Origin: an uncultured Arthrobacter sp.
GTDB taxonomy: Bacteria; Actinomycetota; Actinomycetes; Actinomycetales; Micrococcaceae
Direction: 5' to 3'
Length of the DNA: 64,000 nucleotides
Assembly: GCF_902805515.1 (NCBI RefSeq)
Contig: NZ_CADCTE010000156.1
Span: forward strand, 1 to 64,000
Part shown: positions 1 through 64,000 of the stretch, one piece after another
How positions within the stretch are numbered: the stretch's first letter is position 1
Layout of the letters: the number at the start of each line of letters is the position of its first letter
Notes under the pieces: model-generated
Told to the model about the DNA's origin: nothing
Database searches by the model: none
The model's input: the letters and a program-made list of their open reading frames with translations, nothing else
Position numbers and translations under genes: made by a program

Positions 1-72
1 TTGGTTCCCCCGCCTCTGCCATGCGAATTGTGCGGACGGACCTCAGGCAATGGCAGAGCTAGGCGATTTGCT
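1..72 (-). promoter_or_regulatory. Partial c-di-AMP (ydaO/yuaA-type) riboswitch, cut by window edge
   Basis: Read on the minus strand, CTCTGCC (52-58) pairs with GGCAGAG (14-20). The second arm is followed at once by GCGGGGGAACC (13 down to 3), which resembles the conserved GCGGGGGAACC block of ydaO riboswitches. In actinobacteria these sit in front of cell-wall hydrolase genes (Rpf, NlpC/P60, M23) and turn them off when c-di-AMP binds. Only the 5' part is inside the window, so the second half of the aptamer and the gene it controls (to the left) cannot be seen. The call rests on this motif and on the neighbouring M23 peptidase. A covariance-model search was not possible. Confidence 0.55.
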
Positions 73-85
73 TGAGGGCGCCGAA

Positions 86-114
86 TCTATAACGATTTGG
101 CACGAGTAGTACCG
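86..114 (-). promoter_or_regulatory. Putative promoter for the riboswitch transcript
   Basis: On the minus strand a TATAGA hexamer (91-86) lies about 14 nt before the first riboswitch stem at the expected -10 distance. The -35 region is poor (CGGTAC at 114-109). It would drive a gene beyond the left edge of the window. The stretch 115-168, between this promoter and the M23 stop codon, is A+T-richer than its surroundings and contains no gene. Confidence 0.35.
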
Positions 115-168
115 TACCTCACATCTATCACAATTGTCACATTCAGATCACGACAAGTGTTTCGTCCC

Positions 169-933
169 TTAAAGCCAGCCCATTGGGTCGACCGGACGCC
201 CGCTAATTAGGACCTCAAAATGGAGGTGGCATCCGGTGGAGGAGCCGGTGCTGCCGCTGGTTCCGACCAAGGCCCCCCGCTGGAGGACGTCCCCCTTGGC
301 AATCTCCATCGAGGCGAGGTGGTTGTAGGTCGTCTCGAGGCCGTTGCCATGGTCGAGGACGACCCGGTTGCCGCCGCCGTAGGGGTGCCAGCCGGCGGAC
401 ACCACGGTCCCGTCGGCGGCGGCCCGAACCTCTGTGCCGCAGGCGGCGCTGAAGTCCTGCCCCGAGTGGAATTCCCCGGCAAGGCCCGTCATCGGGCTGA
501 CGCGGTGGCCGAACCCGGAGGTGCCCTTCAGGGTCTTGAGCGGCCGGGTCAGGGAGCCCTTCACGCCCAGCGGCACCCCCGGCCGGTCGGAGGCGGCAAC
601 GATGGCCCGGAGCTGGGTGTCGAAGTCCTGGGAACCCCGAACGGGAACGGGGGTGAAGGTGATGCTTGCCGATTTCGGAGCGCGGACCTCCTGCCGGGCC
701 GGCATGGTTCCGGCGGCCGAGGCCGAGGTGCCTGCGGCCGTAGTCGGCAGGGCCGCCATCAGGACCAACCCCGACACGGCCGCGGCCATGGCCAGCTTCT
801 GTCCGACCCGGTCCGGTGAGCCGCCGGTCCACCGGCCGTTGCGGCGCCGGCTGGTCCGGTGCGCGTCCCGCGGCCGCGGCGCGGGCTGGGCGGGTTCCGC
901 GCGGCGGCGGCCCGAGACCCGGTGTTTCGGCAT
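169..933 (-). CDS. M23-family metallopeptidase (LytM-like peptidoglycan hydrolase)
   Basis: Secreted zinc endopeptidase that would cleave peptidoglycan cross-bridges or stems. The 254-residue protein has a long basic N-terminus (1-45), one hydrophobic export segment (about 47-64), a linker, and a C-terminal M23 domain (about 136-254). Visible zinc-site motifs are HSGQD (H156, D160) and HLHFE (H236, H238). The ATG at 933 was chosen because AAAGGGGAC precedes it by about 6 nt; a GTG 15 bases upstream lies before that ribosome site and is unlikely. It is transcribed in the same direction as the putative riboswitch at the left edge, but has its own 380-base leader. Family assignment is firm; the exact bond cut is not known. 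Confidence 0.9.
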   Translation of the reverse strand: MPKHRVSGRRRAEPAQPAPRPRDAHRTSRRRNGRWTGGSPDRVGQKLAMAAAVSGLVLMAALPTTAAGTSASAAGTMPARQEVRAPKSASITFTPVPVRGSQDFDTQLRAIVAASDRPGVPLGVKGSLTRPLKTLKGTSGFGHRVSPMTGLAGEFHSGQDFSAACGTEVRAAADGTVVSAGWHPYGGGNRVVLDHGNGLETTYNHLASMEIAKGDVLQRGALVGTSGSTGSSTGCHLHFEVLISGRPVDPMGWL

Positions 934-1063
934 GCTGTCCCCTTTCACTGCCGATGCCCGCCCAACGCCGGGCAGGCCGCACCGAGGGCGCCGCAGCGGC
1001 GGACGCGTCCCGGGAGCGAAAATGCTGTGCGCTCCTGCGGGCCGGCGCCGAGGGCGGGCTTGT

Positions 1064-1081
1064 CCCCGCGGCTGCGCGGGG
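1064..1081 (-). promoter_or_regulatory. GC hairpin in the leader of the M23 gene
   Basis: CCCCGCG (1064-1070) and CGCGGGG (1075-1081) form a 7-bp stem with a 4-nt loop, about 130 nt before the M23 start. No U-tract follows, so this is more likely leader-RNA structure than a terminator. No clear ydaO core was found in this leader. Confidence 0.3.
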
Positions 1082-1160
1082 ATCAGGAGACGATCGGGAA
1101 CAGTCTCACAGCATCATGCCCCGGCGGCAAAACGGGGCAGCAAACGCCGCCAGCAAACCC

Positions 1161-1201
1161 CGTCAAGCCGGGTCGGTAAACGGGTCGTCAAGCCGGGTCG
1201 G
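1161..1201. repeat. 16-bp direct repeat (two copies, 25-bp period) in the gap between M23 gene and ideR
   Basis: CGTCAAGCCGGGTCGG occurs at 1161-1176 and again at 1186-1201. Read on the minus strand each copy carries TTGAC, a -35-like element, pointing to the M23 gene. The rest of the 380-base gap (934-1313) holds no supported gene; it is probably the promoter and leader of the M23 gene plus the 3' end region of ideR. Confidence 0.5.
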
Positions 1202-1313
1202 CGGCCCTGGCGGCACGACGGGGTGCACACGGAGCGGCACAGGCCGCGCAACAGATCGGCGGAACGCCCGAGGGCCCGCCCCCGATGAGCCGACGGCGGA
1301 AGGCCCCTTTGCG

Positions 1314-2009
1314 CTAGGCGACGGCGACGAAGACGTGTGCGGCGACCTCGGGCGGCAGTTCAAGGGCGCCCTCGACGCCGGGAACCCGGACCGAGACGTA
1401 CCCGCCCACGGACTCGAGGTTGAGTGAAGCCCCGGGGCGCAGGCCGCCCTCGGCCAGTTGCGAGAGCAGTTCCGGGTCGACCTGGATCGGCTCGGCGAGG
1501 CGCAGCAGGGTGACCGAGGAGCCCGGCCGGTAACCGTCCATTGCCGCAAGCAGCGTCGTCATACCGTCGGTCGTGGACTCGGAGGCAACTCCTCCGATGG
1601 CTTCAAGGCCGGGGATCGGGTTGCCGTAGGGCGACTGGGAGGGCTGGCCGAGCAGTTCGTAGAGCCGCCGTTCGACCCGCTCGCTCATGACGTGTTCCCA
1701 CCGGCAGGCCTCTTCGTGCACGTACGCCCAGTCGAGGCCGATGACGTCGCTCAGCAGCCGTTCGGCCAGCCGGTGCTTGCGCATCACCCCGGTGGCGCGG
1801 CGCCGGCCGAGCTCGGTCAGTTCGAGGTGGCGGTCTCCCGAGACGACGACGAGCCCATCGCGTTCCATCCGCCCGATCGTCTGGGACACCGTCGGACCGG
1901 AATGGCGCAGCCGTTCGGCGATGCGGGCCCGGAGGGCAACGATGTTCTCTTCCTCGAGCTCAAGGATGGTCCGCAGGTACATCTCGGTGGTATCGATGAG
2001 ATCCGTCAT
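1314..2009 (-). CDS. ideR: Iron-dependent repressor IdeR/DtxR
   Basis: Metal-dependent transcriptional repressor; with Fe(II) bound it would block siderophore and iron-uptake genes. The 231-residue protein starts MTDLIDTTEMYLRTILELEE, as in IdeR/DtxR. With the ATG at 2009 all metal ligands fall on the DtxR numbering: M10, C102, E105, H106 (site 2) and H79, E83, H98 (site 1). The winged helix occupies about 1-73, dimerisation about 74-140, and the C-terminus carries an SH3-like domain. AGGAG precedes the start by about 9 nt; an in-frame upstream extension of 21 codons is not expected in the family. Divergent from serC. A half-site resembling an IdeR box occurs upstream of the gene ending at 37759. 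Confidence 0.92.
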   Translation of the reverse strand: MTDLIDTTEMYLRTILELEEENIVALRARIAERLRHSGPTVSQTIGRMERDGLVVVSGDRHLELTELGRRRATGVMRKHRLAERLLSDVIGLDWAYVHEEACRWEHVMSERVERRLYELLGQPSQSPYGNPIPGLEAIGGVASESTTDGMTTLLAAMDGYRPGSSVTLLRLAEPIQVDPELLSQLAEGGLRPGASLNLESVGGYVSVRVPGVEGALELPPEVAAHVFVAVA

Positions 2010-2185
2010 AACCGTTCGGCTCCTAGGTGCGGCACAGTGCGGGGCAGGTAAGGAAAGCGCGTGCTGCAGCACGTCCGGGTGGGGCCGACCGCGTCCCTAC
2101 GCCCCCTCAGGTTAACCCATGCAGCTTGCGCCCCGGCAATCCAGTGAGCCCCCGCACCCAGGGCCGTGCCGTTCTTCACAAATAA

Positions 2186-3403
<1,218 letters not shown>

Positions 3404-3426
3404 GGCCGGCGCGGATGTGCCGCAGG

Positions 3427-4701
3427 TCAGTCCCCGGGGGCCTGCGGCGCCTCGTGCGTGATCCGCAGCCGCCGGGGAGCGGAACGGTCGTACCGGATCC
3501 GGACCTCGTGGTACCGCCAGGCCCAGAACAGCCCGGCGGCCGCCGCCACCAGCCCTGAGGCTGCGGCGACACCGAGGCTCCAGCGCGGCCCGAAGGCATC
3601 CGAGACCCAGCCGACGACTGGCGCCCCGAGCGGCGTCCCGCCCAGGAAGATCGCCAGGTACAGCGCCATCACCCGCCCGCGCATCACCTGCTCCGTGGTG
3701 GTCTGCACGTAGGCGTTGGCACTGGTGAGAAGCGTGAGGGCGAACAGGCCGACGGGGACCAGGGCGAGGCCGAACAGGATCAGGTTCGGTGCGAGCGCCG
3801 CCAGGACACATGCCGCGCCGAAGGCTCCGGCGGCACCAAAGACGAACCGCAGCCGGGGCTGCTCCCGCCGGGCCGACAGCAGCGCACCGACGACCGATCC
3901 GATCGCCATGACCGAGGACAGCACCCCGAACACCCCGGCGCCCTGTCCGAACTCGGTGCGGGCCATGGCGGCAATGAACACTGCGAAGTTCAGGCCGAAG
4001 GTACCGACAAGGAAGATCGTGAGCAGCACCATCATCAGGTCGGGCCGGCCCCGCACATAACGGAAGCCCTCCCGGATGCGCCCCTTGCCCGGTGTCGATT
4101 TGGGTTGGACCTGCAGGTCGGGCGTGCGAAGCACCAGCAGGGTGTACACCATGGCGCCGAAGGTGAGCGCGTTGATCAGGAACACCCACCCGGGCCCGAC
4201 GGCGGCGGTCAGAAGCCCGGCGACGGCGGGGCCGACGAGGCGGGCGGCGTTGAAGGAGGCGCTGTTGAGGGCCACGGCGTTGGGCAGGTACTCATCGCGC
4301 ACCAGCTCCGAGGTGAAGGTCTGCCTCGCCGGCGCGTCGAAGGCGGACACGACGCCGAGGGCGAGGGCGAAGGCGTAGACGTGCCAGAGTTCGGCCATGC
4401 CAAGCACGACCAGCAGTCCGAGCCCGACGGCGAGCACCGCCATGAGGACCTGCGTCGCCTGCAGCAGCTTCCGGCGGTCAACCGTGTCGGCGACCAGCCC
4501 GGCCAGGGGCGAGATCAGCAGCTGCGGGCCGAGCTGGAGGGCCAGGACGATGCCGAGGGCGGAGGCGTTCTGGTCGGTCAGGATGTCGTAGACGAGCCAG
4601 TCCTGGGCCGTGCGCTGCATCCACGTCCCGATATTGGAGATCGAGGCGCCGATGAACCACCGGCGGTAGTTCGGGATGCGCAGCGACCGGAACGTGCTCA
4701 T
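3427..4701 (-). CDS. MFS transporter, EntS/MFS_3-like
   Basis: Integral membrane exporter of 424 residues with about 12 hydrophobic segments. The N-terminus (FRSLRIPNYRRWFIGASISN, then GTWMQ) is typical of the MFS_3/EntS-like group, whose known members export siderophores or drugs. Loop motifs such as LVADTVDRRKLL (between TM2 and TM3) support proton-driven antiport. The basic C-terminus is cytoplasmic. The substrate cannot be inferred; proximity to ideR is suggestive of siderophore export, but no IdeR box was found upstream (4702-4743). Confidence 0.85.
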   Translation of the reverse strand: MSTFRSLRIPNYRRWFIGASISNIGTWMQRTAQDWLVYDILTDQNASALGIVLALQLGPQLLISPLAGLVADTVDRRKLLQATQVLMAVLAVGLGLLVVLGMAELWHVYAFALALGVVSAFDAPARQTFTSELVRDEYLPNAVALNSASFNAARLVGPAVAGLLTAAVGPGWVFLINALTFGAMVYTLLVLRTPDLQVQPKSTPGKGRIREGFRYVRGRPDLMMVLLTIFLVGTFGLNFAVFIAAMARTEFGQGAGVFGVLSSVMAIGSVVGALLSARREQPRLRFVFGAAGAFGAACVLAALAPNLILFGLALVPVGLFALTLLTSANAYVQTTTEQVMRGRVMALYLAIFLGGTPLGAPVVGWVSDAFGPRWSLGVAAASGLVAAAAGLFWAWRYHEVRIRYDRSAPRRLRITHEAPQAPGD

Positions 4702-4743
4702 CAGCGCACTCCCGGACCGTCCGGACCCCTCGACGGCAAGGCG

Positions 4744-5571
4744 CTAGTCGTCCCGGCCCGGGGTGGAAGGCTCCGCGAAGCCGGGCCCGGCGGCCTCGGA
4801 CGGCCCCGCTCCGTCCGCTTCGGAAGGTCCGTCAGCGGCGGCGTTGTTAAGCTCCGGCTCCTCGGCGTCGTTCGCGGCCGCAGGTCCGTCGGCGGCGTTG
4901 TTTAGCTCCGGCTCCTCGGCGTCGTTCGCGGCCGCAGGTCCGTCGGCTGCGTTGTTAAGCTCCGGCTCCTCGGCAGCGTCCTCGGCCGCAGGCTTGTCGG
5001 TGGCGCGGTCAGTGGCGTCGGGAGCCCGGTCAGTGCCCGGCTCGACGCTACCGCCGTCGGTTTCCGGAACCGGCTCCGCGGAGGCTGGATCCTGGGCGGT
5101 CGGTTCGGTGGCCGGCTCCGCTGCCGCGGAATCCTGGGCGGCCGACTCGGCGGCGTCCTCATGGTCCTCGGGGCGCACCCGTTCCGACCAGGGCAGCCAC
5201 TGAGGTGCCAGCAGCGCCGTCTCCGAGGGCAGGAGGCCGACCTCGCAGATCGTCGGCTCCTTGCTGCGCGCCACGCGGGCCAGGGTGATGAACCAGTGCC
5301 AGTTCCCGTAGCCGGGGACGAAGGCCTCGAAACGGTGGGTCGTGAGGCGCTCACCCTCGGGGTAGGAGGTGACGTGCCCACCGACCTGCTCGGCCGGGGC
5401 CACCTGGAGGATGCCCTCCCGCGCGAAATCGACGGCGGCCGCGAGCACGGCGTCGGGCTTGGCCTGCCGACGGACGGGCCGGCGTTTCACGGGGGCACCG
5501 GCGTCGACCGCGTCCGTAGCGGGGGCGGTGGCGGGATCGGTCTCCGGGGCGTCGGTGCGGGCGGGGATCAC
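4744..5571 (-). CDS. DUF3027 protein with acidic repeat tail
   Basis: Conserved actinobacterial protein of unknown function, 275 residues. The DUF3027 region (about 28-145) is recognised from GERLTTHRFEAFVPGYGNWH and LLAPQWLPWSERVRPED. The C-terminal half is low-complexity, acidic and Ala/Glu/Pro-rich and includes 18-residue tandem repeats (EEPELNNAADGPAAANDA). It starts at GTG 5571, six bases after the cold-shock gene stop, so the two are likely co-transcribed and perhaps translationally coupled; no good ribosome site is visible. The csp-DUF3027 pairing is common in this family. Confidence 0.85.
   Translation of the reverse strand: MIPARTDAPETDPATAPATDAVDAGAPVKRRPVRRQAKPDAVLAAAVDFAREGILQVAPAEQVGGHVTSYPEGERLTTHRFEAFVPGYGNWHWFITLARVARSKEPTICEVGLLPSETALLAPQWLPWSERVRPEDHEDAAESAAQDSAAAEPATEPTAQDPASAEPVPETDGGSVEPGTDRAPDATDRATDKPAAEDAAEEPELNNAADGPAAANDAEEPELNNAADGPAAANDAEEPELNNAAADGPSEADGAGPSEAAGPGFAEPSTPGRDD
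4843..4980. repeat. 54-bp in-frame tandem repeat (about 2.5 copies)
   Basis: The same 54-base unit begins at 4843, 4897 and 4951, with few differences between copies. It lies inside the DUF3027 gene and encodes the acidic 18-residue repeat. The third copy decays after about 30 bases. The near identity of the first two copies suggests recent slippage or unequal exchange, so copy number may vary between strains. Confidence 0.85.
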
Positions 5572-5577
5572 GGCGGC

Positions 5578-5961
5578 CTACGCGTCCAGGTCGTCGGCGA
5601 CTGCGCGCAGCACGGCAGCGACCTTCGACGCGTGGGACTTCTCCGGGTAGCGGCCCCTGCGCAGTCCATTGGACACACCGTCGAGCAGTTTGATGAGGTC
5701 CTCGGTGATGACCGCCATATCGTCGGCCTTCTTACGGGTGCCCTTGACCACCGAAGGCGCCGCCTCAAGGATTCGAGCCGAGAGGGCCTGAAGCCCCCGC
5801 CGGCCGTCGGCGACTCCGAATTCGAGTTTCGTGCCGACCTTCACCTCGGTCACGCCGGCAGGCAGGGCGGAAGCGTGGAGGAAGACCTCTTTGCCGTCGT
5901 CGGTGGCGACGAAGCCGAAGCCCTTCTCAGCGTCGAACCATTTCACTTTGCCGATGGGCAC
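5578..5961 (-). CDS. Cold-shock domain protein with C-terminal extension
   Basis: Single-stranded nucleic-acid-binding protein, 127 residues. The CSD spans about 1-65, with RNP1-like KGFGFV and RNP2-like VFLHAS motifs. Unlike the 67-residue CspA it has an extra helical half (about 66-127, GRRGLQALSARILEAAP onward) typical of long actinobacterial homologues. The start is GTG 5961, preceded by AAGAGG about 8 nt upstream; reading further upstream adds unrelated sequence. First gene of a likely csp-DUF3027 unit. Confidence 0.88.
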   Translation of the reverse strand: MPIGKVKWFDAEKGFGFVATDDGKEVFLHASALPAGVTEVKVGTKLEFGVADGRRGLQALSARILEAAPSVVKGTRKKADDMAVITEDLIKLLDGVSNGLRRGRYPEKSHASKVAAVLRAVADDLDA

Positions 5962-6133
5962 GTAGTTACCTCTTCTTGGTCTGCTGGGGCGGTGTCCGCC
6001 TGCTGTCTGGGGGAGCCCGGCGCTGCGGCAGGATTCTGCCCTGGCGGCCACTGCCGGGGAGGTCTTTAAGATAAAAGAATATCCCCTCGGCGCTTACTCG
6101 TGTGCGCGGGCGTTCTTGTACGCTGTAAGCGTT

Positions 6134-6382
6134 ATGGAAGCCTCTCAGATCCCAACCCCGCCGGCCGCCGCACCGCAGCGCGGGCGCACCGCCCTGATGC
6201 TCGCCGCCGTCAGCTGCGCAGCGCTGGGCCTGGCCTCACTGATTGCGGTCCTGGTGGGAGCCTGGCTGCAGGGATCCGCCTGGCCGGGCTTCGTCTACGC
6301 GGCGTTCATCCTGCTGCCGCTGGGTTTCCTGCTGATGACCGCCCTGATCCTTGGCGCGGTCATCACGCGCCGCAGGAGCTGA
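6134..6382 (+). CDS. Small two-helix membrane protein
   Basis: An 82-residue protein with a short Pro-rich N-terminus and two hydrophobic segments (about 22-45 and 51-75), ending in RRRS. No family was recognised. A palindrome ACGCT-GTA-AGCGT immediately precedes the start, and there is no clear ribosome site. It is divergent from the cold-shock gene and is followed by the helicase pair. Confidence 0.6.
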   Translation: MEASQIPTPPAAAPQRGRTALMLAAVSCAALGLASLIAVLVGAWLQGSAWPGFVYAAFILLPLGFLLMTALILGAVITRRRS

Positions 6383-6436
6383 GGTACCGGCCCCTGCCGC
6401 ACCAACGCCTCCCGCCCGCCGGGTAATCTGTAGGTA

Positions 6437-8896
6437 ATGTCCGCAATCCGCGCCCTGGCCGACGAGTTGGCCGCCCGCAGCGACTCCGATCTGCGCAGCC
6501 TCCTTTCGGCACGCCCCGATCTGTCCCTGCCGCCCGTCCCGGACTTCGCCGCCCTGGCCGCCCGTGCCTCAACGCGCGCCAGCCTCCAGCGGGCACTCGA
6601 AAACCTCGCCGAACCGCACCTCCAGGTCCTCGAGGCGGTGCTCATCGCCGCCGAGGACGCCGGCGGCACCGGGGTGGACGCCGCCACGCTGGGCGCCCTC
6701 CTCGGCGGCGCGGAACCTCCGATCCTCGAGCCGTTCCTGGCTCAGCTCACCGCACGGGCCCTGCTACAGGCTCCCCCGGTGCTGCAGGACGGAGCGTCGA
6801 ACGGCCGGGCGCCGGCCGGTCCCTCCTACCGCCCCGTCGGCGCGCTGGCCGAGGCGCTCGGACCCTACCCCGCCGGTCTGGGCCGCCCCCTCGAGACCCT
6901 CGTCCGGGTCCTGCCGGGCTTTGGCGGGCAGCTCGTGGAGGCCGTCGACCGGGTGCGGTCGCTCGGCATCGCCCTGGGTCCGGCCCCGGATCCTGAGACC
7001 GCCGCCCGTGAGCTGTCCGGCGCCGTCGGACGTCCGGCGGACTGGAAACTCCTGCTGGCCGCGGCCCCGACGGGCACCACGGAGCTGCTTGAGCGGCTCG
7101 CCGGAGCACCCGTGGGCGTCGTTCCCGCCGCCGCCCGCGCCGGGTACCGGCCCGGGCACGCCGCGGCTCCGGTGGACTGGCTGCTCGGGCACGGGCTGCT
7201 TGCCCCGCTCGACGTCGCCCACGTCGAGCTGCCCCGCAGCGTCGGCCGGGCGGTGCGCGGGCACCGGGTCGCCGCCTCGCTGCAGGCCGCGCCACCGGAT
7301 CCCGGGCTCCGCCCGGTGCGCCCTGCGGTCCGTGACAACGCCGCCCACAGCGCCCTCGCCGAGACCCTGCGCCTCGTGGATGCCCTGCTGGCCCCCGGCG
7401 GGCCCACCCCCGTGGCCACCCTGCGCTCGGGCGGCGTCGGCGTGCGGGAGGTGAAGCGGCTGACCGAGGCGCTGCAGGTCGAGCCGGCCGCCACGCCGTG
7501 GCTCCTTGAACTGGCCGCCGGGGCGGGCCTGCTCGGGCTCGACGTCGACGACTCACGATGGAAGCCCACCGGAGCGGCCGCAGCCGCCGCTGGCGACCGG
7601 GAGGCGCTGTGGCTGGCGCTGACCGGCGGCTGGCTCGACCTCGAGCGCGCCCCCTCGATGGTGGGGACCAGGTCCCCCGACGGGGCCACCATCAACGCGC
7701 TGGCCGCCGAGGCCTCCCGCCCCGACGCACCCCGCGTGCGCCGGCGGGTGCTCGACGCCGCCGTCGAACTGACCACCGAGCACGACGGCACCGCAGCGGC
7801 GGGCGTCGATGCCCCCTCCCTGACCGCGCGGCTCGCCTGGCACCAGCCGCGGCTTCGACGGCGGTTCGAACGCCTCGTCCCCGGAATCCTGGCCGAGGCG
7901 GAGGCGCTGGGACTCTTCGGCGGTGGTGCCCTGACTCCGATCGGAGAGCTCGTGCAGCAGGACCGCCTGCCCGAGGCCGCCGCAGCGGTCCGGGAAGCCC
8001 TCCCGGCGCCCGTGAGCCATTTTGTGGTTCAGGCGGACCTGACCGCCGTCGCACCCGGGTACCTCGACCCGGCGGTGGCGCGGGAGCTGCTGCTGCTGGC
8101 GGTGCCCGAGGGCCGGGGGCCGGCCACGACCTACCGGTTCTCCCCGGCCTCGCTCCACCCGGCCCTTGACGCCGGGCAGGACGCAGGCTCGATCCTCGCC
8201 TTTTTGACCCGCCATTCGGCAACCGAGCTGCCCCAGGCACTCAGCTACCTCGTCGAAGACACCGCCGCCCGGTACGGGTCCCTTCGAGTGGGAAGCGCGG
8301 GCAGCTACCTGCGCACCGAGGACGACGCCGCCGTCGAGGCCCTGCTTGCCGACCCACGGGCCGCCGCGCTGGGCGTGGTCAAGCTGGCTCCGACCGTCGT
8401 GGCGGCCCGCGCCGGCGCCGACGAGCTCGCGGCGCTGCTGCGGGACCTCGGCTACACGCCCGCCCCCGAGCATCCGGCCGCGCCCGGCGTCGGTGCCCCT
8501 CCCCCGGCCCCCGCCCCACCGTCGACCCCATCGCCGGCCTTACCTGCAGGGCCTACGCGCACCCGGCCCGGCCCCTGGTCGATCACCGAGGAGGAGATCG
8601 CCGCCCAGGTGGATTCCCTCCGGGCCGGCGCCCGGCAGGCACCCGACCGGGCGGCGGGCCCCGAAGGTGAAACCCTGCTCGGACTCGAGACGCTGCGCAC
8701 CGCCATCCGGCAGCGCTCCCCGGTCCGCCTCGGAACCGCCGACAGCCAGGGCAACGCCGTCCGGCAGGTGCTCGTGCCCCTGTCGGTCTCCGGCGGCAGG
8801 GTGCGGGTATTCGATCCGGTGCGGCAGGTGGAGAAGGTTGTCTCGGTGCACCGCGTGATGGACGTTGAAATTATCGAAGGGACCTCCGATGGCTGA
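6437..8896 (+). CDS. Helicase-associated (Helicase_C_3-type) protein, partner of XPB
   Basis: 819-residue protein of the family found next to XPB/Ercc3 helicases in actinobacteria (as Rv0862c beside Rv0861c). It has an Ala/Arg/Leu-rich N-terminal two thirds with winged-helix-like segments, a Pro-rich linker (about 670-720), and a C-terminal strand-rich module ending VEIIEGTSDG. Its likely role is regulation or DNA targeting of the helicase; this is inferred from gene pairing. TAATCT lies 7 nt before the ATG, so the mRNA may be leaderless. It overlaps the next gene by 8 bp. Confidence 0.82.
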   Translation: MSAIRALADELAARSDSDLRSLLSARPDLSLPPVPDFAALAARASTRASLQRALENLAEPHLQVLEAVLIAAEDAGGTGVDAATLGALLGGAEPPILEPFLAQLTARALLQAPPVLQDGASNGRAPAGPSYRPVGALAEALGPYPAGLGRPLETLVRVLPGFGGQLVEAVDRVRSLGIALGPAPDPETAARELSGAVGRPADWKLLLAAAPTGTTELLERLAGAPVGVVPAAARAGYRPGHAAAPVDWLLGHGLLAPLDVAHVELPRSVGRAVRGHRVAASLQAAPPDPGLRPVRPAVRDNAAHSALAETLRLVDALLAPGGPTPVATLRSGGVGVREVKRLTEALQVEPAATPWLLELAAGAGLLGLDVDDSRWKPTGAAAAAAGDREALWLALTGGWLDLERAPSMVGTRSPDGATINALAAEASRPDAPRVRRRVLDAAVELTTEHDGTAAAGVDAPSLTARLAWHQPRLRRRFERLVPGILAEAEALGLFGGGALTPIGELVQQDRLPEAAAAVREALPAPVSHFVVQADLTAVAPGYLDPAVARELLLLAVPEGRGPATTYRFSPASLHPALDAGQDAGSILAFLTRHSATELPQALSYLVEDTAARYGSLRVGSAGSYLRTEDDAAVEALLADPRAAALGVVKLAPTVVAARAGADELAALLRDLGYTPAPEHPAAPGVGAPPPAPAPPSTPSPALPAGPTRTRPGPWSITEEEIAAQVDSLRAGARQAPDRAAGPEGETLLGLETLRTAIRQRSPVRLGTADSQGNAVRQVLVPLSVSGGRVRVFDPVRQVEKVVSVHRVMDVEIIEGTSDG

Positions 8897-10529
8897 TGGA
8901 CCGCTGATCGTCCAAAGCGACAAGACCCTCCTGCTGGAGGTCGACCACCCGCAGGCCGACGAGGCGCGCCACGCCATTGCGCCCTTCGCCGAGCTGGAGC
9001 GGGCCCCCGAACACGTCCACAGCTACCGCCTGACCCCGCTGGGGCTGTGGAACGCGCGCGCCGCAGGCCTTGACGCCGAGCAGGTCCTCGACACCCTGCT
9101 GACGTACTCCCGCTTCCCCGTCCCCCACTCCCTGCTGATCGACATCGAGGACACAATGTCCCGCTACGGGCGGCTCCGGCTGGAGAAGGACCCCCAGCAC
9201 GGGCTGGTCCTGCGCACCACCGATTACCCGGTGCTTGAGGAGGTCCTGCACGCCAGGAAGATCGCCCCCCTGCTCGGCCCGCGCATCGACGGCGAAACCG
9301 TCGTCGTTCACTCTTCGCAGCGCGGCCAGCTCAAGCAGCTGCTGCTCAAGCTGGGCTGGCCGGCCGAAGACCTCGCCGGCTACGTCGACGGCACCCCCCA
9401 CCCGATCGCCCTGACCGAGGACGGCTGGTCGCTGCGCCCCTACCAGAAGCTTGCGGCCGACAATTTCTTCTCCGGCGGGTCCGGGGTGGTGGTGCTGCCC
9501 TGCGGCGCCGGCAAGACCATCGTCGGGGCGGCGGCCATGGCCACCAGCCAGACCACCACCCTGATCCTCGTCACGAACACCGTTTCCGCCCGCCAGTGGA
9601 AGGACGAACTCCTCAAGCGCACCTCGCTGACCGAGTCGGACATCGGTGAGTACTCGGGCGCCCTCAAGGAGGTCCGGCCGGTGACCATCGCCACCTACCA
9701 GGTCCTCACCACCCGGCGCGGCGGGCTCTACCCGCACCTCGAGCTGCTCGATAAGAACGACTGGGGGCTGATCGTCTATGACGAGGTCCACCTGCTCCCG
9801 GCGCCCATCTTCAAGATGACGGCCGACCTTCAGGCACGCCGCCGCCTCGGCCTCACCGCCACCCTCGTGCGCGAGGACGGCCGGGAGGGCGAGGTCTTCT
9901 CGCTGATCGGGCCCAAACGTTACGACGCCCCCTGGAAGGACATCGAATCCCAGGGGTACATCGCCCCGGCCGACTGCGTCGAGGTCCGCGTCGACCTGCC
10001 CCGGGACGAACGCGTCGCCTACGCCATGGCCGAGGACGGCGACAAGTACCGGCTGTGCGCGACGTCGGATACCAAGTCCGGCGTCGTCGAGAAGCTCGCC
10101 GCCGCCCACAAGGGCGAACAGCTGCTGGTCATCGGGCAGTACCTTGACCAGCTCGATGACCTCGGCGAACGGCTGAACGCGCCGGTGATCAAGGGTGACA
10201 CCTCCGTGAAGGAGCGCCAGCGGCTCTTCGCCGCCTTCCGCAGCGGGGAGATTTCGACCCTTGTGGTGTCGAAGGTGGCCAACTTCTCGATCGATCTGCC
10301 CGAGGCCTCGGTCGCCATCCAGGTCTCGGGCTCCTTCGGCTCCCGCCAGGAGGAGGCCCAGCGGTTGGGCCGGCTGCTGCGGCCCAAGGCCGACGGGCGC
10401 GCCGCCCGCTTCTATACGGTCGTCGCCCGCGACACCCTCGACCAGGACTTCGCCGCCAAGCGGCAGCGCTTCCTCGCCGAGCAGGGCTACGCCTACCGGA
10501 TCCTCGACGCCGCCGGACTCGCCGGGTGA
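8889..10529 (+). CDS. XPB/Ercc3-type DNA repair helicase (superfamily 2)
   Basis: ATP-dependent 3'-5' DNA helicase related to eukaryotic XPB, 546 residues. An N-terminal damage-recognition-like domain (about 1-180) precedes two RecA folds. Visible motifs: Walker A LPCGAGKT (motif I), YDEVH (motif II), LTATLVRED with the XPB-specific RED triad (motif III), and QEEAQRLGRLLRPK (motif VI). ATG 8889 was chosen because AAGGGA precedes it and the protein then starts MADGPLIVQSDKT as in mycobacterial homologues; an ATG 24 bases upstream lacks a site. Translation is probably coupled to the preceding gene, whose stop overlaps. Confidence 0.9.
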   Translation: MADGPLIVQSDKTLLLEVDHPQADEARHAIAPFAELERAPEHVHSYRLTPLGLWNARAAGLDAEQVLDTLLTYSRFPVPHSLLIDIEDTMSRYGRLRLEKDPQHGLVLRTTDYPVLEEVLHARKIAPLLGPRIDGETVVVHSSQRGQLKQLLLKLGWPAEDLAGYVDGTPHPIALTEDGWSLRPYQKLAADNFFSGGSGVVVLPCGAGKTIVGAAAMATSQTTTLILVTNTVSARQWKDELLKRTSLTESDIGEYSGALKEVRPVTIATYQVLTTRRGGLYPHLELLDKNDWGLIVYDEVHLLPAPIFKMTADLQARRRLGLTATLVREDGREGEVFSLIGPKRYDAPWKDIESQGYIAPADCVEVRVDLPRDERVAYAMAEDGDKYRLCATSDTKSGVVEKLAAAHKGEQLLVIGQYLDQLDDLGERLNAPVIKGDTSVKERQRLFAAFRSGEISTLVVSKVANFSIDLPEASVAIQVSGSFGSRQEEAQRLGRLLRPKADGRAARFYTVVARDTLDQDFAAKRQRFLAEQGYAYRILDAAGLAG

Positions 10530-10566
10530 GGCCGCGGGGTGCGGCAGCTCACGTCGGGCCGGCATC

Positions 10567-10599
10567 CAGTGAACGTTCAGACAATTTCCAGAAAACGAG
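10567..10599 (+). promoter_or_regulatory. Three 11-bp-phased direct repeats before the response regulator
   Basis: CAG triplets begin at 10567, 10578 and 10589, exactly 11 bp apart, each followed by an A-rich or AAC-containing stretch. OmpR-family regulators bind direct repeats about one helical turn apart, so this is a candidate autoregulatory site. It ends 7 bases before the regulator's start codon. Confidence 0.4.
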
Positions 10600-10605
10600 C
10601 GGATA

Positions 10606-11325
<720 letters not shown>

Positions 11326-11337
11326 GTAGCGGGGCCC

Positions 11338-12801
11338 TTGATTCGACGGTGGAATTCGGCTTCGCTGCGCTCGCAGCTCGTGGCCATCATGACCCTGCTC
11401 ATGGTGGTGACCGTGGGCATTACCGGGATCGTGACGGTGTCACTGCTGCGCAACGGGCTGATCGAACGCATGGACGGGGACCTGACCGCCAACGCCCAGA
11501 ACGTCTCCAACGCCTTCTTCCACGACCGCAGTGCGACCGACCGCCCGCTCCTGCGCTTCTACGGGGCGCTCCTCGGCCCCGACGGCACCATCCTCGAGAC
11601 CTCACATTCTGCCGCGGAGTCCGACGTTCCCCGGCTTCCGCACCTCACCTCCAAGCAGGTGAACAAGCTCAAGGGTGAGGCGTTCGAGGTGCGCGGCACC
11701 GCCCCGGACAGCCCGGGCTGGCGGGTGAAGGTCCTGGAGTACGAGGACGGGCCGCAGACCCTCGCTATCGCCTCCCCCATGACCACGGTGGACGACTCCG
11801 TTCAGGAGGCCTCCGAAATCATCTTCACGGTGGGCCTGGTGGCGACGATGATCGCCTCGGCCATCGCCTTCGTCGCCGTGACCCGCCAGTTCCGCCCCCT
11901 GGCCCGGGTGGAGCGCACCGCCGCCGCCATCGCGGCCGGGGACCTCTCGCGCCGCGTCGAAGTCGAGCGGCCCGCCACAGAGGTCGGGCGGCTCTCCCGC
12001 TCCCTGAACGCCATGCTTGCCCACATCGAGCGGGCCTTCGCCGCGCGCACCGAATCCGAACGGAAAATGCGCCGGTTCGTCGCCGATGCCTCCCACGAGC
12101 TGCGCACGCCCCTGGTGACCATCCGCGGGTTCTCGGAGCTCTACCGGCACGGTGCGCTGCAGAAGGAGGAGGACGTCGCGGCGGCCATGGGCCGGATCGA
12201 AAGCGAAGCCGTCCGGATGGGCCACCTGGTGGAGGACCTGCTGACCCTCGCACGGATCGACGAGCAGCGGCCGCTCGAGGCCAAGCCCATCGACCTGATG
12301 GTCCTCGGCAACGACGCGGCCCTCGACGCCCGGGCGATCGCGCCCGACCGCACCATCACCGTCACCGGGCTCGACGGTGGTGCGCCGCGTCCGGCGCCCA
12401 CCGTCGGCGATGAGGCCCGCCTGCGGCAGGTGGTGGGCAACCTCATGACCAACGCACTGCGCTACACCCCCGAGGGGACGCCCATCGAAGTCGCCGTCGG
12501 GGTGGCCCCCGTCATCCACGGACGGAGCGACTCGGTGATCGAGGTCCGCGACCACGGTCCCGGGATTTCCGAGGAGGACGCCGCGCGCGTCTTCGAACGC
12601 TTCTACCGCGCCGACTCCTCCCGGCACCGGGAAACCGGAGGAACCGGGCTGGGGCTCGCCATCGTCGCCGCGCTCGTGGCCCAGCACGACGGCACGGTGA
12701 GGCTCGAGGAGACCCCGGGCGGCGGAGCCACCCTGTCCATCCGCCTGCCCCACGCGGTGGACGAGCACCCCCTTGAGTTTTCCTCCACAGACCCCGCCTG
12801 A
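11338..12801 (+). CDS. Sensor histidine kinase (HAMP, HisKA, HATPase)
   Basis: Partner kinase of the preceding regulator, 487 residues. Two membrane helices (about 18-40 and 157-178) frame an extracytoplasmic sensor domain of about 115 residues. These are followed by HAMP (about 180-235), H-box ASHELRTPL, N-box NLMTNALRYTP, G1 DHGPGI and G2 GGTGLGLAIV. The start is TTG 11338, just after the regulator stop; GTAGCGGGG before it may serve as a weak ribosome site. The stimulus is unknown. Confidence 0.9.
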   Translation: MIRRWNSASLRSQLVAIMTLLMVVTVGITGIVTVSLLRNGLIERMDGDLTANAQNVSNAFFHDRSATDRPLLRFYGALLGPDGTILETSHSAAESDVPRLPHLTSKQVNKLKGEAFEVRGTAPDSPGWRVKVLEYEDGPQTLAIASPMTTVDDSVQEASEIIFTVGLVATMIASAIAFVAVTRQFRPLARVERTAAAIAAGDLSRRVEVERPATEVGRLSRSLNAMLAHIERAFAARTESERKMRRFVADASHELRTPLVTIRGFSELYRHGALQKEEDVAAAMGRIESEAVRMGHLVEDLLTLARIDEQRPLEAKPIDLMVLGNDAALDARAIAPDRTITVTGLDGGAPRPAPTVGDEARLRQVVGNLMTNALRYTPEGTPIEVAVGVAPVIHGRSDSVIEVRDHGPGISEEDAARVFERFYRADSSRHRETGGTGLGLAIVAALVAQHDGTVRLEETPGGGATLSIRLPHAVDEHPLEFSSTDPA

Positions 12802-12907
12802 GGCCCGGTTGTCCCCAACCGGACAGGGAGGAGCCCCGCCCGGTCCGGGGTGACCTACAGTTTCCAAACCGGCACCCGCCGGGAGGGACCCTGCCCGGGA
12901 GGACTTC

Positions 12908-13198
12908 ATGGCACAGTTCAACGTCGACACCGACAGTCTTGCCGCTCGCAGCGCGCAGGTGCAGGGAACCATCGGCAGGCTGCAGGCCGAGGTCGACTCC
13001 ATGCAGGCCGGGCTGAGGGAACTCGAGGCGTTGTGGACCGGCCAGGCCGCCGCCAACTTCCAGGCACTCGTCGCCCAGTGGCGGGGAACGCAGGCGAGGG
13101 TCGAGGAATCCCTGGCAGCCATCAACGAGGCACTCGCGGCCGCGGGCCGCCACTACGCCGAGGCGGAATTGAACAACGCTCGAATGTTCCTGCCCTGA
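12908..13198 (+). CDS. WXG100-family (ESAT-6-like) protein
   Basis: 96-residue helical hairpin protein, a typical substrate or partner of type VII secretion. The W-x-G turn is WTG (about residues 43-45) between two helices. The C-terminus (YAEAELNNARMFLP) carries a Y-x-x-x-E-like signal. GGGAGGAC lies just upstream of the ATG. No EccC, EccD or other T7SS gene is present nearby, so its secretion partner must be elsewhere or it works alone. Confidence 0.85.
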   Translation: MAQFNVDTDSLAARSAQVQGTIGRLQAEVDSMQAGLRELEALWTGQAAANFQALVAQWRGTQARVEESLAAINEALAAAGRHYAEAELNNARMFLP

Positions 13199-13346
13199 CC
13201 ACCCGGTCACCGGAGTACCCACCCGCCCTCACCGGAGCCGGTGGACTGCTGGCCCGGGACCCGCCCTTCCGCGGCCGGCTCGACTCCAGTCCCGGAATCC
13301 GCTCGGCGGTGACCGTCGTGCTGCCGCAGCCGTTCGTTAACGCGAA

Positions 13347-13380
13347 GGAGCGGCACCCCCTCGAAAGGGGATGCCGCTCC
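13347..13380 (-). terminator. Rho-independent-type terminator after groEL
   Basis: GGAGCGGCA-C-CCCCT (13347-13361) pairs with AGGGG-AT-GCCGCTCC (13366-13380) around a small loop. It lies about 30 nt past the groEL stop and could also stop transcription arriving from the WXG100 side. Positions 13199-13346 hold no supported gene. Confidence 0.8.
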
Positions 13381-13410
13381 TGGTCGGCTGGAGAGCCGGA
13401 GGTTTGGGGA

Positions 13411-15045
<1,635 letters not shown>

Positions 15046-15199
15046 TTAGGTCCTTTCGGGGACAGTTATGCATTTCAGCAAACGAGTGGTCACCAGCCTG
15101 CGGTGCCCGCGACGGACGGGCTTTCCCGGAAACGATCTCTTTACGCTCCGGGTGCACCCTCACCACAGTGGTATGCCTGCTTTGCTCGATGCCCATGAC

Positions 15200-15226
15200 T
15201 TAGCAGTCAGCGGGTTCGAGTGCTAA
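15200..15226 (-). promoter_or_regulatory. CIRCE operator 1 (HrcA site)
   Basis: TTAGCAGTC - 9 nt - GAGTGCTAA. This differs from the CIRCE consensus at one position in the left arm (G for C). It lies about 160 nt upstream of groEL. Confidence 0.88.
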
Positions 15227-15234
15227 GTCAATAA

Positions 15235-15261
15235 TTAGCACTCCCACCGCATGAGTGCAAG
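15235..15261 (-). promoter_or_regulatory. CIRCE operator 2 (HrcA site)
   Basis: TTAGCACTC - 9 nt - GAGTGCAAG. The left arm is perfect and the right arm matches in its first six bases. It begins 9 bp from the first CIRCE, a spacing that could allow two HrcA dimers side by side. The rest of the 15040-15384 gap is the groEL leader and the promoter region of the TM2 gene; no gene is seen in it. Confidence 0.85.
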
Positions 15262-15384
15262 CCGCCGGAACCCGAACGGCCGGGGATGACCCTGAAAGGC
15301 GCGGGCCGGATCCGGGGTTCTACCTGATGCGCAGCCGTTCGCCCGGGCATAGCGTAGAAGCAGCACCAACAACCAAGGAGAAAT

Positions 15385-16098
15385 GTGTCAACGACCCCAG
15401 ACCAGCCCCGCTCCGAATCGGACCCTGTGCCGGACGCAGCGGCCCCGCAGCCAGACGGGTACCCTCTGTCGGGCGGAGCGCGGAAGCACGACGATACCGC
15501 CGTGGACCCGCAGGCCCAGCTGTTCGAGCGGAAGGACAACCTGCCGGACGACGGCGACGCCTACCGCGAGCCCGCAGCGCCCTCAGGCCCCCGCCAGGAT
15601 CCCTACTCCCAGGACCTGTACTCCCAGGATCCCTACGCCCAGGGTTCTTCCACCCAGGATCCTTCCCGGCCGGCCCCGTACGGTGAGTATCAGCCGAGCC
15701 CCTACGAGCAGAACCCGTATCAGGGGAGCCAGTACCCGCAGGGACAGTTCCAGCAGGGCCCGCCCCCGGGCGGGCAGTATCCCGCGGGTCAGTTCCAGGG
15801 CCAGTTCCAGGGCCAGTACCCGCAGGGCCAGCCGTACGGCGTCCCCGGCTATCCGTATGGCTCGGGCTATCCCGAGCAGAAGTCGCGGCTGGTGGCCGGA
15901 CTTCTTGGGATCCTGCTCGGTTCGCTGGGCATCCACAGGTTCTACCTCGGATATGTGGGCATCGGCATCGCCCAGATCGCCGTCACCATCGTGACGTTCG
16001 GGTTGGGGGCCGTCTGGGGCTTCATCGAGGGCATCATGATCCTCGTGGGCGCCGAGTCCTTCCGGCGGGATGCCAAGGGCGTGCCCCTCAAGGAGTAA
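15385..16098 (+). CDS. TM2-domain protein with Pro/Gln/Tyr-rich N-terminus
   Basis: 237-residue membrane protein. Residues about 1-165 are disordered and rich in P, Q, Y and G, with repeated YxQxPY-like units (SQDPYAQ, SQYPQGQ). The TM2 domain (about 166-230) has two helices with GIHRFYLG between them, then a basic tail. TM2 proteins are widespread and of unknown function; similar Pro-rich ones are common in actinobacteria. The GTG at 15385 is preceded by AAGGAG about 4 nt away. Confidence 0.85.
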   Translation: MSTTPDQPRSESDPVPDAAAPQPDGYPLSGGARKHDDTAVDPQAQLFERKDNLPDDGDAYREPAAPSGPRQDPYSQDLYSQDPYAQGSSTQDPSRPAPYGEYQPSPYEQNPYQGSQYPQGQFQQGPPPGGQYPAGQFQGQFQGQYPQGQPYGVPGYPYGSGYPEQKSRLVAGLLGILLGSLGIHRFYLGYVGIGIAQIAVTIVTFGLGAVWGFIEGIMILVGAESFRRDAKGVPLKE

Positions 16099-16105
16099 GG
16101 CAGCA

Positions 16106-16132
16106 GGCCGGCCGGCATTGAACCGGCCGGCC
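16106..16132. terminator. Bidirectional terminator hairpin
   Basis: GGCCGGCCGG (16106-16115), a 7-nt loop, and CCGGCCGGCC (16123-16132) lie exactly between two convergent stop codons (16098 and 16142). It would serve both the TM2 gene and the LytR_C gene. Confidence 0.75.
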
Positions 16133-16141
16133 GTCACCGGA

Positions 16142-16777
16142 CTACTGGAACTCGGGGCCGATGACCACCGTGAGGTCCGGCGACACACCGGTACCGTCCT
16201 GCACCGCAGCGATCCCCAGTGCGGAGGCCACGGCTTCGGCACCGGCCCGCTGCTCTGCCCCGTTATAGAAGACGACCGACCCCTCAAGCGGAGCGCCGGC
16301 CCAGTTTCCGGGCGACGCGCCGGTCCAGCCGTCGGCGGTCAGGCGCCCGGCCACCGTCCCGGCGAGCCCGGGGACGCCGGTGCTGTTGAGCACGTTGACC
16401 TTCTGCGCCTTATCGACGGTCGACTCCGGGTCCTGCGAAGCTGTCGACGTCGCCGGCGCGGACGGTGCCGCTGTGCCGGTGGCCTCCGCGGATCCCGGTT
16501 CCGGCGAGCGCAGCCTGTCCGTCGCCGATCCGGTGGGCGCAGGGCTGCTGTCGGCGGCCGCGCCGGCATTGGCCGCGGAGGCGGACCCTGCCCCGCCCAT
16601 TTCGAGCCGCGGGAGCAGGAAGTAGGCGGCAACGCCCACAAGCAAGGCAAGGACTCCCACGGCGATCTTCAACCCGAGGCCGCTTCCCCGGACGGCGACG
16701 AGCCGCTCCCGGTGCACCCCCTGGCGCGACGCCGTCTCAGGGATGCGGTCAAACTCGTCCTGGGGGTACTTGCTCAT
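16142..16777 (-). CDS. LytR C-terminal (LytR_C) domain protein
   Basis: 211 residues. One membrane anchor (about 33-53) follows a short cytoplasmic N-terminus; then an Ala/Ser/Pro linker and a LytR_C domain (about 120-211) with VNVLNSTGVPGLAG and VVIGPEF. This domain often accompanies LCP glycopolymer transferases, but no catalytic LCP domain is present here. Likely an extracytoplasmic envelope protein. It is probably in one unit with the DUF3263 gene just upstream. Confidence 0.82.
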   Translation of the reverse strand: MSKYPQDEFDRIPETASRQGVHRERLVAVRGSGLGLKIAVGVLALLVGVAAYFLLPRLEMGGAGSASAANAGAAADSSPAPTGSATDRLRSPEPGSAEATGTAAPSAPATSTASQDPESTVDKAQKVNVLNSTGVPGLAGTVAGRLTADGWTGASPGNWAGAPLEGSVVFYNGAEQRAGAEAVASALGIAAVQDGTGVSPDLTVVIGPEFQ

Positions 16778-16801
16778 GCGGTGAAGGGATCCTTGCGTTG
16801 G

Positions 16802-17098
16802 TCAGATGTCGGCGCCGAGGCGGCGGGCGGAGCGTGCACGCTGGCGCGATGTCCGCAGCCTGCGCAGCCTCTTCACGAGCATCGGGTCGTGGGCGAGGGC
16901 CGCTTCCGAATCGATCAGCGCATTGAGAACCTGGTAGTAGTGGGTGGCGGACATGTTGAAGAGGTCCCGGATGGCCTGTTCCTTGGCACCGGAGTACTTC
17001 CACCACTCACGCTCGAGCGCCAGCATCTGCTGTTCCCGCTCGCTGAGGACGCCCCGGCTGCCGGGGGCCGGGGCAGGTGCCCCCGCTGGCTCGCTCAC
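16802..17098 (-). CDS. DUF3263 protein
   Basis: 98-residue basic protein with LSEREQQMLALEREWWKYSG and HYYQVLNALID, the DUF3263 signature (about 20-80). It looks like a small helix-turn-helix protein and may bind DNA, but no function is established. It starts at GTG 17098 with CGAGGAG upstream and lies 24 nt before the LytR_C gene. Confidence 0.85.
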   Translation of the reverse strand: MSEPAGAPAPAPGSRGVLSEREQQMLALEREWWKYSGAKEQAIRDLFNMSATHYYQVLNALIDSEAALAHDPMLVKRLRRLRTSRQRARSARRLGADI

Positions 17099-17224
17099 GC
17101 GCCGCTCCTCGTTCTAGGTAATGCTTCCGCACCCATGGTAGTTGCGAATGACATACCTGTCATTCGCAACACCGCCCCTCACACACGTTCCCGGAGCCCC
17201 GCGCCGATCGGCCAGAATGAGGGA

Positions 17225-17995
17225 ATGCGCTACGAGGATGTCCCCCTGTTTCCCCTGCCCCCGGCGCCGGAGGCCACCGGGCCCGGTGGAGCCGCAGGCA
17301 CGCCCGCTTTCCCGTTCGCCGCCCCCGTACCGGTCGCGGCGGTCGTCGCCCCTGACTGGGCGCCTGTCCTGGCACCCCTTGAACCGACAGTCCACCGCCT
17401 GGCCGCGCGGCTCGAGGAGGACCGCCGCGCCGGGCACCTGATCCTTCCACAGCCCGCAAATGTCCTCCGGGCCTTCAGCGTCCCCCTGACCGGGGTGAAG
17501 GTCGTCATTGTGGGCCAGGACCCCTACCCGACGCCCGGTCATTCGGTCGGGTTGGCATTTTCGGTCGATCCGGCAACCCGGCCGCTGCCCCGGAGCCTCG
17601 TCAATATCTACAAGGAACTTTCGGAGGACCTCGGCGTCACCGCCCCCGCCACGGGGGACCTCTCGGGGTGGACCCGGCAGGGCGTCCTGCTGATGAACCG
17701 CGTACTGACGGTGCGGGCGGGCGAACCCGCGTCGCACCGCGGCTGGGGCTGGGAGGACGTCACCGACGCGGCGCTGCGCGCGCTTGCGGAACGGGGAGGC
17801 CCGCTGGTCGCCGTCCTGTGGGGCCGGGACGCCCTCAAGCTCAAGCCCGTGTTCACCGGTGTGCCCACGGTGGAGTCGGCGCACCCCAGCCCGCTCTCCG
17901 CCTCCCGCGGCTTCTTCGGGTCACGGCCCTTCAGCCGGGTCAACGCCCTCCTGCGGCAGCAGGGTGCGGACCCGGTGGACTGGCTGGCGGGCTGA
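17225..17995 (+). CDS. ung: Uracil-DNA glycosylase, family 1
   Basis: Removes uracil from DNA at the start of base-excision repair. 256 residues with the catalytic water-activating loop GQDPYP (D99), the uracil-pocket segment GLAFSV and the minor-groove loop HPSPLSASRGFFG. The N-terminal 45 residues are Pro-rich and not conserved. The frame is open far upstream, but ATG 17225 is the natural start: CAGAAT lies 6 nt before it, consistent with a leaderless mRNA. Confidence 0.94.
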   Translation: MRYEDVPLFPLPPAPEATGPGGAAGTPAFPFAAPVPVAAVVAPDWAPVLAPLEPTVHRLAARLEEDRRAGHLILPQPANVLRAFSVPLTGVKVVIVGQDPYPTPGHSVGLAFSVDPATRPLPRSLVNIYKELSEDLGVTAPATGDLSGWTRQGVLLMNRVLTVRAGEPASHRGWGWEDVTDAALRALAERGGPLVAVLWGRDALKLKPVFTGVPTVESAHPSPLSASRGFFGSRPFSRVNALLRQQGADPVDWLAG

Positions 17996-17997
17996 GG

Positions 17998-19731
17998 CTA
18001 CCGTCGGCGGTTCCGCCGCCGCTCGTTGCTGCCCAGACCGCGGGTGAGCGGCCGGGCGAGGTTGTCGCCGAGCACCACCCCGCCGGCGACCGCGAGGATG
18101 ACGGTGAACGCGTTGAACAGCCCCAGGGCGCCGGCGCTTGGAATGCCGGTGTTGGTGGTCAGCATGTACATCGAACGGAAGATGGAGAGGCCCGGGTAGA
18201 GGAACATGACCGCCGGCACCGCCAGCACCAGCTGAGGTGCGCCCATGCGCAGCGCCACGATGCGTGACAGCGCGCCGATCAGTACGGCCGCCAGCGCCGG
18301 CGCCAACCGGTACCCCACCCCCGCATTGATCGCCGAGATCCACAGGACGTAGCCGGCCGTGCCCACCAGGGCCGTGGGAACCACAAGGGAAAGGTCCGTC
18401 TGCTCGGTGACGGCGAACATCGCCACGGCAATGAAAATCAGCACCGCGATCACCGGCCAGGGGTACGGCGACGCCGGGGCCGCGAGCAGCTCGAGGTCCG
18501 GGATGCCGATGGCCGCACCGAACACCAGTGCGACGGCGATTCCCGAGACCACCCCACCGAAAATCAGCAGTGCCGACAGGAACCGTCCCGCCGCGGTGAC
18601 CGGGAACCCGTTGATGGCGTCCTGGGTGGCCGAAACCAGCCGGCCGGCGGGCAGGAGCAGCAGGATGCCGCCGACCACCACCAGCGACGGCGCGATCGGC
18701 ACCTCGAGCCACCAGAACAGCATGGCGATCAGGGTGGCCATCGCCGAGGACGTGGCGACGGAGAAGAACTCCGGCACCCTCCACCGGCCGAGCTGTCTCG
18801 AGACAAGGTCGACCAGGATACAGCTGCCCAGCCCGATCAGGGCCCCAAGCACTCCCCCGCCGATGAAGGCGACGATGGCTGCACCGAAGATCCCGAACGC
18901 GGCGGTGACCATCCAGCGCGGGAACGGCTTGGGCCGCCGGGTGATCTGTTCGAGGCGCTGGGCCGCTTCGATGCGCGAGACACCGCCGGCGGCGATATCG
19001 GAGACGAGCTGGTGGATCGCCGTCAGTCCCGCATAGTTGTTGGTCCAGGACCGCACCACGCGCAGCACCGTGGTGGGCGTCTGGTCCTTGGCCGAGTAGT
19101 TGATCACCACCGACTGGTTGGTGATGTCCACCTCGATGTGCTCAAGGCCCAGGGCCGCGGTGACGGCGATAATGCTTGTCTCGACCTCAAGGGCGCCGGC
19201 GCCGTAGCGGAACATCGTCTCGGCCAGGCTGAGGGCGAAGTCGAGGGTCTTGCGGGCGCTGGCATCCGGTCCCCCCACCTGGATGGTCGGGTTGGCGTAG
19301 GGGCTGCCGGCGAGCCGCTCGACGATGCTCATCGCCTGGGTCGGCGGCTCCTCCCCCTGGACGAGCCGGCGGAGTACGTTCCGCGCCGCAGCGTTCGAGC
19401 GGTCCGGGCGCACGGTGCGCGGCGTCGTCGGCAGCGCGTCCGTGGGCGACGGCGCCCGTGAGGGACGCCGGGCGGGCCGCGGGCGGGGCTTGGCACCCGG
19501 CGTCGAGGGCTGCACGGGGCCCGGTGCGGCCGGCTGCTTGGCACCGGAGACAGCCGGTCGTTGGGCGCCCTGCGCCGGAGGCGACGGGTCGCCGCCGGGC
19601 TTTCGTGCGACCGACGGACTTTCGGCCGACGGCGGACGGACGGGTCGCTGGATCACCGGCAGCGGGCCCGCCGCTGGTGAGGGATTGGTTTCGGGCTTCC
19701 GGCCCCCGTTCGGGCCGGCCTTGTCATCCAC
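17998..19731 (-). CDS. Threonine/serine exporter family protein (ThrE-like)
   Basis: 577-residue membrane protein combining both halves of the ThrE family: a DUF1212/ThrE domain (about 125-390) and a ThrE_2/DUF3815 domain (about 400-560), together about 10 hydrophobic segments. It exports threonine or serine in Corynebacterium, by proton motive force. The first 120 residues are Pro/Arg-rich and disordered. Its stop lies 3 nt from the ung stop (convergent). GTG 19731 has CAGGGA upstream. Confidence 0.87.
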   Translation of the reverse strand: MDDKAGPNGGRKPETNPSPAAGPLPVIQRPVRPPSAESPSVARKPGGDPSPPAQGAQRPAVSGAKQPAAPGPVQPSTPGAKPRPRPARRPSRAPSPTDALPTTPRTVRPDRSNAAARNVLRRLVQGEEPPTQAMSIVERLAGSPYANPTIQVGGPDASARKTLDFALSLAETMFRYGAGALEVETSIIAVTAALGLEHIEVDITNQSVVINYSAKDQTPTTVLRVVRSWTNNYAGLTAIHQLVSDIAAGGVSRIEAAQRLEQITRRPKPFPRWMVTAAFGIFGAAIVAFIGGGVLGALIGLGSCILVDLVSRQLGRWRVPEFFSVATSSAMATLIAMLFWWLEVPIAPSLVVVGGILLLLPAGRLVSATQDAINGFPVTAAGRFLSALLIFGGVVSGIAVALVFGAAIGIPDLELLAAPASPYPWPVIAVLIFIAVAMFAVTEQTDLSLVVPTALVGTAGYVLWISAINAGVGYRLAPALAAVLIGALSRIVALRMGAPQLVLAVPAVMFLYPGLSIFRSMYMLTTNTGIPSAGALGLFNAFTVILAVAGGVVLGDNLARPLTRGLGSNERRRNRRR

Positions 19732-19771
19732 GGTGTATTCCCTGCCTTGCTGCCCGCGGGCTGTTCTTCGA

Positions 19772-20845
19772 TCAGTAGAAGGGCTGCTGGTGCCGGCGCC
19801 AGTAGATCTGGCGGGCCACCCGCTCGCCCACGGCGGTCCACAGTCGATACTTCTTCTCGTTCAGGGCGAGGTCCCAGCAGCCGGTGAAGTCGGTGACGAT
19901 CTTGGAGAAGCTCGTCTTGAAGAGGCCGAGGCCGTGGTGCGGGTGGGAGGTGTCCTTGAGCCGGTCGGCGGGCGGGGTTCCGCAGAAGTCGTACTCGCGG
20001 ATGGCGAACTCGTCCTTAAGGTCGTTGATGGCCGTCCACTGCAGCAGGTGGGAGTCCCCGTACTGTGAACGCCCGGGCTTCGACCCGCCGTCCTTGTAGG
20101 TTCCCTTGCTGCCGTAATTGATGATGAAGGCCCCCACCGAGGGCTCGCCGTCCTCGTAGACGAAGTAGAGGCGGCCCTGGCCTGCGGCGGCGAAGTTCCC
20201 CCAGAACCGGCTGTAGTACTCGAAGGAGCGCAGGCGGGCGGCCGAGCGGTCCTCGATGTGGGCCATCAGCCGGTACATGATGCCGAAGTTTTCCTCGGTC
20301 GGCTCGACCCGGCGCACTTCAACGCCTTCCCGCAGGGCCCGGCGCACGGCGTTGCGGCCGCGGGAGGAGAGGTTGCGCAGCAGCTGGTTCGACTCCGGTG
20401 TGGTGTCGAGGAGGGCCGTATGGTCATTCGGCTGCAGGTCGAAGGTCTTGTGCAGGCCGGCGGCGGTGAAGAGCTGGCGGACCTCCGGAGAGTCGACGAT
20501 ATCGGGTTCGATCTTCACCGCGAAGACGTTCAGGCGGGACGCGGAGGTGAAGTCCTTCAGCGCGTCGAGCATGGCCGGCACGTGGGCCGGCTCGGCCGCG
20601 CCCGGGCCCTTGATCAGATACCAGAGCCTGCCAAGGACCGGGAAGGACTTCTCGAGCACGAGGTTGTAGCTGGAGTACTGGGCGGACTCGAAGACCAGGA
20701 ACCGCGGCGTCCACCCGTGATGCGACTTCACCTCGGCGAAAGAGGCCGACTGCAGGACATTTCCGCCGTCCGGGTTGGATGGAACGAGGTCGTCCCACTT
20801 GTCCTGCTCCGCTTTCGTGGCGAAACGCGCGGTGAAGTTGATCAA
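19772..20845 (-). CDS. FemABX-family aminoacyltransferase-like protein
   Basis: 357 residues with the FemABX/GNAT-like fold pattern. FemABX enzymes add amino acids from aminoacyl-tRNA to lipid II to build interpeptide bridges, which fits an organism with Lys-type bridged peptidoglycan. Supporting stretches are NVLQSASFAEVKSHHGW near the N-terminus and KFDL/DFCGTPPADRLKDTSHPHHG near the end. The start chosen is TTG 20845 with AGAAGG 4 nt upstream; a longer frame to 20896 adds a non-conserved Arg-rich stretch. Substrate unproven. Confidence 0.78.
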   Translation of the reverse strand: MINFTARFATKAEQDKWDDLVPSNPDGGNVLQSASFAEVKSHHGWTPRFLVFESAQYSSYNLVLEKSFPVLGRLWYLIKGPGAAEPAHVPAMLDALKDFTSASRLNVFAVKIEPDIVDSPEVRQLFTAAGLHKTFDLQPNDHTALLDTTPESNQLLRNLSSRGRNAVRRALREGVEVRRVEPTEENFGIMYRLMAHIEDRSAARLRSFEYYSRFWGNFAAAGQGRLYFVYEDGEPSVGAFIINYGSKGTYKDGGSKPGRSQYGDSHLLQWTAINDLKDEFAIREYDFCGTPPADRLKDTSHPHHGLGLFKTSFSKIVTDFTGCWDLALNEKKYRLWTAVGERVARQIYWRRHQQPFY

Positions 20846-21002
20846 GTTGCCTTCTCTGCTGGTGGCCCGGAGGTGGCCGGCGGGGTTCCGGCGCACGGAT
20901 TTACCCGCCCAAGTCTAACTGTTGCGCCGAAGACGGACCGCATGACGCGACGCGGGAACCGCTTTGGCCCGCAGGAGCATTCGACCTCGGTAGCATCGGG
21001 AC

Positions 21003-22007
21003 ATGGACTTTCGATACCTCGGCAACAGTGGACTGAAAATCTCCGAAATCACCTACGGGAACTGGCTGACCCACGGGTCGCAGGTGGAAAACGATGTGGC
21101 GATGCGGTGCGTCCGCGCCGCGCTCGACGTCGGCATCAGCACGTTTGACACCGCCGACGCCTACGCGAATACGGCGGCGGAGACGGTGCTGGGCGAGGCG
21201 CTGAAGGGCGAGCGCCGGGAGACCCTCGAGATCTTCACCAAGGTCTACTGGCCCACCGGGTCCAAGGGCCACAACGAGGTGGGGCTGTCCCGCAAGCACA
21301 TCCGGGACTCCATCGACGGCTCCCTGCGCCGCCTGCAGACGGACTACGTCGATCTGTACCAGGCGCACCGGTACGACAGCGAGACCCCGCTTGAGGAGAC
21401 GATGCAGGCCTTCGCCGACGTCGTCCGCCAGGGCAAGGCCCTCTATATCGGGGTCAGCGAATGGACGGCGGACCAGATCCGCGCCGGGCACGCCCTGGCC
21501 CGGGAGCTGGGAATCCAGCTGATCTCCAACCAGCCGCAGTACTCGATGCTGTGGCGGGTGATCGAGGAGGAGGTCGTACCGGCCTCCGAGGAGCTGGGCC
21601 TGTCCCAGATCGTCTGGTCCCCGATCGCCCAGGGCGTCCTGACCGGCAAATACCTGCCGGGAAGGGAACCCGAAGCGGGGACCCGCGCCGCGGACGAGAA
21701 GGGCGGCGCCGCAGTGATCAAGCGCTGGATGGAGGACGACGTCCTTACCGGCGTGCAGCGGCTGAAGCCGATCGCCGACGGCGTCGGACTCACGATGGCC
21801 CAGCTGGCCATCGCCTGGGTGCTGCAGAACCGCAATGTCGCCTCCGCCATCATCGGCGCCTCCCGGCCGGAGCAGGTTGAGTCAAACGCCGCGGCCTCCG
21901 GCGTCGTCCTTGAGGCGGACGTTATGGCGGCCATCGATGAAACGCTCGGCGCACTCGCCGAACGGGACCCGGCCCGCACGCAGTCCCCCGAGAAGCGGCC
22001 GGCCTGA
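21003..22007 (+). CDS. Aldo/keto reductase
   Basis: NADPH-dependent oxidoreductase of the Kv-beta/YghZ-like group, 334 residues. The catalytic tetrad is visible as D49, Y54, K80 and H122. A TIM-barrel pattern is followed by an NADPH-binding C-terminus (SAIIGASRPEQVESN). TAGCAT lies 6 nt before the ATG with no Shine-Dalgarno, so it is probably leaderless. Its stop overlaps the next start by one base (TGATG), making a two-gene operon. Substrate unknown. Confidence 0.88.
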   Translation: MDFRYLGNSGLKISEITYGNWLTHGSQVENDVAMRCVRAALDVGISTFDTADAYANTAAETVLGEALKGERRETLEIFTKVYWPTGSKGHNEVGLSRKHIRDSIDGSLRRLQTDYVDLYQAHRYDSETPLEETMQAFADVVRQGKALYIGVSEWTADQIRAGHALARELGIQLISNQPQYSMLWRVIEEEVVPASEELGLSQIVWSPIAQGVLTGKYLPGREPEAGTRAADEKGGAAVIKRWMEDDVLTGVQRLKPIADGVGLTMAQLAIAWVLQNRNVASAIIGASRPEQVESNAAASGVVLEADVMAAIDETLGALAERDPARTQSPEKRPA

Positions 22008-22861
22008 TGGGCAGCTCACGCATCGCCGTCACGGGCGCATCGGGGAAGCTGGGCCGCAGCGTGGTGCGCGGCCTGCGGGAGGCGGGCCACACGGTCCTCG
22101 AACTCGACCAGCACGGCGAGCGCGGCGACGGTTTCCTGCGGATCGACCTGCGCGACTACGGGCAGGTGCTCGACGCCCTGCTCGGCGTGGACGGCGTACA
22201 CGATGGCTTCGACGCCGTGGTGCACCTTGCGGCGATCCCCGCCCCGGGGATCACGGCGGACGCGGCGACTTTCGCGAACAACATGGCGTGCACCTACAAC
22301 GTCTTCCAGGCGTGCCGGCGCGCCGGCATCCGGCGGATCGTCTACGCCTCGAGCGAGACCGTCCAGGGCCTGCCCTTCGACACGGATCCCCCGTACCTGC
22401 CCGTCGACGAGGAGTATCCCGCACGCCCCGAGAGCACCTATTCCCTGGTGAAGCACCTCGAGGAGCAGATGGCCGCCGAGCTCGCCCGGTGGGATCCCGC
22501 CCTGAGCATCACGGCCCTCCGCTTCTCCAATGTGATGGACCCGGAGGACTACGACGAATTCCCCTCCTTCGACGCCGACGCCCGGCTGCGGAAGTGGAAC
22601 CTGTGGGGATACATTGACGGCCGCGACGGCGCGCAGGCGGTGCAGAAGGCACTCGAGCATGCCGGGCCGGGCTTCGACACCTTCCTGATCGCCGCCGCCG
22701 ATACGGTGATGACCCGCTCCAGCGCGGAGCTGGCCGCCGAGGTGTTTCCGGCGGTGGAGTTCCGCAGGGACGTCGACGGGAACGGAACGCTGCTCTCCAT
22801 CGATAAGGCGCGCCGGGTGCTCGGCTTCGAACCCCGGCACAGCTGGCGGGACCCCCGGTAA
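22007..22861 (+). CDS. NAD-dependent epimerase/dehydratase
   Basis: Extended short-chain dehydrogenase, 284 residues. Rossmann motif GASGKLG at the N-terminus; catalytic YxxxK is YSLVK (about residue 145) with SSE (about 121-123) before it. Nucleotide-sugar or lactone substrates are typical of the family. Translationally coupled to the aldo/keto reductase, so both probably work in one carbohydrate or carbonyl pathway. Confidence 0.85.
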   Translation: MGSSRIAVTGASGKLGRSVVRGLREAGHTVLELDQHGERGDGFLRIDLRDYGQVLDALLGVDGVHDGFDAVVHLAAIPAPGITADAATFANNMACTYNVFQACRRAGIRRIVYASSETVQGLPFDTDPPYLPVDEEYPARPESTYSLVKHLEEQMAAELARWDPALSITALRFSNVMDPEDYDEFPSFDADARLRKWNLWGYIDGRDGAQAVQKALEHAGPGFDTFLIAAADTVMTRSSAELAAEVFPAVEFRRDVDGNGTLLSIDKARRVLGFEPRHSWRDPR

Positions 22862-22889
22862 GGGCGGCGACTACCGACAGGGAAAAAAG

Positions 22890-22907
22890 ATCAGTAGGCT
22901 TACTGAT
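22890..22907. promoter_or_regulatory. Palindrome site A (AGTA-GGCT-TACT type)
   Basis: ATCAGTA - GGCT - TACTGAT, a perfect 7-4-7 inverted repeat whose right half contains GCTTACT. It is 42 nt before the acidic-protein gene at 22949 and is a relaxed member of the TAAGC-NN-GCTTA group seen at 23926, 24016 and 26468. Confidence 0.55.
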
Positions 22908-22948
22908 GAAGGATGGACAGTGCGCCCACCGCAACGAGAGGTGAAACC

Positions 22949-23365
22949 ATGACCGAAGAGAACCTCCCCGACGAGGACCTCACCATCATCACCGACGACG
23001 AGCTCGAAGTGGAGGAAAGGTCGCTGGCCGACCTGGATCCGCTGACCGGGGAGGACGCTGACCTGTACCCGGGCGCGGCGGAGGACAACCCGGACCGGTG
23101 GCAGGAGGACCCGCTGCTCCAGGGCGAAGGGTACGACGAAGAGGATGACTCGCGGCTCACCGACCAGATCCTCCGCGACGAAACTGCGCGGGCACGGTGG
23201 GAGCACGGTGACGAGCAGATCCCTCCGGACGTCCCCACGCTGGGAGAGGCCTCCGACGACGTCGACTTCGGCATCGGCGAGGACGACGAGGTGGACTCGA
23301 GCGACGATCCCTCCAACAGCGGCGGATCGCCGCTGAGCCATCTCGACGACAAGGACCTCCAGTAG
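22949..23365 (+). CDS. Acidic conserved hypothetical protein
   Basis: 138 residues, strongly acidic (over a quarter Asp/Glu), no membrane segment. It begins MTEENLPDEDLTIITDDELE and ends with SPLSHLDDKDLQ. It resembles stress-linked acidic proteins of Micrococcaceae; no domain was recognised with confidence. AGAGGTGA lies upstream of the ATG. An upstream in-frame ATG (22913) lacks a ribosome site and is not favoured. Convergent with the CBS gene across a terminator. Confidence 0.75.
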   Translation: MTEENLPDEDLTIITDDELEVEERSLADLDPLTGEDADLYPGAAEDNPDRWQEDPLLQGEGYDEEDDSRLTDQILRDETARARWEHGDEQIPPDVPTLGEASDDVDFGIGEDDEVDSSDDPSNSGGSPLSHLDDKDLQ

Positions 23366-23387
23366 GCATCCAGTCGAGTTGCCCGCG

Positions 23388-23425
23388 CGACGGCGGCCGC
23401 CCCTTTGGAGAGGCGGCCGCCGTCG
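23388..23425. terminator. Bidirectional terminator hairpin
   Basis: CGACGGCGGCCGCC (23388-23401) pairs with GGCGGCCGCCGTCG (23412-23425), a 14-bp perfect stem with a 10-nt loop, lying between convergent stops at 23365 and 23442. Confidence 0.8.
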
Positions 23426-23441
23426 TCGTTCCGGAGCGGGA

Positions 23442-23858
23442 TTAGTACGAAATCAGTTCGACGAGGTCGCCCACCCGGTCCTCCGGGTAGTTGCGGGCGA
23501 TGTCGGCCTGGCTGATCACCCCGACGAGGTCGTGCCCGTCGATCACGGGCAGCCGCCGGACCTGATGGTCCTGCATGGTGCGGATCGCCTCCTCAACGGT
23601 GTCGTCGGCGCCGATGGTCACCGGCTTGCCCTGAGCGAGGTCACCGGCCGTGACACTGGCTGGGTCGCCTCCGTCCGCCAGGCACCTCACCACGATGTCG
23701 CGGTCCGTCAGCATGCCCTTGAGCCGGCCGTCCTCGCCGCAGATCGGGAGCGACCCAACATCGAGGTCCCTCATCTTCACTGCCGCCTGCTGCAGGGTGT
23801 CCTTCTCGCCCACGCATTCGACGCTGCCGGTCATGATGTCTCGCGCTGTAGTTGGCAT
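23442..23858 (-). CDS. Two-CBS-domain protein
   Basis: 138 residues with two CBS motifs (about 8-62 and 75-130), e.g. LKGMLTDRDIVVRCLADG and DLVGVISQADIARNYPED. CBS pairs bind adenosyl nucleotides; related mycobacterial hypoxic-response proteins (Hrp1 type) have this size and start (ARDIMTG). The ATG at 23858 has GGAAGGAG just upstream; a longer frame to 24044 is rejected. The palindrome TAAGC-CT-GCTTA (23926) lies 68 nt upstream. Confidence 0.88.
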   Translation of the reverse strand: MPTTARDIMTGSVECVGEKDTLQQAAVKMRDLDVGSLPICGEDGRLKGMLTDRDIVVRCLADGGDPASVTAGDLAQGKPVTIGADDTVEEAIRTMQDHQVRRLPVIDGHDLVGVISQADIARNYPEDRVGDLVELISY

Positions 23859-23925
23859 AACGCTCTCCTTCCTGCTTGGGTGCGCCGCGCCGGTGGACGC
23901 GGCCGCGGGCTCCGGAAACGAACCG

Positions 23926-23937
23926 TAAGCCTGCTTA
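23926..23937. promoter_or_regulatory. Palindrome site B, TAAGC-CT-GCTTA
   Basis: Perfect 5-2-5 inverted repeat about 68 nt upstream of the CBS-protein start (minus strand). Same form as sites C and D. Confidence 0.6.
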
Positions 23938-24015
23938 GCAGTATCCGCCCACCCGCGTCCGAAGCAAAGAAGTCCGAGGGGTTTTCCTTCGAGCGGCGGC
24001 TCCGTAGACTGACCA

Positions 24016-24027
24016 TAAGGGAGCTTA
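24016..24027. promoter_or_regulatory. Palindrome site C, TAAGG-GA-GCTTA
   Basis: One mismatch from TAAGC-NN-GCTTA. It lies 38 nt before the small acidic gene at 24065, in the divergent region shared with the CBS gene. Confidence 0.55.
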
Positions 24028-24064
24028 CTTTCTTCCTTCTTCATCGAAAGGACCGGTAGCGGCT

Positions 24065-24232
24065 ATGTCAGATTCCCCCGATCAGGAACGCGCCCACACC
24101 GAGGAGCCCGCTGAAGGCGACCTTGGGTCCGACTCCACGGACATCCGCCAGCGGGCGCAGGATGCAGCCGAAGGAGAGGATTCGGCCGAGGAGTATTCCG
24201 GTGGGGGCAGCGCCGGCGCGGCGGATTCCTGA
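24065..24232 (+). CDS. Small acidic protein (55 aa)
   Basis: A 55-residue highly acidic, Gly/Ser-ended protein (starts MSDSPDQERAHTEEPAEG, ends GGGSAGAADS). GAAAGGA lies upstream of the ATG, and codon third positions are strongly G/C. The palindrome at 24016 precedes it. Likely disordered; no homology recognised. It stands before the baeRF2-type gene with about 170 nt between, where no other gene is seen. Confidence 0.6.
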   Translation: MSDSPDQERAHTEEPAEGDLGSDSTDIRQRAQDAAEGEDSAEEYSGGGSAGAADS

Positions 24233-24402
24233 AAAGGCCGGCCTGGGGCGCTGCCTTCGACCGGCGCCGGTCTTAAAGCTCCATCCGCCCGTCATTCTTG
24301 CGGTCTGCGCTTTCCAGTGCCCGGCCGCGATGGTAAACCGTACGTACCTCCCGCAGGCTGCGCCGGGGACGGCGCACGAGCACACAGAGAAAGGTGCTGC
24401 CA

Positions 24403-25560
24403 ATGACCCACGCACTGAAGGACCACGCCAACCTCTACAAGCTCCCCGGACCGTGGACCACGATCTACGTTGACGGAAGCACCGGCACAGTCGACTCTTT
24501 CGCGAGTGACGACATCCTCCCCCGCAGTGTCGCGGATGCGATGGAGCAGGCGGGCGCGCCGAAGGAAGATATCAAGGCAGCCACAGCGGCTCTTTCGAAA
24601 ACGGCAAAAGGCCTCCCCGATCCTGTCTCCCGGTTTATCCTGGTTCACGGCGGCGAGGCAGCCATCGACGATTTCCTCCCCGGCGGACTTGTCACCGGCG
24701 AGCCGGTGATTGCCGTGGGACCGATCCCTGACCTGAGTCCGCTCCTCCGACACTGCCCTGAAGGATTCCCCTACGTCGTCGCCGAGGTGGGCCGGGACGG
24801 CGGGGAGGTCTACCTGAGGCATGCCGACAGGACCTGGGGCGGGCCGAACCGCGGCGAACCAGTGGCCCACATCGAAGGCGACACCGAACACATGCGCAAG
24901 GTCCACGCCGGCGGCTGGGCCCATGGGCGGTACCACCACCACGCGGAAAAGGTTTGGAAATCCAATGCGGCTGAGGTGGCAGCCGAAATCGACACGGTGG
25001 TCTCCGCTACCCGGGCGAAACTTGTCGTAGTCTCCGGGGACATCAGGGCCCGCCAGCTCGTTGCTGACCAGGTCTCCGAAGAAACCCGGTCACTGCTGAG
25101 CGTCGTCGACAGCCACACGCGCACGGGCGGATCCGACAATGAAACGTTCGCCCTCCAGGTGGACCAGCTCGTCACGAGGGTCATGGCCGACCGCCAGCAT
25201 CAGCTGCTGGAGCGGCTCGCCGAACAGGAAGGACAGGCGACCAGGACCTCAGCCGCAGGAATTGGCGCTGTTGTTGCGGCACTCCAGCAGGCCCAGGTCG
25301 AAACGCTACTGCTCGAATCGACGGCCTGGGACAACCGCACACTGCTCGCCCTCGACGCCGCTCCGTGGGTAACGACGTCCCCGGAGGAGACCGCCGGAGC
25401 GTCGGTGCTCGGCTCGGTGCCCGCCCTTGCCGCGATCCTCCGCGCAGCGGCGCTCACCGACGCAGACACGGTGCTCTACCCTCCGGGCGCGCTCGATTCG
25501 AAGCCGATCGCAGCCCTGCTGCGCTGGCCCACCGGGCCGGCCGTCCCTGCGGCGACCTAG
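24403..25560 (+). CDS. baeRF2-type (Vms1/eRF1-like) protein
   Basis: 385 residues, matching the bacterial archaeo-eukaryotic release factor family 2 pattern: an N-terminal half with GPWTTIYVDGSTGT and a central FPYVVAEVGRDGG block, then an eRF1-domain-2-like core with GRYHHHAEKVW and VVVSGDIRARQL. Family members are thought to act on ribosome-bound peptidyl-tRNA or in ribosome rescue, but most bacterial ones are untested. AGAAAGG lies 8 nt before ATG 24403. A strong terminator follows. Family confidence is moderate, function is inference. Confidence 0.7.
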   Translation: MTHALKDHANLYKLPGPWTTIYVDGSTGTVDSFASDDILPRSVADAMEQAGAPKEDIKAATAALSKTAKGLPDPVSRFILVHGGEAAIDDFLPGGLVTGEPVIAVGPIPDLSPLLRHCPEGFPYVVAEVGRDGGEVYLRHADRTWGGPNRGEPVAHIEGDTEHMRKVHAGGWAHGRYHHHAEKVWKSNAAEVAAEIDTVVSATRAKLVVVSGDIRARQLVADQVSEETRSLLSVVDSHTRTGGSDNETFALQVDQLVTRVMADRQHQLLERLAEQEGQATRTSAAGIGAVVAALQQAQVETLLLESTAWDNRTLLALDAAPWVTTSPEETAGASVLGSVPALAAILRAAALTDADTVLYPPGALDSKPIAALLRWPTGPAVPAAT

Positions 25561-25571
25561 GTTCAGGGCCC

Positions 25572-25620
25572 ACACACAGCGGGACTCCCCAGCATCGGCT
25601 GGGGAGTCCCGCTGTGTGTC
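25572..25620 (+). terminator. Strong terminator (about 20-bp stem)
   Basis: ACACAGCGGGACTCCCCAGC pairs with its complement around a 3-4-nt loop, starting about 12 nt after the baeRF2 gene stop. It is one of the longest perfect stems in the window. Confidence 0.88.
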
Positions 25621-25655
25621 GTCCGACTGCGTGTCGTCCGGCGTAGTTAGTCAGG

Positions 25656-25780
25656 CACCTACCTGCCGCTGCCGCGGCCGAACCTATTTGCCGCTGTCGC
25701 GGCCGAACCTATTTGCCGCTGCCGCGGCCGAACCTATTTGCCGCTGTCGCGGCCGAACCTATTTGCCGCTGTCGCGGCGG
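25656..25780. repeat. 25-bp tandem repeat (4 good copies plus 1 degenerate) at a gene 3' end
   Basis: AACCTATTTG starts at 25681, 25706, 25731 and 25756, exactly 25 bp apart, with a degenerate copy at 25656. On the minus strand each unit holds CAGCGGCAAATAG, i.e. the last codons and stop (SGK-stop) of the gene ending at 25759. The 3' end of that gene has therefore been multiplied downstream of itself. Since 25 is not a multiple of 3, successive copies put TAG into all three frames. Copies alternate in one base (GTCGCG or GCCGCG). Confidence 0.9.
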
Positions 25781-26136
25781 CGGGTGTCGACGTCAGGATC
25801 GAGCTCGTCGGCCTTGCGGGCGTGGTTCATCGTTTCTTCCCGCAGGCCCTGGGCGTCCGTCTGGCGCTCCGAGGCCTGACGGCGGAGCCGCTCGGCCTCC
25901 ACCTCGGCACGCTGCGCCTCGGCCTCAGCCATGGTTGCCTTGGCTTCGCGTTCACGCGCCTCGAGTTCCGTCTCCTGGGCCTGCTCCCGAATTTCGGCTG
26001 CCTGCCGTCGGCCCTTTTCCTTCTGTCGCTCAACGTGGGCCTGCCGGCGTTTCCGGCTCAGCGCTACCACCACTCCGATCACCGCCAGCACGACGATGAT
26101 CCCAACAATGATCCAGATCAGTTGACTTGTCTCCAC
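25759..26136 (-). CDS. Single-pass membrane protein with coiled-coil
   Basis: 125 residues. One N-terminal membrane helix (about 5-27), then a charged helical region (about 28-105) rich in Glu, Arg, Ala and Gln with heptad-like spacing (EIREQAQETELEAREREAKA), ending DVDTRRRDSGK. No family recognised. GTG 26136 is preceded by GAAGGTGA. The stop codon lies in the last copy of the 25-bp repeat. Confidence 0.72.
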   Translation of the reverse strand: METSQLIWIIVGIIVVLAVIGVVVALSRKRRQAHVERQKEKGRRQAAEIREQAQETELEAREREAKATMAEAEAQRAEVEAERLRRQASERQTDAQGLREETMNHARKADELDPDVDTRRRDSGK

Positions 26137-26205
26137 TGCCCGTTCACCTTCCCTGTCGCCTTTGACGTGCGCGGTGCCTCATTCAATGTGCTGGAGCCCG
26201 GCGGA

Positions 26206-26409
26206 TTAACCGCCGAGGCCACCAAGACCGCCAAGACCGCCGGGCAGCTTGCCCAGGAGGTCCTGCGGATCGATGCCGAGCTTGGCGAGGAGTCCCGCGT
26301 GCTGCTCGGTGTCTACAGTGTCGGGTAGCTCGGACTCGGCCTGGCCCGCCTTATCCGAATTGCCCTGCGACTTCAACAGCTCAATGATTTGTGATTTATC
26401 GATGTTCAT
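26206..26409 (-). CDS. Small hypothetical protein with Gly-Leu-rich tail
   Basis: 67 residues: an N-terminal helical part (MNIDKSQIIELLKSQG), then a TEQHAGLLAKLGIDPQDLL segment and a GGLGGLGG tail. Such proteins are common as predicted stress proteins in Micrococcaceae. GGAGGA lies directly before the ATG. The palindrome TAAGC-AC-GCTTA is about 60 nt upstream, with TAGTAT immediately downstream of it as a possible -10. Confidence 0.75.
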   Translation of the reverse strand: MNIDKSQIIELLKSQGNSDKAGQAESELPDTVDTEQHAGLLAKLGIDPQDLLGKLPGGLGGLGGLGG

Positions 26410-26467
26410 AGTTCCTCCGTTGCTCGGACGTCCAGACCTTGGACGCCGGTTCGAAAAACTGGAATAC

Positions 26468-26479
26468 TAAGCACGCTTA
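26468..26479. promoter_or_regulatory. Palindrome site D, TAAGC-AC-GCTTA
   Basis: Perfect 5-2-5 inverted repeat, extended ACTAAGC-AC-GCTTACT, between divergent genes (26409 minus, 26550 plus). On the minus strand the palindrome runs into TAGTAT, a plausible -10, so a bound regulator could act on transcription. Confidence 0.6.
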
Positions 26480-26549
26480 CTGAGAGCATTGCACACCCCC
26501 TGCTGATTGTCACGGGCGTCAACCCTTCGAAGCTGGCACAATTCCTGCC

Positions 26550-27056
26550 ATGCCAACCTCCCTGTTGATCCTTTCGGACACCCATATCCCCTCCCGCGCG
26601 AAAACCCTTCCCGAAGGCCTCTGGCCCGCGGTCGAAAGCGCCGACCTCGTGGTTCACGCCGGAGATTGGACGGACATTTCATTCTTCGAAGAACTTCGCG
26701 ACCGCTCCCGGCGCCTCCTGGGCTGCTACGGCAACAACGACGGCGACGCCCTGCGGGCCAAACTGCCGCTCGTGGCACGGGAAGAGATCGAGGGGCTCCG
26801 CTTCGCCGTCGTCCATGAGACGGGCGCAAAGACCGGGAGGGAACAGCGGATGGACCGCGAATTCCCCGGAACGGACGTGCTGGTCTTCGGTCACAGCCAC
26901 ATTCCATGGGATACCGTCACCGGTGCCGGCATGAGACTGCTGAACCCGGGATCCCCGACCGATCGACGGCGGCAGCCGCACTGCTCGTACCTGACGGCAA
27001 CCGTCGACGGCCACCGGCTCGACGTCGACCAGCACCTCCTGCCGGTCCGGGCCTGA
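26550..27056 (+). CDS. YfcE/MJ0936-like metallophosphoesterase
   Basis: 168-residue calcineurin-like phosphodiesterase. Metal motifs are SDTH near the N-terminus, GNND (about 63-66), the H in FAVVHE and GHSH near residue 115. Such enzymes cleave phosphodiesters, often cyclic nucleotides; the substrate here is unknown. CACAAT lies 7 nt before the ATG with no Shine-Dalgarno, suggesting a leaderless transcript. Confidence 0.88.
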   Translation: MPTSLLILSDTHIPSRAKTLPEGLWPAVESADLVVHAGDWTDISFFEELRDRSRRLLGCYGNNDGDALRAKLPLVAREEIEGLRFAVVHETGAKTGREQRMDREFPGTDVLVFGHSHIPWDTVTGAGMRLLNPGSPTDRRRQPHCSYLTATVDGHRLDVDQHLLPVRA

Positions 27057-27106
27057 CCCGCCGGACGGGCCTCCGCAAGCGCTGCCGGGCATGGCACACT
27101 GGCCCT

Positions 27107-27949
27107 ATGATCCTGCTTGGCTGGAATCCCGACCGGGGTGATGACCCCTTTGGCGGGTACCGGTCGGCTGGAGACGAGGTCACCGGGGCCGGGTTTTTCC
27201 GCTGCAGGTGGCTCCTTCCTCCCCTCCAGGCAACAGCAGGAACCGAGGTGTGGCTGTTCAGCCAGGGAAGCCGCGACCGCGGCGTTCTGGGCCACGGCAG
27301 GGTCGCCTCGCTCCCCGATCCCGAACCGGCCGGCCGGGGCGGGGCGCCGGGCATCGTCGAGTTCGATGCGCTGAGGCCCCGGGGAGACTCGATTCCCCTG
27401 GACCTGCTGACCCTGCGTGTCCCGGGCATCGCCTGGGGGGTGAACCGTCCCTCCCGCCGGATCCCAGCCGCGGCCGGGCCGGCCCTGCGGACCCTGTGGG
27501 CCGAGACCAGCGCCCCTGAAGAGGCAGACCCCCTCCTTCCGCCCCCCGGCACCCTCCCCCCGGACGCGCTGGCCCAGGCCCGGGTCAACCGGTACGAAAG
27601 GGACCCCTCCGCTCGCCGCGTCTGCCTCGCCCACCACGGGACCTCCTGCGCGGTCTGCGGCTTCTCCTTCGAGGAGGCCTTCGGACCGCCCGGTCGGGAC
27701 TTCGTGCACGTGCACCACCTCGTCCCGGCCGCCCGCCTCGGGGCGGGCTATGAACTCGACCCGATCGCCGATCTTGTCCCGCTGTGCCCCAACTGCCACT
27801 CCATGGCACACCGGCGCCTCCCGGACCCCTACTCGCCGGCCGAACTGCGCGCGCTGAGGTCCGCCGCAGGGTTTATGCCGGGGACAGCACTGAGCCCGGA
27901 GCAGCTGACGGCCCAGGCTGACGCTGTGCGGATCCTGGGAGCACGCTAG
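27107..27949 (+). CDS. HNH endonuclease with EVE/PUA-like N-terminal domain
   Basis: 280 residues. The N-terminal part (about 1-135) has a PUA/EVE-like pattern (VWLFSQGSRDRGVLGHGRV, then DALRPRGDSIPLDLL) typical of domains that read modified bases. The C-terminal HNH domain has CAVC (CxxC), VHHLVP and CPNCH with a final H. Together this suggests a type IV-like enzyme that cuts DNA carrying modified cytosine or other modified bases. The frame is open further upstream, but ATG 27107 with CACACT 6 nt before fits a leaderless start. No methylase or partner is nearby. Domain call on the first half is moderate. Confidence 0.72.
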   Translation: MILLGWNPDRGDDPFGGYRSAGDEVTGAGFFRCRWLLPPLQATAGTEVWLFSQGSRDRGVLGHGRVASLPDPEPAGRGGAPGIVEFDALRPRGDSIPLDLLTLRVPGIAWGVNRPSRRIPAAAGPALRTLWAETSAPEEADPLLPPPGTLPPDALAQARVNRYERDPSARRVCLAHHGTSCAVCGFSFEEAFGPPGRDFVHVHHLVPAARLGAGYELDPIADLVPLCPNCHSMAHRRLPDPYSPAELRALRSAAGFMPGTALSPEQLTAQADAVRILGAR

Positions 27950-28053
27950 GAGGGCCGTGGTCAGATCCGCAGAAGCCCTCATATACTGCGGATACGTCAC
28001 GAGCCGAATGTCGAAGGCTGGTGCTGGGGCCCCTTCAATGACAAGAGGTAACG

Positions 28054-29985
28054 ATGGTCCGTGTCTTCGGGATAGCGGCTGCAGTGATTGCTGTTCTCGC
28101 CCTTCTGGTTGGAGGCTTCCTTCTGCTCAACCGCGACGGGGACGGTGAGCGCAAGCCGGCGGCCGCAATCCACTTCACCGCGGCAGGGGACTTCGCCGCC
28201 TCGGGCGAAGCAGCGGCCGTCCTGACCAAGAATGCCTCGCTGTCCCCGGAATTCACCCTGGCCCTGGGGGACCTGTCCTACGGGCGTCCGGGCGGGGAAC
28301 AGGAATGGTGCGACTTCGTCACGAGCAAGGTGGGTACAGCCTTCCCTTTCCAGCTGATCGCCGGCAACCATGAGAGCGATGGCAGTGACGGGAACATCAA
28401 CGACTTCTCCGCCTGCCTGCCCAACCGGCTGCCCGGACTGGTGGGGACCTACGGGCGCGAGTGGTACGTCGATGTGCCGGCCGAGGACCCGATCGCCCGC
28501 TTCGTGATGATCTCCCCGGGCCTGGTCTTCCCCGAAAGTGAAACGTCCTGGGATTACCGTCCCGGCTCGGACCACTACGCCTGGACGGAGTCGGCGATCG
28601 ACGGTGCCCGCGACAGCGGCATCCCGTGGGTGATCGTTGGAAACCACATGCCGTGCCTGTCGCTGGGCGAGTACAGCTGCTCGGCGGGCGAAGAGCTCAC
28701 CAACCTGCTGATCAGCAAGAAGGTCGACCTCGTACTCAACGGCCACGAGCACCTGTACCAGCGCACCTACCAGATCGGGCATGGGGACGGCTGCGCCGCA
28801 ATCGTCCCCGACGCCTTCAATGAGGAGTGCATCACCGACACCGACACTTCACTCGCCCAGGGCCCGGGCACGGTGTTCGCGACCATCGGCACTGGTGGAA
28901 TCGGCCTCCGCGACGCCAACCCCGCCGATCCGGAGGCCGGTTACTTCGCGGCCCGGACGGCCACCAACGCCAATCCCACTCACGGCCTGCTCGATGTCTC
29001 CGTCACCGAACGCTCAATCTCGGCCGAATTCGTTCGGGCGGCCGGCGGAACCTTCGAAGACTCCTTCACCATCCGGGGGAAAGCGGGAGGCCGGGATGGC
29101 GAGGCCTCCTTCACCGAGGACTGCGCAGGCCTCGGCTGCGCCTTTGACGCCTCCACGCCCCTGCCCGCGCAGGGGAACCGCACCTACACGTGGGACTTCG
29201 GGAACGGCGAAACCGCCACCGGGGTCCGGCCGACCGTCACCTATGACGCTCCGGGGGACTATGAGATCTCCCTGACCGTCAAGGACAAGGCAGGCAGTGA
29301 AACCGTCTCCAAACAGGTTTCGGTGGGCGAAGGGGCGGCTTCGACCTTCTCGGACCCGTTCGAGCGCACCACGGAAACCGGCTGGGGCGACGCCGAGGAA
29401 GGTGGGGCCTGGACTGACAGCGGCGAACCGGGCGCCTTCAGTGTGGCGGACGGGAGCGGGATCATGCAGCTTGCCACACCGGCATCGGGAGCGTCCGCGT
29501 CCCTGGACGCGGTGAACAGCTCTCGAACGGACCTGCGAGCCGCCCTCGGGGTGGATCGGCGCCCGGCCGGAGGAAGCCTGTATCTGCGCTTGATCACCCG
29601 ACAGACCGACCGCGCCGGGGCCTACCGAACGGTCCTTAGATTCTCGCCGGAGGGCGAGATTTCCTTCCTGATCGACCGGGTCAACAGGGACGGCGCCGAG
29701 GTGCAGATCGGGCCTGTTGTTATAGTCCCCGACCTCACGGTCGCCGGAGGCGAGATCGTCAATGTGCGGGCCCAGGCCACCGGCACGAGTCCGACAACCC
29801 TGCGCGCCAAGGTCTGGAAGGCAGGAGAACCCGAACCCTCGGAATGGCAGATCGACACCAGCGATTCCGCCCCCGGGCTCCAGACCCCCGGGGCCGCCGG
29901 CATCAACACCTACCTCTCATCGGGGGCGACCAACGCCCCGGTCACCATCAAGGTCGACGAGATCACCGGCACCCTCGCGGAATAA
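28054..29985 (+). CDS. Secreted metallophosphoesterase with PKD and lectin-like domains
   Basis: 643 residues. An N-terminal membrane or signal segment (about 4-26) is followed by a metallophosphatase domain (about 32-330) with GDFA, GDLSYG, GNHES, GNHMP and NGHEH metal motifs. After about 335 there is a PKD domain ending about 427 (YTWDFGNGET), then a beta-sandwich (about 430-640, DPFERTTETGWGD) like carbohydrate-binding lectin domains. It likely releases phosphate or trims envelope phosphoesters outside the cell. AGAGGTAA lies upstream of the ATG. Confidence 0.85.
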   Translation: MVRVFGIAAAVIAVLALLVGGFLLLNRDGDGERKPAAAIHFTAAGDFAASGEAAAVLTKNASLSPEFTLALGDLSYGRPGGEQEWCDFVTSKVGTAFPFQLIAGNHESDGSDGNINDFSACLPNRLPGLVGTYGREWYVDVPAEDPIARFVMISPGLVFPESETSWDYRPGSDHYAWTESAIDGARDSGIPWVIVGNHMPCLSLGEYSCSAGEELTNLLISKKVDLVLNGHEHLYQRTYQIGHGDGCAAIVPDAFNEECITDTDTSLAQGPGTVFATIGTGGIGLRDANPADPEAGYFAARTATNANPTHGLLDVSVTERSISAEFVRAAGGTFEDSFTIRGKAGGRDGEASFTEDCAGLGCAFDASTPLPAQGNRTYTWDFGNGETATGVRPTVTYDAPGDYEISLTVKDKAGSETVSKQVSVGEGAASTFSDPFERTTETGWGDAEEGGAWTDSGEPGAFSVADGSGIMQLATPASGASASLDAVNSSRTDLRAALGVDRRPAGGSLYLRLITRQTDRAGAYRTVLRFSPEGEISFLIDRVNRDGAEVQIGPVVIVPDLTVAGGEIVNVRAQATGTSPTTLRAKVWKAGEPEPSEWQIDTSDSAPGLQTPGAAGINTYLSSGATNAPVTIKVDEITGTLAE

Positions 29986-29997
29986 CACCGCCCAAGT

Positions 29998-30019
29998 CCC
30001 CCGCTGGTGCCGGCGGGGG
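29998..30019. terminator. Putative terminator between convergent genes
   Basis: CCCCCGC (29998-30004) and GCGGGGG (30013-30019) form a 7-bp stem between the phosphoesterase stop (29985) and the TetR stop (30021). Confidence 0.5.
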
Positions 30020-30020
30020 G

Positions 30021-30611
30021 TCACCGGGGAAAGGCGGCCAAGGCGCGTTCCGCCACCCGGGCCAGGTCGGGACGGGACGCCCCGGCCGAGGCCTGGACGG
30101 CGAGCCCTGCCGTGACCGTGGCAAGATACCGCGCCAGCTCGGCGGGGTCCTCGGATGCGGAAAGATCGCCCTCGTCGATGGCCTGCTGGAAGCGGCGGAC
30201 GAACCGGGCCTCGCCGGCGCCGCGGCTCTCGTTCAGGAAATCGACAATCCGCTGGTCGGTGGGATGGCCGGAGAGCCCGCCCTGGATGGAGAGGCATCCG
30301 CGGGGTCGATCGGGCAGCGTGATCGAGACAACGTTGGAGCGCAGGTAATGCTCCGCCACCGCGCGCGCGGTGGGCATGGCAAGGGCTGCATCGATGTAGG
30401 ACATCTCGACCCGTGCGTACCGGCCGATCGCCTGCCGGAACGTGCCTTCCTTGTTGCCGAAGGCCGCGTACAGGCTCGGGCGGCTGATGCTCATCGCGTT
30501 CGTAAGGTCCTCAAGGGTCGTGCCCTCATACCCTTGGCGCCAGAAGACGTCGACCGCGCGCTCAAGGGCCTCATCGACATCGAACTCACGGGGCCTGCCT
30601 CGAGCCGCCAT
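30021..30611 (-). CDS. TetR-family regulator
   Basis: 196 residues. HTH about 10-58 with GYEGTTLEDLTNAMSISRPS and YAAFGNKEGTF, followed by an all-helical ligand domain of the AcrR type. ATG 30611 was chosen since GGAGGGTGAGG precedes it. Divergent from the SnoaL gene; the intergenic palindrome CCTTAC-6 nt-GTAAGG is a likely operator for both. Confidence 0.85.
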   Translation of the reverse strand: MAARGRPREFDVDEALERAVDVFWRQGYEGTTLEDLTNAMSISRPSLYAAFGNKEGTFRQAIGRYARVEMSYIDAALAMPTARAVAEHYLRSNVVSITLPDRPRGCLSIQGGLSGHPTDQRIVDFLNESRGAGEARFVRRFQQAIDEGDLSASEDPAELARYLATVTAGLAVQASAGASRPDLARVAERALAAFPR

Positions 30612-30796
30612 CAGCCTCACCCTCCTGCCATCGAACGCATCCGTGGAAATCAACGGACGAGCCGCAGCCGGAATTCCATCAATTCTCCCATGGACCAGCA
30701 CTCGGACCGAGTGTCGGCACCACCCCTATCCCAGGGTGCCGGAGGCCCGGGGTACGCGGGCGACAGGCCGGACGCCGGCAGGAAGTACGCGCAGGG

Positions 30797-30814
30797 CCTT
30801 ACTTGACGGTAAGG
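30797..30814. promoter_or_regulatory. TetR-type operator overlapping a -35 element
   Basis: CCTTAC - TTGACG - GTAAGG. The 6-nt spacer is itself a -35 hexamer (30803-30808). CATTCT lies 17 nt downstream as a -10 (30826-30831) and the SnoaL ATG follows 7 nt later. The TetR repressor would therefore sit on the promoter of a leaderless gene. Confidence 0.65.
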
Positions 30815-30838
30815 TCAATAAGCACCATTCTTGAACGT

Positions 30839-31252
30839 ATGGTAAATAACGACTCATCCCTCGAGAGCCTCGTCACCCGTTTCCTTCAGGCCCTGGGAAA
30901 TAAGGACGCCGAAGGCGTCGAAGCCCTGTTCGCCGACGACATCGACTGGTACGTCCCCGGCCACCCGGACCTGCCGTGGACGGGCATCCGCTCCAAGGGA
31001 TCCCAGGTCGCTGAATACTTCACCACGATGTGGCCGCACTTCGACTCCGATAAGAGCAGCGTTCAACTCGACAAGCTCGTCCTCTCGGGAGAGGACGCCG
31101 TCATCTTCGCCACCTTCGCGCATACAGCCCGCAGCACCGGCCGCTCCTTTGTGACCCCGGCCGTCCTCCACCTCGTTGCCGCCGACGGCAGGTTCATTCG
31201 GATGCATCTCTCCGAAGACACCGAGGCTGTGGCCAAGGCATTCTTCGACTGA
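30839..31252 (+). CDS. SnoaL-like (NTF2-fold) protein
   Basis: 138 residues with the NTF2-like cone-fold pattern: LFADDIDWYVPGHPDLPWTG followed by SKGSQVAEYF and HLSEDTEAVAKAFFD. Family members are isomerases, hydrolases or ligand-binding proteins. The TetR gene next door likely controls it. Start at ATG 30839 fits the promoter described; an upstream TTG at 30803 lies inside the operator. Confidence 0.75.
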   Translation: MVNNDSSLESLVTRFLQALGNKDAEGVEALFADDIDWYVPGHPDLPWTGIRSKGSQVAEYFTTMWPHFDSDKSSVQLDKLVLSGEDAVIFATFAHTARSTGRSFVTPAVLHLVAADGRFIRMHLSEDTEAVAKAFFD

Positions 31253-31463
31253 GCCGCCTCCACCGCTCTTCCGGCCCCGCGGAGTCCAGAAAGGCCCCCT
31301 CCCGTGCCTTTACACCACCATCGGCAACGGAGGCGAGTGATAGTGCGCACCCCTTCCATTCCGGCCACCGGTCCGCAGGGGCCATAGGATCGAGGAGAAC
31401 GGCGTTGCATACTGCAGCGCGCCCCGCACCAGCGGGATACGTCAGCAAGGAAGGTACGCAACA

Positions 31464-31724
31464 GTGATTGGATTCATCATTGCCGGGCTCATCATCGGCG
31501 CACTCGCGCGGCTGATCAAGCCGGGCAAGCAGCACCTCGGGCTGGTCGCCACCCTGCTGCTGGGCCTCGTTGGCTCGGTCATCGGGGGCTCGATCGCCAG
31601 CCTCCTGGGCACCGGGGACATCTTCGAACTCAATGTCCTTGGCTTCATCGTCTCGGTCATCGCCGCCGTCCTGCTGATCGGCGTCGCCGAAGGCGTGGCC
31701 GGGCGCCGCCGCGTCACCCGCTGA
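31464..31724 (+). CDS. GlsB/YeaQ/YmgE-family membrane protein
   Basis: 86 residues, three hydrophobic segments with Gly-rich turns (GALARLIKPGKQ, LLGLVGSVIGGSIAS), characteristic of the transglycosylase-associated/YeaQ family, which is often stress-induced. The role is unknown. Start GTG 31464 follows AAGGAAGG. The gap 31253-31463 (about 211 nt) holds only its promoter region. Confidence 0.85.
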   Translation: MIGFIIAGLIIGALARLIKPGKQHLGLVATLLLGLVGSVIGGSIASLLGTGDIFELNVLGFIVSVIAAVLLIGVAEGVAGRRRVTR

Positions 31725-31737
31725 CCCCGGGCATCGT

Positions 31738-31763
31738 GCGGGGCCGGCGCCCGCCGGCCCCGC
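31738..31763. terminator. Bidirectional GC terminator
   Basis: GCGGGGCCGGC (31738-31748) and GCCGGCCCCGC (31753-31763) form an 11-bp stem with a 4-nt loop between convergent stops at 31724 and 31788. Confidence 0.7.
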
Positions 31764-31787
31764 TCTGACCTGCCGGGAAGATGCCGG

Positions 31788-32363
31788 TCAGGTGCGGCGG
31801 AGCCGGGCGAGCCGACGGACGGCGGCGAACCCCAGTCCGCCGGCTATCAGCCACGGACCACCCACGAGAATGGGGTCGATCCACTGGTGGTTCAGATCCG
31901 CGCGCTTCTTTCCGAACCGCGACGTAACCCCATGGCGTGAAAACTCACTCAATACGCCGGTTTCGGTGATCGGATTGTCCGGGCGGAGGCTTCCGAACGA
32001 AGCCAGGTGCTGCTCCCACGCATCCACCCGGTCCGCGGCGAGCAGCAGCAGCCAGTGCGCCGCACGACCTTCGCTGTATTTCTTGTACGAGTATTTCCGG
32101 ATCACTCCGGAAACCCCCCTGGGCGGCGCCGAGGTCCCGAAGACGGGGGTAAGGAACTTGTGCTCGATTGAGCGCTCCCGGGGCCATTTCTCCGGCTGGC
32201 GCTCCGGGAAGTCCCAGCGGGCGCCGTTGAGGCCCGGGTCGAACTGTTCCTTTGGCACCGAGGGGCGGTCCTTCGGGTCGAGGTCCGCCCCCCAGCCGGG
32301 AATAGCGGCGCGCAGTTCATCGCTCGACCTCGCCCGGCTCGGCTTATTGGCTGTGTATGGCAC
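31788..32363 (-). CDS. Hypothetical protein, C-terminal membrane segment
   Basis: 191 residues. Soluble, charged N-terminal 165 residues (KFLTPVFGTSAPPRGVSG, YSYKKYSEGRAAHWLLLLAADRVDAWEQHL) and one C-terminal membrane helix (about 167-185) ending in RRLARLRRT. Its start (GTG 32363, GAGAGGAAAG before it) is 12 nt after the dehydrogenase stop, so the two form an operon. No known domain recognised. Since homologues seem to accompany this dehydrogenase, a role beside it is inferred. Confidence 0.65.
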   Translation of the reverse strand: MPYTANKPSRARSSDELRAAIPGWGADLDPKDRPSVPKEQFDPGLNGARWDFPERQPEKWPRERSIEHKFLTPVFGTSAPPRGVSGVIRKYSYKKYSEGRAAHWLLLLAADRVDAWEQHLASFGSLRPDNPITETGVLSEFSRHGVTSRFGKKRADLNHQWIDPILVGGPWLIAGGLGFAAVRRLARLRRT

Positions 32364-32375
32364 GGTGCTTTCCTC

Positions 32376-33524
32376 TCAGTTGGCGCCGGGGATGATCAGC
32401 GGCTTGATGCAGTTATCGAGCTTGGCCGAGAAGATGTGATACCCCTCGGCGATGTGCTCAAGCGGAATCCGGTGCGTGACGATATCGCTGGGCTTGAGGT
32501 AGCCGTTGCGGATGTGTTCGAACAGACGCGGCCACTGGCGCTTCACGGGGGCCTGGTTCATGCGAAGCGTGAGCCCTTTGTTGAGCGCGTCGCCGAACTT
32601 CACGGCACTGAACATCGGGCCGTAGGCCCCCACCACCGAGACGGTCCCGCCCTTGCGCACGGCATCGATGGCCCAGTTCAGCGCGATCGGCGAGCCGCCC
32701 TGGAGCTTGAGCTTGGCGGTGGTGACGTGCTGGAGGAAATTGCCGTCCGCTTCGGCTCCGACCGCGTCGATGACGACGTCGGCGCCCAGGTAGTCCGTTG
32801 CCTTCTTCATCTCGACGACGATGTCGTCGTACTCGGCGAAGTTGTAGGTCTCGGCGTGGGCGAAAGTGCGGGCCTTCTCCAGGCGGTACTCGAGGTGGTC
32901 GATGACGATCACCCGCCCGGCGCCCATGAGCCAGGCGGACTTCGCGGCGAACAGGCCGACCGGCCCGGCACCGAAGACGACGACGGTGTCCCCTTCGACG
33001 ATGTCCCCGAGCTGGGCGCCGAAGTAGCCGGTGGCGAGGGCATCGGTGAGCAGAACGGCGTCCTCCTCATCCATCCACTCGGGAATGATGCTCGGCCCGA
33101 TATCGGCGAACGGCACCCGGACGTATTCGGCCTGGCCGCCGTCGTACCCGCCGCAGGTATGCGAGTACCCGTAGATGCCGCCGACCGCAGTGGCGTTGGC
33201 GTTGACGTTGTGGCAGTTGGAGTACAGCCCGCGAGCGCAGAAGTAGCAGGTGCCGCAGTACACGTTGAACGGAACCATCACCCGGTCGCCGGGTTTGAGG
33301 TTCTGCACCGAGGAGCCGACCTGCTCGACGACGCCGACGAACTCATGGCCGAAGGTCATTCCCACCCGCGTGTCGGGCATCATGCCGTGGAAGAGGTGGA
33401 GATCCGACCCGCAGATGGCCGCAGTGGTCACCCGGACGATCGCGTCGTTGGGGTGCTCGATCGGTGGGATGTCCTTTTCCTCAACCCGGATCTTGTACGG
33501 TCCGCGGTAGACCATTGCTCGCAT
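32376..33524 (-). CDS. Zinc-dependent alcohol dehydrogenase, formaldehyde-dehydrogenase-like
   Basis: 382 residues, medium-chain dehydrogenase. Catalytic zinc ligands C38 (ICGSDLHLFHG), with GHE at about 60-62 and further residues; structural-zinc cysteines in YCGTCYFCARGLYSNCHN; NAD motif GAGPVG. It matches the glutathione-independent formaldehyde dehydrogenase/FdhA-like group. Likely oxidises formaldehyde or a related aldehyde/alcohol. The following gene is 12 nt downstream in the same direction. Confidence 0.87.
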   Translation of the reverse strand: MRAMVYRGPYKIRVEEKDIPPIEHPNDAIVRVTTAAICGSDLHLFHGMMPDTRVGMTFGHEFVGVVEQVGSSVQNLKPGDRVMVPFNVYCGTCYFCARGLYSNCHNVNANATAVGGIYGYSHTCGGYDGGQAEYVRVPFADIGPSIIPEWMDEEDAVLLTDALATGYFGAQLGDIVEGDTVVVFGAGPVGLFAAKSAWLMGAGRVIVIDHLEYRLEKARTFAHAETYNFAEYDDIVVEMKKATDYLGADVVIDAVGAEADGNFLQHVTTAKLKLQGGSPIALNWAIDAVRKGGTVSVVGAYGPMFSAVKFGDALNKGLTLRMNQAPVKRQWPRLFEHIRNGYLKPSDIVTHRIPLEHIAEGYHIFSAKLDNCIKPLIIPGAN

Positions 33525-33703
33525 CAGTGCCGCCTTTCAGGGCAGTTCGAGGGTTGCTTGGTAGCGTTCCACGGCCGCGGAAAGAGGGTCAAGATTTTTG
33601 TCGGACGCACCCCGCCGAGCGTGATGGCCCGGTTGATGCTAGCGGGCCCGGGCGGCTCACCGCCCTGCCCGAACCCCGCGCAGCGAGACGGCAGACACCA
33701 AAT

Positions 33704-33744
33704 GAAGGCCGCTGCCGGATCGATGGATCCCGGCAGCGGCCTTC
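33704..33744 (-). terminator. Terminator after the coiled-coil gene
   Basis: GAAGGCCGCTGCCGG and CCGGCAGCGGCCTTC form a 15-bp perfect stem with an 11-nt loop, about 25 nt past the coiled-coil gene stop (33768). The remaining gap 33525-33703 holds the dehydrogenase promoter region and no gene. Confidence 0.82.
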
Positions 33745-33767
33745 TGTAGTTGAGTGCTGTCCTGGTA

Positions 33768-36101
33768 TCAGGCCACGCAGCCGCCGAGAGCGATCTGGTT
33801 GTCGATCGAGGCGATCTTGGTCTGGACGGCTCCCAGCTGGTCCTGCAGCGAGTTGACAGTGGCCTTCTGCGCGGTGATGGCCGCCTTGTTCGTCTTCTTC
33901 TGCGCCTCAAGGTTCCGAAGGACCGCGTGCGCGTCGGTGACCTGCTTGTCGAGGGTGGTCAGCTGGCCCTGGAGGGTCTTCAGTGCCGCTTCCGCAGCGC
34001 TGATTTCCCCGTTGAGGCTGTTGAGCTGGGTCAGGAGGGGCGCCACCTGGTTCTGCAGCCCGAGGACCGCGGCCTCCTTGGCAGCGATCTGCCCGTTCAG
34101 CCCCGCGAGATCCGCCACCAGCTTGTCCATGTCGGCGTTCAGCTTGGAGATTTCGACCCGCTTGGCAGCGGCCGCCGCGGCCGCGCTGTCTGCGGCTGCC
34201 TGCAGTGCCGGCAGCCGGTCCTGCAGCCCGGTCAACTCCGCGTTCTTGGCGTCGACGGCCGCATCCGCAGCTGCGAGCGCGTCCTCGGCGTCCGCAAGGT
34301 CACCCTGCAATTCCTCGAGCACCGCCCGCTCGGCGGAGATGGCCGCCTCGGCCTCTGCGGCTCCCTCGGTGAGTGCCGGCAGGCCGGCTTCGAGGTCGGC
34401 GACAACCTTCTCCTGGGCGCTCACTGCACCGGCGGCTGCGGCTGCGGCGTCCTCGAGGGCCGGCAGCTTCCCCTGCAGGGCAGCCAGTTCTTCCTGCTTG
34501 GCGGCCACTGCGGCGTTGGCCTCGGTCAGTGCCGTTCCAAGGGCGGGCAGCTGGCCCTGGAGGCCCAGGATCTCTGCCTCCTTGGTGGCAACCGCGCCCT
34601 GGGCCGTTGCCAGCGCGGCCTGCAGCGGGGCTGCCTGACGCTGCAGGGTGCTGCTTTCGCCCTGCTTGGCGACCAGTTGAGCGTTGAGTGTGTTGACCTG
34701 GTTCTGCAGCGTGGAGAGGTCGCCCGAAAGGCCAGCAATGATGCCGGACTTCTGGGTGATTTGGTTCGTCACGGAAGTGAGCTCGGCCTGCTTGGTGTTA
34801 CGCAGGGCGATCAGTTCGTCCTTCTTCTTGCCATTGCCCTTGATGGCTTCGATCTCGGCGTTGAGGGCGTTGATCTCGTCCTGCAGCTGGGTCTGCCGGG
34901 CCTGCAGCGCCGTCCGCTCGGACTGAGCCGCAGTGAGCTGGGTCTGCTTCGTCGAGATCGTGGTACCGAGAGCCGCAATGTCGTTCTGAAGGGTGGTGAT
35001 CTGCCCGTTGATCAAGGTGGTGGCTGCGGCATTTGCGGCGACGGCGTCGGCGGCCTTCGCTGCGTCGGCCTTCAGGGCCGGGAGCTGATTCTGGGCGGCT
35101 GCAATCTCAGTGTTCTTCGCCGTGACGGCGTCCGCAGCCTTCTTGGCATCGGCCTGAAGTACGCCAAGTTCGCCCTGTGCGGTGGTGATCTCGGCGTTCT
35201 TCACGGTGACGGCGTCCGCGGCCTTGTTGGCGTCGGCCTGGCGCGTGGCGAGGGCGGTCTTCGCCTCCTCGATCCGGACCGCCTGGGCATCGAGCTCGGC
35301 CTGCGCGGCGATGCCGGAGTCGACGAGGCGCTGAAGCTCGGCCTCGGACTCGAAGACGGCCTGCTCCGCGGCGGTCACCGCGGCAGCGGCGTCCTGCGCA
35401 GTCGTCGTCAGCGAAACAAGTGCTGTCTCGGCGGCGGCGATCGCCTCGATCTGCGCGGCGAGGGCACCTGAGGCGTTGGCGGCCGCTGCGTCAAGCAGGG
35501 CCAGCTCCCCGGTGGCGGTGTTCAGCACTTCCTGGTGGGCCGCCAGGTTCGCGTCCACGTCCGCCGCCTGCTTCTTCAGGCTCTCCGAGTCGGCCTGCGC
35601 GGCGGTCAGCTGCTCTTGAAGGGGCGCGAGTGCGGCAGCCGTATCCGCCTGCCGCACCTTGAGGTCGGCCAGCGCCTTCGTAGCTTCCTCGATCGACGTG
35701 GCCACGCTCGCCTGGTCCGCAGTCAGGGCTGCGAGTTCCGCGGTGGCGGCCTTCTCGTCGATGGCCAACTGCGCGGCCTCGGCGTCGAGGGCGGCGATTG
35801 CCTTCTCCGTGTCGGCGATCTGGGTGTTGAGGGTGGCAGCGGACGTCTGGAGCGCGGTCCGCTCGGCCTGCAGTTTGGAAATCTGCTCCGCGTTCTTCTT
35901 GGCGGCGGCCCGGAGCAGGTTTTCCTGCACGCCTCCGCGGTGCGCCGTCTGGTTGACCACCCCGTTGCAGATGCCCGACGTCGGGCCGGTCGTCGCCGAG
36001 GCCTGCGGGGCGAACACCAGCATGCTTGTCAGGATGCCGGGCAGGATCACTGCGCTTGCAACACGGCGGGTAAGGACGGATGTCGCGTGCGAGTCGCGCA
36101 T
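33768..36101 (-). CDS. Giant secreted coiled-coil protein with 28-residue repeats
   Basis: 777 residues. A signal peptide (about 1-38, ending AQAS-like with APQASATTG) is followed by a mature chain that is almost entirely Ala/Leu/Gln/Glu coiled-coil. The sequence is built of 28-residue (four heptad) units, e.g. the consecutive lines opening LPALG, LPALE, LPALT, LADAE, LPALQ, MDKLV and VAPLL. The only cysteines are near the mature N-terminus (SGICNGV) and in the last residues (GGCVA). No catalytic or sorting motif is seen. Likely a long extracellular or periplasmic rod. TCAGGAG precedes the ATG. Confidence 0.72.
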   Translation of the reverse strand: MRDSHATSVLTRRVASAVILPGILTSMLVFAPQASATTGPTSGICNGVVNQTAHRGGVQENLLRAAAKKNAEQISKLQAERTALQTSAATLNTQIADTEKAIAALDAEAAQLAIDEKAATAELAALTADQASVATSIEEATKALADLKVRQADTAAALAPLQEQLTAAQADSESLKKQAADVDANLAAHQEVLNTATGELALLDAAAANASGALAAQIEAIAAAETALVSLTTTAQDAAAAVTAAEQAVFESEAELQRLVDSGIAAQAELDAQAVRIEEAKTALATRQADANKAADAVTVKNAEITTAQGELGVLQADAKKAADAVTAKNTEIAAAQNQLPALKADAAKAADAVAANAAATTLINGQITTLQNDIAALGTTISTKQTQLTAAQSERTALQARQTQLQDEINALNAEIEAIKGNGKKKDELIALRNTKQAELTSVTNQITQKSGIIAGLSGDLSTLQNQVNTLNAQLVAKQGESSTLQRQAAPLQAALATAQGAVATKEAEILGLQGQLPALGTALTEANAAVAAKQEELAALQGKLPALEDAAAAAAGAVSAQEKVVADLEAGLPALTEGAAEAEAAISAERAVLEELQGDLADAEDALAAADAAVDAKNAELTGLQDRLPALQAAADSAAAAAAAKRVEISKLNADMDKLVADLAGLNGQIAAKEAAVLGLQNQVAPLLTQLNSLNGEISAAEAALKTLQGQLTTLDKQVTDAHAVLRNLEAQKKTNKAAITAQKATVNSLQDQLGAVQTKIASIDNQIALGGCVA
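33792..34718 (-). repeat. 11 tandem 28-residue coiled-coil units
   Basis: The last third of the protein splits into units of exactly 28 residues with consensus L-P-A-L near the start and LQGQ or LQ near the end. Count and register were checked by hand for units opening LSTLQ, AAPLQ, LPALG, LPALE, LPALT, LADAE, LPALQ, MDKLV, VAPLL, LTTLD and ITAQK. The final unit is followed by IALGGCVA and the stop. No long exact DNA repeats occur here. Confidence 0.75.
35020..35270 (-). repeat. Three near-identical 84-bp units in the coiled-coil gene
   Basis: Encodes successive 28-residue units beginning ADANKAADAV, ADAKKAADAV and ADAAKAADAV. The DNA is more alike here than elsewhere in the gene, pointing to recent duplication. 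Confidence 0.65.
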
Positions 36102-36321
36102 GATTACTCCTGAGACCGAAAAAGATGATGTAGCTGCCTCAAGGAATCTATGGACATTGGTTGCGTCAGGACACAGTAACCACTACTCGAAAACCGTTTG
36201 GACTACTTGGTCAGCGGGCGCTGAACTACCTGCTGACCCATCGCCGGTCGGGGCAGCGGCATCGTCGGGGTGCCGGGCCGGTGGACACCGGCGTGCCGGC
36301 AGGCGGCCGCCGACCCGGGCG

Positions 36322-36780
36322 CTACTGGCCCGACTCGCCCATCTGCTCCACGAGGCCGGCGCGCCAGGCGGGAGGGTCGAAGGGTTTGGCGTAGTAGCGG
36401 GTGTCACGCAGGATCCGGCCCTGCCCGTCGAACTCGAGGATCACGACGACGTTCCAGAGCTCTCCGCCGCCGTAGTCATTGACTCCCTCGATCACCCAGA
36501 CCGTCGCGGCGCCTGTGACCCGCCGGACGGTGATGTCGGGGGGCGCCGGGAATTGCTCCTGCATGGACCGCATCGCGTCCCGCCCGCGGATCCGTTCCCC
36601 GGATTGCGGCATTTCCATCACGTAATCGGGATGCCGCAGTTCGTATTCGGCCTCGGGCGAGAGCGAATCGTGGCCACCGCCGATCAGGCGCAGGAATGCC
36701 TCGCGCATCACCGATGCGTCACCGGTGTCCATCGCCCGCCGGATGAGAGTCCCGATTTCAGGCTCAGCCATGGCGGTCAT
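36322..36780 (-). CDS. SnoaL-like/NTF2-fold protein
   Basis: 152 residues with the polyketide-cyclase/SnoaL pattern (YVMEMPQSGERIRGRDAM, then VVVILEFDGQGRILRDTRYYA). Role unknown; such proteins are often isomerase-like or ligand-binding. Start is ATG 36780 (another ATG is nine bases further in); the ribosome site is weak. Isolated between the coiled-coil gene promoter and a divergent DUF1684 gene. Confidence 0.75.
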   Translation of the reverse strand: MTAMAEPEIGTLIRRAMDTGDASVMREAFLRLIGGGHDSLSPEAEYELRHPDYVMEMPQSGERIRGRDAMRSMQEQFPAPPDITVRRVTGAATVWVIEGVNDYGGGELWNVVVILEFDGQGRILRDTRYYAKPFDPPAWRAGLVEQMGESGQ

Positions 36781-36924
36781 GCTACGCCGCCCGGCCGTGA
36801 CCGGCCAGAGGTTGATGCCCCCGGGACGCATCCTCCCGAGGCGGCCTCCCGCCCCCGCCGTACCGGGAATTCCCGACCCCGGCCCGCGGTTGAGAGAAGG
36901 TAGTTACCTATCCCTGGAGGAAGA

Positions 36925-37755
36925 ATGAGCACCCCCGAAAATGCCCAGCTGGAGCGATGGCTTCGCTTCCGCAACAGCCGGAACACCGCTCTCGCCAAGG
37001 AGCACGGCTGGCTGACGCTCACCTCGCTGCAGTGGCTTCCGGCCGAGCCCTCCCCGCTGGAGTCGGTTCCGGGGCTGTGGTCCACGGACGGCGCCAAGGC
37101 AGTCCTCACGGCCGCCGCCGCGGACGGGTTGACGCTTGTGGAGACGGGCGAGCCCGTCGAAGGAGCCCTCACCGCCAGCCTCGACAATGAGGAATCCCTG
37201 ATGTGGGTCGCCTTCGGCGGCGAGGACGGCCGGCGCGTTGTGGTCGAGCTTGCCGTCCGGGGCAACAAGTACGCCATCCGCACCCGCGATTCGCACTCCC
37301 CGGTGTTCACCGCGTTTGAGGGCGTTCCGACCTTCGACTACCGCCCGGAACTCGCCGTCCTTGCCCGCTTCGAGCGTTACCCGGAGCCGGTCGAGGTGCC
37401 GATCGGAACCGCCAACCCGCTCGTGGACGGGGTGCACCGCAGCGCCGGTGAGCTCGTGTTCCGGCTGCCCGGCATCGACCACGAGTACCGGCTGCAGGCC
37501 GAGGAAGGGAAACTCGGCGCCCTGACGGTGACCTTCCACGACAAGACCAACGGCGAAACGACGGACGACTGGCGGAAGGTGGAGACCGGCCGGCCCCGTC
37601 CCGACGGCACAGTGGTTCTCGACTTCAACCGCGCTATCAACTATCCGAGCGCCTTCACCCCCTACGGCACCTGCGCCATGCCGGTGAGGAACAACAGCCT
37701 CGACGTGAAGGTTGAGGCCGGGGAAAAAGCCGTCGACATCCAGCCTGCCGGCTGA
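36925..37755 (+). CDS. DUF1684 protein
   Basis: 276 residues, recognised by WLRFRNSRNTALAKEHGWLT at the N-terminus and VVLDFNRAINYPSAFTPYGT with MPVRNNSL near the end, the DUF1684 signature. Function unknown; predicted beta-rich soluble protein. GGAGGA sits just before the ATG. It is followed by a terminator that lies inside the 3' end of the convergent fusion gene. Confidence 0.85.
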   Translation: MSTPENAQLERWLRFRNSRNTALAKEHGWLTLTSLQWLPAEPSPLESVPGLWSTDGAKAVLTAAAADGLTLVETGEPVEGALTASLDNEESLMWVAFGGEDGRRVVVELAVRGNKYAIRTRDSHSPVFTAFEGVPTFDYRPELAVLARFERYPEPVEVPIGTANPLVDGVHRSAGELVFRLPGIDHEYRLQAEEGKLGALTVTFHDKTNGETTDDWRKVETGRPRPDGTVVLDFNRAINYPSAFTPYGTCAMPVRNNSLDVKVEAGEKAVDIQPAG

Positions 37756-37758
37756 GGA

Positions 37759-40335
37759 TCACCCCGGCCGAACGGCGTCCATCCCCTGGCGGATGGACGC
37801 CGTTTCCGTCGTCGGGGCCTTGAGAGGCTGCCGTGCCCGGCGGGCCCTTAGACGACCGGCGACGCCGGCGATGCGCTGCGTCAGCGCCCAGTACGCCACG
37901 CCGGCCACCAAGGAGGCGCCCACTGCGAGTGCCGGGCTGAAGGGTTCAAGCAGGGGAAAGACCAGCCAGTGGGTCAGGTAGGCGTACAGCGAGGAACTGG
38001 CGAGGACCCCGACCGGCCGGTGGAGCTTCCGCGGCAGCGGGATGGCAGGAAGCCAGGTCAGCAGCAGGAGCCCTCCGAGCAGGGTCGCTTCCCGGGCCGC
38101 GTCGTCGAAGAAGCCGGGCACGCTCAGCGCCGCAATGGCCGTCACCACCGACCGCTGGAGGACGGTCCGGGACCGGGCCATCAGCCAGCCCAGGCCAACG
38201 AGCCAGAGCACGGGTGCGGTGTGCGGCACGCTGATGTGCGGGATGTCGTAGCGGCCCAGCATGCCCAGTGCTGTGAGGGCGAGCGGGAAGACAAACGGTG
38301 CGCCCCGCTCGGCCCGGTCCACCCACGGCACCGCGAGCAGCGCCAGCAGGAAGACCAGGACATACACGAGCACTTCGACGAACCAGAACTGCCACTCCGC
38401 GGTCACATGCCGGGGCCCGATCAGGGAATTCAGGAGCACGATGTTCGCCAGGGAGTACCGGTCGGTCACCAGGTAGGCGAAGGCGATAAAGGCCACGCTG
38501 GGCACCACGATCCGTCCGAGGCTCCGTAGCTGGCGCCGCAGGCGGGCGACCCGCACCCCCGCGAGCTGGAACCGGGCGAAGTTGTAGCCTGCCACGGCCA
38601 TCAGTACATGGGCGGTTCCCGGCCACGTGAACAGGCCCACGTGGGTGCTGATGATGAAGATGATGGCAACGGCCCGCAGGACGATGCTCGTCTCGAGCGG
38701 GGCGAGGAAACGCCGCGCCGGCCGTGCCTTCCGGGCCGGCCGGGCGAGGTCCCCGACCCTCATCAGGTGCCAGTCGGCAGGGAGGGCTCCAAGAACCTTT
38801 TCGAGCCGGACTGACAGCGCCACGTAGGACAACGAATCCCCGCCGAGGGAGACAAAGGTGTCCTCGTCCCGGACGGCGCCGCACTCAAGGTGCTCCGCGT
38901 AGATCCTCCGAAGGTCCTCCGGCCCGTCTCCGGCTGGGGCCTCCTCCGCTACCGCCCTGACCGGTGCCGCCGCCAGGGCGAGCACGGCCGGATAGTCGGG
39001 CTTGCCGCTGGACAGGCGCGGGAGCTGGTCGACGCCGTGGACCTCGACGGCGGCCCGGGGCAGTCCCAGCCGCTGGGCGAGGACCTTGCCGAGCAGCCGC
39101 GCATCAATTCCGCCCTCGACCGCGACCACGAGCCGTTCGTCGGTTCCGGCACTGAAGGCGCGCACGCCGAGGCCGTCGAGAATAAGTTCGACCTGGCCGA
39201 GGTCGACGCGCAGCCCGACGATCTTGAGGAACCTGCTGCGCCTCCCCACCACCTCGTACAGGCCGTTGGGGTGCCGTCGCGCCAGGTCCCCGGTGCGCAG
39301 CTCCTGAACGGTCCGGCCCAGTGCCAGGTCGGCCGGCACCTCGGCGTAGCCAAGCATGACGTTCGGTCCGGTGTACACGAGTTCGCCGTCGTCGAGCCCG
39401 GGCACCGGGTCGATGCGGAAGGCTCCGCCCGGCACCGCGATGCCGATGGTGCCCGGGTGCGCGGCCGCCAGGTCCGGGGGCAGGTAGGCCATCCGGGCGG
39501 TAGCCTCCGTGGCGCCGTACATGACGAACAGGTCCCAGCCGCGCTCAGCGCCCAGCGCGGCGTACCGGCGCACCTGCTCGGGCGCGAGCCGCCCCCCGGC
39601 CTGGGTGATGTACCGCAGGGAAGGAAGCTCAAGGTCGGCGAAGCCCACCCGTTCAAGGAGTTCGAAGGTGTAGGGCACGGCGGCGAAGGAGCTTACCCCG
39701 TGGGCGCGGACCTGCTCCCAGAAGCAGGGGTCGACGACGGACAGGTCGGTGAGCACGAGGCCCGCCCCCTGCAGCAGGTGGCTGTTGATCACCGACAGTC
39801 CGTAGCAGTAGGACAGGGGAAGCGTCGTCGCGGCACGGTCCTCGGGCCCGATCGCCAGGTACTCGGCGATGGACTCGGCGTTGGACTGGAGGTTCTCGTG
39901 GGAGAGCCTCACCAGTTTTGGGGAACCGGTTGAGCCGGAGGTGCTGACCAGCAGGGCAAGCTCGGGGTGCAGTTCGTGCGCGGTGCCGGGGCGCCGCTCC
40001 TCGAAGGAGGGAAAACCGCCGGAGCGCAGGACGACGTCGGGGTCGTACGCCGCCACGATGGAGTCAAGGGCCGCCGGCTTGTCGGCTGGAACGAGGATGA
40101 GGGGATGGCCGGACGAGAGCGCCGCGAGGTAGGCGATGAGCGAATCGAGATCGTTGGCGGCCGCGAGCGCCACCAACCGCCGCTGGGTTCCCAGGCGGGC
40201 AGCGAAGGCCTCGACGCGGCCGGCCAGTTCACGGTAGCTGAGGGTCGAACCGTCGATCAGCACAGCCGGGCGGTCCCCGTGGTGGGCGAGATCGGCGGCG
40301 AAGGAGGCACGCGTGAGGTTCAAGTGCGAGGTCAC
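37759..40335 (-). CDS. Adenylation - carrier - acyltransferase fusion protein
   Basis: 858 residues. About 1-465: AMP-binding (adenylate-forming) domain with STSGSTGSPKLV (A3 loop), YGATEATARM, GELVYTGPNVMLGYA and a TGDLARRHPNGL motif. About 480-550: acyl carrier domain with the phosphopantetheine serine in LGGDSLSYVAL. About 570-858: ten-or-so-helix acyltransferase-3-like membrane domain. One chain would therefore activate an acid, hold it as a thioester and hand it to an envelope acceptor, much as the separate Dlt proteins do for D-alanine. Substrate and acceptor are unknown. GTG 40335 is preceded by AAGGTTAC. An IdeR-like half-site lies just upstream. Confidence 0.8.
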   Translation of the reverse strand: MTSHLNLTRASFAADLAHHGDRPAVLIDGSTLSYRELAGRVEAFAARLGTQRRLVALAAANDLDSLIAYLAALSSGHPLILVPADKPAALDSIVAAYDPDVVLRSGGFPSFEERRPGTAHELHPELALLVSTSGSTGSPKLVRLSHENLQSNAESIAEYLAIGPEDRAATTLPLSYCYGLSVINSHLLQGAGLVLTDLSVVDPCFWEQVRAHGVSSFAAVPYTFELLERVGFADLELPSLRYITQAGGRLAPEQVRRYAALGAERGWDLFVMYGATEATARMAYLPPDLAAAHPGTIGIAVPGGAFRIDPVPGLDDGELVYTGPNVMLGYAEVPADLALGRTVQELRTGDLARRHPNGLYEVVGRRSRFLKIVGLRVDLGQVELILDGLGVRAFSAGTDERLVVAVEGGIDARLLGKVLAQRLGLPRAAVEVHGVDQLPRLSSGKPDYPAVLALAAAPVRAVAEEAPAGDGPEDLRRIYAEHLECGAVRDEDTFVSLGGDSLSYVALSVRLEKVLGALPADWHLMRVGDLARPARKARPARRFLAPLETSIVLRAVAIIFIISTHVGLFTWPGTAHVLMAVAGYNFARFQLAGVRVARLRRQLRSLGRIVVPSVAFIAFAYLVTDRYSLANIVLLNSLIGPRHVTAEWQFWFVEVLVYVLVFLLALLAVPWVDRAERGAPFVFPLALTALGMLGRYDIPHISVPHTAPVLWLVGLGWLMARSRTVLQRSVVTAIAALSVPGFFDDAAREATLLGGLLLLTWLPAIPLPRKLHRPVGVLASSSLYAYLTHWLVFPLLEPFSPALAVGASLVAGVAYWALTQRIAGVAGRLRARRARQPLKAPTTETASIRQGMDAVRPG
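37771..37804 (+). terminator. Terminator inside the 3' coding end of the convergent gene
   Basis: AACGGCGTCCATC (37771-37783) and GATGGACGCCGTT (37792-37804) form a 13-bp perfect stem with an 8-nt loop, followed by TTCC. It follows the DUF1684 stop (37755), yet lies within the last 15 codons of the fusion gene on the other strand (stop at 37759). Confidence 0.7.
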
Positions 40336-40338
40336 TGC

Positions 40339-40365
40339 GTAACCTTATGAGGAAGGGTTACCTAA
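40339..40365 (-). promoter_or_regulatory. Inverted repeat and IdeR-box-like half-site before the fusion gene
   Basis: GTAACC - 11 nt - GGTTAC (40339-40361). Read on the minus strand the downstream arm is TTAGGTAACC (40365-40356), whose first six bases match an IdeR/DtxR box half-site (TTAGGT). The full 19-bp IdeR box matches at only about 11 positions, so it may instead be a site for another dimeric regulator. Confidence 0.35.
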
Positions 40366-40409
40366 GTAAAAACGGCGCCGCGTCGGTTGCCGAAGCCGGA
40401 CCGGTCCGG

Positions 40410-40832
40410 TCAGCCGGCTGCGGGAAGGCCTTCCCTCGCCGGGGAGGACTGGACCTGATCCCGTCCCGCGAAGCGGATTCCCGCCGAGGTGGCAATAATG
40501 TCCTCGAGGGTGCGCCGCACCCACTCCGCCGCCGAACTGTTGGCAACCCGCAGGTCCCGGTCGGCAATTCCTGCCGACGAAGACTGGGCGAGGCGGACGA
40601 TGCAGTAATCGAGCTCTGCGGCCAGCCCCTTGATGGACTGAAGCAGCTCGTCAGGTCCGGCGTCGGCGGTATCGAGCACCACGTCGATCAGGGAAGGGCC
40701 CTCGGCAGGTCCGCAGTCCACGAGGTTTCCCGTCCACCTTTCGGGGTCCCGTTCAGCGCCGCTTCGATGCCTCAGTGTGCTGCGGGCCGGCAGGGGTCCG
40801 GTCCCGGAATCGTAATCCGGAGCCGCACTCAC
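40410..40832 (-). CDS. Hypothetical protein
   Basis: 140 residues in a frame with coding-like composition near its end (SIKGLAAELDYCIVRLAQSS, EWVRRTLEDIIATSAGI). The N-terminal half is less convincing and the start (GTG 40832) is uncertain. No domain recognised. The frame extends to 40922 without stop. Confidence 0.4.
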   Translation of the reverse strand: MSAAPDYDSGTGPLPARSTLRHRSGAERDPERWTGNLVDCGPAEGPSLIDVVLDTADAGPDELLQSIKGLAAELDYCIVRLAQSSSAGIADRDLRVANSSAAEWVRRTLEDIIATSAGIRFAGRDQVQSSPAREGLPAAG

Positions 40833-41137
40833 GCGGTGCGCCTGAATCGTGCGGAGCGGGCGGCCCGATGGGCGGTCTGAGCGGCGTCCGCCGCAATCCG
40901 GGCGAACCCGTGGTGTGCACATGGCATGGTGAGACCCTCGCTGTTCGGCGGCCGATCTGCCTTCGCAGGCCCCGGCTCCGCGACACTTAAATGCGTCGGT
41001 TGCGCATCAGTCGACCGAGAAAGTTGGCGACATTACCGGAGCGTAACATGCAATTTCCGCGTGGCACGCAATTCGGAAAAGGGCAATCCCGCGCGTGTCT
41101 GGAGGGGTCGAAGCTGCCCGAATCGTTCCGCATCGCC

Positions 41138-42133
41138 CTAGGACTGGCACCCGATTCCGTCGCCGTCCCGGTCGAACGAGGCGTCCCACCCCGGGTCCGC
41201 CGGGGTGATCGGCGCGGCGCCGGCCGCCTCGACGTCCGAGCAGCTCCCGTAGGTCACCTCCCCCGTTGGCGGCATGCTCTCCTGTCCACCGGGTCCGCCG
41301 GAAGGCGGGGTTTTCCCGGGTGTGCCGGCCGGGGCGCCGGCGGGCGGAGCGGTGGTTGCATCGGGAAGCGGCTGGCCCGGGCAGGACCGAAGGATCCGCT
41401 CGATCGCGCCTCGTTCGGCGGCCGTCACCCATAGGCGGTACTTGAGCTTGACCGCCGTCTGCCGGGCCACGTAGTCGCACCGGAACGATGCGTTCGGCGG
41501 CAGCCACGTCGCGGCATCGGCGTCGCCCTTCTGCCGGTTGGCCGGCCCGTCGACGGCGAGGAGGTTCAGCGGGTCGTTGGCGAAGCGCAGCCGGTCCTGG
41601 TCCGAAAGCTGCTGGGCGCCCGTCTCCCAGGCATTGCCCAGCGCCACGACGTGATCGATGTCGACAAGGGCATCCCCACCCTTGACGAACGATATGGTCG
41701 CCGCCGTGTAGGGGTCCTTCAAGACACCGGCCTGCACCACGCAGTTCCGGGTGCGGGGCTTGAAGGCTTCCTCCGAGAGATCCTTGGCAAGGATGTCGTT
41801 GCGGGTATCGCAGCCGTTCCGATCGACGTCGGCCCAGGCCGGCCCAAACTTCTCCCGGTCGTAGCCGGTCTTCGGTGCCCGCCCCTTGACGGCGAGCGCC
41901 TCGAGGCCGGCGAGCGCCGTCCCGGCCGGCGGCGCCGGGGCGGCCGGCATTGACGCGTCCGGGACAGGATCTGCGGGTCCGTCCGGCCCCTTGACCGTCG
42001 GGGTGGCTGTCGGGGCGGGTGCCACCGACGGCACGGGCGCCGGGGCGCCCTGCAGTGCGGGCGAGCAGCCGACGACGCCGGCCGCGAGGACGGCCCCAAG
42101 CAGGACGGCGGCTCTCGTAGTGCGAAGGTGCAT
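41138..42133 (-). CDS. Lipoprotein nuclease: DUF1524 (HNH-like) plus Excalibur domain
   Basis: 331 residues. Signal peptide with lipobox (VVGC, cysteine about 20), then a Pro/Ala linker. A DUF1524-type HNH nuclease domain (about 85-265) follows, with VDIDHVVALGNAWETGA and DPLNLLAVDGPANRQKGDAD. A second Pro/Gly linker leads to a C-terminal Excalibur domain (GSCSDVEAAGA ... FDRDGDGIGCQ) with DxDxDG-like calcium loop. Likely a surface-anchored, calcium-dependent nuclease. ATG 42133 is chosen because the signal peptide follows at once. Confidence 0.83.
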   Translation of the reverse strand: MHLRTTRAAVLLGAVLAAGVVGCSPALQGAPAPVPSVAPAPTATPTVKGPDGPADPVPDASMPAAPAPPAGTALAGLEALAVKGRAPKTGYDREKFGPAWADVDRNGCDTRNDILAKDLSEEAFKPRTRNCVVQAGVLKDPYTAATISFVKGGDALVDIDHVVALGNAWETGAQQLSDQDRLRFANDPLNLLAVDGPANRQKGDADAATWLPPNASFRCDYVARQTAVKLKYRLWVTAAERGAIERILRSCPGQPLPDATTAPPAGAPAGTPGKTPPSGGPGGQESMPPTGEVTYGSCSDVEAAGAAPITPADPGWDASFDRDGDGIGCQS

Positions 42134-42288
42134 GGTTCCCAGGGGTGTGATGGTGCAAATTTGCTGAGCCTCGACCCTACCGCCCGGGCACGCCCGCTTA
42201 TCGGCGGCCCGCCGTACGGTGAACGGTTTGGTCTCGACACCACCGGAAGGGAGCGGACTCCGGGCGGGGAGTGCGGCACAATAGCAGC

Positions 42289-42996
42289 ATGTGCGGACGT
42301 TTCGTGATCGCGGGAAACAAGGCGGCAATGCTGGATGCGTTCAACGTGGACGAGTCGTTCGAGGACGAAATGAACCCGTCCTGGAATGTGGCCCCGATGA
42401 CAGGGATCCCCTTCGTTTCGGAACGACTCAGCGATGGCACCCTGACCCGCCGGCTCGACATCGCCCGCTGGGGCCTTGTCCCAGTGTGGGCGAAGGACCC
42501 CAAGATCGGCTCCCGGATGATCAATGCCCGCGCCGAATCGGTCCTCGACAAGCCCTCCTTCCGCACGGCGGCCGCCAAACGCCGGGCCCTGGTCCCCGCG
42601 AACGGCTACTACGAATGGCAGAAGAATCCCGACGGAACGAAGACTCCCACCTACCTCCACCCCGAGCGGGAGGACGACCTGATCGCCTTCGCCGCCCTGT
42701 ACGAGTTCTGGCCGGATCCGGAGAAGGCGGATGGAGATCCAGAGAAGTGGCTGACCACGGCGACCATCCTGACCACGGACGCCACCGACAGCCTCGGGCA
42801 CATCCACGACCGCTCCCCGCTGATCGTCCCGAAGGACCTCCAGGCGGACTGGCTCGATCCGGCGGTGACCTCAAAGAAGGACGTACTGGAACTGATCGAC
42901 GCGATCCCTGAACCCGTCCTCGTCCCCCGCGTGGTGGGCAAGGAGGTGGGATCCGTCCGCAATGACGGGCCGCACCTCATCGAACCGGCCGAATAG
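42289..42996 (+). CDS. SRAP-family protein (YedK/HMCES-like)
   Basis: 235 residues. C2 (after Met removal the N-terminal nucleophile), ARAESV, and NGYYEWQK motifs define the SRAP family, which traps abasic sites in single-stranded DNA as a stable thiazolidine crosslink. H-containing HDRSPLIVPKDL is also present. CACAAT lies 6 nt before the ATG, so the mRNA is probably leaderless. The 3' end overlaps the convergent L,D-transpeptidase gene by 126 bp. Confidence 0.88.
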   Translation: MCGRFVIAGNKAAMLDAFNVDESFEDEMNPSWNVAPMTGIPFVSERLSDGTLTRRLDIARWGLVPVWAKDPKIGSRMINARAESVLDKPSFRTAAAKRRALVPANGYYEWQKNPDGTKTPTYLHPEREDDLIAFAALYEFWPDPEKADGDPEKWLTTATILTTDATDSLGHIHDRSPLIVPKDLQADWLDPAVTSKKDVLELIDAIPEPVLVPRVVGKEVGSVRNDGPHLIEPAE

Positions 42997-44313
42997 CCCC
43001 GCCCGCTGCCCGCTGCCCCCGTGCCAGTTGGCGGTTGCCCCAAGAAGTTGCCGAGCAGGCAGCCGTTCCACCCGGATCCCTGCACTCAGGGACCAGGTGA
43101 TCGACCCGCCCTGAAAGGCCTGGCGGACTCCGCCGAAAATCGGCGTGGGATTGGACGTCGGATAGCCCAACCGGCCCGTCCGGGCCTCCGCCAGATAGAG
43201 GTTGTGGATCAGGCCCGTGGAGATCCGGGCACCGGTCGCACGGGAGTAGTAGACCGCCCCGCCCTCGAACGTCTGGAAAACCCCGCCGTTTCCGCCCATC
43301 TCATCCGACGTCGGATACCCCAGGGCTCCCTGCTCCCGGCCCGACCGGTCATAGGCGCCCCGGATCACACCCCGGACGACGTGCGCCCCGCCCTCCGGTG
43401 ACCACCGGAGGGTCCCCCGCTCGAAATCCTGGGAGCTTCCGCCACGCGTCAGCCCCGTGACCTCATTACCCACGGGCCCGCCCAATGCCACCCGCCCACC
43501 GGCCACCGTGTACTTGCTGGTGATCGGACCGGTCGGGTCGGCGGAGTAGGGGGTGAAGACATCACCCACCGCGCCCATGATGACCCGGTCACCGGGCACC
43601 GCATCCTTGAGATAGCGGGTGACCAGCGCCTCGGGCAACGCGATGCATCCCGCCGTCGGCGCCGGATTCGAATGCATAAAGATTGCGAATCCGGCACCCT
43701 CCCGGATGGGAGAATCCGGTGGCCTGTTGTAATTCAGGACCACGCCCTGCCGGTAATCTCCGGTCGGGCGCGTCGCGAAATCCCACATGTCTTCGTCGGG
43801 GAAGTCGTGGGAACTCGATTCGAAATATCGATTGTAATCGGACGAATATTCTCCGCCGCCGCCCCAGCGGGATCGACTGTTGAGAATCCGGAACCGGAGC
43901 CGGGTGCCCGGGTTCCACAGCCCGAAGCCTTCGGTGACCGAATAGGAGCCCGTTGGGGAATACTCCGCCGCCGTGTGGCCGCTTGGGACACCGGGCGCTC
44001 GAAACCCATTCCGTCCCACGTTTCCGGGGCTCTGCCAGTCCTGCGCGTAGCGCTCACCCGACCTCACGCAGGTGGTGATCAGGGCATCACTGCTGCTGCG
44101 GTGGGCCGTGGTCGCGAACGTGACCCGGTTTGCCCCGTACCCCGGATACAGCACCTGGCCTGCGTTCAACCGTTCGCAGGGGTTCGTCTCCTGGATTGCC
44201 TCCCGGATGTCGGCCCGTGCCGCGGGCGCTTGTTCGAGGAGGCCGCCGTCCAGTATGCCGGCCACGGCAAGTACCGCGGCGATGGTCCGCAGCCCCGCGG
44301 ATCGTGTTTTCAT
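42871..44313 (-). CDS. L,D-transpeptidase with LGFP repeats
   Basis: 480 residues. Signal peptide (about 1-34); YkuD-type catalytic domain (about 150-260) with HSNPAPTAGCI (His and catalytic Cys) ; C-terminal LGFP repeats (GALGYPTSDEMGGNGG, GRLGYPTSNPTPIFGG). Such proteins cross-link peptidoglycan or act on its stem peptides and attach via LGFP to the wall. The frame runs 126 bp antisense into the SRAP gene, and the last about 45 residues (after ANWHGGSGQ) look unlike a natural domain end; the original stop may be lost or a frameshift may occur here. Confidence 0.8.
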   Translation of the reverse strand: MKTRSAGLRTIAAVLAVAGILDGGLLEQAPAARADIREAIQETNPCERLNAGQVLYPGYGANRVTFATTAHRSSSDALITTCVRSGERYAQDWQSPGNVGRNGFRAPGVPSGHTAAEYSPTGSYSVTEGFGLWNPGTRLRFRILNSRSRWGGGGEYSSDYNRYFESSSHDFPDEDMWDFATRPTGDYRQGVVLNYNRPPDSPIREGAGFAIFMHSNPAPTAGCIALPEALVTRYLKDAVPGDRVIMGAVGDVFTPYSADPTGPITSKYTVAGGRVALGGPVGNEVTGLTRGGSSQDFERGTLRWSPEGGAHVVRGVIRGAYDRSGREQGALGYPTSDEMGGNGGVFQTFEGGAVYYSRATGARISTGLIHNLYLAEARTGRLGYPTSNPTPIFGGVRQAFQGGSITWSLSAGIRVERLPARQLLGATANWHGGSGQRAGLFGRFDEVRPVIADGSHLLAHHAGDEDGFRDRVDQFQYVLL

Positions 44314-44907
44314 GAATACCTTTTGCGCAAAGTGAAGGGAGGAATTACCGCAGGGAGGACCGCCGGAGCGCGCGACGAAGCACGCGGGCAGAGCGCTGGA
44401 GTCAGCGGAGGGTGGGTTGCGGAAGGGCCGCTTCCGGGTGCCTCAGGCGGTTAACCGCGGGGGTTTCCCGGAAAGGACAGTGCAGAAACGTCATTACCCA
44501 CTTGTTGCGGTCGGCGGTGATGTTGCCACGCCAAACGATGATTTCATCATCCCAAATCCCCCCAAATTAAACCTGATCACCGGAGCGTATCGGATTCACG
44601 GGGAGCCGCAAAGTTCCCGGTAGATCCTGTGGCCGAATGGTTATCCATCCCGGATTCCGTCAATGGCCCACCGTGCCGGCCGAAAGCCGGACGGCTATTC
44701 AGCGCCAATGGACGCCAATTCCGATGCCGATGCGGTGCCGCAGCCGCGCGCCAACAAAGCCGTGACGAGGGGCAGTCAGCGGGATTGCGGCTCTGTTAGG
44801 CTGGCACCCCGCAGCGCGGCCGGGCCGCCGTCGATGGACAGGGCAGGCGGAACCGGGCCGTCCCGTGGACAAGCACTCCGATATCCCAATTCTTCGAGGA
44901 GGCAGCA
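44314..44907. other. Long intergenic region, no gene seen
   Basis: 594 bases between the divergent L,D-transpeptidase and PEBP genes. It includes an A+T-rich patch (about 44515-44600) with GATGA-TTTCA-TCATC, a small palindrome. It is likely the promoter region of the L,D-transpeptidase; no ORF here was supported by codon use or ribosome site. Confidence 0.5.
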
Positions 44908-45435
44908 ATGACCCGCGACCCCTACGCCGATCTGCCGGTGGTGGCCGAGTTCGAGGTGACCAGTGACGATGTCGAGAATCTTCAGCCGCTTCGGATGCAG
45001 CAGGCCTCCGGCGTCTTCGGTGCGGGCGGCGAAGACGTGTCACCGCAGCTCTCCTGGCGGGGTTTCCCCGAGGGGACGAAGAGTTTCGCCGTCACCGCCT
45101 ATGACCCGGATGCACCCTCGGCCAGCGGATTCTGGCACTGGGGTGTGTTCAATATTCCGGCCGATGTCACGTCCCTGCCCGCAGGCGCAGGATCCGAGGA
45201 CGGATCGCTGCTGCCCGAAGGTGCCATCCAGCTGCGCAACGACGCCGGATTCAGGGGATACGTCGGCGCCGCGCCACCTCCCGGCCACGGCACCCATCAC
45301 TACCATTTCGTGGTTCACGCGGTCGATGTCGAGCGGCTTGAGCTGCCCGCCGACGCCGGTGTCGCGTTCCTGGGCTTCAACCTGTACCCGCATACGCTGG
45401 GCCGGGCACGGGTGATCGGTACGTTCGAGCAGTAG
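44908..45435 (+). CDS. PEBP-like (YbhB/YbcL) phospholipid-binding protein
   Basis: 175 residues with the PEBP signatures [19 protein letters not shown] and [15 protein letters not shown]. Members bind anionic ligands; the function in bacteria is unknown. GAGGAGG lies directly before the ATG. Isolated gene. Confidence 0.9.
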
Positions 45436-45498
45436 CCCGGCGCGACGGCGAGGGCCCTCCGCGCAGGGTCCGACTGCCGATCTGGCGACCCGTACGCC

Positions 45499-46182
45499 TT
45501 ACCCACTATGCGGCTGAAGGCGTCGCCGCCGGGCACTATGCACAGCGGTCCAGGCAATCCAGCCGCCGGCAACGGCCGCCAAAAGGGCACCGACCGGCTG
45601 GGTGGGCAGGCTGCTGCCGGTGGTCACCATTCCGAGCACGACCCCCAGCGGGTAGAAGATCACCGCGGCGGCGATCCACAGGGCCCCGGCACCCTTGGGG
45701 AGGACATCCGAGCGCCACACGGCCACCCCGAGGAGCACCTGGCCGGCGAAGGCGAGCAGGAGCCCGAGCAGGAAAGTGCCCATCATCGAAGCAGGGAATT
45801 CGAGCTCCATGGCCTCCGGTATCCCCGCCAGATAGGCGTGGCCGACCGCCGGCGTGACGAACGTTGAGATGACCGAAGGCACCAGCAGCAGGGTCTGGGC
45901 GAAGACCGCGGTGACCATTGCGGGCACCGCGAGCCGGGCGGCCCTCCCGCCGGCGAGGTATATGCCCAGGGCGAGGAATCCGAACATGCCCAGGATCGTG
46001 CCGCCGGTGCTGCCGATCAGGTGACTGGTGAGGTATATCGGAGTGGTGACGAACTCCGCCCACGCCTGGGGGTCCTTTTCCTGATCGGGCTGTGGTTTAA
46101 GCGTGGACAGGGCGGTCATCAGCGCGGAGACGGGCAGGGCGATCAATCCGGCACCGACCCAGCGGGTGAGATAGGGGGTCAT
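45499..46182 (-). CDS. Multi-pass membrane protein, unknown function
   Basis: 227 residues, about six hydrophobic segments with Gly-rich turns, basic C-terminus (ARRRRLQPHSG). GAAAGGA precedes ATG 46182. Divergent from the MerR-type gene and separated from it by 309 bases that hold only promoter elements. Confidence 0.65.
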   Translation of the reverse strand: MTPYLTRWVGAGLIALPVSALMTALSTLKPQPDQEKDPQAWAEFVTTPIYLTSHLIGSTGGTILGMFGFLALGIYLAGGRAARLAVPAMVTAVFAQTLLLVPSVISTFVTPAVGHAYLAGIPEAMELEFPASMMGTFLLGLLLAFAGQVLLGVAVWRSDVLPKGAGALWIAAAVIFYPLGVVLGMVTTGSSLPTQPVGALLAAVAGGWIAWTAVHSARRRRLQPHSG

Positions 46183-46443
46183 CGGAGGTTCCTTTCTCGT
46201 CGGGAGCCCGGCTGGGCTTCCTCTTCGAGATTAAGAAGTGCCGGACGCTGCGGCATAGGGCCGATGTGCCGTCCCGAGCGCCATGGTGGTACCACGGTCC
46301 GAGGCCTACCGGCCGGGGGACAGTGGGGCGGGAATGGTTGCGCGCCGCACTGCAACGAAACCGCTCTACGGGCCGTCCGCTCGAGCGACGGACCGCCGGG
46401 AGATGAGGATGACTATGGACAACGAATCCCCGCCGATCCGGCG

Positions 46444-46483
46444 TTGAAAGAAACATAGACACCACGACTATAGATAGTTACAG
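46444..46483 (+). promoter_or_regulatory. MerR-type promoter with 19-bp spacer
   Basis: TTGAAA (46444-46449) and TATAGA (46469-46474) are separated by 19 nt, the long spacer typical of MerR-controlled promoters. Across the -10 lies an inverted repeat ACTAT-AG-ATAGT (46467-46478). The MerR gene starts 17 nt after TATAGA. It probably autoregulates. The remaining gap 46183-46443 has no gene. Confidence 0.55.
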
Positions 46484-46491
46484 TATCCGTT

Positions 46492-47121
46492 ATGAAGATC
46501 TCGCAGCTGAGTGCCGCCAGTGGCGTCTCCCAGCCCACGATCAAGCTGTACCTGCGCGAGGGCCTTCTCCCGCCGGGAGCCAAGACCCATGCCAACCAGG
46601 CGACCTACTCGGAAGCCCACGTGCGGCGCCTCGGAATCATCCGCACGCTCACCCAGGTGGGCGGGCTCTCGGTCGCTTCGGCCAAGACCGTCCTTGACGC
46701 CATCGATTCCGACCTGCCGCTGAACTGGACCTTCGGCCTCGCCCAGCGCGCGGCCTCACCCGACGTCGACGGAACCGACCTGAGCGACGCCGATCTTGCC
46801 CGCGCCGACGATTTTCTCGCCGGCCTGACCTACCACGACGGCCCCGGCCGTTTCGGCGTGGCGAAAACACTCCGGGCGATGGCCGAGGCCGGGCTTGAGG
46901 CCGACGGCGCGTGGCGGGACAGTTACCGCAAAGCGGCCGAGATCATCGGCGAAGCAGACATCGACCTAATCGACCGCCGGGAGGGCCGGCTGGCGAAAGC
47001 CGAGACCGTCGTGATCGGCACCGTGCTCGGCGATGCCCTCCTCGCCGCCCTCCGCCGCGCTGCGCAGGAGCACTTCTCCAGCCAGCGCTACCCCTCCAGG
47101 AGCACCGAAACCGCTCCCTAA
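46492..47121 (+). CDS. MerR-family regulator
   Basis: 209 residues. N-terminal HTH (about 1-70) with ISQLSAASGVSQPTIKLYLREGLLPPG, a C-terminal ligand domain of unrelated sequence (DLARADDFLAGLTYHDGPG). It probably regulates the membrane protein that follows, whose start lies just past its stop codon. The likely effector is unknown. Confidence 0.85.
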   Translation: MKISQLSAASGVSQPTIKLYLREGLLPPGAKTHANQATYSEAHVRRLGIIRTLTQVGGLSVASAKTVLDAIDSDLPLNWTFGLAQRAASPDVDGTDLSDADLARADDFLAGLTYHDGPGRFGVAKTLRAMAEAGLEADGAWRDSYRKAAEIIGEADIDLIDRREGRLAKAETVVIGTVLGDALLAALRRAAQEHFSSQRYPSRSTETAP

Positions 47122-47150
47122 TGCATCTTCCTGATCACCTTGGAGACATC

Positions 47151-48113
47151 ATGGAACTGCTCATCCCGGATTCCCAGCGTCCCACCCGTGCCGCGCTGAC
47201 GTGGCACCGCCCGCTGCTTGTCCTCGCCGGGGCCATGGCCCTGCTTGCCGTCATCAGCCTGCTGGGGCTGATCTTCGATCCCCGCGAGATCACCGGTGCT
47301 CCAGCGTGGGCCAAACCGCTGAAGTTCGCCCTCTCGATATTCATCTACGCCTTCACCCTTGCCTGGCTCACGAGTCTTCTCACCCGCGGCCGGAGACTCG
47401 CCTGGTGGATGGGCACCGTGGCGGCCGCCGCGCTCGTCATTGAAATGGTAGTCATCGTCGGCGCCGTGCCCTTCGGCACCACCAGCCACTTCAACGTCTC
47501 GACCCCGCTTCACGCCACCCTGTGGGGGGTGATGGCGCTGTCGATCGTAGTGGTCTGGCTTGCAACGTTGATTGTCGGCGTCCTCCTTGCCCTCAGTCGG
47601 CTCGGCGACCGGGCGGTCTCCTGGGCGGTCCGGGCCGGGGTCGTCCTCGGTCTGGCCGGCATGGGTGTTGCGTACTTCATGACCTCACCCACCAGCGCCC
47701 AGCTTGAGGACTTCCAGGGTGTGGCCGGAGCCCATGCCGTCGGCGTGCCCGACGGCGGTCCCGGGCTGTTCCTGCTGGGCTGGAGCACCGTGGGCGGCGA
47801 CCTGCGGGTCCCGCACTTCGTGGGAATGCACGCCCTGCAGCTGCTGCCGATCGCGGCGCTCGCGCTGGCGTGGGCTGCCCGCAGGTTCCCGGTTCTCCGG
47901 CCTGAGGGGGTGCGGCTGGGTATCGTCATCGTCCTGTCGCTGCTGTACGCCGGGATGCTTGTGGTGCTGACACTTCAGGCCCTTGCCGGTGAATCGATTG
48001 TCCAACCGAGTCCGGTGACCGCCACCGCCGCCACGGGGCTGTTCGTCGCAGCGGCAGCAGCAATCATCGTCATCCTTCGGTCCGGCCCGGCCTCTCCGGT
48101 CCGAACCACCTAG
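47151..48113 (+). CDS. Multi-pass membrane protein downstream of MerR
   Basis: 320 residues, about eight hydrophobic segments; no family recognised. ATG 47151 is preceded by TTGGAG; an alternative ATG at 47121 overlaps the MerR stop (TAATG) but lacks a ribosome site. Likely in an operon with the MerR gene and therefore its target. Confidence 0.7.
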   Translation: MELLIPDSQRPTRAALTWHRPLLVLAGAMALLAVISLLGLIFDPREITGAPAWAKPLKFALSIFIYAFTLAWLTSLLTRGRRLAWWMGTVAAAALVIEMVVIVGAVPFGTTSHFNVSTPLHATLWGVMALSIVVVWLATLIVGVLLALSRLGDRAVSWAVRAGVVLGLAGMGVAYFMTSPTSAQLEDFQGVAGAHAVGVPDGGPGLFLLGWSTVGGDLRVPHFVGMHALQLLPIAALALAWAARRFPVLRPEGVRLGIVIVLSLLYAGMLVVLTLQALAGESIVQPSPVTATAATGLFVAAAAAIIVILRSGPASPVRTT

Positions 48114-48179
48114 GAGCCCATCCGCCGTCCGGTCCCCCGCCGTCCGGTTCCCCAGCCCGCAGGCGCTAGGCTGACCGGG

Positions 48180-48203
48180 ATGAATAGGCGGGCGGGCGGT
48201 TGA
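48180..48203 (+). other. Possible leaderless 7-codon upstream ORF
   Basis: ATG at 48180 lies 7 nt after TAGGCT, like other leaderless starts in this window, and encodes MNRRAGG before TGA at 48201-48203. The stop overlaps the TTG start of the M50 gene (TTGA), so translation may be coupled. Confidence 0.3.
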
Positions 48204-48928
48204 GCACCTTCGGTGAATGGTTTTTGGGCACCTTTGCGCGAGGTGAGGCTCCGGTCGTGACGTCGATCGAACTGGGACTCATCCTCGCCGGAGCGGCAGC
48301 GCTGTCGGTTCCGCGGGCCACCTGGCGGTGGTTCGGCCTGGTGTCGACGGTCGTACACGAACTCGGGCATGCGTTTTCCGCCCTGATGGTGGGGCACAGA
48401 ATCACAGGCATCACCCTGAGGCTCGACCACTCCGGCAGAACCACCTCCTTTGGCCGGAGCGGGCTCCGGACGGTGTGGTCCGGGTTCTGGGGCTACCCCG
48501 TTCCGGCGGTGGTCGGGGCCGGCCTCGTCTGGGCCGGCCTTACCGGGTGGGGGCCGGCCGCGATGTCGGCCGGAGCCCTCGTCCTTGTGCTGACCGTCCT
48601 TTTCATCCGGAATGCCGGGGGCCTGCTCATCCTCCTGGGCACGATCGCCGCCGTCGTCGGGCTGATGCTCTTCGTCCCACCGGTGTTCACCGGGCACCTC
48701 GTCGTCGGTCTCGGGCTGGCCCTTCTGGTGGGCTCGGTCCGCGACCTGCTCAATGTCACCATGGTCCATCTCCGGCACCGGCACCGGCTTGAAACCTCGG
48801 ACGCGTATCTGCTCTCCCGGCGCACCGTCGTCCCCTCCGCGGTGTGGCTGTTCCTTTTCACGGCGGTGATCGGCGGTTCCTGGTTCCTCGCCGGGCGAGC
48901 CGTCGGGATGGTGGTGGCAGCGCTCTAG
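48200..48928 (+). CDS. M50-family membrane metallopeptidase
   Basis: 242 residues, six or so membrane helices. HELGH (about 53-57) is the zinc motif; no clear PDZ domain. M50 proteases cleave inside membranes, e.g. anti-sigma factors. The start TTG 48200 is the only in-frame candidate; GGCGGGCGG precedes it. It may be coupled to a tiny uORF. Confidence 0.8.
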   Translation: MSTFGEWFLGTFARGEAPVVTSIELGLILAGAAALSVPRATWRWFGLVSTVVHELGHAFSALMVGHRITGITLRLDHSGRTTSFGRSGLRTVWSGFWGYPVPAVVGAGLVWAGLTGWGPAAMSAGALVLVLTVLFIRNAGGLLILLGTIAAVVGLMLFVPPVFTGHLVVGLGLALLVGSVRDLLNVTMVHLRHRHRLETSDAYLLSRRTVVPSAVWLFLFTAVIGGSWFLAGRAVGMVVAAL

Positions 48929-49026
48929 TTCCTCGGCCGGCTTCTCAGCTGGTCCCCGTGGGAGCCCACGCCGCAGGCACCGGGACTACCAGAGCAGGCG
49001 GGACAGGAACCTCCGGGGTTTCGCGC

Positions 49027-50217
49027 TCATTCTGCGCCAAGGACCGGGGCCGGGGCGTCGATGACGTTGGGGACGAAGCGGCAGAAGTAGTCGGTGATGT
49101 ACCCGTCCGATTCGCGGATGCCCACGCCGACCGCTTCTCCGTCGACGATCCAGGAGCCGAGGACCGGGTGATTGCCGTCGAAGTCAGGCAGGGGGCTCCA
49201 GGCCTGGTAGCACCAACCTTCGGCGCCGTAGTCCCCAGGCTGCTCGAGCTCGATCCCCTTCGCATGGATGCGGATATTGTCCCCTTCGCGTCCATGAAGG
49301 GGTTTGGCTACCCACTCCTCCATCCCGTGAGGGCCCTCCAGATAGGACGGCAGGAGGTTGGGGTGCCCTGGGTAGAGATGCCAGAGTGCGGCAAGGAGCG
49401 CCTTGTTCGAGAGGAACATTTTCCACGCTGGTTCATACCATCGGGTCATCACCGGCCAATCCCGGATGTTCCTGCCGAAGTCCTCCTTCATCATGTGTTC
49501 CCACGGATACAGCTTGAAGATGCTGCTGATGACGTTCTCATCAAGGTCGACGAACCGCTTGGTGCGGGCGTTCCAGCCGATGTCGCTCATGTTGATGCCG
49601 ACGGTCTCCCACCCTGCCTGGTTGGCGACATCGAGCATGTAGGCGGCGGTCATCCAGTCTTCGCCCGACTCTTCGACTTCGGTGTGGGCCACATGCAGCC
49701 TTGCTCCATCGAGGCCCCCACGCTGCTTCTCCCACGCCCGGACAAGGGCTTCGTGGATGCCGTTCCACTGGTCCTTGTGGGGCATCACGTCCTGCAGCCA
49801 GTACCACTGGGCGATCGACGCCTCGATCAGCCCGGTGGGGGTATCGCCGTTGTATTCGAGCATTTTGGGCGGGTTCACGCCGTCGTAGGCGAAGTCGAAG
49901 CGCCCGTAGACGGCGGGTTCGCTGCGCGCAAGGGAACTCGCTGCCAGCTTCAGGGCTTCCGGACCGATGCCGATGGTGCCCATCGCCCCGGTGGCGAGGT
50001 ACCGGGCGGCCTCGATGCACATGCCATGCAGTTCCTCGGTGACCTTTTCGAGCATTTCCACTTCGACAAGGTCGAACTGGTAGAAGGCACTTTCGTTCCA
50101 GTACTCGATTGAGGAGCCATCGGGCAGGACCGTCGTCGAAAAGACGAGGCCCTGGCTTTCGATCTTCTGTTTCCAGTCGGGGCGCGGAACGGAGGGAATG
50201 CGCTTCACCTCAGCCAC
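49027..50217 (-). CDS. YgiC-like ATP-grasp (glutathionylspermidine synthase family)
   Basis: 396 residues of the GSP_synth family, an ATP-grasp amide ligase fold. Visible features: LEYNGDTPTGLIEASIAQWYW, RFVDLDENVISSIFKLYPWEH and EWVAKPLHGREGDN (ATP/Mg site). In E. coli and others these ygiC-like genes follow ygiB-like genes, and the reaction is unproven. GTG 50217 overlaps the previous gene's stop by 8 bp and has GGGAAG upstream. The substrate is unknown; glutathione is not typical of actinobacteria. Confidence 0.82.
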   Translation of the reverse strand: MAEVKRIPSVPRPDWKQKIESQGLVFSTTVLPDGSSIEYWNESAFYQFDLVEVEMLEKVTEELHGMCIEAARYLATGAMGTIGIGPEALKLAASSLARSEPAVYGRFDFAYDGVNPPKMLEYNGDTPTGLIEASIAQWYWLQDVMPHKDQWNGIHEALVRAWEKQRGGLDGARLHVAHTEVEESGEDWMTAAYMLDVANQAGWETVGINMSDIGWNARTKRFVDLDENVISSIFKLYPWEHMMKEDFGRNIRDWPVMTRWYEPAWKMFLSNKALLAALWHLYPGHPNLLPSYLEGPHGMEEWVAKPLHGREGDNIRIHAKGIELEQPGDYGAEGWCYQAWSPLPDFDGNHPVLGSWIVDGEAVGVGIRESDGYITDYFCRFVPNVIDAPAPVLGAE

Positions 50218-50656
50218 CCATGCTTCCCGAGCGGCCGCCGCTGCCCGACTTGGCACTGTCGCCGAAACCGCCCCGGCTTACCGCCGAAGACCCCGAGGCG
50301 GGCAGGCCGCTCCGGGTCGAAGCACCCGCCGGAACCGTGGTGACGCCGCCGGAAAGCGTTGACCCGACGGGAGGAATGGACCTGCTGATAGCCGCGCTGC
50401 GCGCCCCCATGGCGAAAAAGTACCACCCGTAGACGCCGGAGGACCGGCCTTCCTCGCTGCACTTGCTGTCCTCGACCCGCTCCTGCGTGGTGCGGTCCTG
50501 GCAGACCTGGGCGTAGTCGGCGTCGATCACCTCGCCCGAGGGGGAGCATCCGGTGAGCACGGCGCTTGCAAGAAGCGCCGTCACACCAATGGAAAGGGAC
50601 GCACTTCGGCGGCTTCGATTCCGATCGCCCGCTGATGGGGCTTGGATATCGGTCAT
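50210..50656 (-). CDS. Lipoprotein, YgiB-like partner of YgiC
   Basis: 148 residues. Signal peptide with lipobox LTGC (C about 36), then a Cys-containing stretch (VCQDRTTQERVEDSKCSEEG, WYFFAMGARSAAI) and a Ser/Gly-rich tail. Its place directly before the YgiC-like gene, with overlapping ends, fits the ygiB-ygiC pairing seen in Proteobacteria; DUF1190 identity is likely but not certain. Same operon. Confidence 0.7.
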   Translation of the reverse strand: MTDIQAPSAGDRNRSRRSASLSIGVTALLASAVLTGCSPSGEVIDADYAQVCQDRTTQERVEDSKCSEEGRSSGVYGWYFFAMGARSAAISRSIPPVGSTLSGGVTTVPAGASTRSGLPASGSSAVSRGGFGDSAKSGSGGRSGSMGG

Positions 50657-50910
50657 GGTCGGCTTCCGGTCGCTGGGATGATGAATGAATCCGGGCCCTC
50701 TGCTGGTACGTACGAGGTGTCCGCTCAGCGGCAAGGCAGGCGGCCTGGTGGAACGGCGGGGTGCTGGCCCGAAGTGAATCCCCGGACCGTTGGTCCTGAC
50801 GCTTGAAAAGTACTGTAACCCACCAGCAGGAGTGCTCCGCCAGAATTGGCTGTGGCGGCGTCGCCCGAAGGTAGTGAGCGACGGGCGCGGTGCGCCCTAT
50901 GATCTTCTCC

Positions 50911-51309
50911 ATGGCGGCACTCGGAAAGGTTTCGTACTGGTCGGCCGAGCACGGATGGGGAGTGATTTCTTCGGCGGAGACCCCCGGCGGATGCTGGGTA
51001 CACTTCAGCGCGGCCGCCGAAGGCGGTCTCCGGGACCTGGCTGAGGGCCAGATCATCGAAATGGACTTCGAAAGGGCCGAGCAGGACGGGTATCACTTCA
51101 GCGCCACGCGGGTGTGGCCCCCGGGTGCCCGGCCCGACCGAATCCCGGACGGCGGAGCGTCAATACATCGGTCCGTTGAGGAAGAGCTGCGGTTCACGAC
51201 CGGCGACGACGATCCGATGCAAACGCGCACCCGGGGGCTTCCGATAAGCCGCGCCTACGAAAGCCACCTGCACATCACCTTCGACGACGATGGACCGGCC
51301 TCGCCCTAG
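50911..51309 (+). CDS. Divergent cold-shock-domain protein
   Basis: 132 residues. CSD-like part (about 1-60) with KVSYWSAEHGWGVI and CWVHFSA; aromatic RNP residues are partly replaced, so binding may differ. A longer C-terminal part (61-132) is acidic, with no recognised domain. TATGAT lies 7 nt before the ATG (leaderless). Its stop and that of the CPBP gene share CTAG. Confidence 0.72.
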   Translation: MAALGKVSYWSAEHGWGVISSAETPGGCWVHFSAAAEGGLRDLAEGQIIEMDFERAEQDGYHFSATRVWPPGARPDRIPDGGASIHRSVEEELRFTTGDDDPMQTRTRGLPISRAYESHLHITFDDDGPASP

Positions 51310-52079
51310 GCAACCGAAAAGGCCACGAGCGTGACCACCGCGTTGTTCACCGCGTGAAGCAGAACGGGCGCCCAGAGGTTCCGGTGGAACCGTTGAAGGA
51401 GGGCCAGGGCCACTCCGAGCGCGAAGAGATAGACGAAGGTCAGCAGCACGAGGTGGACTGCGGCGAAGAGAACAGCCGAGAGCACGACGGCCGCGGAAGG
51501 TCGGAACCGCCTCAGGAAACCGCTGAGGAAGGCGCCCCGGAACAGCACCTCCTCCCACAGCGGAGTGAGGACGGCGATGACGAGAAATGCGATGACAAAC
51601 ACCGGGGCGGGCACCGCGGTGATGACCTCGGAAAGGGGGTCATCAGACGAGCCAGCCGATGAAGTGTCAACGCCCAACGGAGCCAACACAGCAAGGAAAA
51701 GTCCCTGCAGCACTCCGGCGGCCAGCATCGAGACGGGGATCTGCCAGAGCAGGTGGAACATCCGGCGCGTCGGCCGGCGGAACCCAAGATCACGGAGACT
51801 TAGGCGGTTCCGCCGGAAGAGATGGACGTACAAGGCAAGGATGACGGCGGCGGTCACGCCGCAGAGGCTGATAACCACAACGGCTGCGACGGAATCGATG
51901 AGGCCGAGCAGCCCGGCTGCCAGCACGGCAGCAAAGAAGGCAGCGGCATAGATCACTACGAACAGCAGTGCCCAGCCGGCCTGTTTCAGGGTCACTCCCG
52001 GAGCCCCCTGCATTCGGTCCAGCGAACGGGCGCCTGCGCCACCGGCACCTGGATTCGGGCTTCCACCGTGGTCCATCAT
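51306..52079 (-). CDS. CPBP/Abi-family intramembrane protease
   Basis: 257 residues, about eight membrane helices. Catalytic EExxxR motif seen as WEEVLFRGAF; the second motif (a histidine in HLVLL) follows. CPBP proteins process prenylated or bacteriocin-linked peptides or act in stress. ATG 52079 overlaps the stop of the small gene upstream (ATGA), with GGATGGGG before it. Confidence 0.83.
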   Translation of the reverse strand: MMDHGGSPNPGAGGAGARSLDRMQGAPGVTLKQAGWALLFVVIYAAAFFAAVLAAGLLGLIDSVAAVVVISLCGVTAAVILALYVHLFRRNRLSLRDLGFRRPTRRMFHLLWQIPVSMLAAGVLQGLFLAVLAPLGVDTSSAGSSDDPLSEVITAVPAPVFVIAFLVIAVLTPLWEEVLFRGAFLSGFLRRFRPSAAVVLSAVLFAAVHLVLLTFVYLFALGVALALLQRFHRNLWAPVLLHAVNNAVVTLVAFSVA

Positions 52080-52204
52080 TTGCCCCATCCCGCCATCATG
52101 CCGCAGGCAGCCGGGCTGCCCGCCCCGGTATCCAACAGCAGGACGGCTCCGCAGAAAGTGCCCAGGACGGCGCCGGCACCGAGGCCCTTGAGCAGAATGC
52201 CCAT
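52076..52204 (-). CDS. 42-residue membrane protein upstream of CPBP gene
   Basis: Small ORF (MGILLKGLGAGAVLGTFCGA, one hydrophobic helix, ends AACGMMAGWGK). GGAGG lies 8 nt before ATG 52204 and its stop overlaps the CPBP start by ATGA, so both signals support real translation. Function unknown; perhaps a leader or partner of the protease. Confidence 0.6.
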   Translation of the reverse strand: MGILLKGLGAGAVLGTFCGAVLLLDTGAGSPAACGMMAGWGK

Positions 52205-52369
52205 CGCCGGTCCTCCGGGCGCGGTAGGTGCGTCGTCGTCGCTGATCAACATGCGCCTGAGAGTACTCCCGATTTCCTCAGGCTGCGGCCACCGTCCCGT
52301 GCCGTCACGTGAGCCACAGGCGCGACCGACGGCCTTGTCCGCCGTCGGACCGGGCGGGACAATGTCCCT

Positions 52370-53476
52370 GTGCAGAACGTGCAGCCGTCCCCGGAAACGT
52401 TGGCGAAGGTGGCTGGGTCGGCAGTTGGTGCGGGCCACCCGCTTCCAGTGAGCGACCATGTGCTGGTCCCCCTCGGCGTCCCGCTGTCGAACATGACGAC
52501 CGCCGGACTGTGGCGGCTGCAGGGCACGGCAGGCGAGGGAGAGGACCGACACGCCTTCTCATCGATTCTCAAGGTAATCCATACTCCGCTGCGCTGGTCT
52601 GGGATTGAGCAGATCCCTGAAGAGCTGCGGGGATTCGTCGTCGAACACTACCCCTGGCGCACCGAGGCTGAAGTTTACGCCGGCAGCCTCGGACAGCACC
52701 TGCCCGAAGGGCTGCGGCTGCCGACGGTGCACCACATCGAGGAGCTTGACGAGGACAGTACGGCGATCTGGATGGAGGACGTTCAGCAAGACCCGCACGC
52801 TGAGTGGGACCCCGACCGTTTCGCCCGGACGGCATACCTGCTCGGCCGCATGGCCGGTGCAGCGGGGGCGCCGCGCGGAAACCCTCGCGACCTCGCCGAC
52901 TACGTCTTCGGGCCGGGCGAGCACATCTTCATTCCGCGGCTCCGATCAGGAACATTCCGTTCCCACCCCGCCTTCGAAGGCAGTGTGGATGACCGCCTCG
53001 AGGAGGACTTGGTCGCGTTGACCGGGCAGCTTCCCGCGCTCCTGTCGGAACTGTCGGCCCTCCCCCGTACCCGCGCACACGGCGATGCCTGTCCCCAGAA
53101 CCTTCTGCAGTGCCGCGACGGCGTCGTGGCCATCGACTGGGGCCTCTTCGGCACCGCCCCGGCCGGCTTCGACCTCGGCCAGCTGCTGACCGGACTCGTC
53201 AATGAGGGGCTGCTTCCCGGATCGGCTTTGCCTGAGCTCGCGCCCCGTTGTCTCGATGCCTATCTGTGGGGGCTGCGCGACGAAGGGGCGACGCTACCGC
53301 GGGAACTGGTACGGAGGGGATTCGCCATCTCCACCGCGATCGTCAGTGGGCTCTCCGCGCTGTTCCCCCCTGAGCTGGACGGGCCGGATTCCGAGCACCT
53401 GCACCGGCTGATCGCGGCACGGGCTGATATGGCGCGTTTCCTCATCGCGGAGCTGGCCGCCTCCTCGACGTCCTGA
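52370..53476 (+). CDS. APH-family (aminoglycoside phosphotransferase-like) kinase
   Basis: 368 residues with the protein-kinase-like APH fold. Catalytic HGDACPQNLL (Brenner motif) and IDWGLFG (DFG-equivalent). The substrate need not be an antibiotic; many such genes act on sugars or alcohols. GACAAT lies 6 nt before GTG 52370, so the transcript is probably leaderless. Confidence 0.82.
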   Translation: MQNVQPSPETLAKVAGSAVGAGHPLPVSDHVLVPLGVPLSNMTTAGLWRLQGTAGEGEDRHAFSSILKVIHTPLRWSGIEQIPEELRGFVVEHYPWRTEAEVYAGSLGQHLPEGLRLPTVHHIEELDEDSTAIWMEDVQQDPHAEWDPDRFARTAYLLGRMAGAAGAPRGNPRDLADYVFGPGEHIFIPRLRSGTFRSHPAFEGSVDDRLEEDLVALTGQLPALLSELSALPRTRAHGDACPQNLLQCRDGVVAIDWGLFGTAPAGFDLGQLLTGLVNEGLLPGSALPELAPRCLDAYLWGLRDEGATLPRELVRRGFAISTAIVSGLSALFPPELDGPDSEHLHRLIAARADMARFLIAELAASSTS

Positions 53477-53517
53477 TCGCAAACGCTGAACCTGCCTGTC
53501 GGCGGAAAGGGAATCCC

Positions 53518-54177
53518 ATGGCGACTTTTGTGCTCCTCCACGGCGGCGGTTCCACTGCTTGGGACTGGCATCTGGTTGGTCCGCTTCTTGAGGGCGCGGG
53601 CCACGACGCCGTTGCCGTGGACCTGCCGATCGAAGATGCCAACGCCGGGCTCGAGCAGTATCTCGCCGTCATCGCCGCCGCTGTGCCGGCCGCACGGCAT
53701 GTCATCGTCGTCGGGCATTCCCTCGGCGGCTTCATCGCACCGCTGGCCTGCGAACATCTCGGCGCGGAAGGCCTCGCCTATCTCGCCGGAATGATCCCGC
53801 TGCCCGGTGAGAGCTTCGCCGACTGGTGGACCAATACTGGGCATGACTCGGAGAGCATCGACGACGACCCGGAGGTTCTCTACTTCAACGGTGTCCCTGA
53901 TGCTCTTGCCCGCGAAGCCCGCGCGCGTGAGCGGGATCAGCAGGGCACCTGGATGTCCGGGCCGTGGCCGGCGGACCGGCACCCCGCGGTACCGACTCTG
54001 GCCATCCTGTGCCGGGAGGACAACCTCTTCCCGGCCTCCTTCATGAGACGCCAGGTGCGGGAGCGGCTGGGGATCGAGCCGGTTGAGATCGACGGCGGAC
54101 ACTATGCCGCCCTCAGCCAACCGGATGCAGTCGCCGCCGCATTGGTTGACTTCGCCGGGCGGTGGGCCGGACCGTAA
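53518..54177 (+). CDS. Alpha/beta hydrolase
   Basis: 219 residues. LLHGGGSTAWDWH near the N-terminus (oxyanion), nucleophile in GHSLGG (about 65-70), and a C-terminal GGHYAALS (catalytic His). Small serine hydrolase of the esterase/HNL-like group; substrate unknown. AAAGGGA precedes the ATG. It follows the kinase gene by about 40 nt and may be co-transcribed. Confidence 0.85.
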   Translation: MATFVLLHGGGSTAWDWHLVGPLLEGAGHDAVAVDLPIEDANAGLEQYLAVIAAAVPAARHVIVVGHSLGGFIAPLACEHLGAEGLAYLAGMIPLPGESFADWWTNTGHDSESIDDDPEVLYFNGVPDALAREARARERDQQGTWMSGPWPADRHPAVPTLAILCREDNLFPASFMRRQVRERLGIEPVEIDGGHYAALSQPDAVAAALVDFAGRWAGP

Positions 54178-54261
54178 TGCTGTCCCCCTGAGCCCGACCG
54201 GAACCCGCCAGACCGTGGACCTGGCAGCCTTGACGACCCCGTGACGGCGTCGACGCGCGGC

Positions 54262-54317
54262 CGGCGCACCCGATTGCGACCGGCGCACCTCATTGCGACG
54301 AACGCACCCGATAAACC
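54262..54317. repeat. 19-bp tandem repeats (about 2.9 copies)
   Basis: CGGCGCACCCGATTGCGAC (54262) and CGGCGCACCTCATTGCGAC (54281) differ in two bases; a third, degenerate copy follows. Downstream a GC-rich hairpin and a CGCAATG (about 54380) form more inverted structure. This 54178-54476 gap (299 nt) holds no supported gene apart from this. Confidence 0.6.
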
Positions 54318-54476
54318 GGGCGCCGCCGTCGTTTTCGGGCGCCCGGGACGCAAGCCGCAGCACATCGCGCCGTCCCTCGCAATGTGACGAAGCCAATACG
54401 CGCCCGAGGCGGAGAAAACGGTGCCCATCCGGACAATGGAACCTGTGGTGGGGACCGTATCTTGAGGAACGCCGAA

Positions 54477-54737
54477 ATGCAGTGGCTGAATAACAACCGT
54501 GACCTTCTTCCGTCCGCCGGCGCACTGGCGGGCGTGCTCATATTCTGGACCGCTGGAGCGTTCGGCGGCCTAAGGGTGCTGAATGGATTCCGCTCCCCGT
54601 TGGCGGAGTTGATCGGGCTCTACCTGATGTTCATACTCCTGATCGCCTCGGTCGCCGTTGCATACTGGGCCGTCCGCGAACTGCCAAGGCGGCTCGCGCT
54701 CCGACGCCACACCGACCGCTTGCCGCTGCGCCAGTAA
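54477..54737 (+). CDS. Small membrane protein
   Basis: 86 residues, two hydrophobic segments (about 12-35, 44-66) and a basic tail (RRLALRRHTDRLPLRQ). GAGGAAC precedes ATG 54477. No family recognised. Confidence 0.6.
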   Translation: MQWLNNNRDLLPSAGALAGVLIFWTAGAFGGLRVLNGFRSPLAELIGLYLMFILLIASVAVAYWAVRELPRRLALRRHTDRLPLRQ

Positions 54738-54881
54738 CCAATGCGCTCTACCCGGCAGGCTTCGACTGCTGTCGGACGGGGATTAGGGCCTTCCTGCGCA
54801 CCACAGCGAGGTGAAGAGCAACTCGATGGGCCGCCGGGCCGGTTAGGCTGGGCGGATTCCTTCGCAAAGGCAGGTGGGCCC

Positions 54882-55202
54882 GTGACCGAGTACGCCGACT
54901 TCGCCTCCCGGCTGCGTGACGTGCTGGTTGGCATTGCCACGCTCGAGGTGGACGGCGGCGCAGACTCACGACCCGCCCTGCTGAGTCCGGACGGCCGGAG
55001 GTTCGTCTTCGCCCAGACCCTTGCGCAGATGCACGCCGCCGTCTCGCGGATCGACGGCGAGGTGCTCTCCGATCCGGCCGACTCCTCACCGCTGGAAGGT
55101 CAGTTGAGGCTGTTCTCCGTCCACATCTGGGAGGCCCTGGAAACGGCCGCCGGTGACGCCGGGACACTGCGGATCACTTACTACGGCGTCGTGGCGGAAT
55201 AG
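54882..55202 (+). CDS. Hypothetical protein, paralogue of the gene at 62337
   Basis: 106 residues. No domain recognised; the C-terminal part (EVLSDPADSSPLEGQLRLFS, ITYYGVVAE) is clearly related to the small protein at 62337-62510. GTG 54882 is preceded by AGGTGG. The two copies point to a small gene family whose role is unknown. Confidence 0.6.
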   Translation: MTEYADFASRLRDVLVGIATLEVDGGADSRPALLSPDGRRFVFAQTLAQMHAAVSRIDGEVLSDPADSSPLEGQLRLFSVHIWEALETAAGDAGTLRITYYGVVAE

Positions 55203-55553
55203 CCGCACCGCCGAGAAGTTAGCGTCGCGAGTAACCCCTTCCAGCGACCTGGGAGGGGTTCCCCGGGCTCTGGGGAAGGTTGCACTAACGACGGCTATCC
55301 CGACGAAGACTTCTGTCTCATTTGAAACATCAGTGCCATTGGTCACATTTCGCGGTAGGGTCAGGAACTGAAATGGGGTAGAGCCGGAGCAAGCCGGAGG
55401 TTCCCGCCGCGGAGGGAACCGACGAGCCGCCCGCCCCGCCTGCGACGTCGTTGACCCCGCGGACCGCAGAACCCACGCCAAAGCCCTCCCGACGCGCCAC
55501 ACGTCCGGTGAACGGCGTCTTCATACCTTCAAAACCCTCGCGATAGGCACACC
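55203..55553. other. 351-base gap before the GH16 gene, no gene
   Basis: Contains the promoter region of the GH16 gene and A+T-richer stretches (about 55300-55350). No supported ORF. Confidence 0.4.
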
Positions 55554-56957
55554 ATGAAGCACCCACGGGAATCGCTGATAGCAATGGCCGCCGCTGCGCT
55601 CCTGCTGCTTGTGGGACTCGGTCCAGCCTGCGCGGGAAGTGGACCCACAAACCTCCGCCAGGACTATGCGGCGAGCTCGTCGACCTCGATCCGGGCAGTA
55701 TGGAACCCGGTTCCCGGCTACAGCGGGGTGTACAAGCACTATCTCGACGGAAGGTTCGTCGTCGGCGCTTCGGACCCCACCACCGGGGAGACGTTCTCGG
55801 GCCTGGCCTCCGGATCGGTTCACACGGTGCAGGTCAGCGCCGTGATCAGCGGCGTTGAATACAAATCGGCTGTCGTGACCATGAAAGCGACCAGGACCCC
55901 GCCGATCGCGCCGGCTCCGCCGACGAATCTGCGGCCGGTGGCTTCAGGAACCACCCAAACCGCGATCAGGGTCGAATGGGACGCACCCGCGGGTTACGCC
56001 GGAAGCTACAAGCACTATGTCAACGGCGTCCACGTCGCTGGACAGGACGACGCCACGAAGGGCGAAACTCTCACCGGCCTCGCTCCGAACACGAGCTACA
56101 CCATCCAGGTATCGGCAACGATCGGAGGGATCGAGAAGAAGTCGGCCGTCCTCACGGCAAAGACCAACGCCGTGCCCCCGGCACCACCTGCCTGGAAGCT
56201 GTACTGGGCGGACGAGTTCAACGGCGCCGCCGTAGACACCACGAAATGGAACGTCCTCGACAACTCAACCTACGGTGACGGCAACGACGAGCTTGCCTGT
56301 CTTCAGAACGAAAACGTCGGTGTGGCGAACGGCAAGCTGACCATCACTGCGCAGAAACTCCCGGCTCCGGTTCTCTGCAACAGCAACGACGGGCGCTTCC
56401 CGAACGGACGGCTGTACACCTCCGGCCACCTGAACACGCTCGGAAAGTTTGAAACGACGTACGGCCGGTTCGAGATGAGTGCGAAGCTCCCTGTTCAGCA
56501 GGGGACCTCGAAGGGGCTCTGGCCTGCCTTCTGGATGCGCCCGGTCGACCGCGGTGTCGGTGAGATCGACATTATGGAAGCCCTCGGTTCCTCGAAGGCG
56601 GAGACCCATGTCCGGGCGAACGAGGTCCACCAAACGATCCACTACGACTACGGCTACACTGCACCCCACGGCATGCAGGACCACGAGTACATTCTGCCGA
56701 ACGGGCGCACTATGGCTGACGGGTTCCACCAGTACGCGGTTGAGTGGGAGCCCGGGGTCATCCGCTGGTACGTCGACGGCGTGAAAACCTACGAGCGGAA
56801 CCGGACGACCACCTCGTGGATGGATGAGAGCTTCAGCCGGAACTTCTTCCTCCGGCTCAACATGGCGGTCGGAGGGGGCTGGCCCGGTGCACCGGATGCA
56901 GACACCCAATTTCCGGCACTCATGGAAGTCGATTACGTCCGGGCCTACAAGCGCTAG
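55554..56957 (+). CDS. Secreted GH16 beta-glucanase with two FN3-like repeats
   Basis: 467 residues. Signal peptide (about 1-26). Two FN3-like repeats (about 30-105 and 122-205; each ends YKSAV- or KKSAV-like). GH16 catalytic domain (about 220-467) with the glutamate pair in GEIDIMEALG (ExDxxE). Probable substrate is beta-1,3 or mixed-linkage glucan, or another polysaccharide of the family. No CBM is recognised. No obvious partner in the neighbourhood. Confidence 0.9.
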   Translation: MKHPRESLIAMAAAALLLLVGLGPACAGSGPTNLRQDYAASSSTSIRAVWNPVPGYSGVYKHYLDGRFVVGASDPTTGETFSGLASGSVHTVQVSAVISGVEYKSAVVTMKATRTPPIAPAPPTNLRPVASGTTQTAIRVEWDAPAGYAGSYKHYVNGVHVAGQDDATKGETLTGLAPNTSYTIQVSATIGGIEKKSAVLTAKTNAVPPAPPAWKLYWADEFNGAAVDTTKWNVLDNSTYGDGNDELACLQNENVGVANGKLTITAQKLPAPVLCNSNDGRFPNGRLYTSGHLNTLGKFETTYGRFEMSAKLPVQQGTSKGLWPAFWMRPVDRGVGEIDIMEALGSSKAETHVRANEVHQTIHYDYGYTAPHGMQDHEYILPNGRTMADGFHQYAVEWEPGVIRWYVDGVKTYERNRTTTSWMDESFSRNFFLRLNMAVGGGWPGAPDADTQFPALMEVDYVRAYKR

Positions 56958-56999
56958 AAGCCTGTCAGCAACAGACGCTCCGCTTGCCGGCCCACCGGG

Positions 57000-57278
57000 T
57001 CACTCGGGAAGCGGCTGCCCGTACGGATAGTCCACCCACACCCCCGGTGTACCGTCGCCCGCGACGGCCTCCGCACCGCGGACAACTGCCGAATAGTCAG
57101 CCGGAAAGCGGGCACCCTGCAGCACCGTGCTCAGGTGCACCTCGTGATGCACCGTCCCGTCCGCGAACCGGACGTCGTAGACGATCCCCCTCCGAAGGCG
57201 CGGTCTGCGCAGGATCAGGGAACGGCCCTCCCTGGCCACCCACGTCGCCCTGACGTGGACCGGCATGATGTCGGACAT
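57000..57278 (-). CDS. Hypothetical protein after nrtR
   Basis: 92 residues, beta-rich looking, VYDVRFADGTVHHEVHLS near the middle (slightly DUF2442-like). ATG 57278 is chosen over 57284 because GAGAGGA then has a 6-nt spacing. It lies 13 nt after the nrtR stop, so it is likely in the NAD salvage operon. Confidence 0.55.
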   Translation of the reverse strand: MSDIMPVHVRATWVAREGRSLILRRPRLRRGIVYDVRFADGTVHHEVHLSTVLQGARFPADYSAVVRGAEAVAGDGTPGVWVDYPYGQPLPE

Positions 57279-57291
57279 CGACATTCCTCTC

Positions 57292-58050
57292 TCAGCTGTC
57301 GGCTGCGCCCGGACGTTGAGCTGCGGCGGGGCGGGTCAGCGGCGGGCTGATGAAATCCTTGTCCACGCTGAAGACGGTGGCCGGGGCACCCTTGGCACGC
57401 GGCTCCTTCCGGCCGGTGTCGGCAAGCACGGGGGTCATCTTGCGGGTGAAGTTGCCTGGGTCCATGGTGGCCCCCCAGACGGCGTCGTAGACGTGGCGCA
57501 GTTGGGAGAGAGTGAACTCCTCGGGGACGAGCCGGGCGGCCGTCAGGGTGTATTCCATCTTGCCGGCGAGCCGGTCCAGTGCGTCGGTGAGGATGTCTTG
57601 GTGGTCGAACGCGAGTTTCTCGTTGGCGAGCACCGTGTGCACCGGCTGCCACTGGGCGGAGGCGGCGTCGGATCCGGGATTCAGGTCGGGCAGGGTCTTC
57701 CCATCGGTGGCCAGCAGCGCCAAGTGCGCCACGGAGACCACGCGCATGCGCGGATCCCGTTTCGGGTCGCTGTAGGTTGCGAGCTGCTCGACGTGGGCGC
57801 GGTGGGCGCCCAGGTCCAGGCCGGTCTCTTCGGCAAGTTCCCGCCAGGCTGCATGGAGAGCATCCTCGTCGGCCCGGACGAACCCGCCCGGCAGTGCCAG
57901 CGCCCCTTGGAAAGGGTGCCCGCCGCGTCGGATGAGCGCCGCCTGCAGGACACCCCCGGCCACGGCGAAGACGACCAGGTCCACGGCCAGTGCCACCGAG
58001 GGGTACTCCCTGGGCTGGTAGTCCTGGAGGAACTGCTCCTCGGTGCCCAT
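57292..58050 (-). CDS. nrtR: NrtR, Nudix-related transcriptional regulator of NAD metabolism
   Basis: 252 residues. Nudix-like domain (about 15-150) with a degenerate Nudix box (GGFVRADEDALHAAWRELAEETGL, close to the catalytic GX5EX7REUXEEXGU) and C-terminal winged helix (about 165-240, LSQLRHVYDAVWGATMDPGNF). NrtR senses ADP-ribose or similar and represses NAD salvage genes. Its start overlaps the nadR stop (TGATG). The likely operator is at 59830-59850. Confidence 0.88.
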   Translation of the reverse strand: MGTEEQFLQDYQPREYPSVALAVDLVVFAVAGGVLQAALIRRGGHPFQGALALPGGFVRADEDALHAAWRELAEETGLDLGAHRAHVEQLATYSDPKRDPRMRVVSVAHLALLATDGKTLPDLNPGSDAASAQWQPVHTVLANEKLAFDHQDILTDALDRLAGKMEYTLTAARLVPEEFTLSQLRHVYDAVWGATMDPGNFTRKMTPVLADTGRKEPRAKGAPATVFSVDKDFISPPLTRPAAAQRPGAADS

Positions 58051-59156
58051 CAGGCTCCTGCCAGTACCGTGCGCGTGGCCCAGGGCGGGGAAGTGAAGCG
58101 GGTCCGCTGGGCAATGATCAGGTCAATGATCTCAGTTGCGGTGGCCATGCGCCGCTCCTGATCGCCGGTGACGAGGATCCAGGAGTGGCCCGCGCGGGTG
58201 AGTTCCTCCTTGAACCATTCGGTCATTTCGGCCCTGCGGTGCTCGGCCTCGCGCCAGCCGTCGTCCTCGAAGTCGACGCCGTCGTCGTCGGTGATGAGAT
58301 AGATGTCCCGGTGCGGCAGTTGGGTCAGGGCCAGATAGGAACCATAGCTGCCTTCACCGATGTAGAGGCGTTCAAACAGGGAGGTGGCGAGGCTGTCGGT
58401 GTCGGCGATGACCAGGGGGCAGCGCGCGGCCGCTTCGTTCTCCATCTCGTTCTGTCGCTCACCGATGATGGAGAAGTCCTCCGAAGTCCACACCAGATCG
58501 GACAGGACGGCATCGGGGTTCTCCGCCCGCGCGGCGGCGAACTTGTCGTAGGTGTACTGGCGTCCGTATTCGGGGACGTCGACGAGCTCGGGGTAACGGC
58601 CCCGGTAGTGCTCCATGAGCGCCGTCGTGAGGGTGCTGGTGCCGGTGGATTCCGCGCCGACGAGGATGACGCGCACGGCCAGGTCCTGCCGGGCGGGCTT
58701 GATGATGTTCCGCCACGCCGCAGTGAGATCGTCACGGCACAACGTCCCGCTGACGGGGTACGCGGTGCGGGCGTGGTCGACCATGACATGGACGGCGCCG
58801 AAGTGGGCGGCCAGTTCGGCACCGTATTCCTCGGAGCTGAACACGGCGTCGACCTTAGTGATCCCGCTGACCTTCAGGGCAAGACGGAGGGCCTCGTCGT
58901 GGGCCTTCCAGATGGCGGCGGAGTGGTAGTCCTCCGGGCAGTCGTTGGGCATCCCGATGACGGTGACATTGGTTTCGTCGAACTCTGCCGCTAGCCACCT
59001 GACCCGGTCGGCCACGGTGATGTTCTCGAAGCGGTTGCCCAGGACGACGACGGCGAGCTTCTGGCTCTGCGCGGCTGCGGTCGTGATCAGGTGTCGGTGG
59101 CCGGCGTGGGGCGGGTAGAACTTGCCGATGATTACGCCCTGCGGGTAGAGAGTCAC
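58050..59156 (-). CDS. nadR: NadR, NMN adenylyltransferase/ribosylnicotinamide kinase
   Basis: 368 residues. N-terminal adenylyltransferase with GKFYPPHAGH (H17-H20, HxGH class) and C-terminal kinase with Walker A GAESTGTST. It phosphorylates nicotinamide riboside to NMN and then makes NAD. It starts at GTG 59156, which overlaps the pnuC stop (GTGA). No N-terminal HTH is present, unlike enterobacterial NadR, so the regulation is by NrtR. Confidence 0.93.
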   Translation of the reverse strand: MTLYPQGVIIGKFYPPHAGHRHLITTAAAQSQKLAVVVLGNRFENITVADRVRWLAAEFDETNVTVIGMPNDCPEDYHSAAIWKAHDEALRLALKVSGITKVDAVFSSEEYGAELAAHFGAVHVMVDHARTAYPVSGTLCRDDLTAAWRNIIKPARQDLAVRVILVGAESTGTSTLTTALMEHYRGRYPELVDVPEYGRQYTYDKFAAARAENPDAVLSDLVWTSEDFSIIGERQNEMENEAAARCPLVIADTDSLATSLFERLYIGEGSYGSYLALTQLPHRDIYLITDDDGVDFEDDGWREAEHRRAEMTEWFKEELTRAGHSWILVTGDQERRMATATEIIDLIIAQRTRFTSPPWATRTVLAGA

Positions 59157-59815
59157 GCTGGCACCTTCTCTGTCTCGACAGCGGGCCCGGCCTGGAGTGC
59201 GCGGGCGCGCTTCCAGTCGACGAGGCCGTAGATGCACAGGGCCAGGAATCCGACGTAGAGGACGGCGGTAAGGGCGAGGCCGCGGCTGTAGTAGAGCGGG
59301 ATGGACACCAGATCGATGACGATCCAGACGTGCCAGTGCTGGAAAATCTTTTTTGCCTGCGCGTAGGTGGCCAGCAGCGATGCGGCGAGAACGAATGCGT
59401 CGGGCCAGGGCACCTGCGAATCGGTGGCGCGGGTGAGGATCATGGCCACTCCGACGGTGGCGGCGACGACTGCCACCAGGCCGATGAGGCCCTCGTTGCG
59501 GGACGCGTCCCGAATGGGCAGGTCACCCTTCACCTCGGTGTCCTTCGCCCCACGGACCCAGTTGTACCAACCGTAGACGGCGACCGAAGCGAACACGATC
59601 TGCAGGACGGTCTCGCCGTACAGTCCGGCGCCCAGGAACAAGATCGTGAAGGCGATGTTGTTCAGGATGCCCACCGGCCAGTTCCAGGCCCGTTGCTTGG
59701 CCACGCCATAGACGCAGGCTGCTCCGGTGACGAAGCCGATAACTTCGATCCAGCTAACAGGGTTATTCAGCAGGGTGAAGGCCGTTGCGTTCATCCAGTC
59801 CAGCACTGCAGTCAT
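59153..59815 (-). CDS. pnuC: PnuC, nicotinamide riboside transporter
   Basis: 220 residues, about seven hydrophobic segments; WNWPVGILNNIAF and WYNWVRGAKDTEVK are PnuC signatures. Takes up nicotinamide riboside, trapped by NadR phosphorylation. GAGGGGGAC precedes ATG 59815. First gene of the operon. Confidence 0.93.
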   Translation of the reverse strand: MTAVLDWMNATAFTLLNNPVSWIEVIGFVTGAACVYGVAKQRAWNWPVGILNNIAFTILFLGAGLYGETVLQIVFASVAVYGWYNWVRGAKDTEVKGDLPIRDASRNEGLIGLVAVVAATVGVAMILTRATDSQVPWPDAFVLAASLLATYAQAKKIFQHWHVWIVIDLVSIPLYYSRGLALTAVLYVGFLALCIYGLVDWKRARALQAGPAVETEKVPA

Positions 59816-59829
59816 GTTGTCCCCCTCAT

Positions 59830-59850
59830 TTATTGTCACTTTGACAATAA
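59830..59850. promoter_or_regulatory. NrtR-type operator
   Basis: TTATTGTCA - CTT - TGACAATAA, a perfect 9-3-9 palindrome, 15 bases upstream of pnuC. It is the only such palindrome seen near the operon and fits an actinobacterial NrtR box. The remaining 59851-60045 gap has a GC hairpin (GGTCCGG/CCGGACC, about 59950) and no gene. Confidence 0.8.
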
Positions 59851-60039
59851 TAATGTTACCCGAGAGAAGTCACCGGGGGAACCCCAGCGGGAACCGGCTT
59901 TCCCGAAGACGAGTCACGTCGACCGGAAATAGACGCAGCTAGCCCGGTCCGGACCCGCCCGGACCGACGCGACAGGCAGGGAACCGCCTCCAGGCCGGCT
60001 CATAAGAGCCTTGCACGCCAGGAGCTAGGATGAGGCGTC

Positions 60040-60792
60040 TCACGCATGGAAGCTGGGGAGCCCATAAAGAACACCGCACTCACCTCCGCCGTCCTCCTGC
60101 TGATGCTCACCGGCTGCGCGCCGGAGCCGCAACAGTTTTCCATCGAGGACACCTGCTCGGAACTCAAAGCGATCATCGCCGGCCATTCCGATAGCCCAAG
60201 CGCAGACGAGCGGAAGAACATCGCCGAGAGGCGTTAGGTCACGCGCCCGCCGGCCCGGCGGTCTCTTGCTCGGAAAGATCGCGTTCAGAACAACCCATCT
60301 GTCCTCGGGGATAATTCGCCACCAGACCGATGTGATTGCAACGAGGGCAAAGGCTGCGAGCACTGCTGAGCTGAAGGAAGTGTTCCAGGGTTTGTCCTCC
60401 CAGTCCCCGGGGGATCCCACAGCGATGAGGTGTGACTCCTCCTCGGGGTCCACGACGTACCATACGGGTGCGTACAGTGATTTGTCCGGCAGGACGCCCG
60501 CGTAGTCCAGCACTTCCTTCCGCCCGTCAACCAGCACGTAGTACCGGGTGCCGCCCCGCCGCCGCGGATCCTTGTCGATAATGATGCTCCACTGGTGTTC
60601 CTGGGTTCTGACGGCTTCGCCGGCCCGGTCGAACTCGGCCTCCATGTGGACGCCTAGAAGCACTCCGCTGGGAGCGATGAGCAGTGCGACCAGAGCCGCT
60701 GCAGTCCGGCGCGGGCGAACCGGCCAACCTTCGATACGGTGGGCAAGTTTCCTCCGCTTCTCTCTACTGACTCGCCGCCCCCCGGACCCCAT
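60040..60792 (-). CDS. Membrane protein, DUF3592-like
   Basis: 250 residues. One N-terminal hydrophobic segment, a central extracytoplasmic part (YYVLVDGRKEVLDYAGVLPDKSLYAP, then WYVVDPEEESHL) and a second helix (FSSAVLAAFALVAITSVWW); this pattern fits DUF3592-type proteins. The reading frame runs on about 190 bases past the expected end, antisense to the lipoprotein remnant, so the last 65 residues are doubtful. Start uncertain (ATG 60792). Confidence 0.5.
   Translation of the reverse strand: MGSGGRRVSREKRRKLAHRIEGWPVRPRRTAAALVALLIAPSGVLLGVHMEAEFDRAGEAVRTQEHQWSIIIDKDPRRRGGTRYYVLVDGRKEVLDYAGVLPDKSLYAPVWYVVDPEEESHLIAVGSPGDWEDKPWNTSFSSAVLAAFALVAITSVWWRIIPEDRWVVLNAIFPSKRPPGRRARDLTPLGDVLPLVCAWAIGMAGDDRFEFRAGVLDGKLLRLRRAAGEHQQEDGGGECGVLYGLPSFHA
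60046..60237 (+). pseudogene. Truncated lipoprotein gene remnant
   Basis: 63 residues with a lipobox (LTGC) then SIEDTCSELKAII, which looks like the N-terminus of a longer lipoprotein but stops soon after. GGGGAG is followed by ATA at the position where the natural ATG would be expected (60067), so the start may have been lost. It overlaps the antisense end of the next gene. Confidence 0.4.
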
Positions 60793-61005
60793 CCGGACAT
60801 CGTAGCGGTGCTGGTGTTCCGGCAGGCGGTCGCCGCGGCACCGGGTTCCTCCGCCGGCCCTTCGGCCCGCCGCACGGGTCGTCATGGTGTCGGTGTGGTC
60901 CAGTCATAGGCGCCGCCTGCGCCGGCATCGGTGGCGGGCGGCCGGGAAGCAGATTATGAGCGCTTAGCCCTGGCCGCCCTCGTCCTTCTCGTTCCCGTTG
61001 GGAAT

Positions 61006-61260
61006 CTACTTCCCACCGGGCTGGGGCCGGCGGGCGTTTTTCCGCGCCTCCCATTCAGCGTCGTAGGCTGCAATCCACTGCTCATACGTCATCGGGGTGG
61101 CGCCTTCGGGCAGCCCCTCGACGTACCGCTCGTACCGGTAGTTGCTGTGTTTGTCCGGGTGCGGCACAGCGGCCAGAAACCCGAACAGGTATCCGTGCAG
61201 AGCACGCATCATGAGCGAACCGCGCTTCATCTTCTCCCCCATCATCGTTATGAGGCGCAT
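61006..61260 (-). CDS. Small hypothetical protein
   Basis: 84 residues; central YVEGLPEGATPMTYEQWIAA and a basic tail. Alternative start at ATG 61230 (GGGGGAGA before it). No family recognised. Confidence 0.5.
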   Translation of the reverse strand: MRLITMMGEKMKRGSLMMRALHGYLFGFLAAVPHPDKHSNYRYERYVEGLPEGATPMTYEQWIAAYDAEWEARKNARRPQPGGK

Positions 61261-61660
61261 CCTACGCGATTGGAATCAATTATTTCCTGAGTACTCGACG
61301 TCGGTTTTGTCCCCGAGCCGGCCTTCGGCTTGGGGTAGCCATGAAAGGGATCCTGATTGCTGTTTCGGGAGGCGTTGATGATTTGGAGGAGGTTGTGGAT
61401 CTTCGTGCTGTCGGTCGACGAGCCCTGATTCAAGCAGTCGGAAAAGCGTTGCGAGACCGTGATCAGAACGGCATCTCTGGAGCTTATTCGCGGATGTAGA
61501 GTCCACCTCATCATCCGGTTTGTGGGGGCAGCCGGGTGCGGTGACGCACATCGTGCGGAGGCCAAAGTGCCCCGATCCCGGTTTCGATGAGCCAAGCCTG
61601 CCACCTGCCCGGTGAGCAGATCTGATTCAAAGCGCCACCCTTCCAGATGAAAGAACGACC
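61261..61660. other. 400-base gap, only weak small ORF
   Basis: Somewhat lower G+C than neighbours. On the plus strand ATG 61341 to TAG 61499 encodes 52 residues (MKGILIAVSGGVDDLEEVVD onward), with GGGGTAG before it; no homology is recognised, so it is left as possible only. It may be remnant sequence. Confidence 0.3.
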
Positions 61661-62347
61661 ATGCCCAAGCTGCCCATCCTCACCCTTTCCCTCGCGGCCG
61701 TGCTGACCGCGGGTTGCTCCACCCCGGCCGTATCCGCTCCTGATGAGCACCCGGCCCCGAGCCCATCGGCAAGCCCGTCCACTTCCCCCATCGCGACGCC
61801 GAAGCCCGCACCCAAGCCGACCCCGACTCCAGCGCCCGCACCGGAAGTGGCACCGCCTGCCCCAACTCCGGTTCCCGCACCCGTCCCGGCGGCTCCGCAG
61901 CCAGCCCCTTTCATCCCGGAGTCCCCGCAACCGGTTGTTCCGGTGGCGCCCGCGGACCCGGCCGTTGCCCCGCTGCCGGTCCACGTCCCCCCGGCCCTGC
62001 CGCACACCGCGTGGACCTACCCGGACCTGGCGCCCGTCCCCGGTCCCGAACCGGTCCGGGTCGAGCGTGTCGCGGGCACCTACTGGAACGTCGTCGGAGA
62101 TGGCTACCCGCCCGGAGCCGAGATTGGCATTATGTTCGGCAAGTGGCAGACCGACACTGACCTGCTCGACATCCCGACCGTCCATGCCGACGCCAACGGC
62201 CACTACTCGGTGCAGATCCACCTCTCCGCGGACTTCACTCCCGGAACCTACGGCTTCATGGTCTGGTACAAGCCCTTCTCCGAAGAGGGCAAGCGGCACG
62301 CCATCGTCGAGGTGCTCCCGCCCGGAACCGGCATGCCTACTCCGTGA
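61661..62347 (+). CDS. Pro-rich lipoprotein
   Basis: 228 residues. Signal peptide with lipobox LTAGC (C about 19), a long Pro/Ala/Thr/Ser stalk (about 25-115), and a small C-terminal beta-domain (about 130-225; VVGDGYPPGAEIGIMFGKWQ, FTPGTYGFMVWYKPFSEEG). Surface-attached protein with a wall-spanning stalk; the domain is not recognised. The gene begins shortly after a region of degraded sequence. Confidence 0.75.
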   Translation: MPKLPILTLSLAAVLTAGCSTPAVSAPDEHPAPSPSASPSTSPIATPKPAPKPTPTPAPAPEVAPPAPTPVPAPVPAAPQPAPFIPESPQPVVPVAPADPAVAPLPVHVPPALPHTAWTYPDLAPVPGPEPVRVERVAGTYWNVVGDGYPPGAEIGIMFGKWQTDTDLLDIPTVHADANGHYSVQIHLSADFTPGTYGFMVWYKPFSEEGKRHAIVEVLPPGTGMPTP

Positions 62348-62510
62348 TGACTCCGTAGCTGACCACCCTGGACTTCCTTGCGTCGAGGTCCGCGGATTTC
62401 ACTGTTTCCTGGACATGGACGGAGAACAGCCGCAGTGGGCCCTCCAGGTGCGAGTGGTCGGCCGGATCGGAGAGCACGCCGTCAACCGGGACAAACCCGC
62501 CTGAGGGCAT
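62337..62510 (-). CDS. 57-residue paralogue of the C-terminal half of the 54882 protein
   Basis: Starts MPSGGFVPVDGVLSDPADHS and ends VVSYGVITE. It aligns with the last half of the 106-residue protein at 54882-55202 (VLSDPAD-SP-LEG-LRLFSVH and YGV-xE). CCGGAG lies 7 nt before ATG 62510. It overlaps the convergent lipoprotein 3' end by 11 nt. Whether it is functional or a remnant is not clear. Confidence 0.5.
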   Translation of the reverse strand: MPSGGFVPVDGVLSDPADHSHLEGPLRLFSVHVQETVKSADLDARKSRVVSYGVITE

Positions 62511-62551
62511 CGGCCGCTCCGGAGTTCTGTTGCGTTAGGCCGAAGGCTGCG

Positions 62552-62656
62552 TCAGCGCTCCGGATTGCCGGGGTTCACAATCATCACGGGTGCCCTCGGG
62601 AGCTGTGCCAGCAACTGACCGACACGGGCCGCGTTCCGGGCCATGGAGGAGAACAT
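62552..62656 (-). other. Possible 34-residue ORF upstream of the 57-residue gene
   Basis: Encodes MFSSMARNAARVGQLLAQLP and ends VNPGNPER; it stops about 42 nt before the ATG of the 62510 gene. Very low evidence. The gap 62511-62769 otherwise has only a terminator. Confidence 0.2.
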
Positions 62657-62710
62657 CCACGCCGGCCACGAGGCTGAGCTGCCGGAGGCCGCCTGAGCAG
62701 GAACGCACGA

Positions 62711-62739
62711 AGGGCCGTCCCGGTCGCCGGGGCGGCCCT
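62711..62739 (-). terminator. Terminator after the small acidic gene
   Basis: AGGGCCGTCCCGG and CCGGGGCGGCCCT (13 bases each, one mismatch) with a 3-nt loop, about 30 nt beyond the stop of the gene at 62770. Confidence 0.7.
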
Positions 62740-62769
62740 GTACCGTGCCAGGTGCTCATGTCGCCGGTT

Positions 62770-62985
62770 TCAGGACCCGCTGTCCTCGGCCTTGTCACGG
62801 GCATCGAGTTCGCTGTCGAGCTCATGGTCGCGGAAGGCCGTCTCGGGATGCAGGTCGCCTTCCTTGACATACTCGTGGTCGACCTGGCGTTCCACCTTGC
62901 TGTTGAGATTCTCTACATCGTCGGTGTCCAGCTTGGTCAGGTCTTCCGGGAAATCTTCGTCGGGTCCCAGCTTGCTGTCGGTCAT
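62770..62985 (-). CDS. Small acidic protein
   Basis: 71 residues, acidic, starts MTDSKLGPDEDFPEDLTKLD, ends KAEDSGS. AAGGAG lies 4 nt before the ATG. It resembles other small acidic stress-like proteins here, although no TAAGC-NN-GCTTA palindrome was found upstream. Confidence 0.72.
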   Translation of the reverse strand: MTDSKLGPDEDFPEDLTKLDTDDVENLNSKVERQVDHEYVKEGDLHPETAFRDHELDSELDARDKAEDSGS

Positions 62986-63115
62986 GGCGCTCCTTGGTGG
63001 CGGACGGATGTTGGCCAAGCGTAACCGTCCGCGGTGAACTGTCGTACCAGTGCCGCACGGACTGGGGCCAGGCACCGGACACCGCCTGGAGTCAAAGGCG
63101 CCACCGTGACGCCCC

Positions 63116-63499
63116 TCAACTCTGGGAGACCCCATAGTCGGGCAACTGCTGAAGGGACCAGGTATTGCCGTCCGGGTCGGAGAAGTATACGAAACTGCCC
63201 CACGGCTGGAAGTCGACTTCGCTCGCCTCAACGCCGTTTTCGAGGAGCATTGAACGGGCCCCGGCCGCGTCCGGCACGACGATCTGGACGCCTTTCTGCG
63301 AACCAGGGGCCATCTCCGTAATCCCCTCCCCCAGAACAATGGAGCAGGCAGAGCCGGGCGGGGTCAATTGTACGAAGCGGACGCCTTCACCCACACGGTG
63401 GTCGTGGTCCAGCACGAAGCCCACCCTGTCGCGGTAGAAGTCAATCGCCCGGTCAACGTCGGAGACCGGGATGGCAACGAGTTCGATTTTCCAGTCCAT
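63116..63499 (-). CDS. VOC-family (glyoxalase-like) protein
   Basis: 127 residues with two beta-alpha-beta-beta-beta modules; IPVSDVDRAIDFYRDRVGF and YFSDPDGNTWSLQQLP are standard. It may be a dioxygenase, resistance or glyoxalase protein; ligand unknown. AGGAGG lies 6 nt before ATG 63499. Confidence 0.88.
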   Translation of the reverse strand: MDWKIELVAIPVSDVDRAIDFYRDRVGFVLDHDHRVGEGVRFVQLTPPGSACSIVLGEGITEMAPGSQKGVQIVVPDAAGARSMLLENGVEASEVDFQPWGSFVYFSDPDGNTWSLQQLPDYGVSQS

Positions 63500-63689
63500 G
63501 AGTTTCCTCCTGTGGGTCCTTTTGACTTCAGGGTAGGCCCGATTGCGGACGGAACCGGACCTTGTTCTTTCCGCATGGGGCGGCGGATCCGCGGAATCGT
63601 CTGTAGCTGGAACTGACTGTCGATGGCCGAGCTGGCCGCCCGGTCCGGGTGGTCCGCGGTGAAGGTGAGCACCTGCGCCGGCTCCGCCG

Positions 63690-63927
63690 GAACTACCGCG
63701 CCGGCCGGCTCAAAGAGGAACTCCGGCCATCCGCGCCGGTGAGGTGACAGGCATCTCCGCACACATGGGATCCACACCGGGAATTCCGCGAAGTCGGGAC
63801 CAAGGTCGGATGAGGCCCAATTCGCCATGGTCTTCGGCCTGAGGCCGAGCCACTGTGCTACCTGTGCGCGGGTCAGGAGTTTTTCTGGTTGACCCGCCGC
63901 CGCCGCAAGCGGATCTCTGGGGTTCAC
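63690..63927 (-). pseudogene. Degraded excisionase/AlpA-like HTH gene (right edge)
   Basis: Starts about GTG 63927 with LLTRAQVAQWLGLRPKTMAN, an AlpA/HTH_17-type DNA-binding helix. The rest (GPDFAEFPVW...) loses the expected pattern, which seems to continue in another frame; no clean end is seen, so a frameshift is likely. It may be a scar of an integrated element. The gap 63500-63690 and 63928-64000 hold no other supported gene. Confidence 0.4.
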
Positions 63928-64000
63928 TGTCCTGAAGTTGCCTATGCGGCCGAGTCGGTGACGGCCGGCAAACACTGTAGCGGCAGCGCCTCAATACCTG

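Follow-up and report, generated by a model that had tools for sequence, protein, structure and literature searches.

What does a secreted protein of 777 residues, nearly all of it coiled coil, build outside the cell? The question is raised by a gene in the window, the first 64,000 nucleotides of contig NZ_CADCTE010000156.1 from an uncultured Arthrobacter sp.; the source assembly (GCF_902805515.1) is incomplete, of Arthrobacter kind, with 207 contigs and 91% completeness. The initial annotation had suggested that the product could be a myosin-like rod that assembles side by side into a fibre. Our analysis most likely replaces this reading with a secreted hairpin rod. Taken as a whole, the evidence is very probably best explained by a head-less coiled coil that folds back on itself. 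No paper on this hairpin family was found in the literature, and an uncharacterised secreted family of soil actinobacteria is now named.

The features of the gene are collected in Table 1. The protein had been proposed to be secreted, and a signal peptide that reads as Sec-type, ending in ...APQASA near residue 36, supports this. The N-terminal cap behind it is among the most conserved regions of the family. AGGAG also precedes the start codon in most Arthrobacter homologues, and a scan for sigma-70 promoters returned none. The RNA hairpin downstream of the gene (−44.5 kcal/mol, z −6.4, by RNA fold) is probably a transcription terminator, although it lacks the long run of T that such sites usually have; a consensus scan for terminators, which requires a T run, did not have it among its listed sites. 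With such a strong hairpin after the stop codon, the gene is likely to be transcribed on its own. Among named organisms, the nearest relatives of the source genome are Arthrobacter sp. MSA 4-2 (90% identity) and A. crusticola (75%).

Table 1. Features of the gene and its predicted product; positions are those of the window.
Feature	Position	Strand	Basis
Gene, 777-aa secreted protein, predicted coiled-coil hairpin	33768..36101	(-)	ORF and translation; 43 complete homologues compared
Ribosome binding site AGGAG, 5' of ATG	36107..36111	(-)	sequence
Signal peptide, residues 1-36: RR and hydrophobic stretch	35994..36101	(-)	read from sequence; conserved in homologues
N-terminal cap, residues 37-59 (ICNGVVNQxAHRG), with invariant Cys45	35925..35993	(-)	family conservation
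N arm, residues 60-419, a = residues 4 mod 7, 28-residue period	34845..35924	(-)	register scan
Possible elbow, N arm, residues 264-267, beside conserved Gly263	35301..35312	(-)	helix break in model
Hinge loop, residues 420-424 (IKGNG)	34830..34844	(-)	length variation; register break; loop in both models
C arm, residues 425-776, a = residues 0 mod 7	33774..34829	(-)	model and register scans
Surface-conserved stretch near hinge, residues 452-500	34602..34748	(-)	conservation at outward-facing positions
Possible elbow, C arm, residues 571-584 (GLPALTEG)	34350..34391	(-)	model break, roughly opposite 264-267 across hinge
Codon of invariant Cys775, C-terminal cap (GGCVA)	33777..33779	(-)	43/43 homologues
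Strong RNA hairpin just 3' of stop codon, 41 nt	33704..33744	(-)	RNA fold

Hydrophobic residues repeat every 3.50 residues in continuous heptad registers, confirming the coiled coil that had been recognized by eye. A superimposed period of 28 residues, previously counted by hand, holds on computation: self-identity at lag 28 was 0.277, compared with a maximum of 0.169 in 200 shuffles, and harmonics were found at lags 56, 84 and 112. Against shuffles that preserve the heptad composition, lag 28 reached z-scores of 4.7 in the N arm and 5.2 in the C arm (attained by none of 2000 shuffles), and lags 7, 14, 21 and 35 were not raised. Since the signal is present in both arms, the period spans the whole rod and is not confined to the last third, to which it had first been assigned. 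The LPAL motif does recur, at residues 340, 518, 546, 574 and 630, the last four sites being spaced by multiples of 28. Leu, Ala and basic residues carry the period; in the core, Leu-rich heptads alternate with Ala-rich heptads, with Lys recurring at one of the d positions in the C arm.

Three units near 35.02-35.27 kb had been described as almost identical DNA. Their spacing is indeed exactly 84 nt, but they are only 64-82% alike, and therefore no recent tandem expansion took place. A tandem DNA array was rejected as an explanation, as Tandem Repeats Finder reported no 84-nt array.

What packs myosin rods side by side is an alternation of charge every 28 residues. The Fourier power at 28 residues was 0.0 for acidic residues and 2.5 for net charge, and hence the period found here is not the charge pattern on which the fibre had been predicated.

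For comparison we aligned 43 complete proteins, 38 of a long class, to which the present one belongs, and five of a short class. The N-arm heptad register is unbroken from residue 57 to mid-chain, and a second register extends from there to the end. A register scan located the sole break at residues 420-426, and the 43 homologues are alike with few exceptions. The break coincides with a loop rich in Gly, Asn and Pro (variants IKGNGK, GNGNGNGNGNG, TEFPPTSNSK and DSYPTTS), which differs by up to 8 residues between proteins and is the main length-variable spot of the family.

AlphaFold2 models were made of single chains, from 15 sequences for the full-length protein and from 20 for residues 340-505. 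This middle fragment was predicted as a two-helix hairpin with a 5-residue loop (pLDDT 97.6, pTM 0.79), all five models having a pLDDT of at least 96.8. Its closest good fold match is the SMC arm of Pyrococcus (5xg2; TM 0.88, 1.7 Å, 161 columns), followed by EmrA, dynein and the p85 iSH2 coil; PcsB and the RipA N-terminal domain matched weakly. In the full-length model (mean pLDDT 77.7, pTM 0.31, low confidence at the caps) long helices are broken at 264-267, 420-424 and 571-584, the N arm comprising helices 60-263 and 268-419. Here the fold matches were the SMC, MukB and Rad50 arms, then PrgA and, weakly, the Umb1 umbrella particle. A viral structure library yielded SMC- and Rad50-like coils only. 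Hairpin as the structure class is well supported by sequence and models together.

If the chain folds back at the loop, the position of the loop predicts which residues of the two arms face each other. We compared core residue size between N arm and C arm in each antiparallel register within reach, for every protein singly. The best register was the one predicted from the hinge in 30 of the 38 long proteins and lay on the 28-residue lattice in 37, counts that are not independent because the homologues are related. In the matched register, Leu-rich heptads lie opposite Leu-rich and Ala-rich opposite Ala-rich. For the five short-class proteins the best register was exact in one, displaced by −4 in one and by +3 in three, the latter being the shift expected from the 3-residue deletion of these proteins; although the 28-residue period is weaker in this class, the right register was still picked. 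The hinge-predicted register was not favoured by charge matching at the flanking positions e-e' and g-g'. Prediction and sequence matching indicate an antiparallel arm of the SMC type closed by a turn, which does not amount to membership of the SMC family.

The lengths of the arms are conserved almost to the residue. The rod segments C45-Q267, Q267-L406, L458-L574 and L574-C775 measure 222, 139, 116 and 201 residues in 35 of the 38 long proteins, and in the other three a single segment is off, by 4, 1 and 1. The hinge segment between them varies from 48 to 56 residues in the long class. In the short class the rod segments measure 194, 108 or 111, 88 and 173, so that each of the four is shorter by 28 residues (once by 28 or 31); 3 further residues are missing near the hinge in four of the five proteins. 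An even split of four lost units over four segments would arise at random with a chance of about 9%, making the balanced loss modest evidence by itself, and it represents one evolutionary split because the short class is one clade. With this reservation, 28 residues appears to be the unit by which rod length changed. The family offers a natural test case of paired helices that change length together, in 28-residue steps and in both arms at once.

Helix-disturbing sites are mirrored across the hinge, namely Pro160 and Pro688 (sum 848), and Gly263 (present in 77% of the homologues) and Pro575-Gly580 (Pro575 in 88%). Given six conserved prolines in the C arm, chance alone would bring about a mirror match to within one residue in about 5% of cases, and the match is therefore just supportive. 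The two arms of the model are broken at roughly facing sites, 264-267 and 571-584, which look like an SMC elbow, a likeness that we accept with reserve. The elbow is uncertain because AlphaFold2 favours fold-back on single chains and bent the stalks of UmbC1 and UmbC2 wrongly (PMC11062931). Surface conservation is highest at the open tip (residues 38-87 and 676-777) and at residues 452-500 near the hinge, which makes these likely contact sites; the latter stretch is a possible binding patch. The surface of the rod body is freely variable in sequence, its length being fixed.

In the predicted hairpin, the exported N-arm helix of ~360 residues would run out for ~53 nm (0.15 nm per residue), the chain would turn at the short loop near residue 422, and the C-arm helix would run back antiparallel on the N arm, perhaps elbowed as SMC arms are. 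The alternation of Leu-rich and Ala-rich core every 28 residues would be in step between the arms. The N- and C-terminal caps would meet at the open tip, where a disulfide between Cys45 and Cys775 would clasp the hairpin. A short-class hairpin would measure about 45 nm. The protein does contain only two cysteines, C45 and C775, one near each chain end as originally noted, and both are invariant and the sole cysteines of the mature chain in 43 of 43 homologues. A disulfide clasp is the simplest reading because the exported chain has just these two cysteines and always keeps them, and with the arms in the predicted antiparallel pairing they would share one tip. As the full-length model has a low pTM and low confidence at the caps, the cap contact and the disulfide are what we infer rather than what the model predicts.

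The fibre of parallel, myosin-like rods joined by end-to-end disulfides shares the 28-residue period with these data, and profiles of myosin, tropomyosin and lamin matched weakly, as they would any coiled coil. Like the present protein, myosin and tropomyosin combine a 28-residue or long-range period with a continuous heptad coil; unlike it, they are parallel dimers, without a mid-chain turn. Acidic and net charge lack the 28-residue period, the register is broken at the mid-chain loop, and both the antiparallel arm matching and the hairpin prediction speak against parallel, myosin-like rods. Antiparallel arms would, moreover, bring the two cysteines to the same tip, which makes end-to-end disulfides unlikely. 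We regard such a fibre as highly improbable; on a parallel in-register dimer too, the sequence and the single-chain AlphaFold2 model favour fold-back. A full-length antiparallel dimer is harder to tell from a hairpin. Two extended, opposed chains, each laying its N arm on the C arm of the partner and linked Cys45-Cys775' at each end, would form a rod of about 105 nm with the same arm pairing, balance of arm lengths and core-size register as the hairpin. A Gly/Asn/Pro loop that varies by up to 8 residues would, however, be odd midway along a straight rod, and for the single-chain fragment AlphaFold2 gave a tight hairpin at very high confidence. This dimer is, in our judgement, distinctly unlikely.

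A third possibility is compatible with the hairpin and concerns its role: the protein may, once secreted, act on a cell-wall enzyme as its partner or regulator, having lost the enzyme domain or never having had one. The extracellular hairpin shape, the weak fold matches of the fragment to PcsB and the RipA N-terminal domain, and the two-component genes that adjoin the gene in several genomes, fitting envelope-stress control, are in line with this. PcsB and RipA carry cell-wall hydrolase domains. Their N-terminal domains are likewise extracellular coiled coils, but the hairpin protein has no other domain (no match to CHAP or NlpC/P60 hydrolase domains in Pfam or NCBIfam), shows no sequence relation to the PcsB and RipA coils and is far longer, and no cell-wall enzyme was found among the identified neighbour genes in the window. 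A role as enzyme partner seems unlikely to us.

Long coiled-coil hairpins are best known inside the cell, as SMC-type arms, or as stalks bearing another domain; this family is exported and consists of almost nothing but the hairpin. As modelled, it resembles the arms of SMC, MukB and Rad50 in being an antiparallel, intramolecular hairpin of ~50 nm with the turn at one end, the termini at the other and a possible elbow. In contrast to these, it is secreted, has disulfide-capable ends and lacks ATPase heads and a folded hinge domain. Neither Pfam nor NCBIfam matched an AAA or ABC ATPase at the chain ends, and TIGR02168 scored 109.5 bits against a cut-off of 567, on the coil only. The likeness is limited to the fold and generic coiled-coil sequence.

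Two further fold matches are themselves secreted. Enterococcal PrgA (6z9l), a wall-anchored protein of Gram-positive bacteria, displays a protease domain and has a stalk some 40 nm long (PMC10588982). PrgA was the third fold match of our full-length model and is similar as a secreted Gram-positive stalk, but the hairpin protein shows no protease domain by Pfam; its chain and those of the homologues end in ...ALGGCVA or alike, with no C-terminal LPXTG, and TIGR04320 (PrgA-type surface proteins) scored 26.5 bits on the coil only, compared with a cut-off of 70. In the actinobacterial, secreted UmbC stalk (8w20), two coiled-coil segments of one chain converge (PMC11062931). This stalk is a weak fold match of the full-length model; the present protein is a stalk only, and a longer one, that lacks the ALF ring and the toxin domain and does not start in a clearly Tat-type manner. 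Neither ALF repeats nor a toxin domain at the C terminus were matched in Pfam or NCBIfam, the chain consisting of the rod and short caps.

Beyond generic coiled coil, Pfam, NCBIfam and PADLOC returned no named family. Matches to ATG16, Fez1, SMC, Mplasa_alph_rch, JetC, LmuB and others were set aside as generic, covering the coil only and mostly falling below the cut-off if a family has one. ATG16 and, narrowly, ADIP, Fez1 and DUF7491 exceed their own cut-offs; these are eukaryotic or unnamed coil models, and the matches are taken as compositional. PF19220 (Crescentin / intermediate filaments) scored 25.5 bits against a Pfam gathering score of 100. The PADLOC matches to the anti-phage proteins JetC and LmuB, of at most 45 bits, were likewise on the coil, and no anti-phage partner genes were identified beside the hairpin gene.

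The family is accessory and patchy in occurrence. Whole-genome searches found 12 full-length Arthrobacter relatives (this gene included) as well as shorter ones; a scan of genome contigs returned two Arthrobacter relatives only, the other relatives coming from the genome searches. With a profile of the N cap, members were detected in 32 of 298 Micrococcaceae genomes (8 of 32 genera) and, at the level of the order, in 11 of 396 genomes. A class-wide search gave no clear member outside Micrococcales, just three weak partial matches, and no relatives were found on plasmids, phages or viral contigs. Sequence identity within the family falls to about 40-60%. The 43 homologues share a signature of C-x-G-x-x-N-Q in the N cap, the C-cap Cys, two cysteines in the mature chain and fixed arm lengths. 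The short class forms a single clade with full support, and one genome (G007) holds both length classes. In another assembly (contig G010:C1), runs of N lie inside a short-class gene (L014 and L021) and a separate C-cap piece (L019) is found elsewhere on the same contig; the split gene is probably a mis-assembly at repeats.

The two classes may also exchange rods. In genome G019, a short-class gene sits at the locus that holds a long gene in G028 and G007. Between G019 and G028, DNA identity is 88% up to codon 70 and is then lost over the rod; it returns as a weak stretch of 65% at the rod end and as 81% beyond the gene. The G019 rod is in turn 81% identical in DNA to the short gene of G007. 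By this comparison, the rod has been replaced behind a retained upstream region, signal peptide and N cap, with a breakpoint near codon 70, which looks like cassette exchange by recombination. The exchanged gene lies at G019:C22, 8289-10277 (L061), with a short-class rod in place of the long-class rod of L066 and L060.

Because lengths are kept almost to the residue while the sequence drifted, rod length itself is probably the selected trait. A rod whose surface varies and whose length does not suggests a spacer or strut of fixed reach, and from this we infer an extracellular role: the hairpin would act in the cell envelope or on it as a stiff strut whose length is fixed, attached at the conserved end that carries the caps; the other conserved patch lies near the hinge. 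The most complete version of this idea is a secreted ruler of ~53 nm (45 nm in the short class): an SMC-arm-like hairpin, clasped by a disulfide and kept almost to the residue in length by selection, which would set a fixed spacing within the actinobacterial envelope or between cell and target and whose rods would be exchanged between bacteria by recombination. We offer this full picture tentatively, as a possible but rather doubtful reading.

A NarL/LuxR-type response regulator lies upstream of the hairpin gene in the same direction at several loci (L050, L051, L052, L060, L111, L123), often with a HisKA_3 histidine kinase beside it, both length classes being included; this linkage suggests regulated expression of the hairpin gene at these loci. 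In the window, no such regulator and kinase pair adjoins the gene. The other shared neighbours are confined to close relatives, which leaves the neighbourhood uninformative on function. One of them encodes an 858-aa protein (window 37759-40335, minus strand) that has an AMP-binding domain in its N-terminal part, while its C-terminal half contains many hydrophobic stretches and no Pfam match at the threshold used; in both of the nearest relatives, too, it lies close to the hairpin gene. Another protein encoded in the window (41138-42328, minus strand) combines a GmrSD_C (HNH nuclease-like) domain with a following Excalibur calcium-binding domain. At five loci of one genus (L057, L103, L105, L121 and L122), the hairpin gene is located near TadE/TadG-like pilus genes and the glmM/rpsI region, a position common to that genus.
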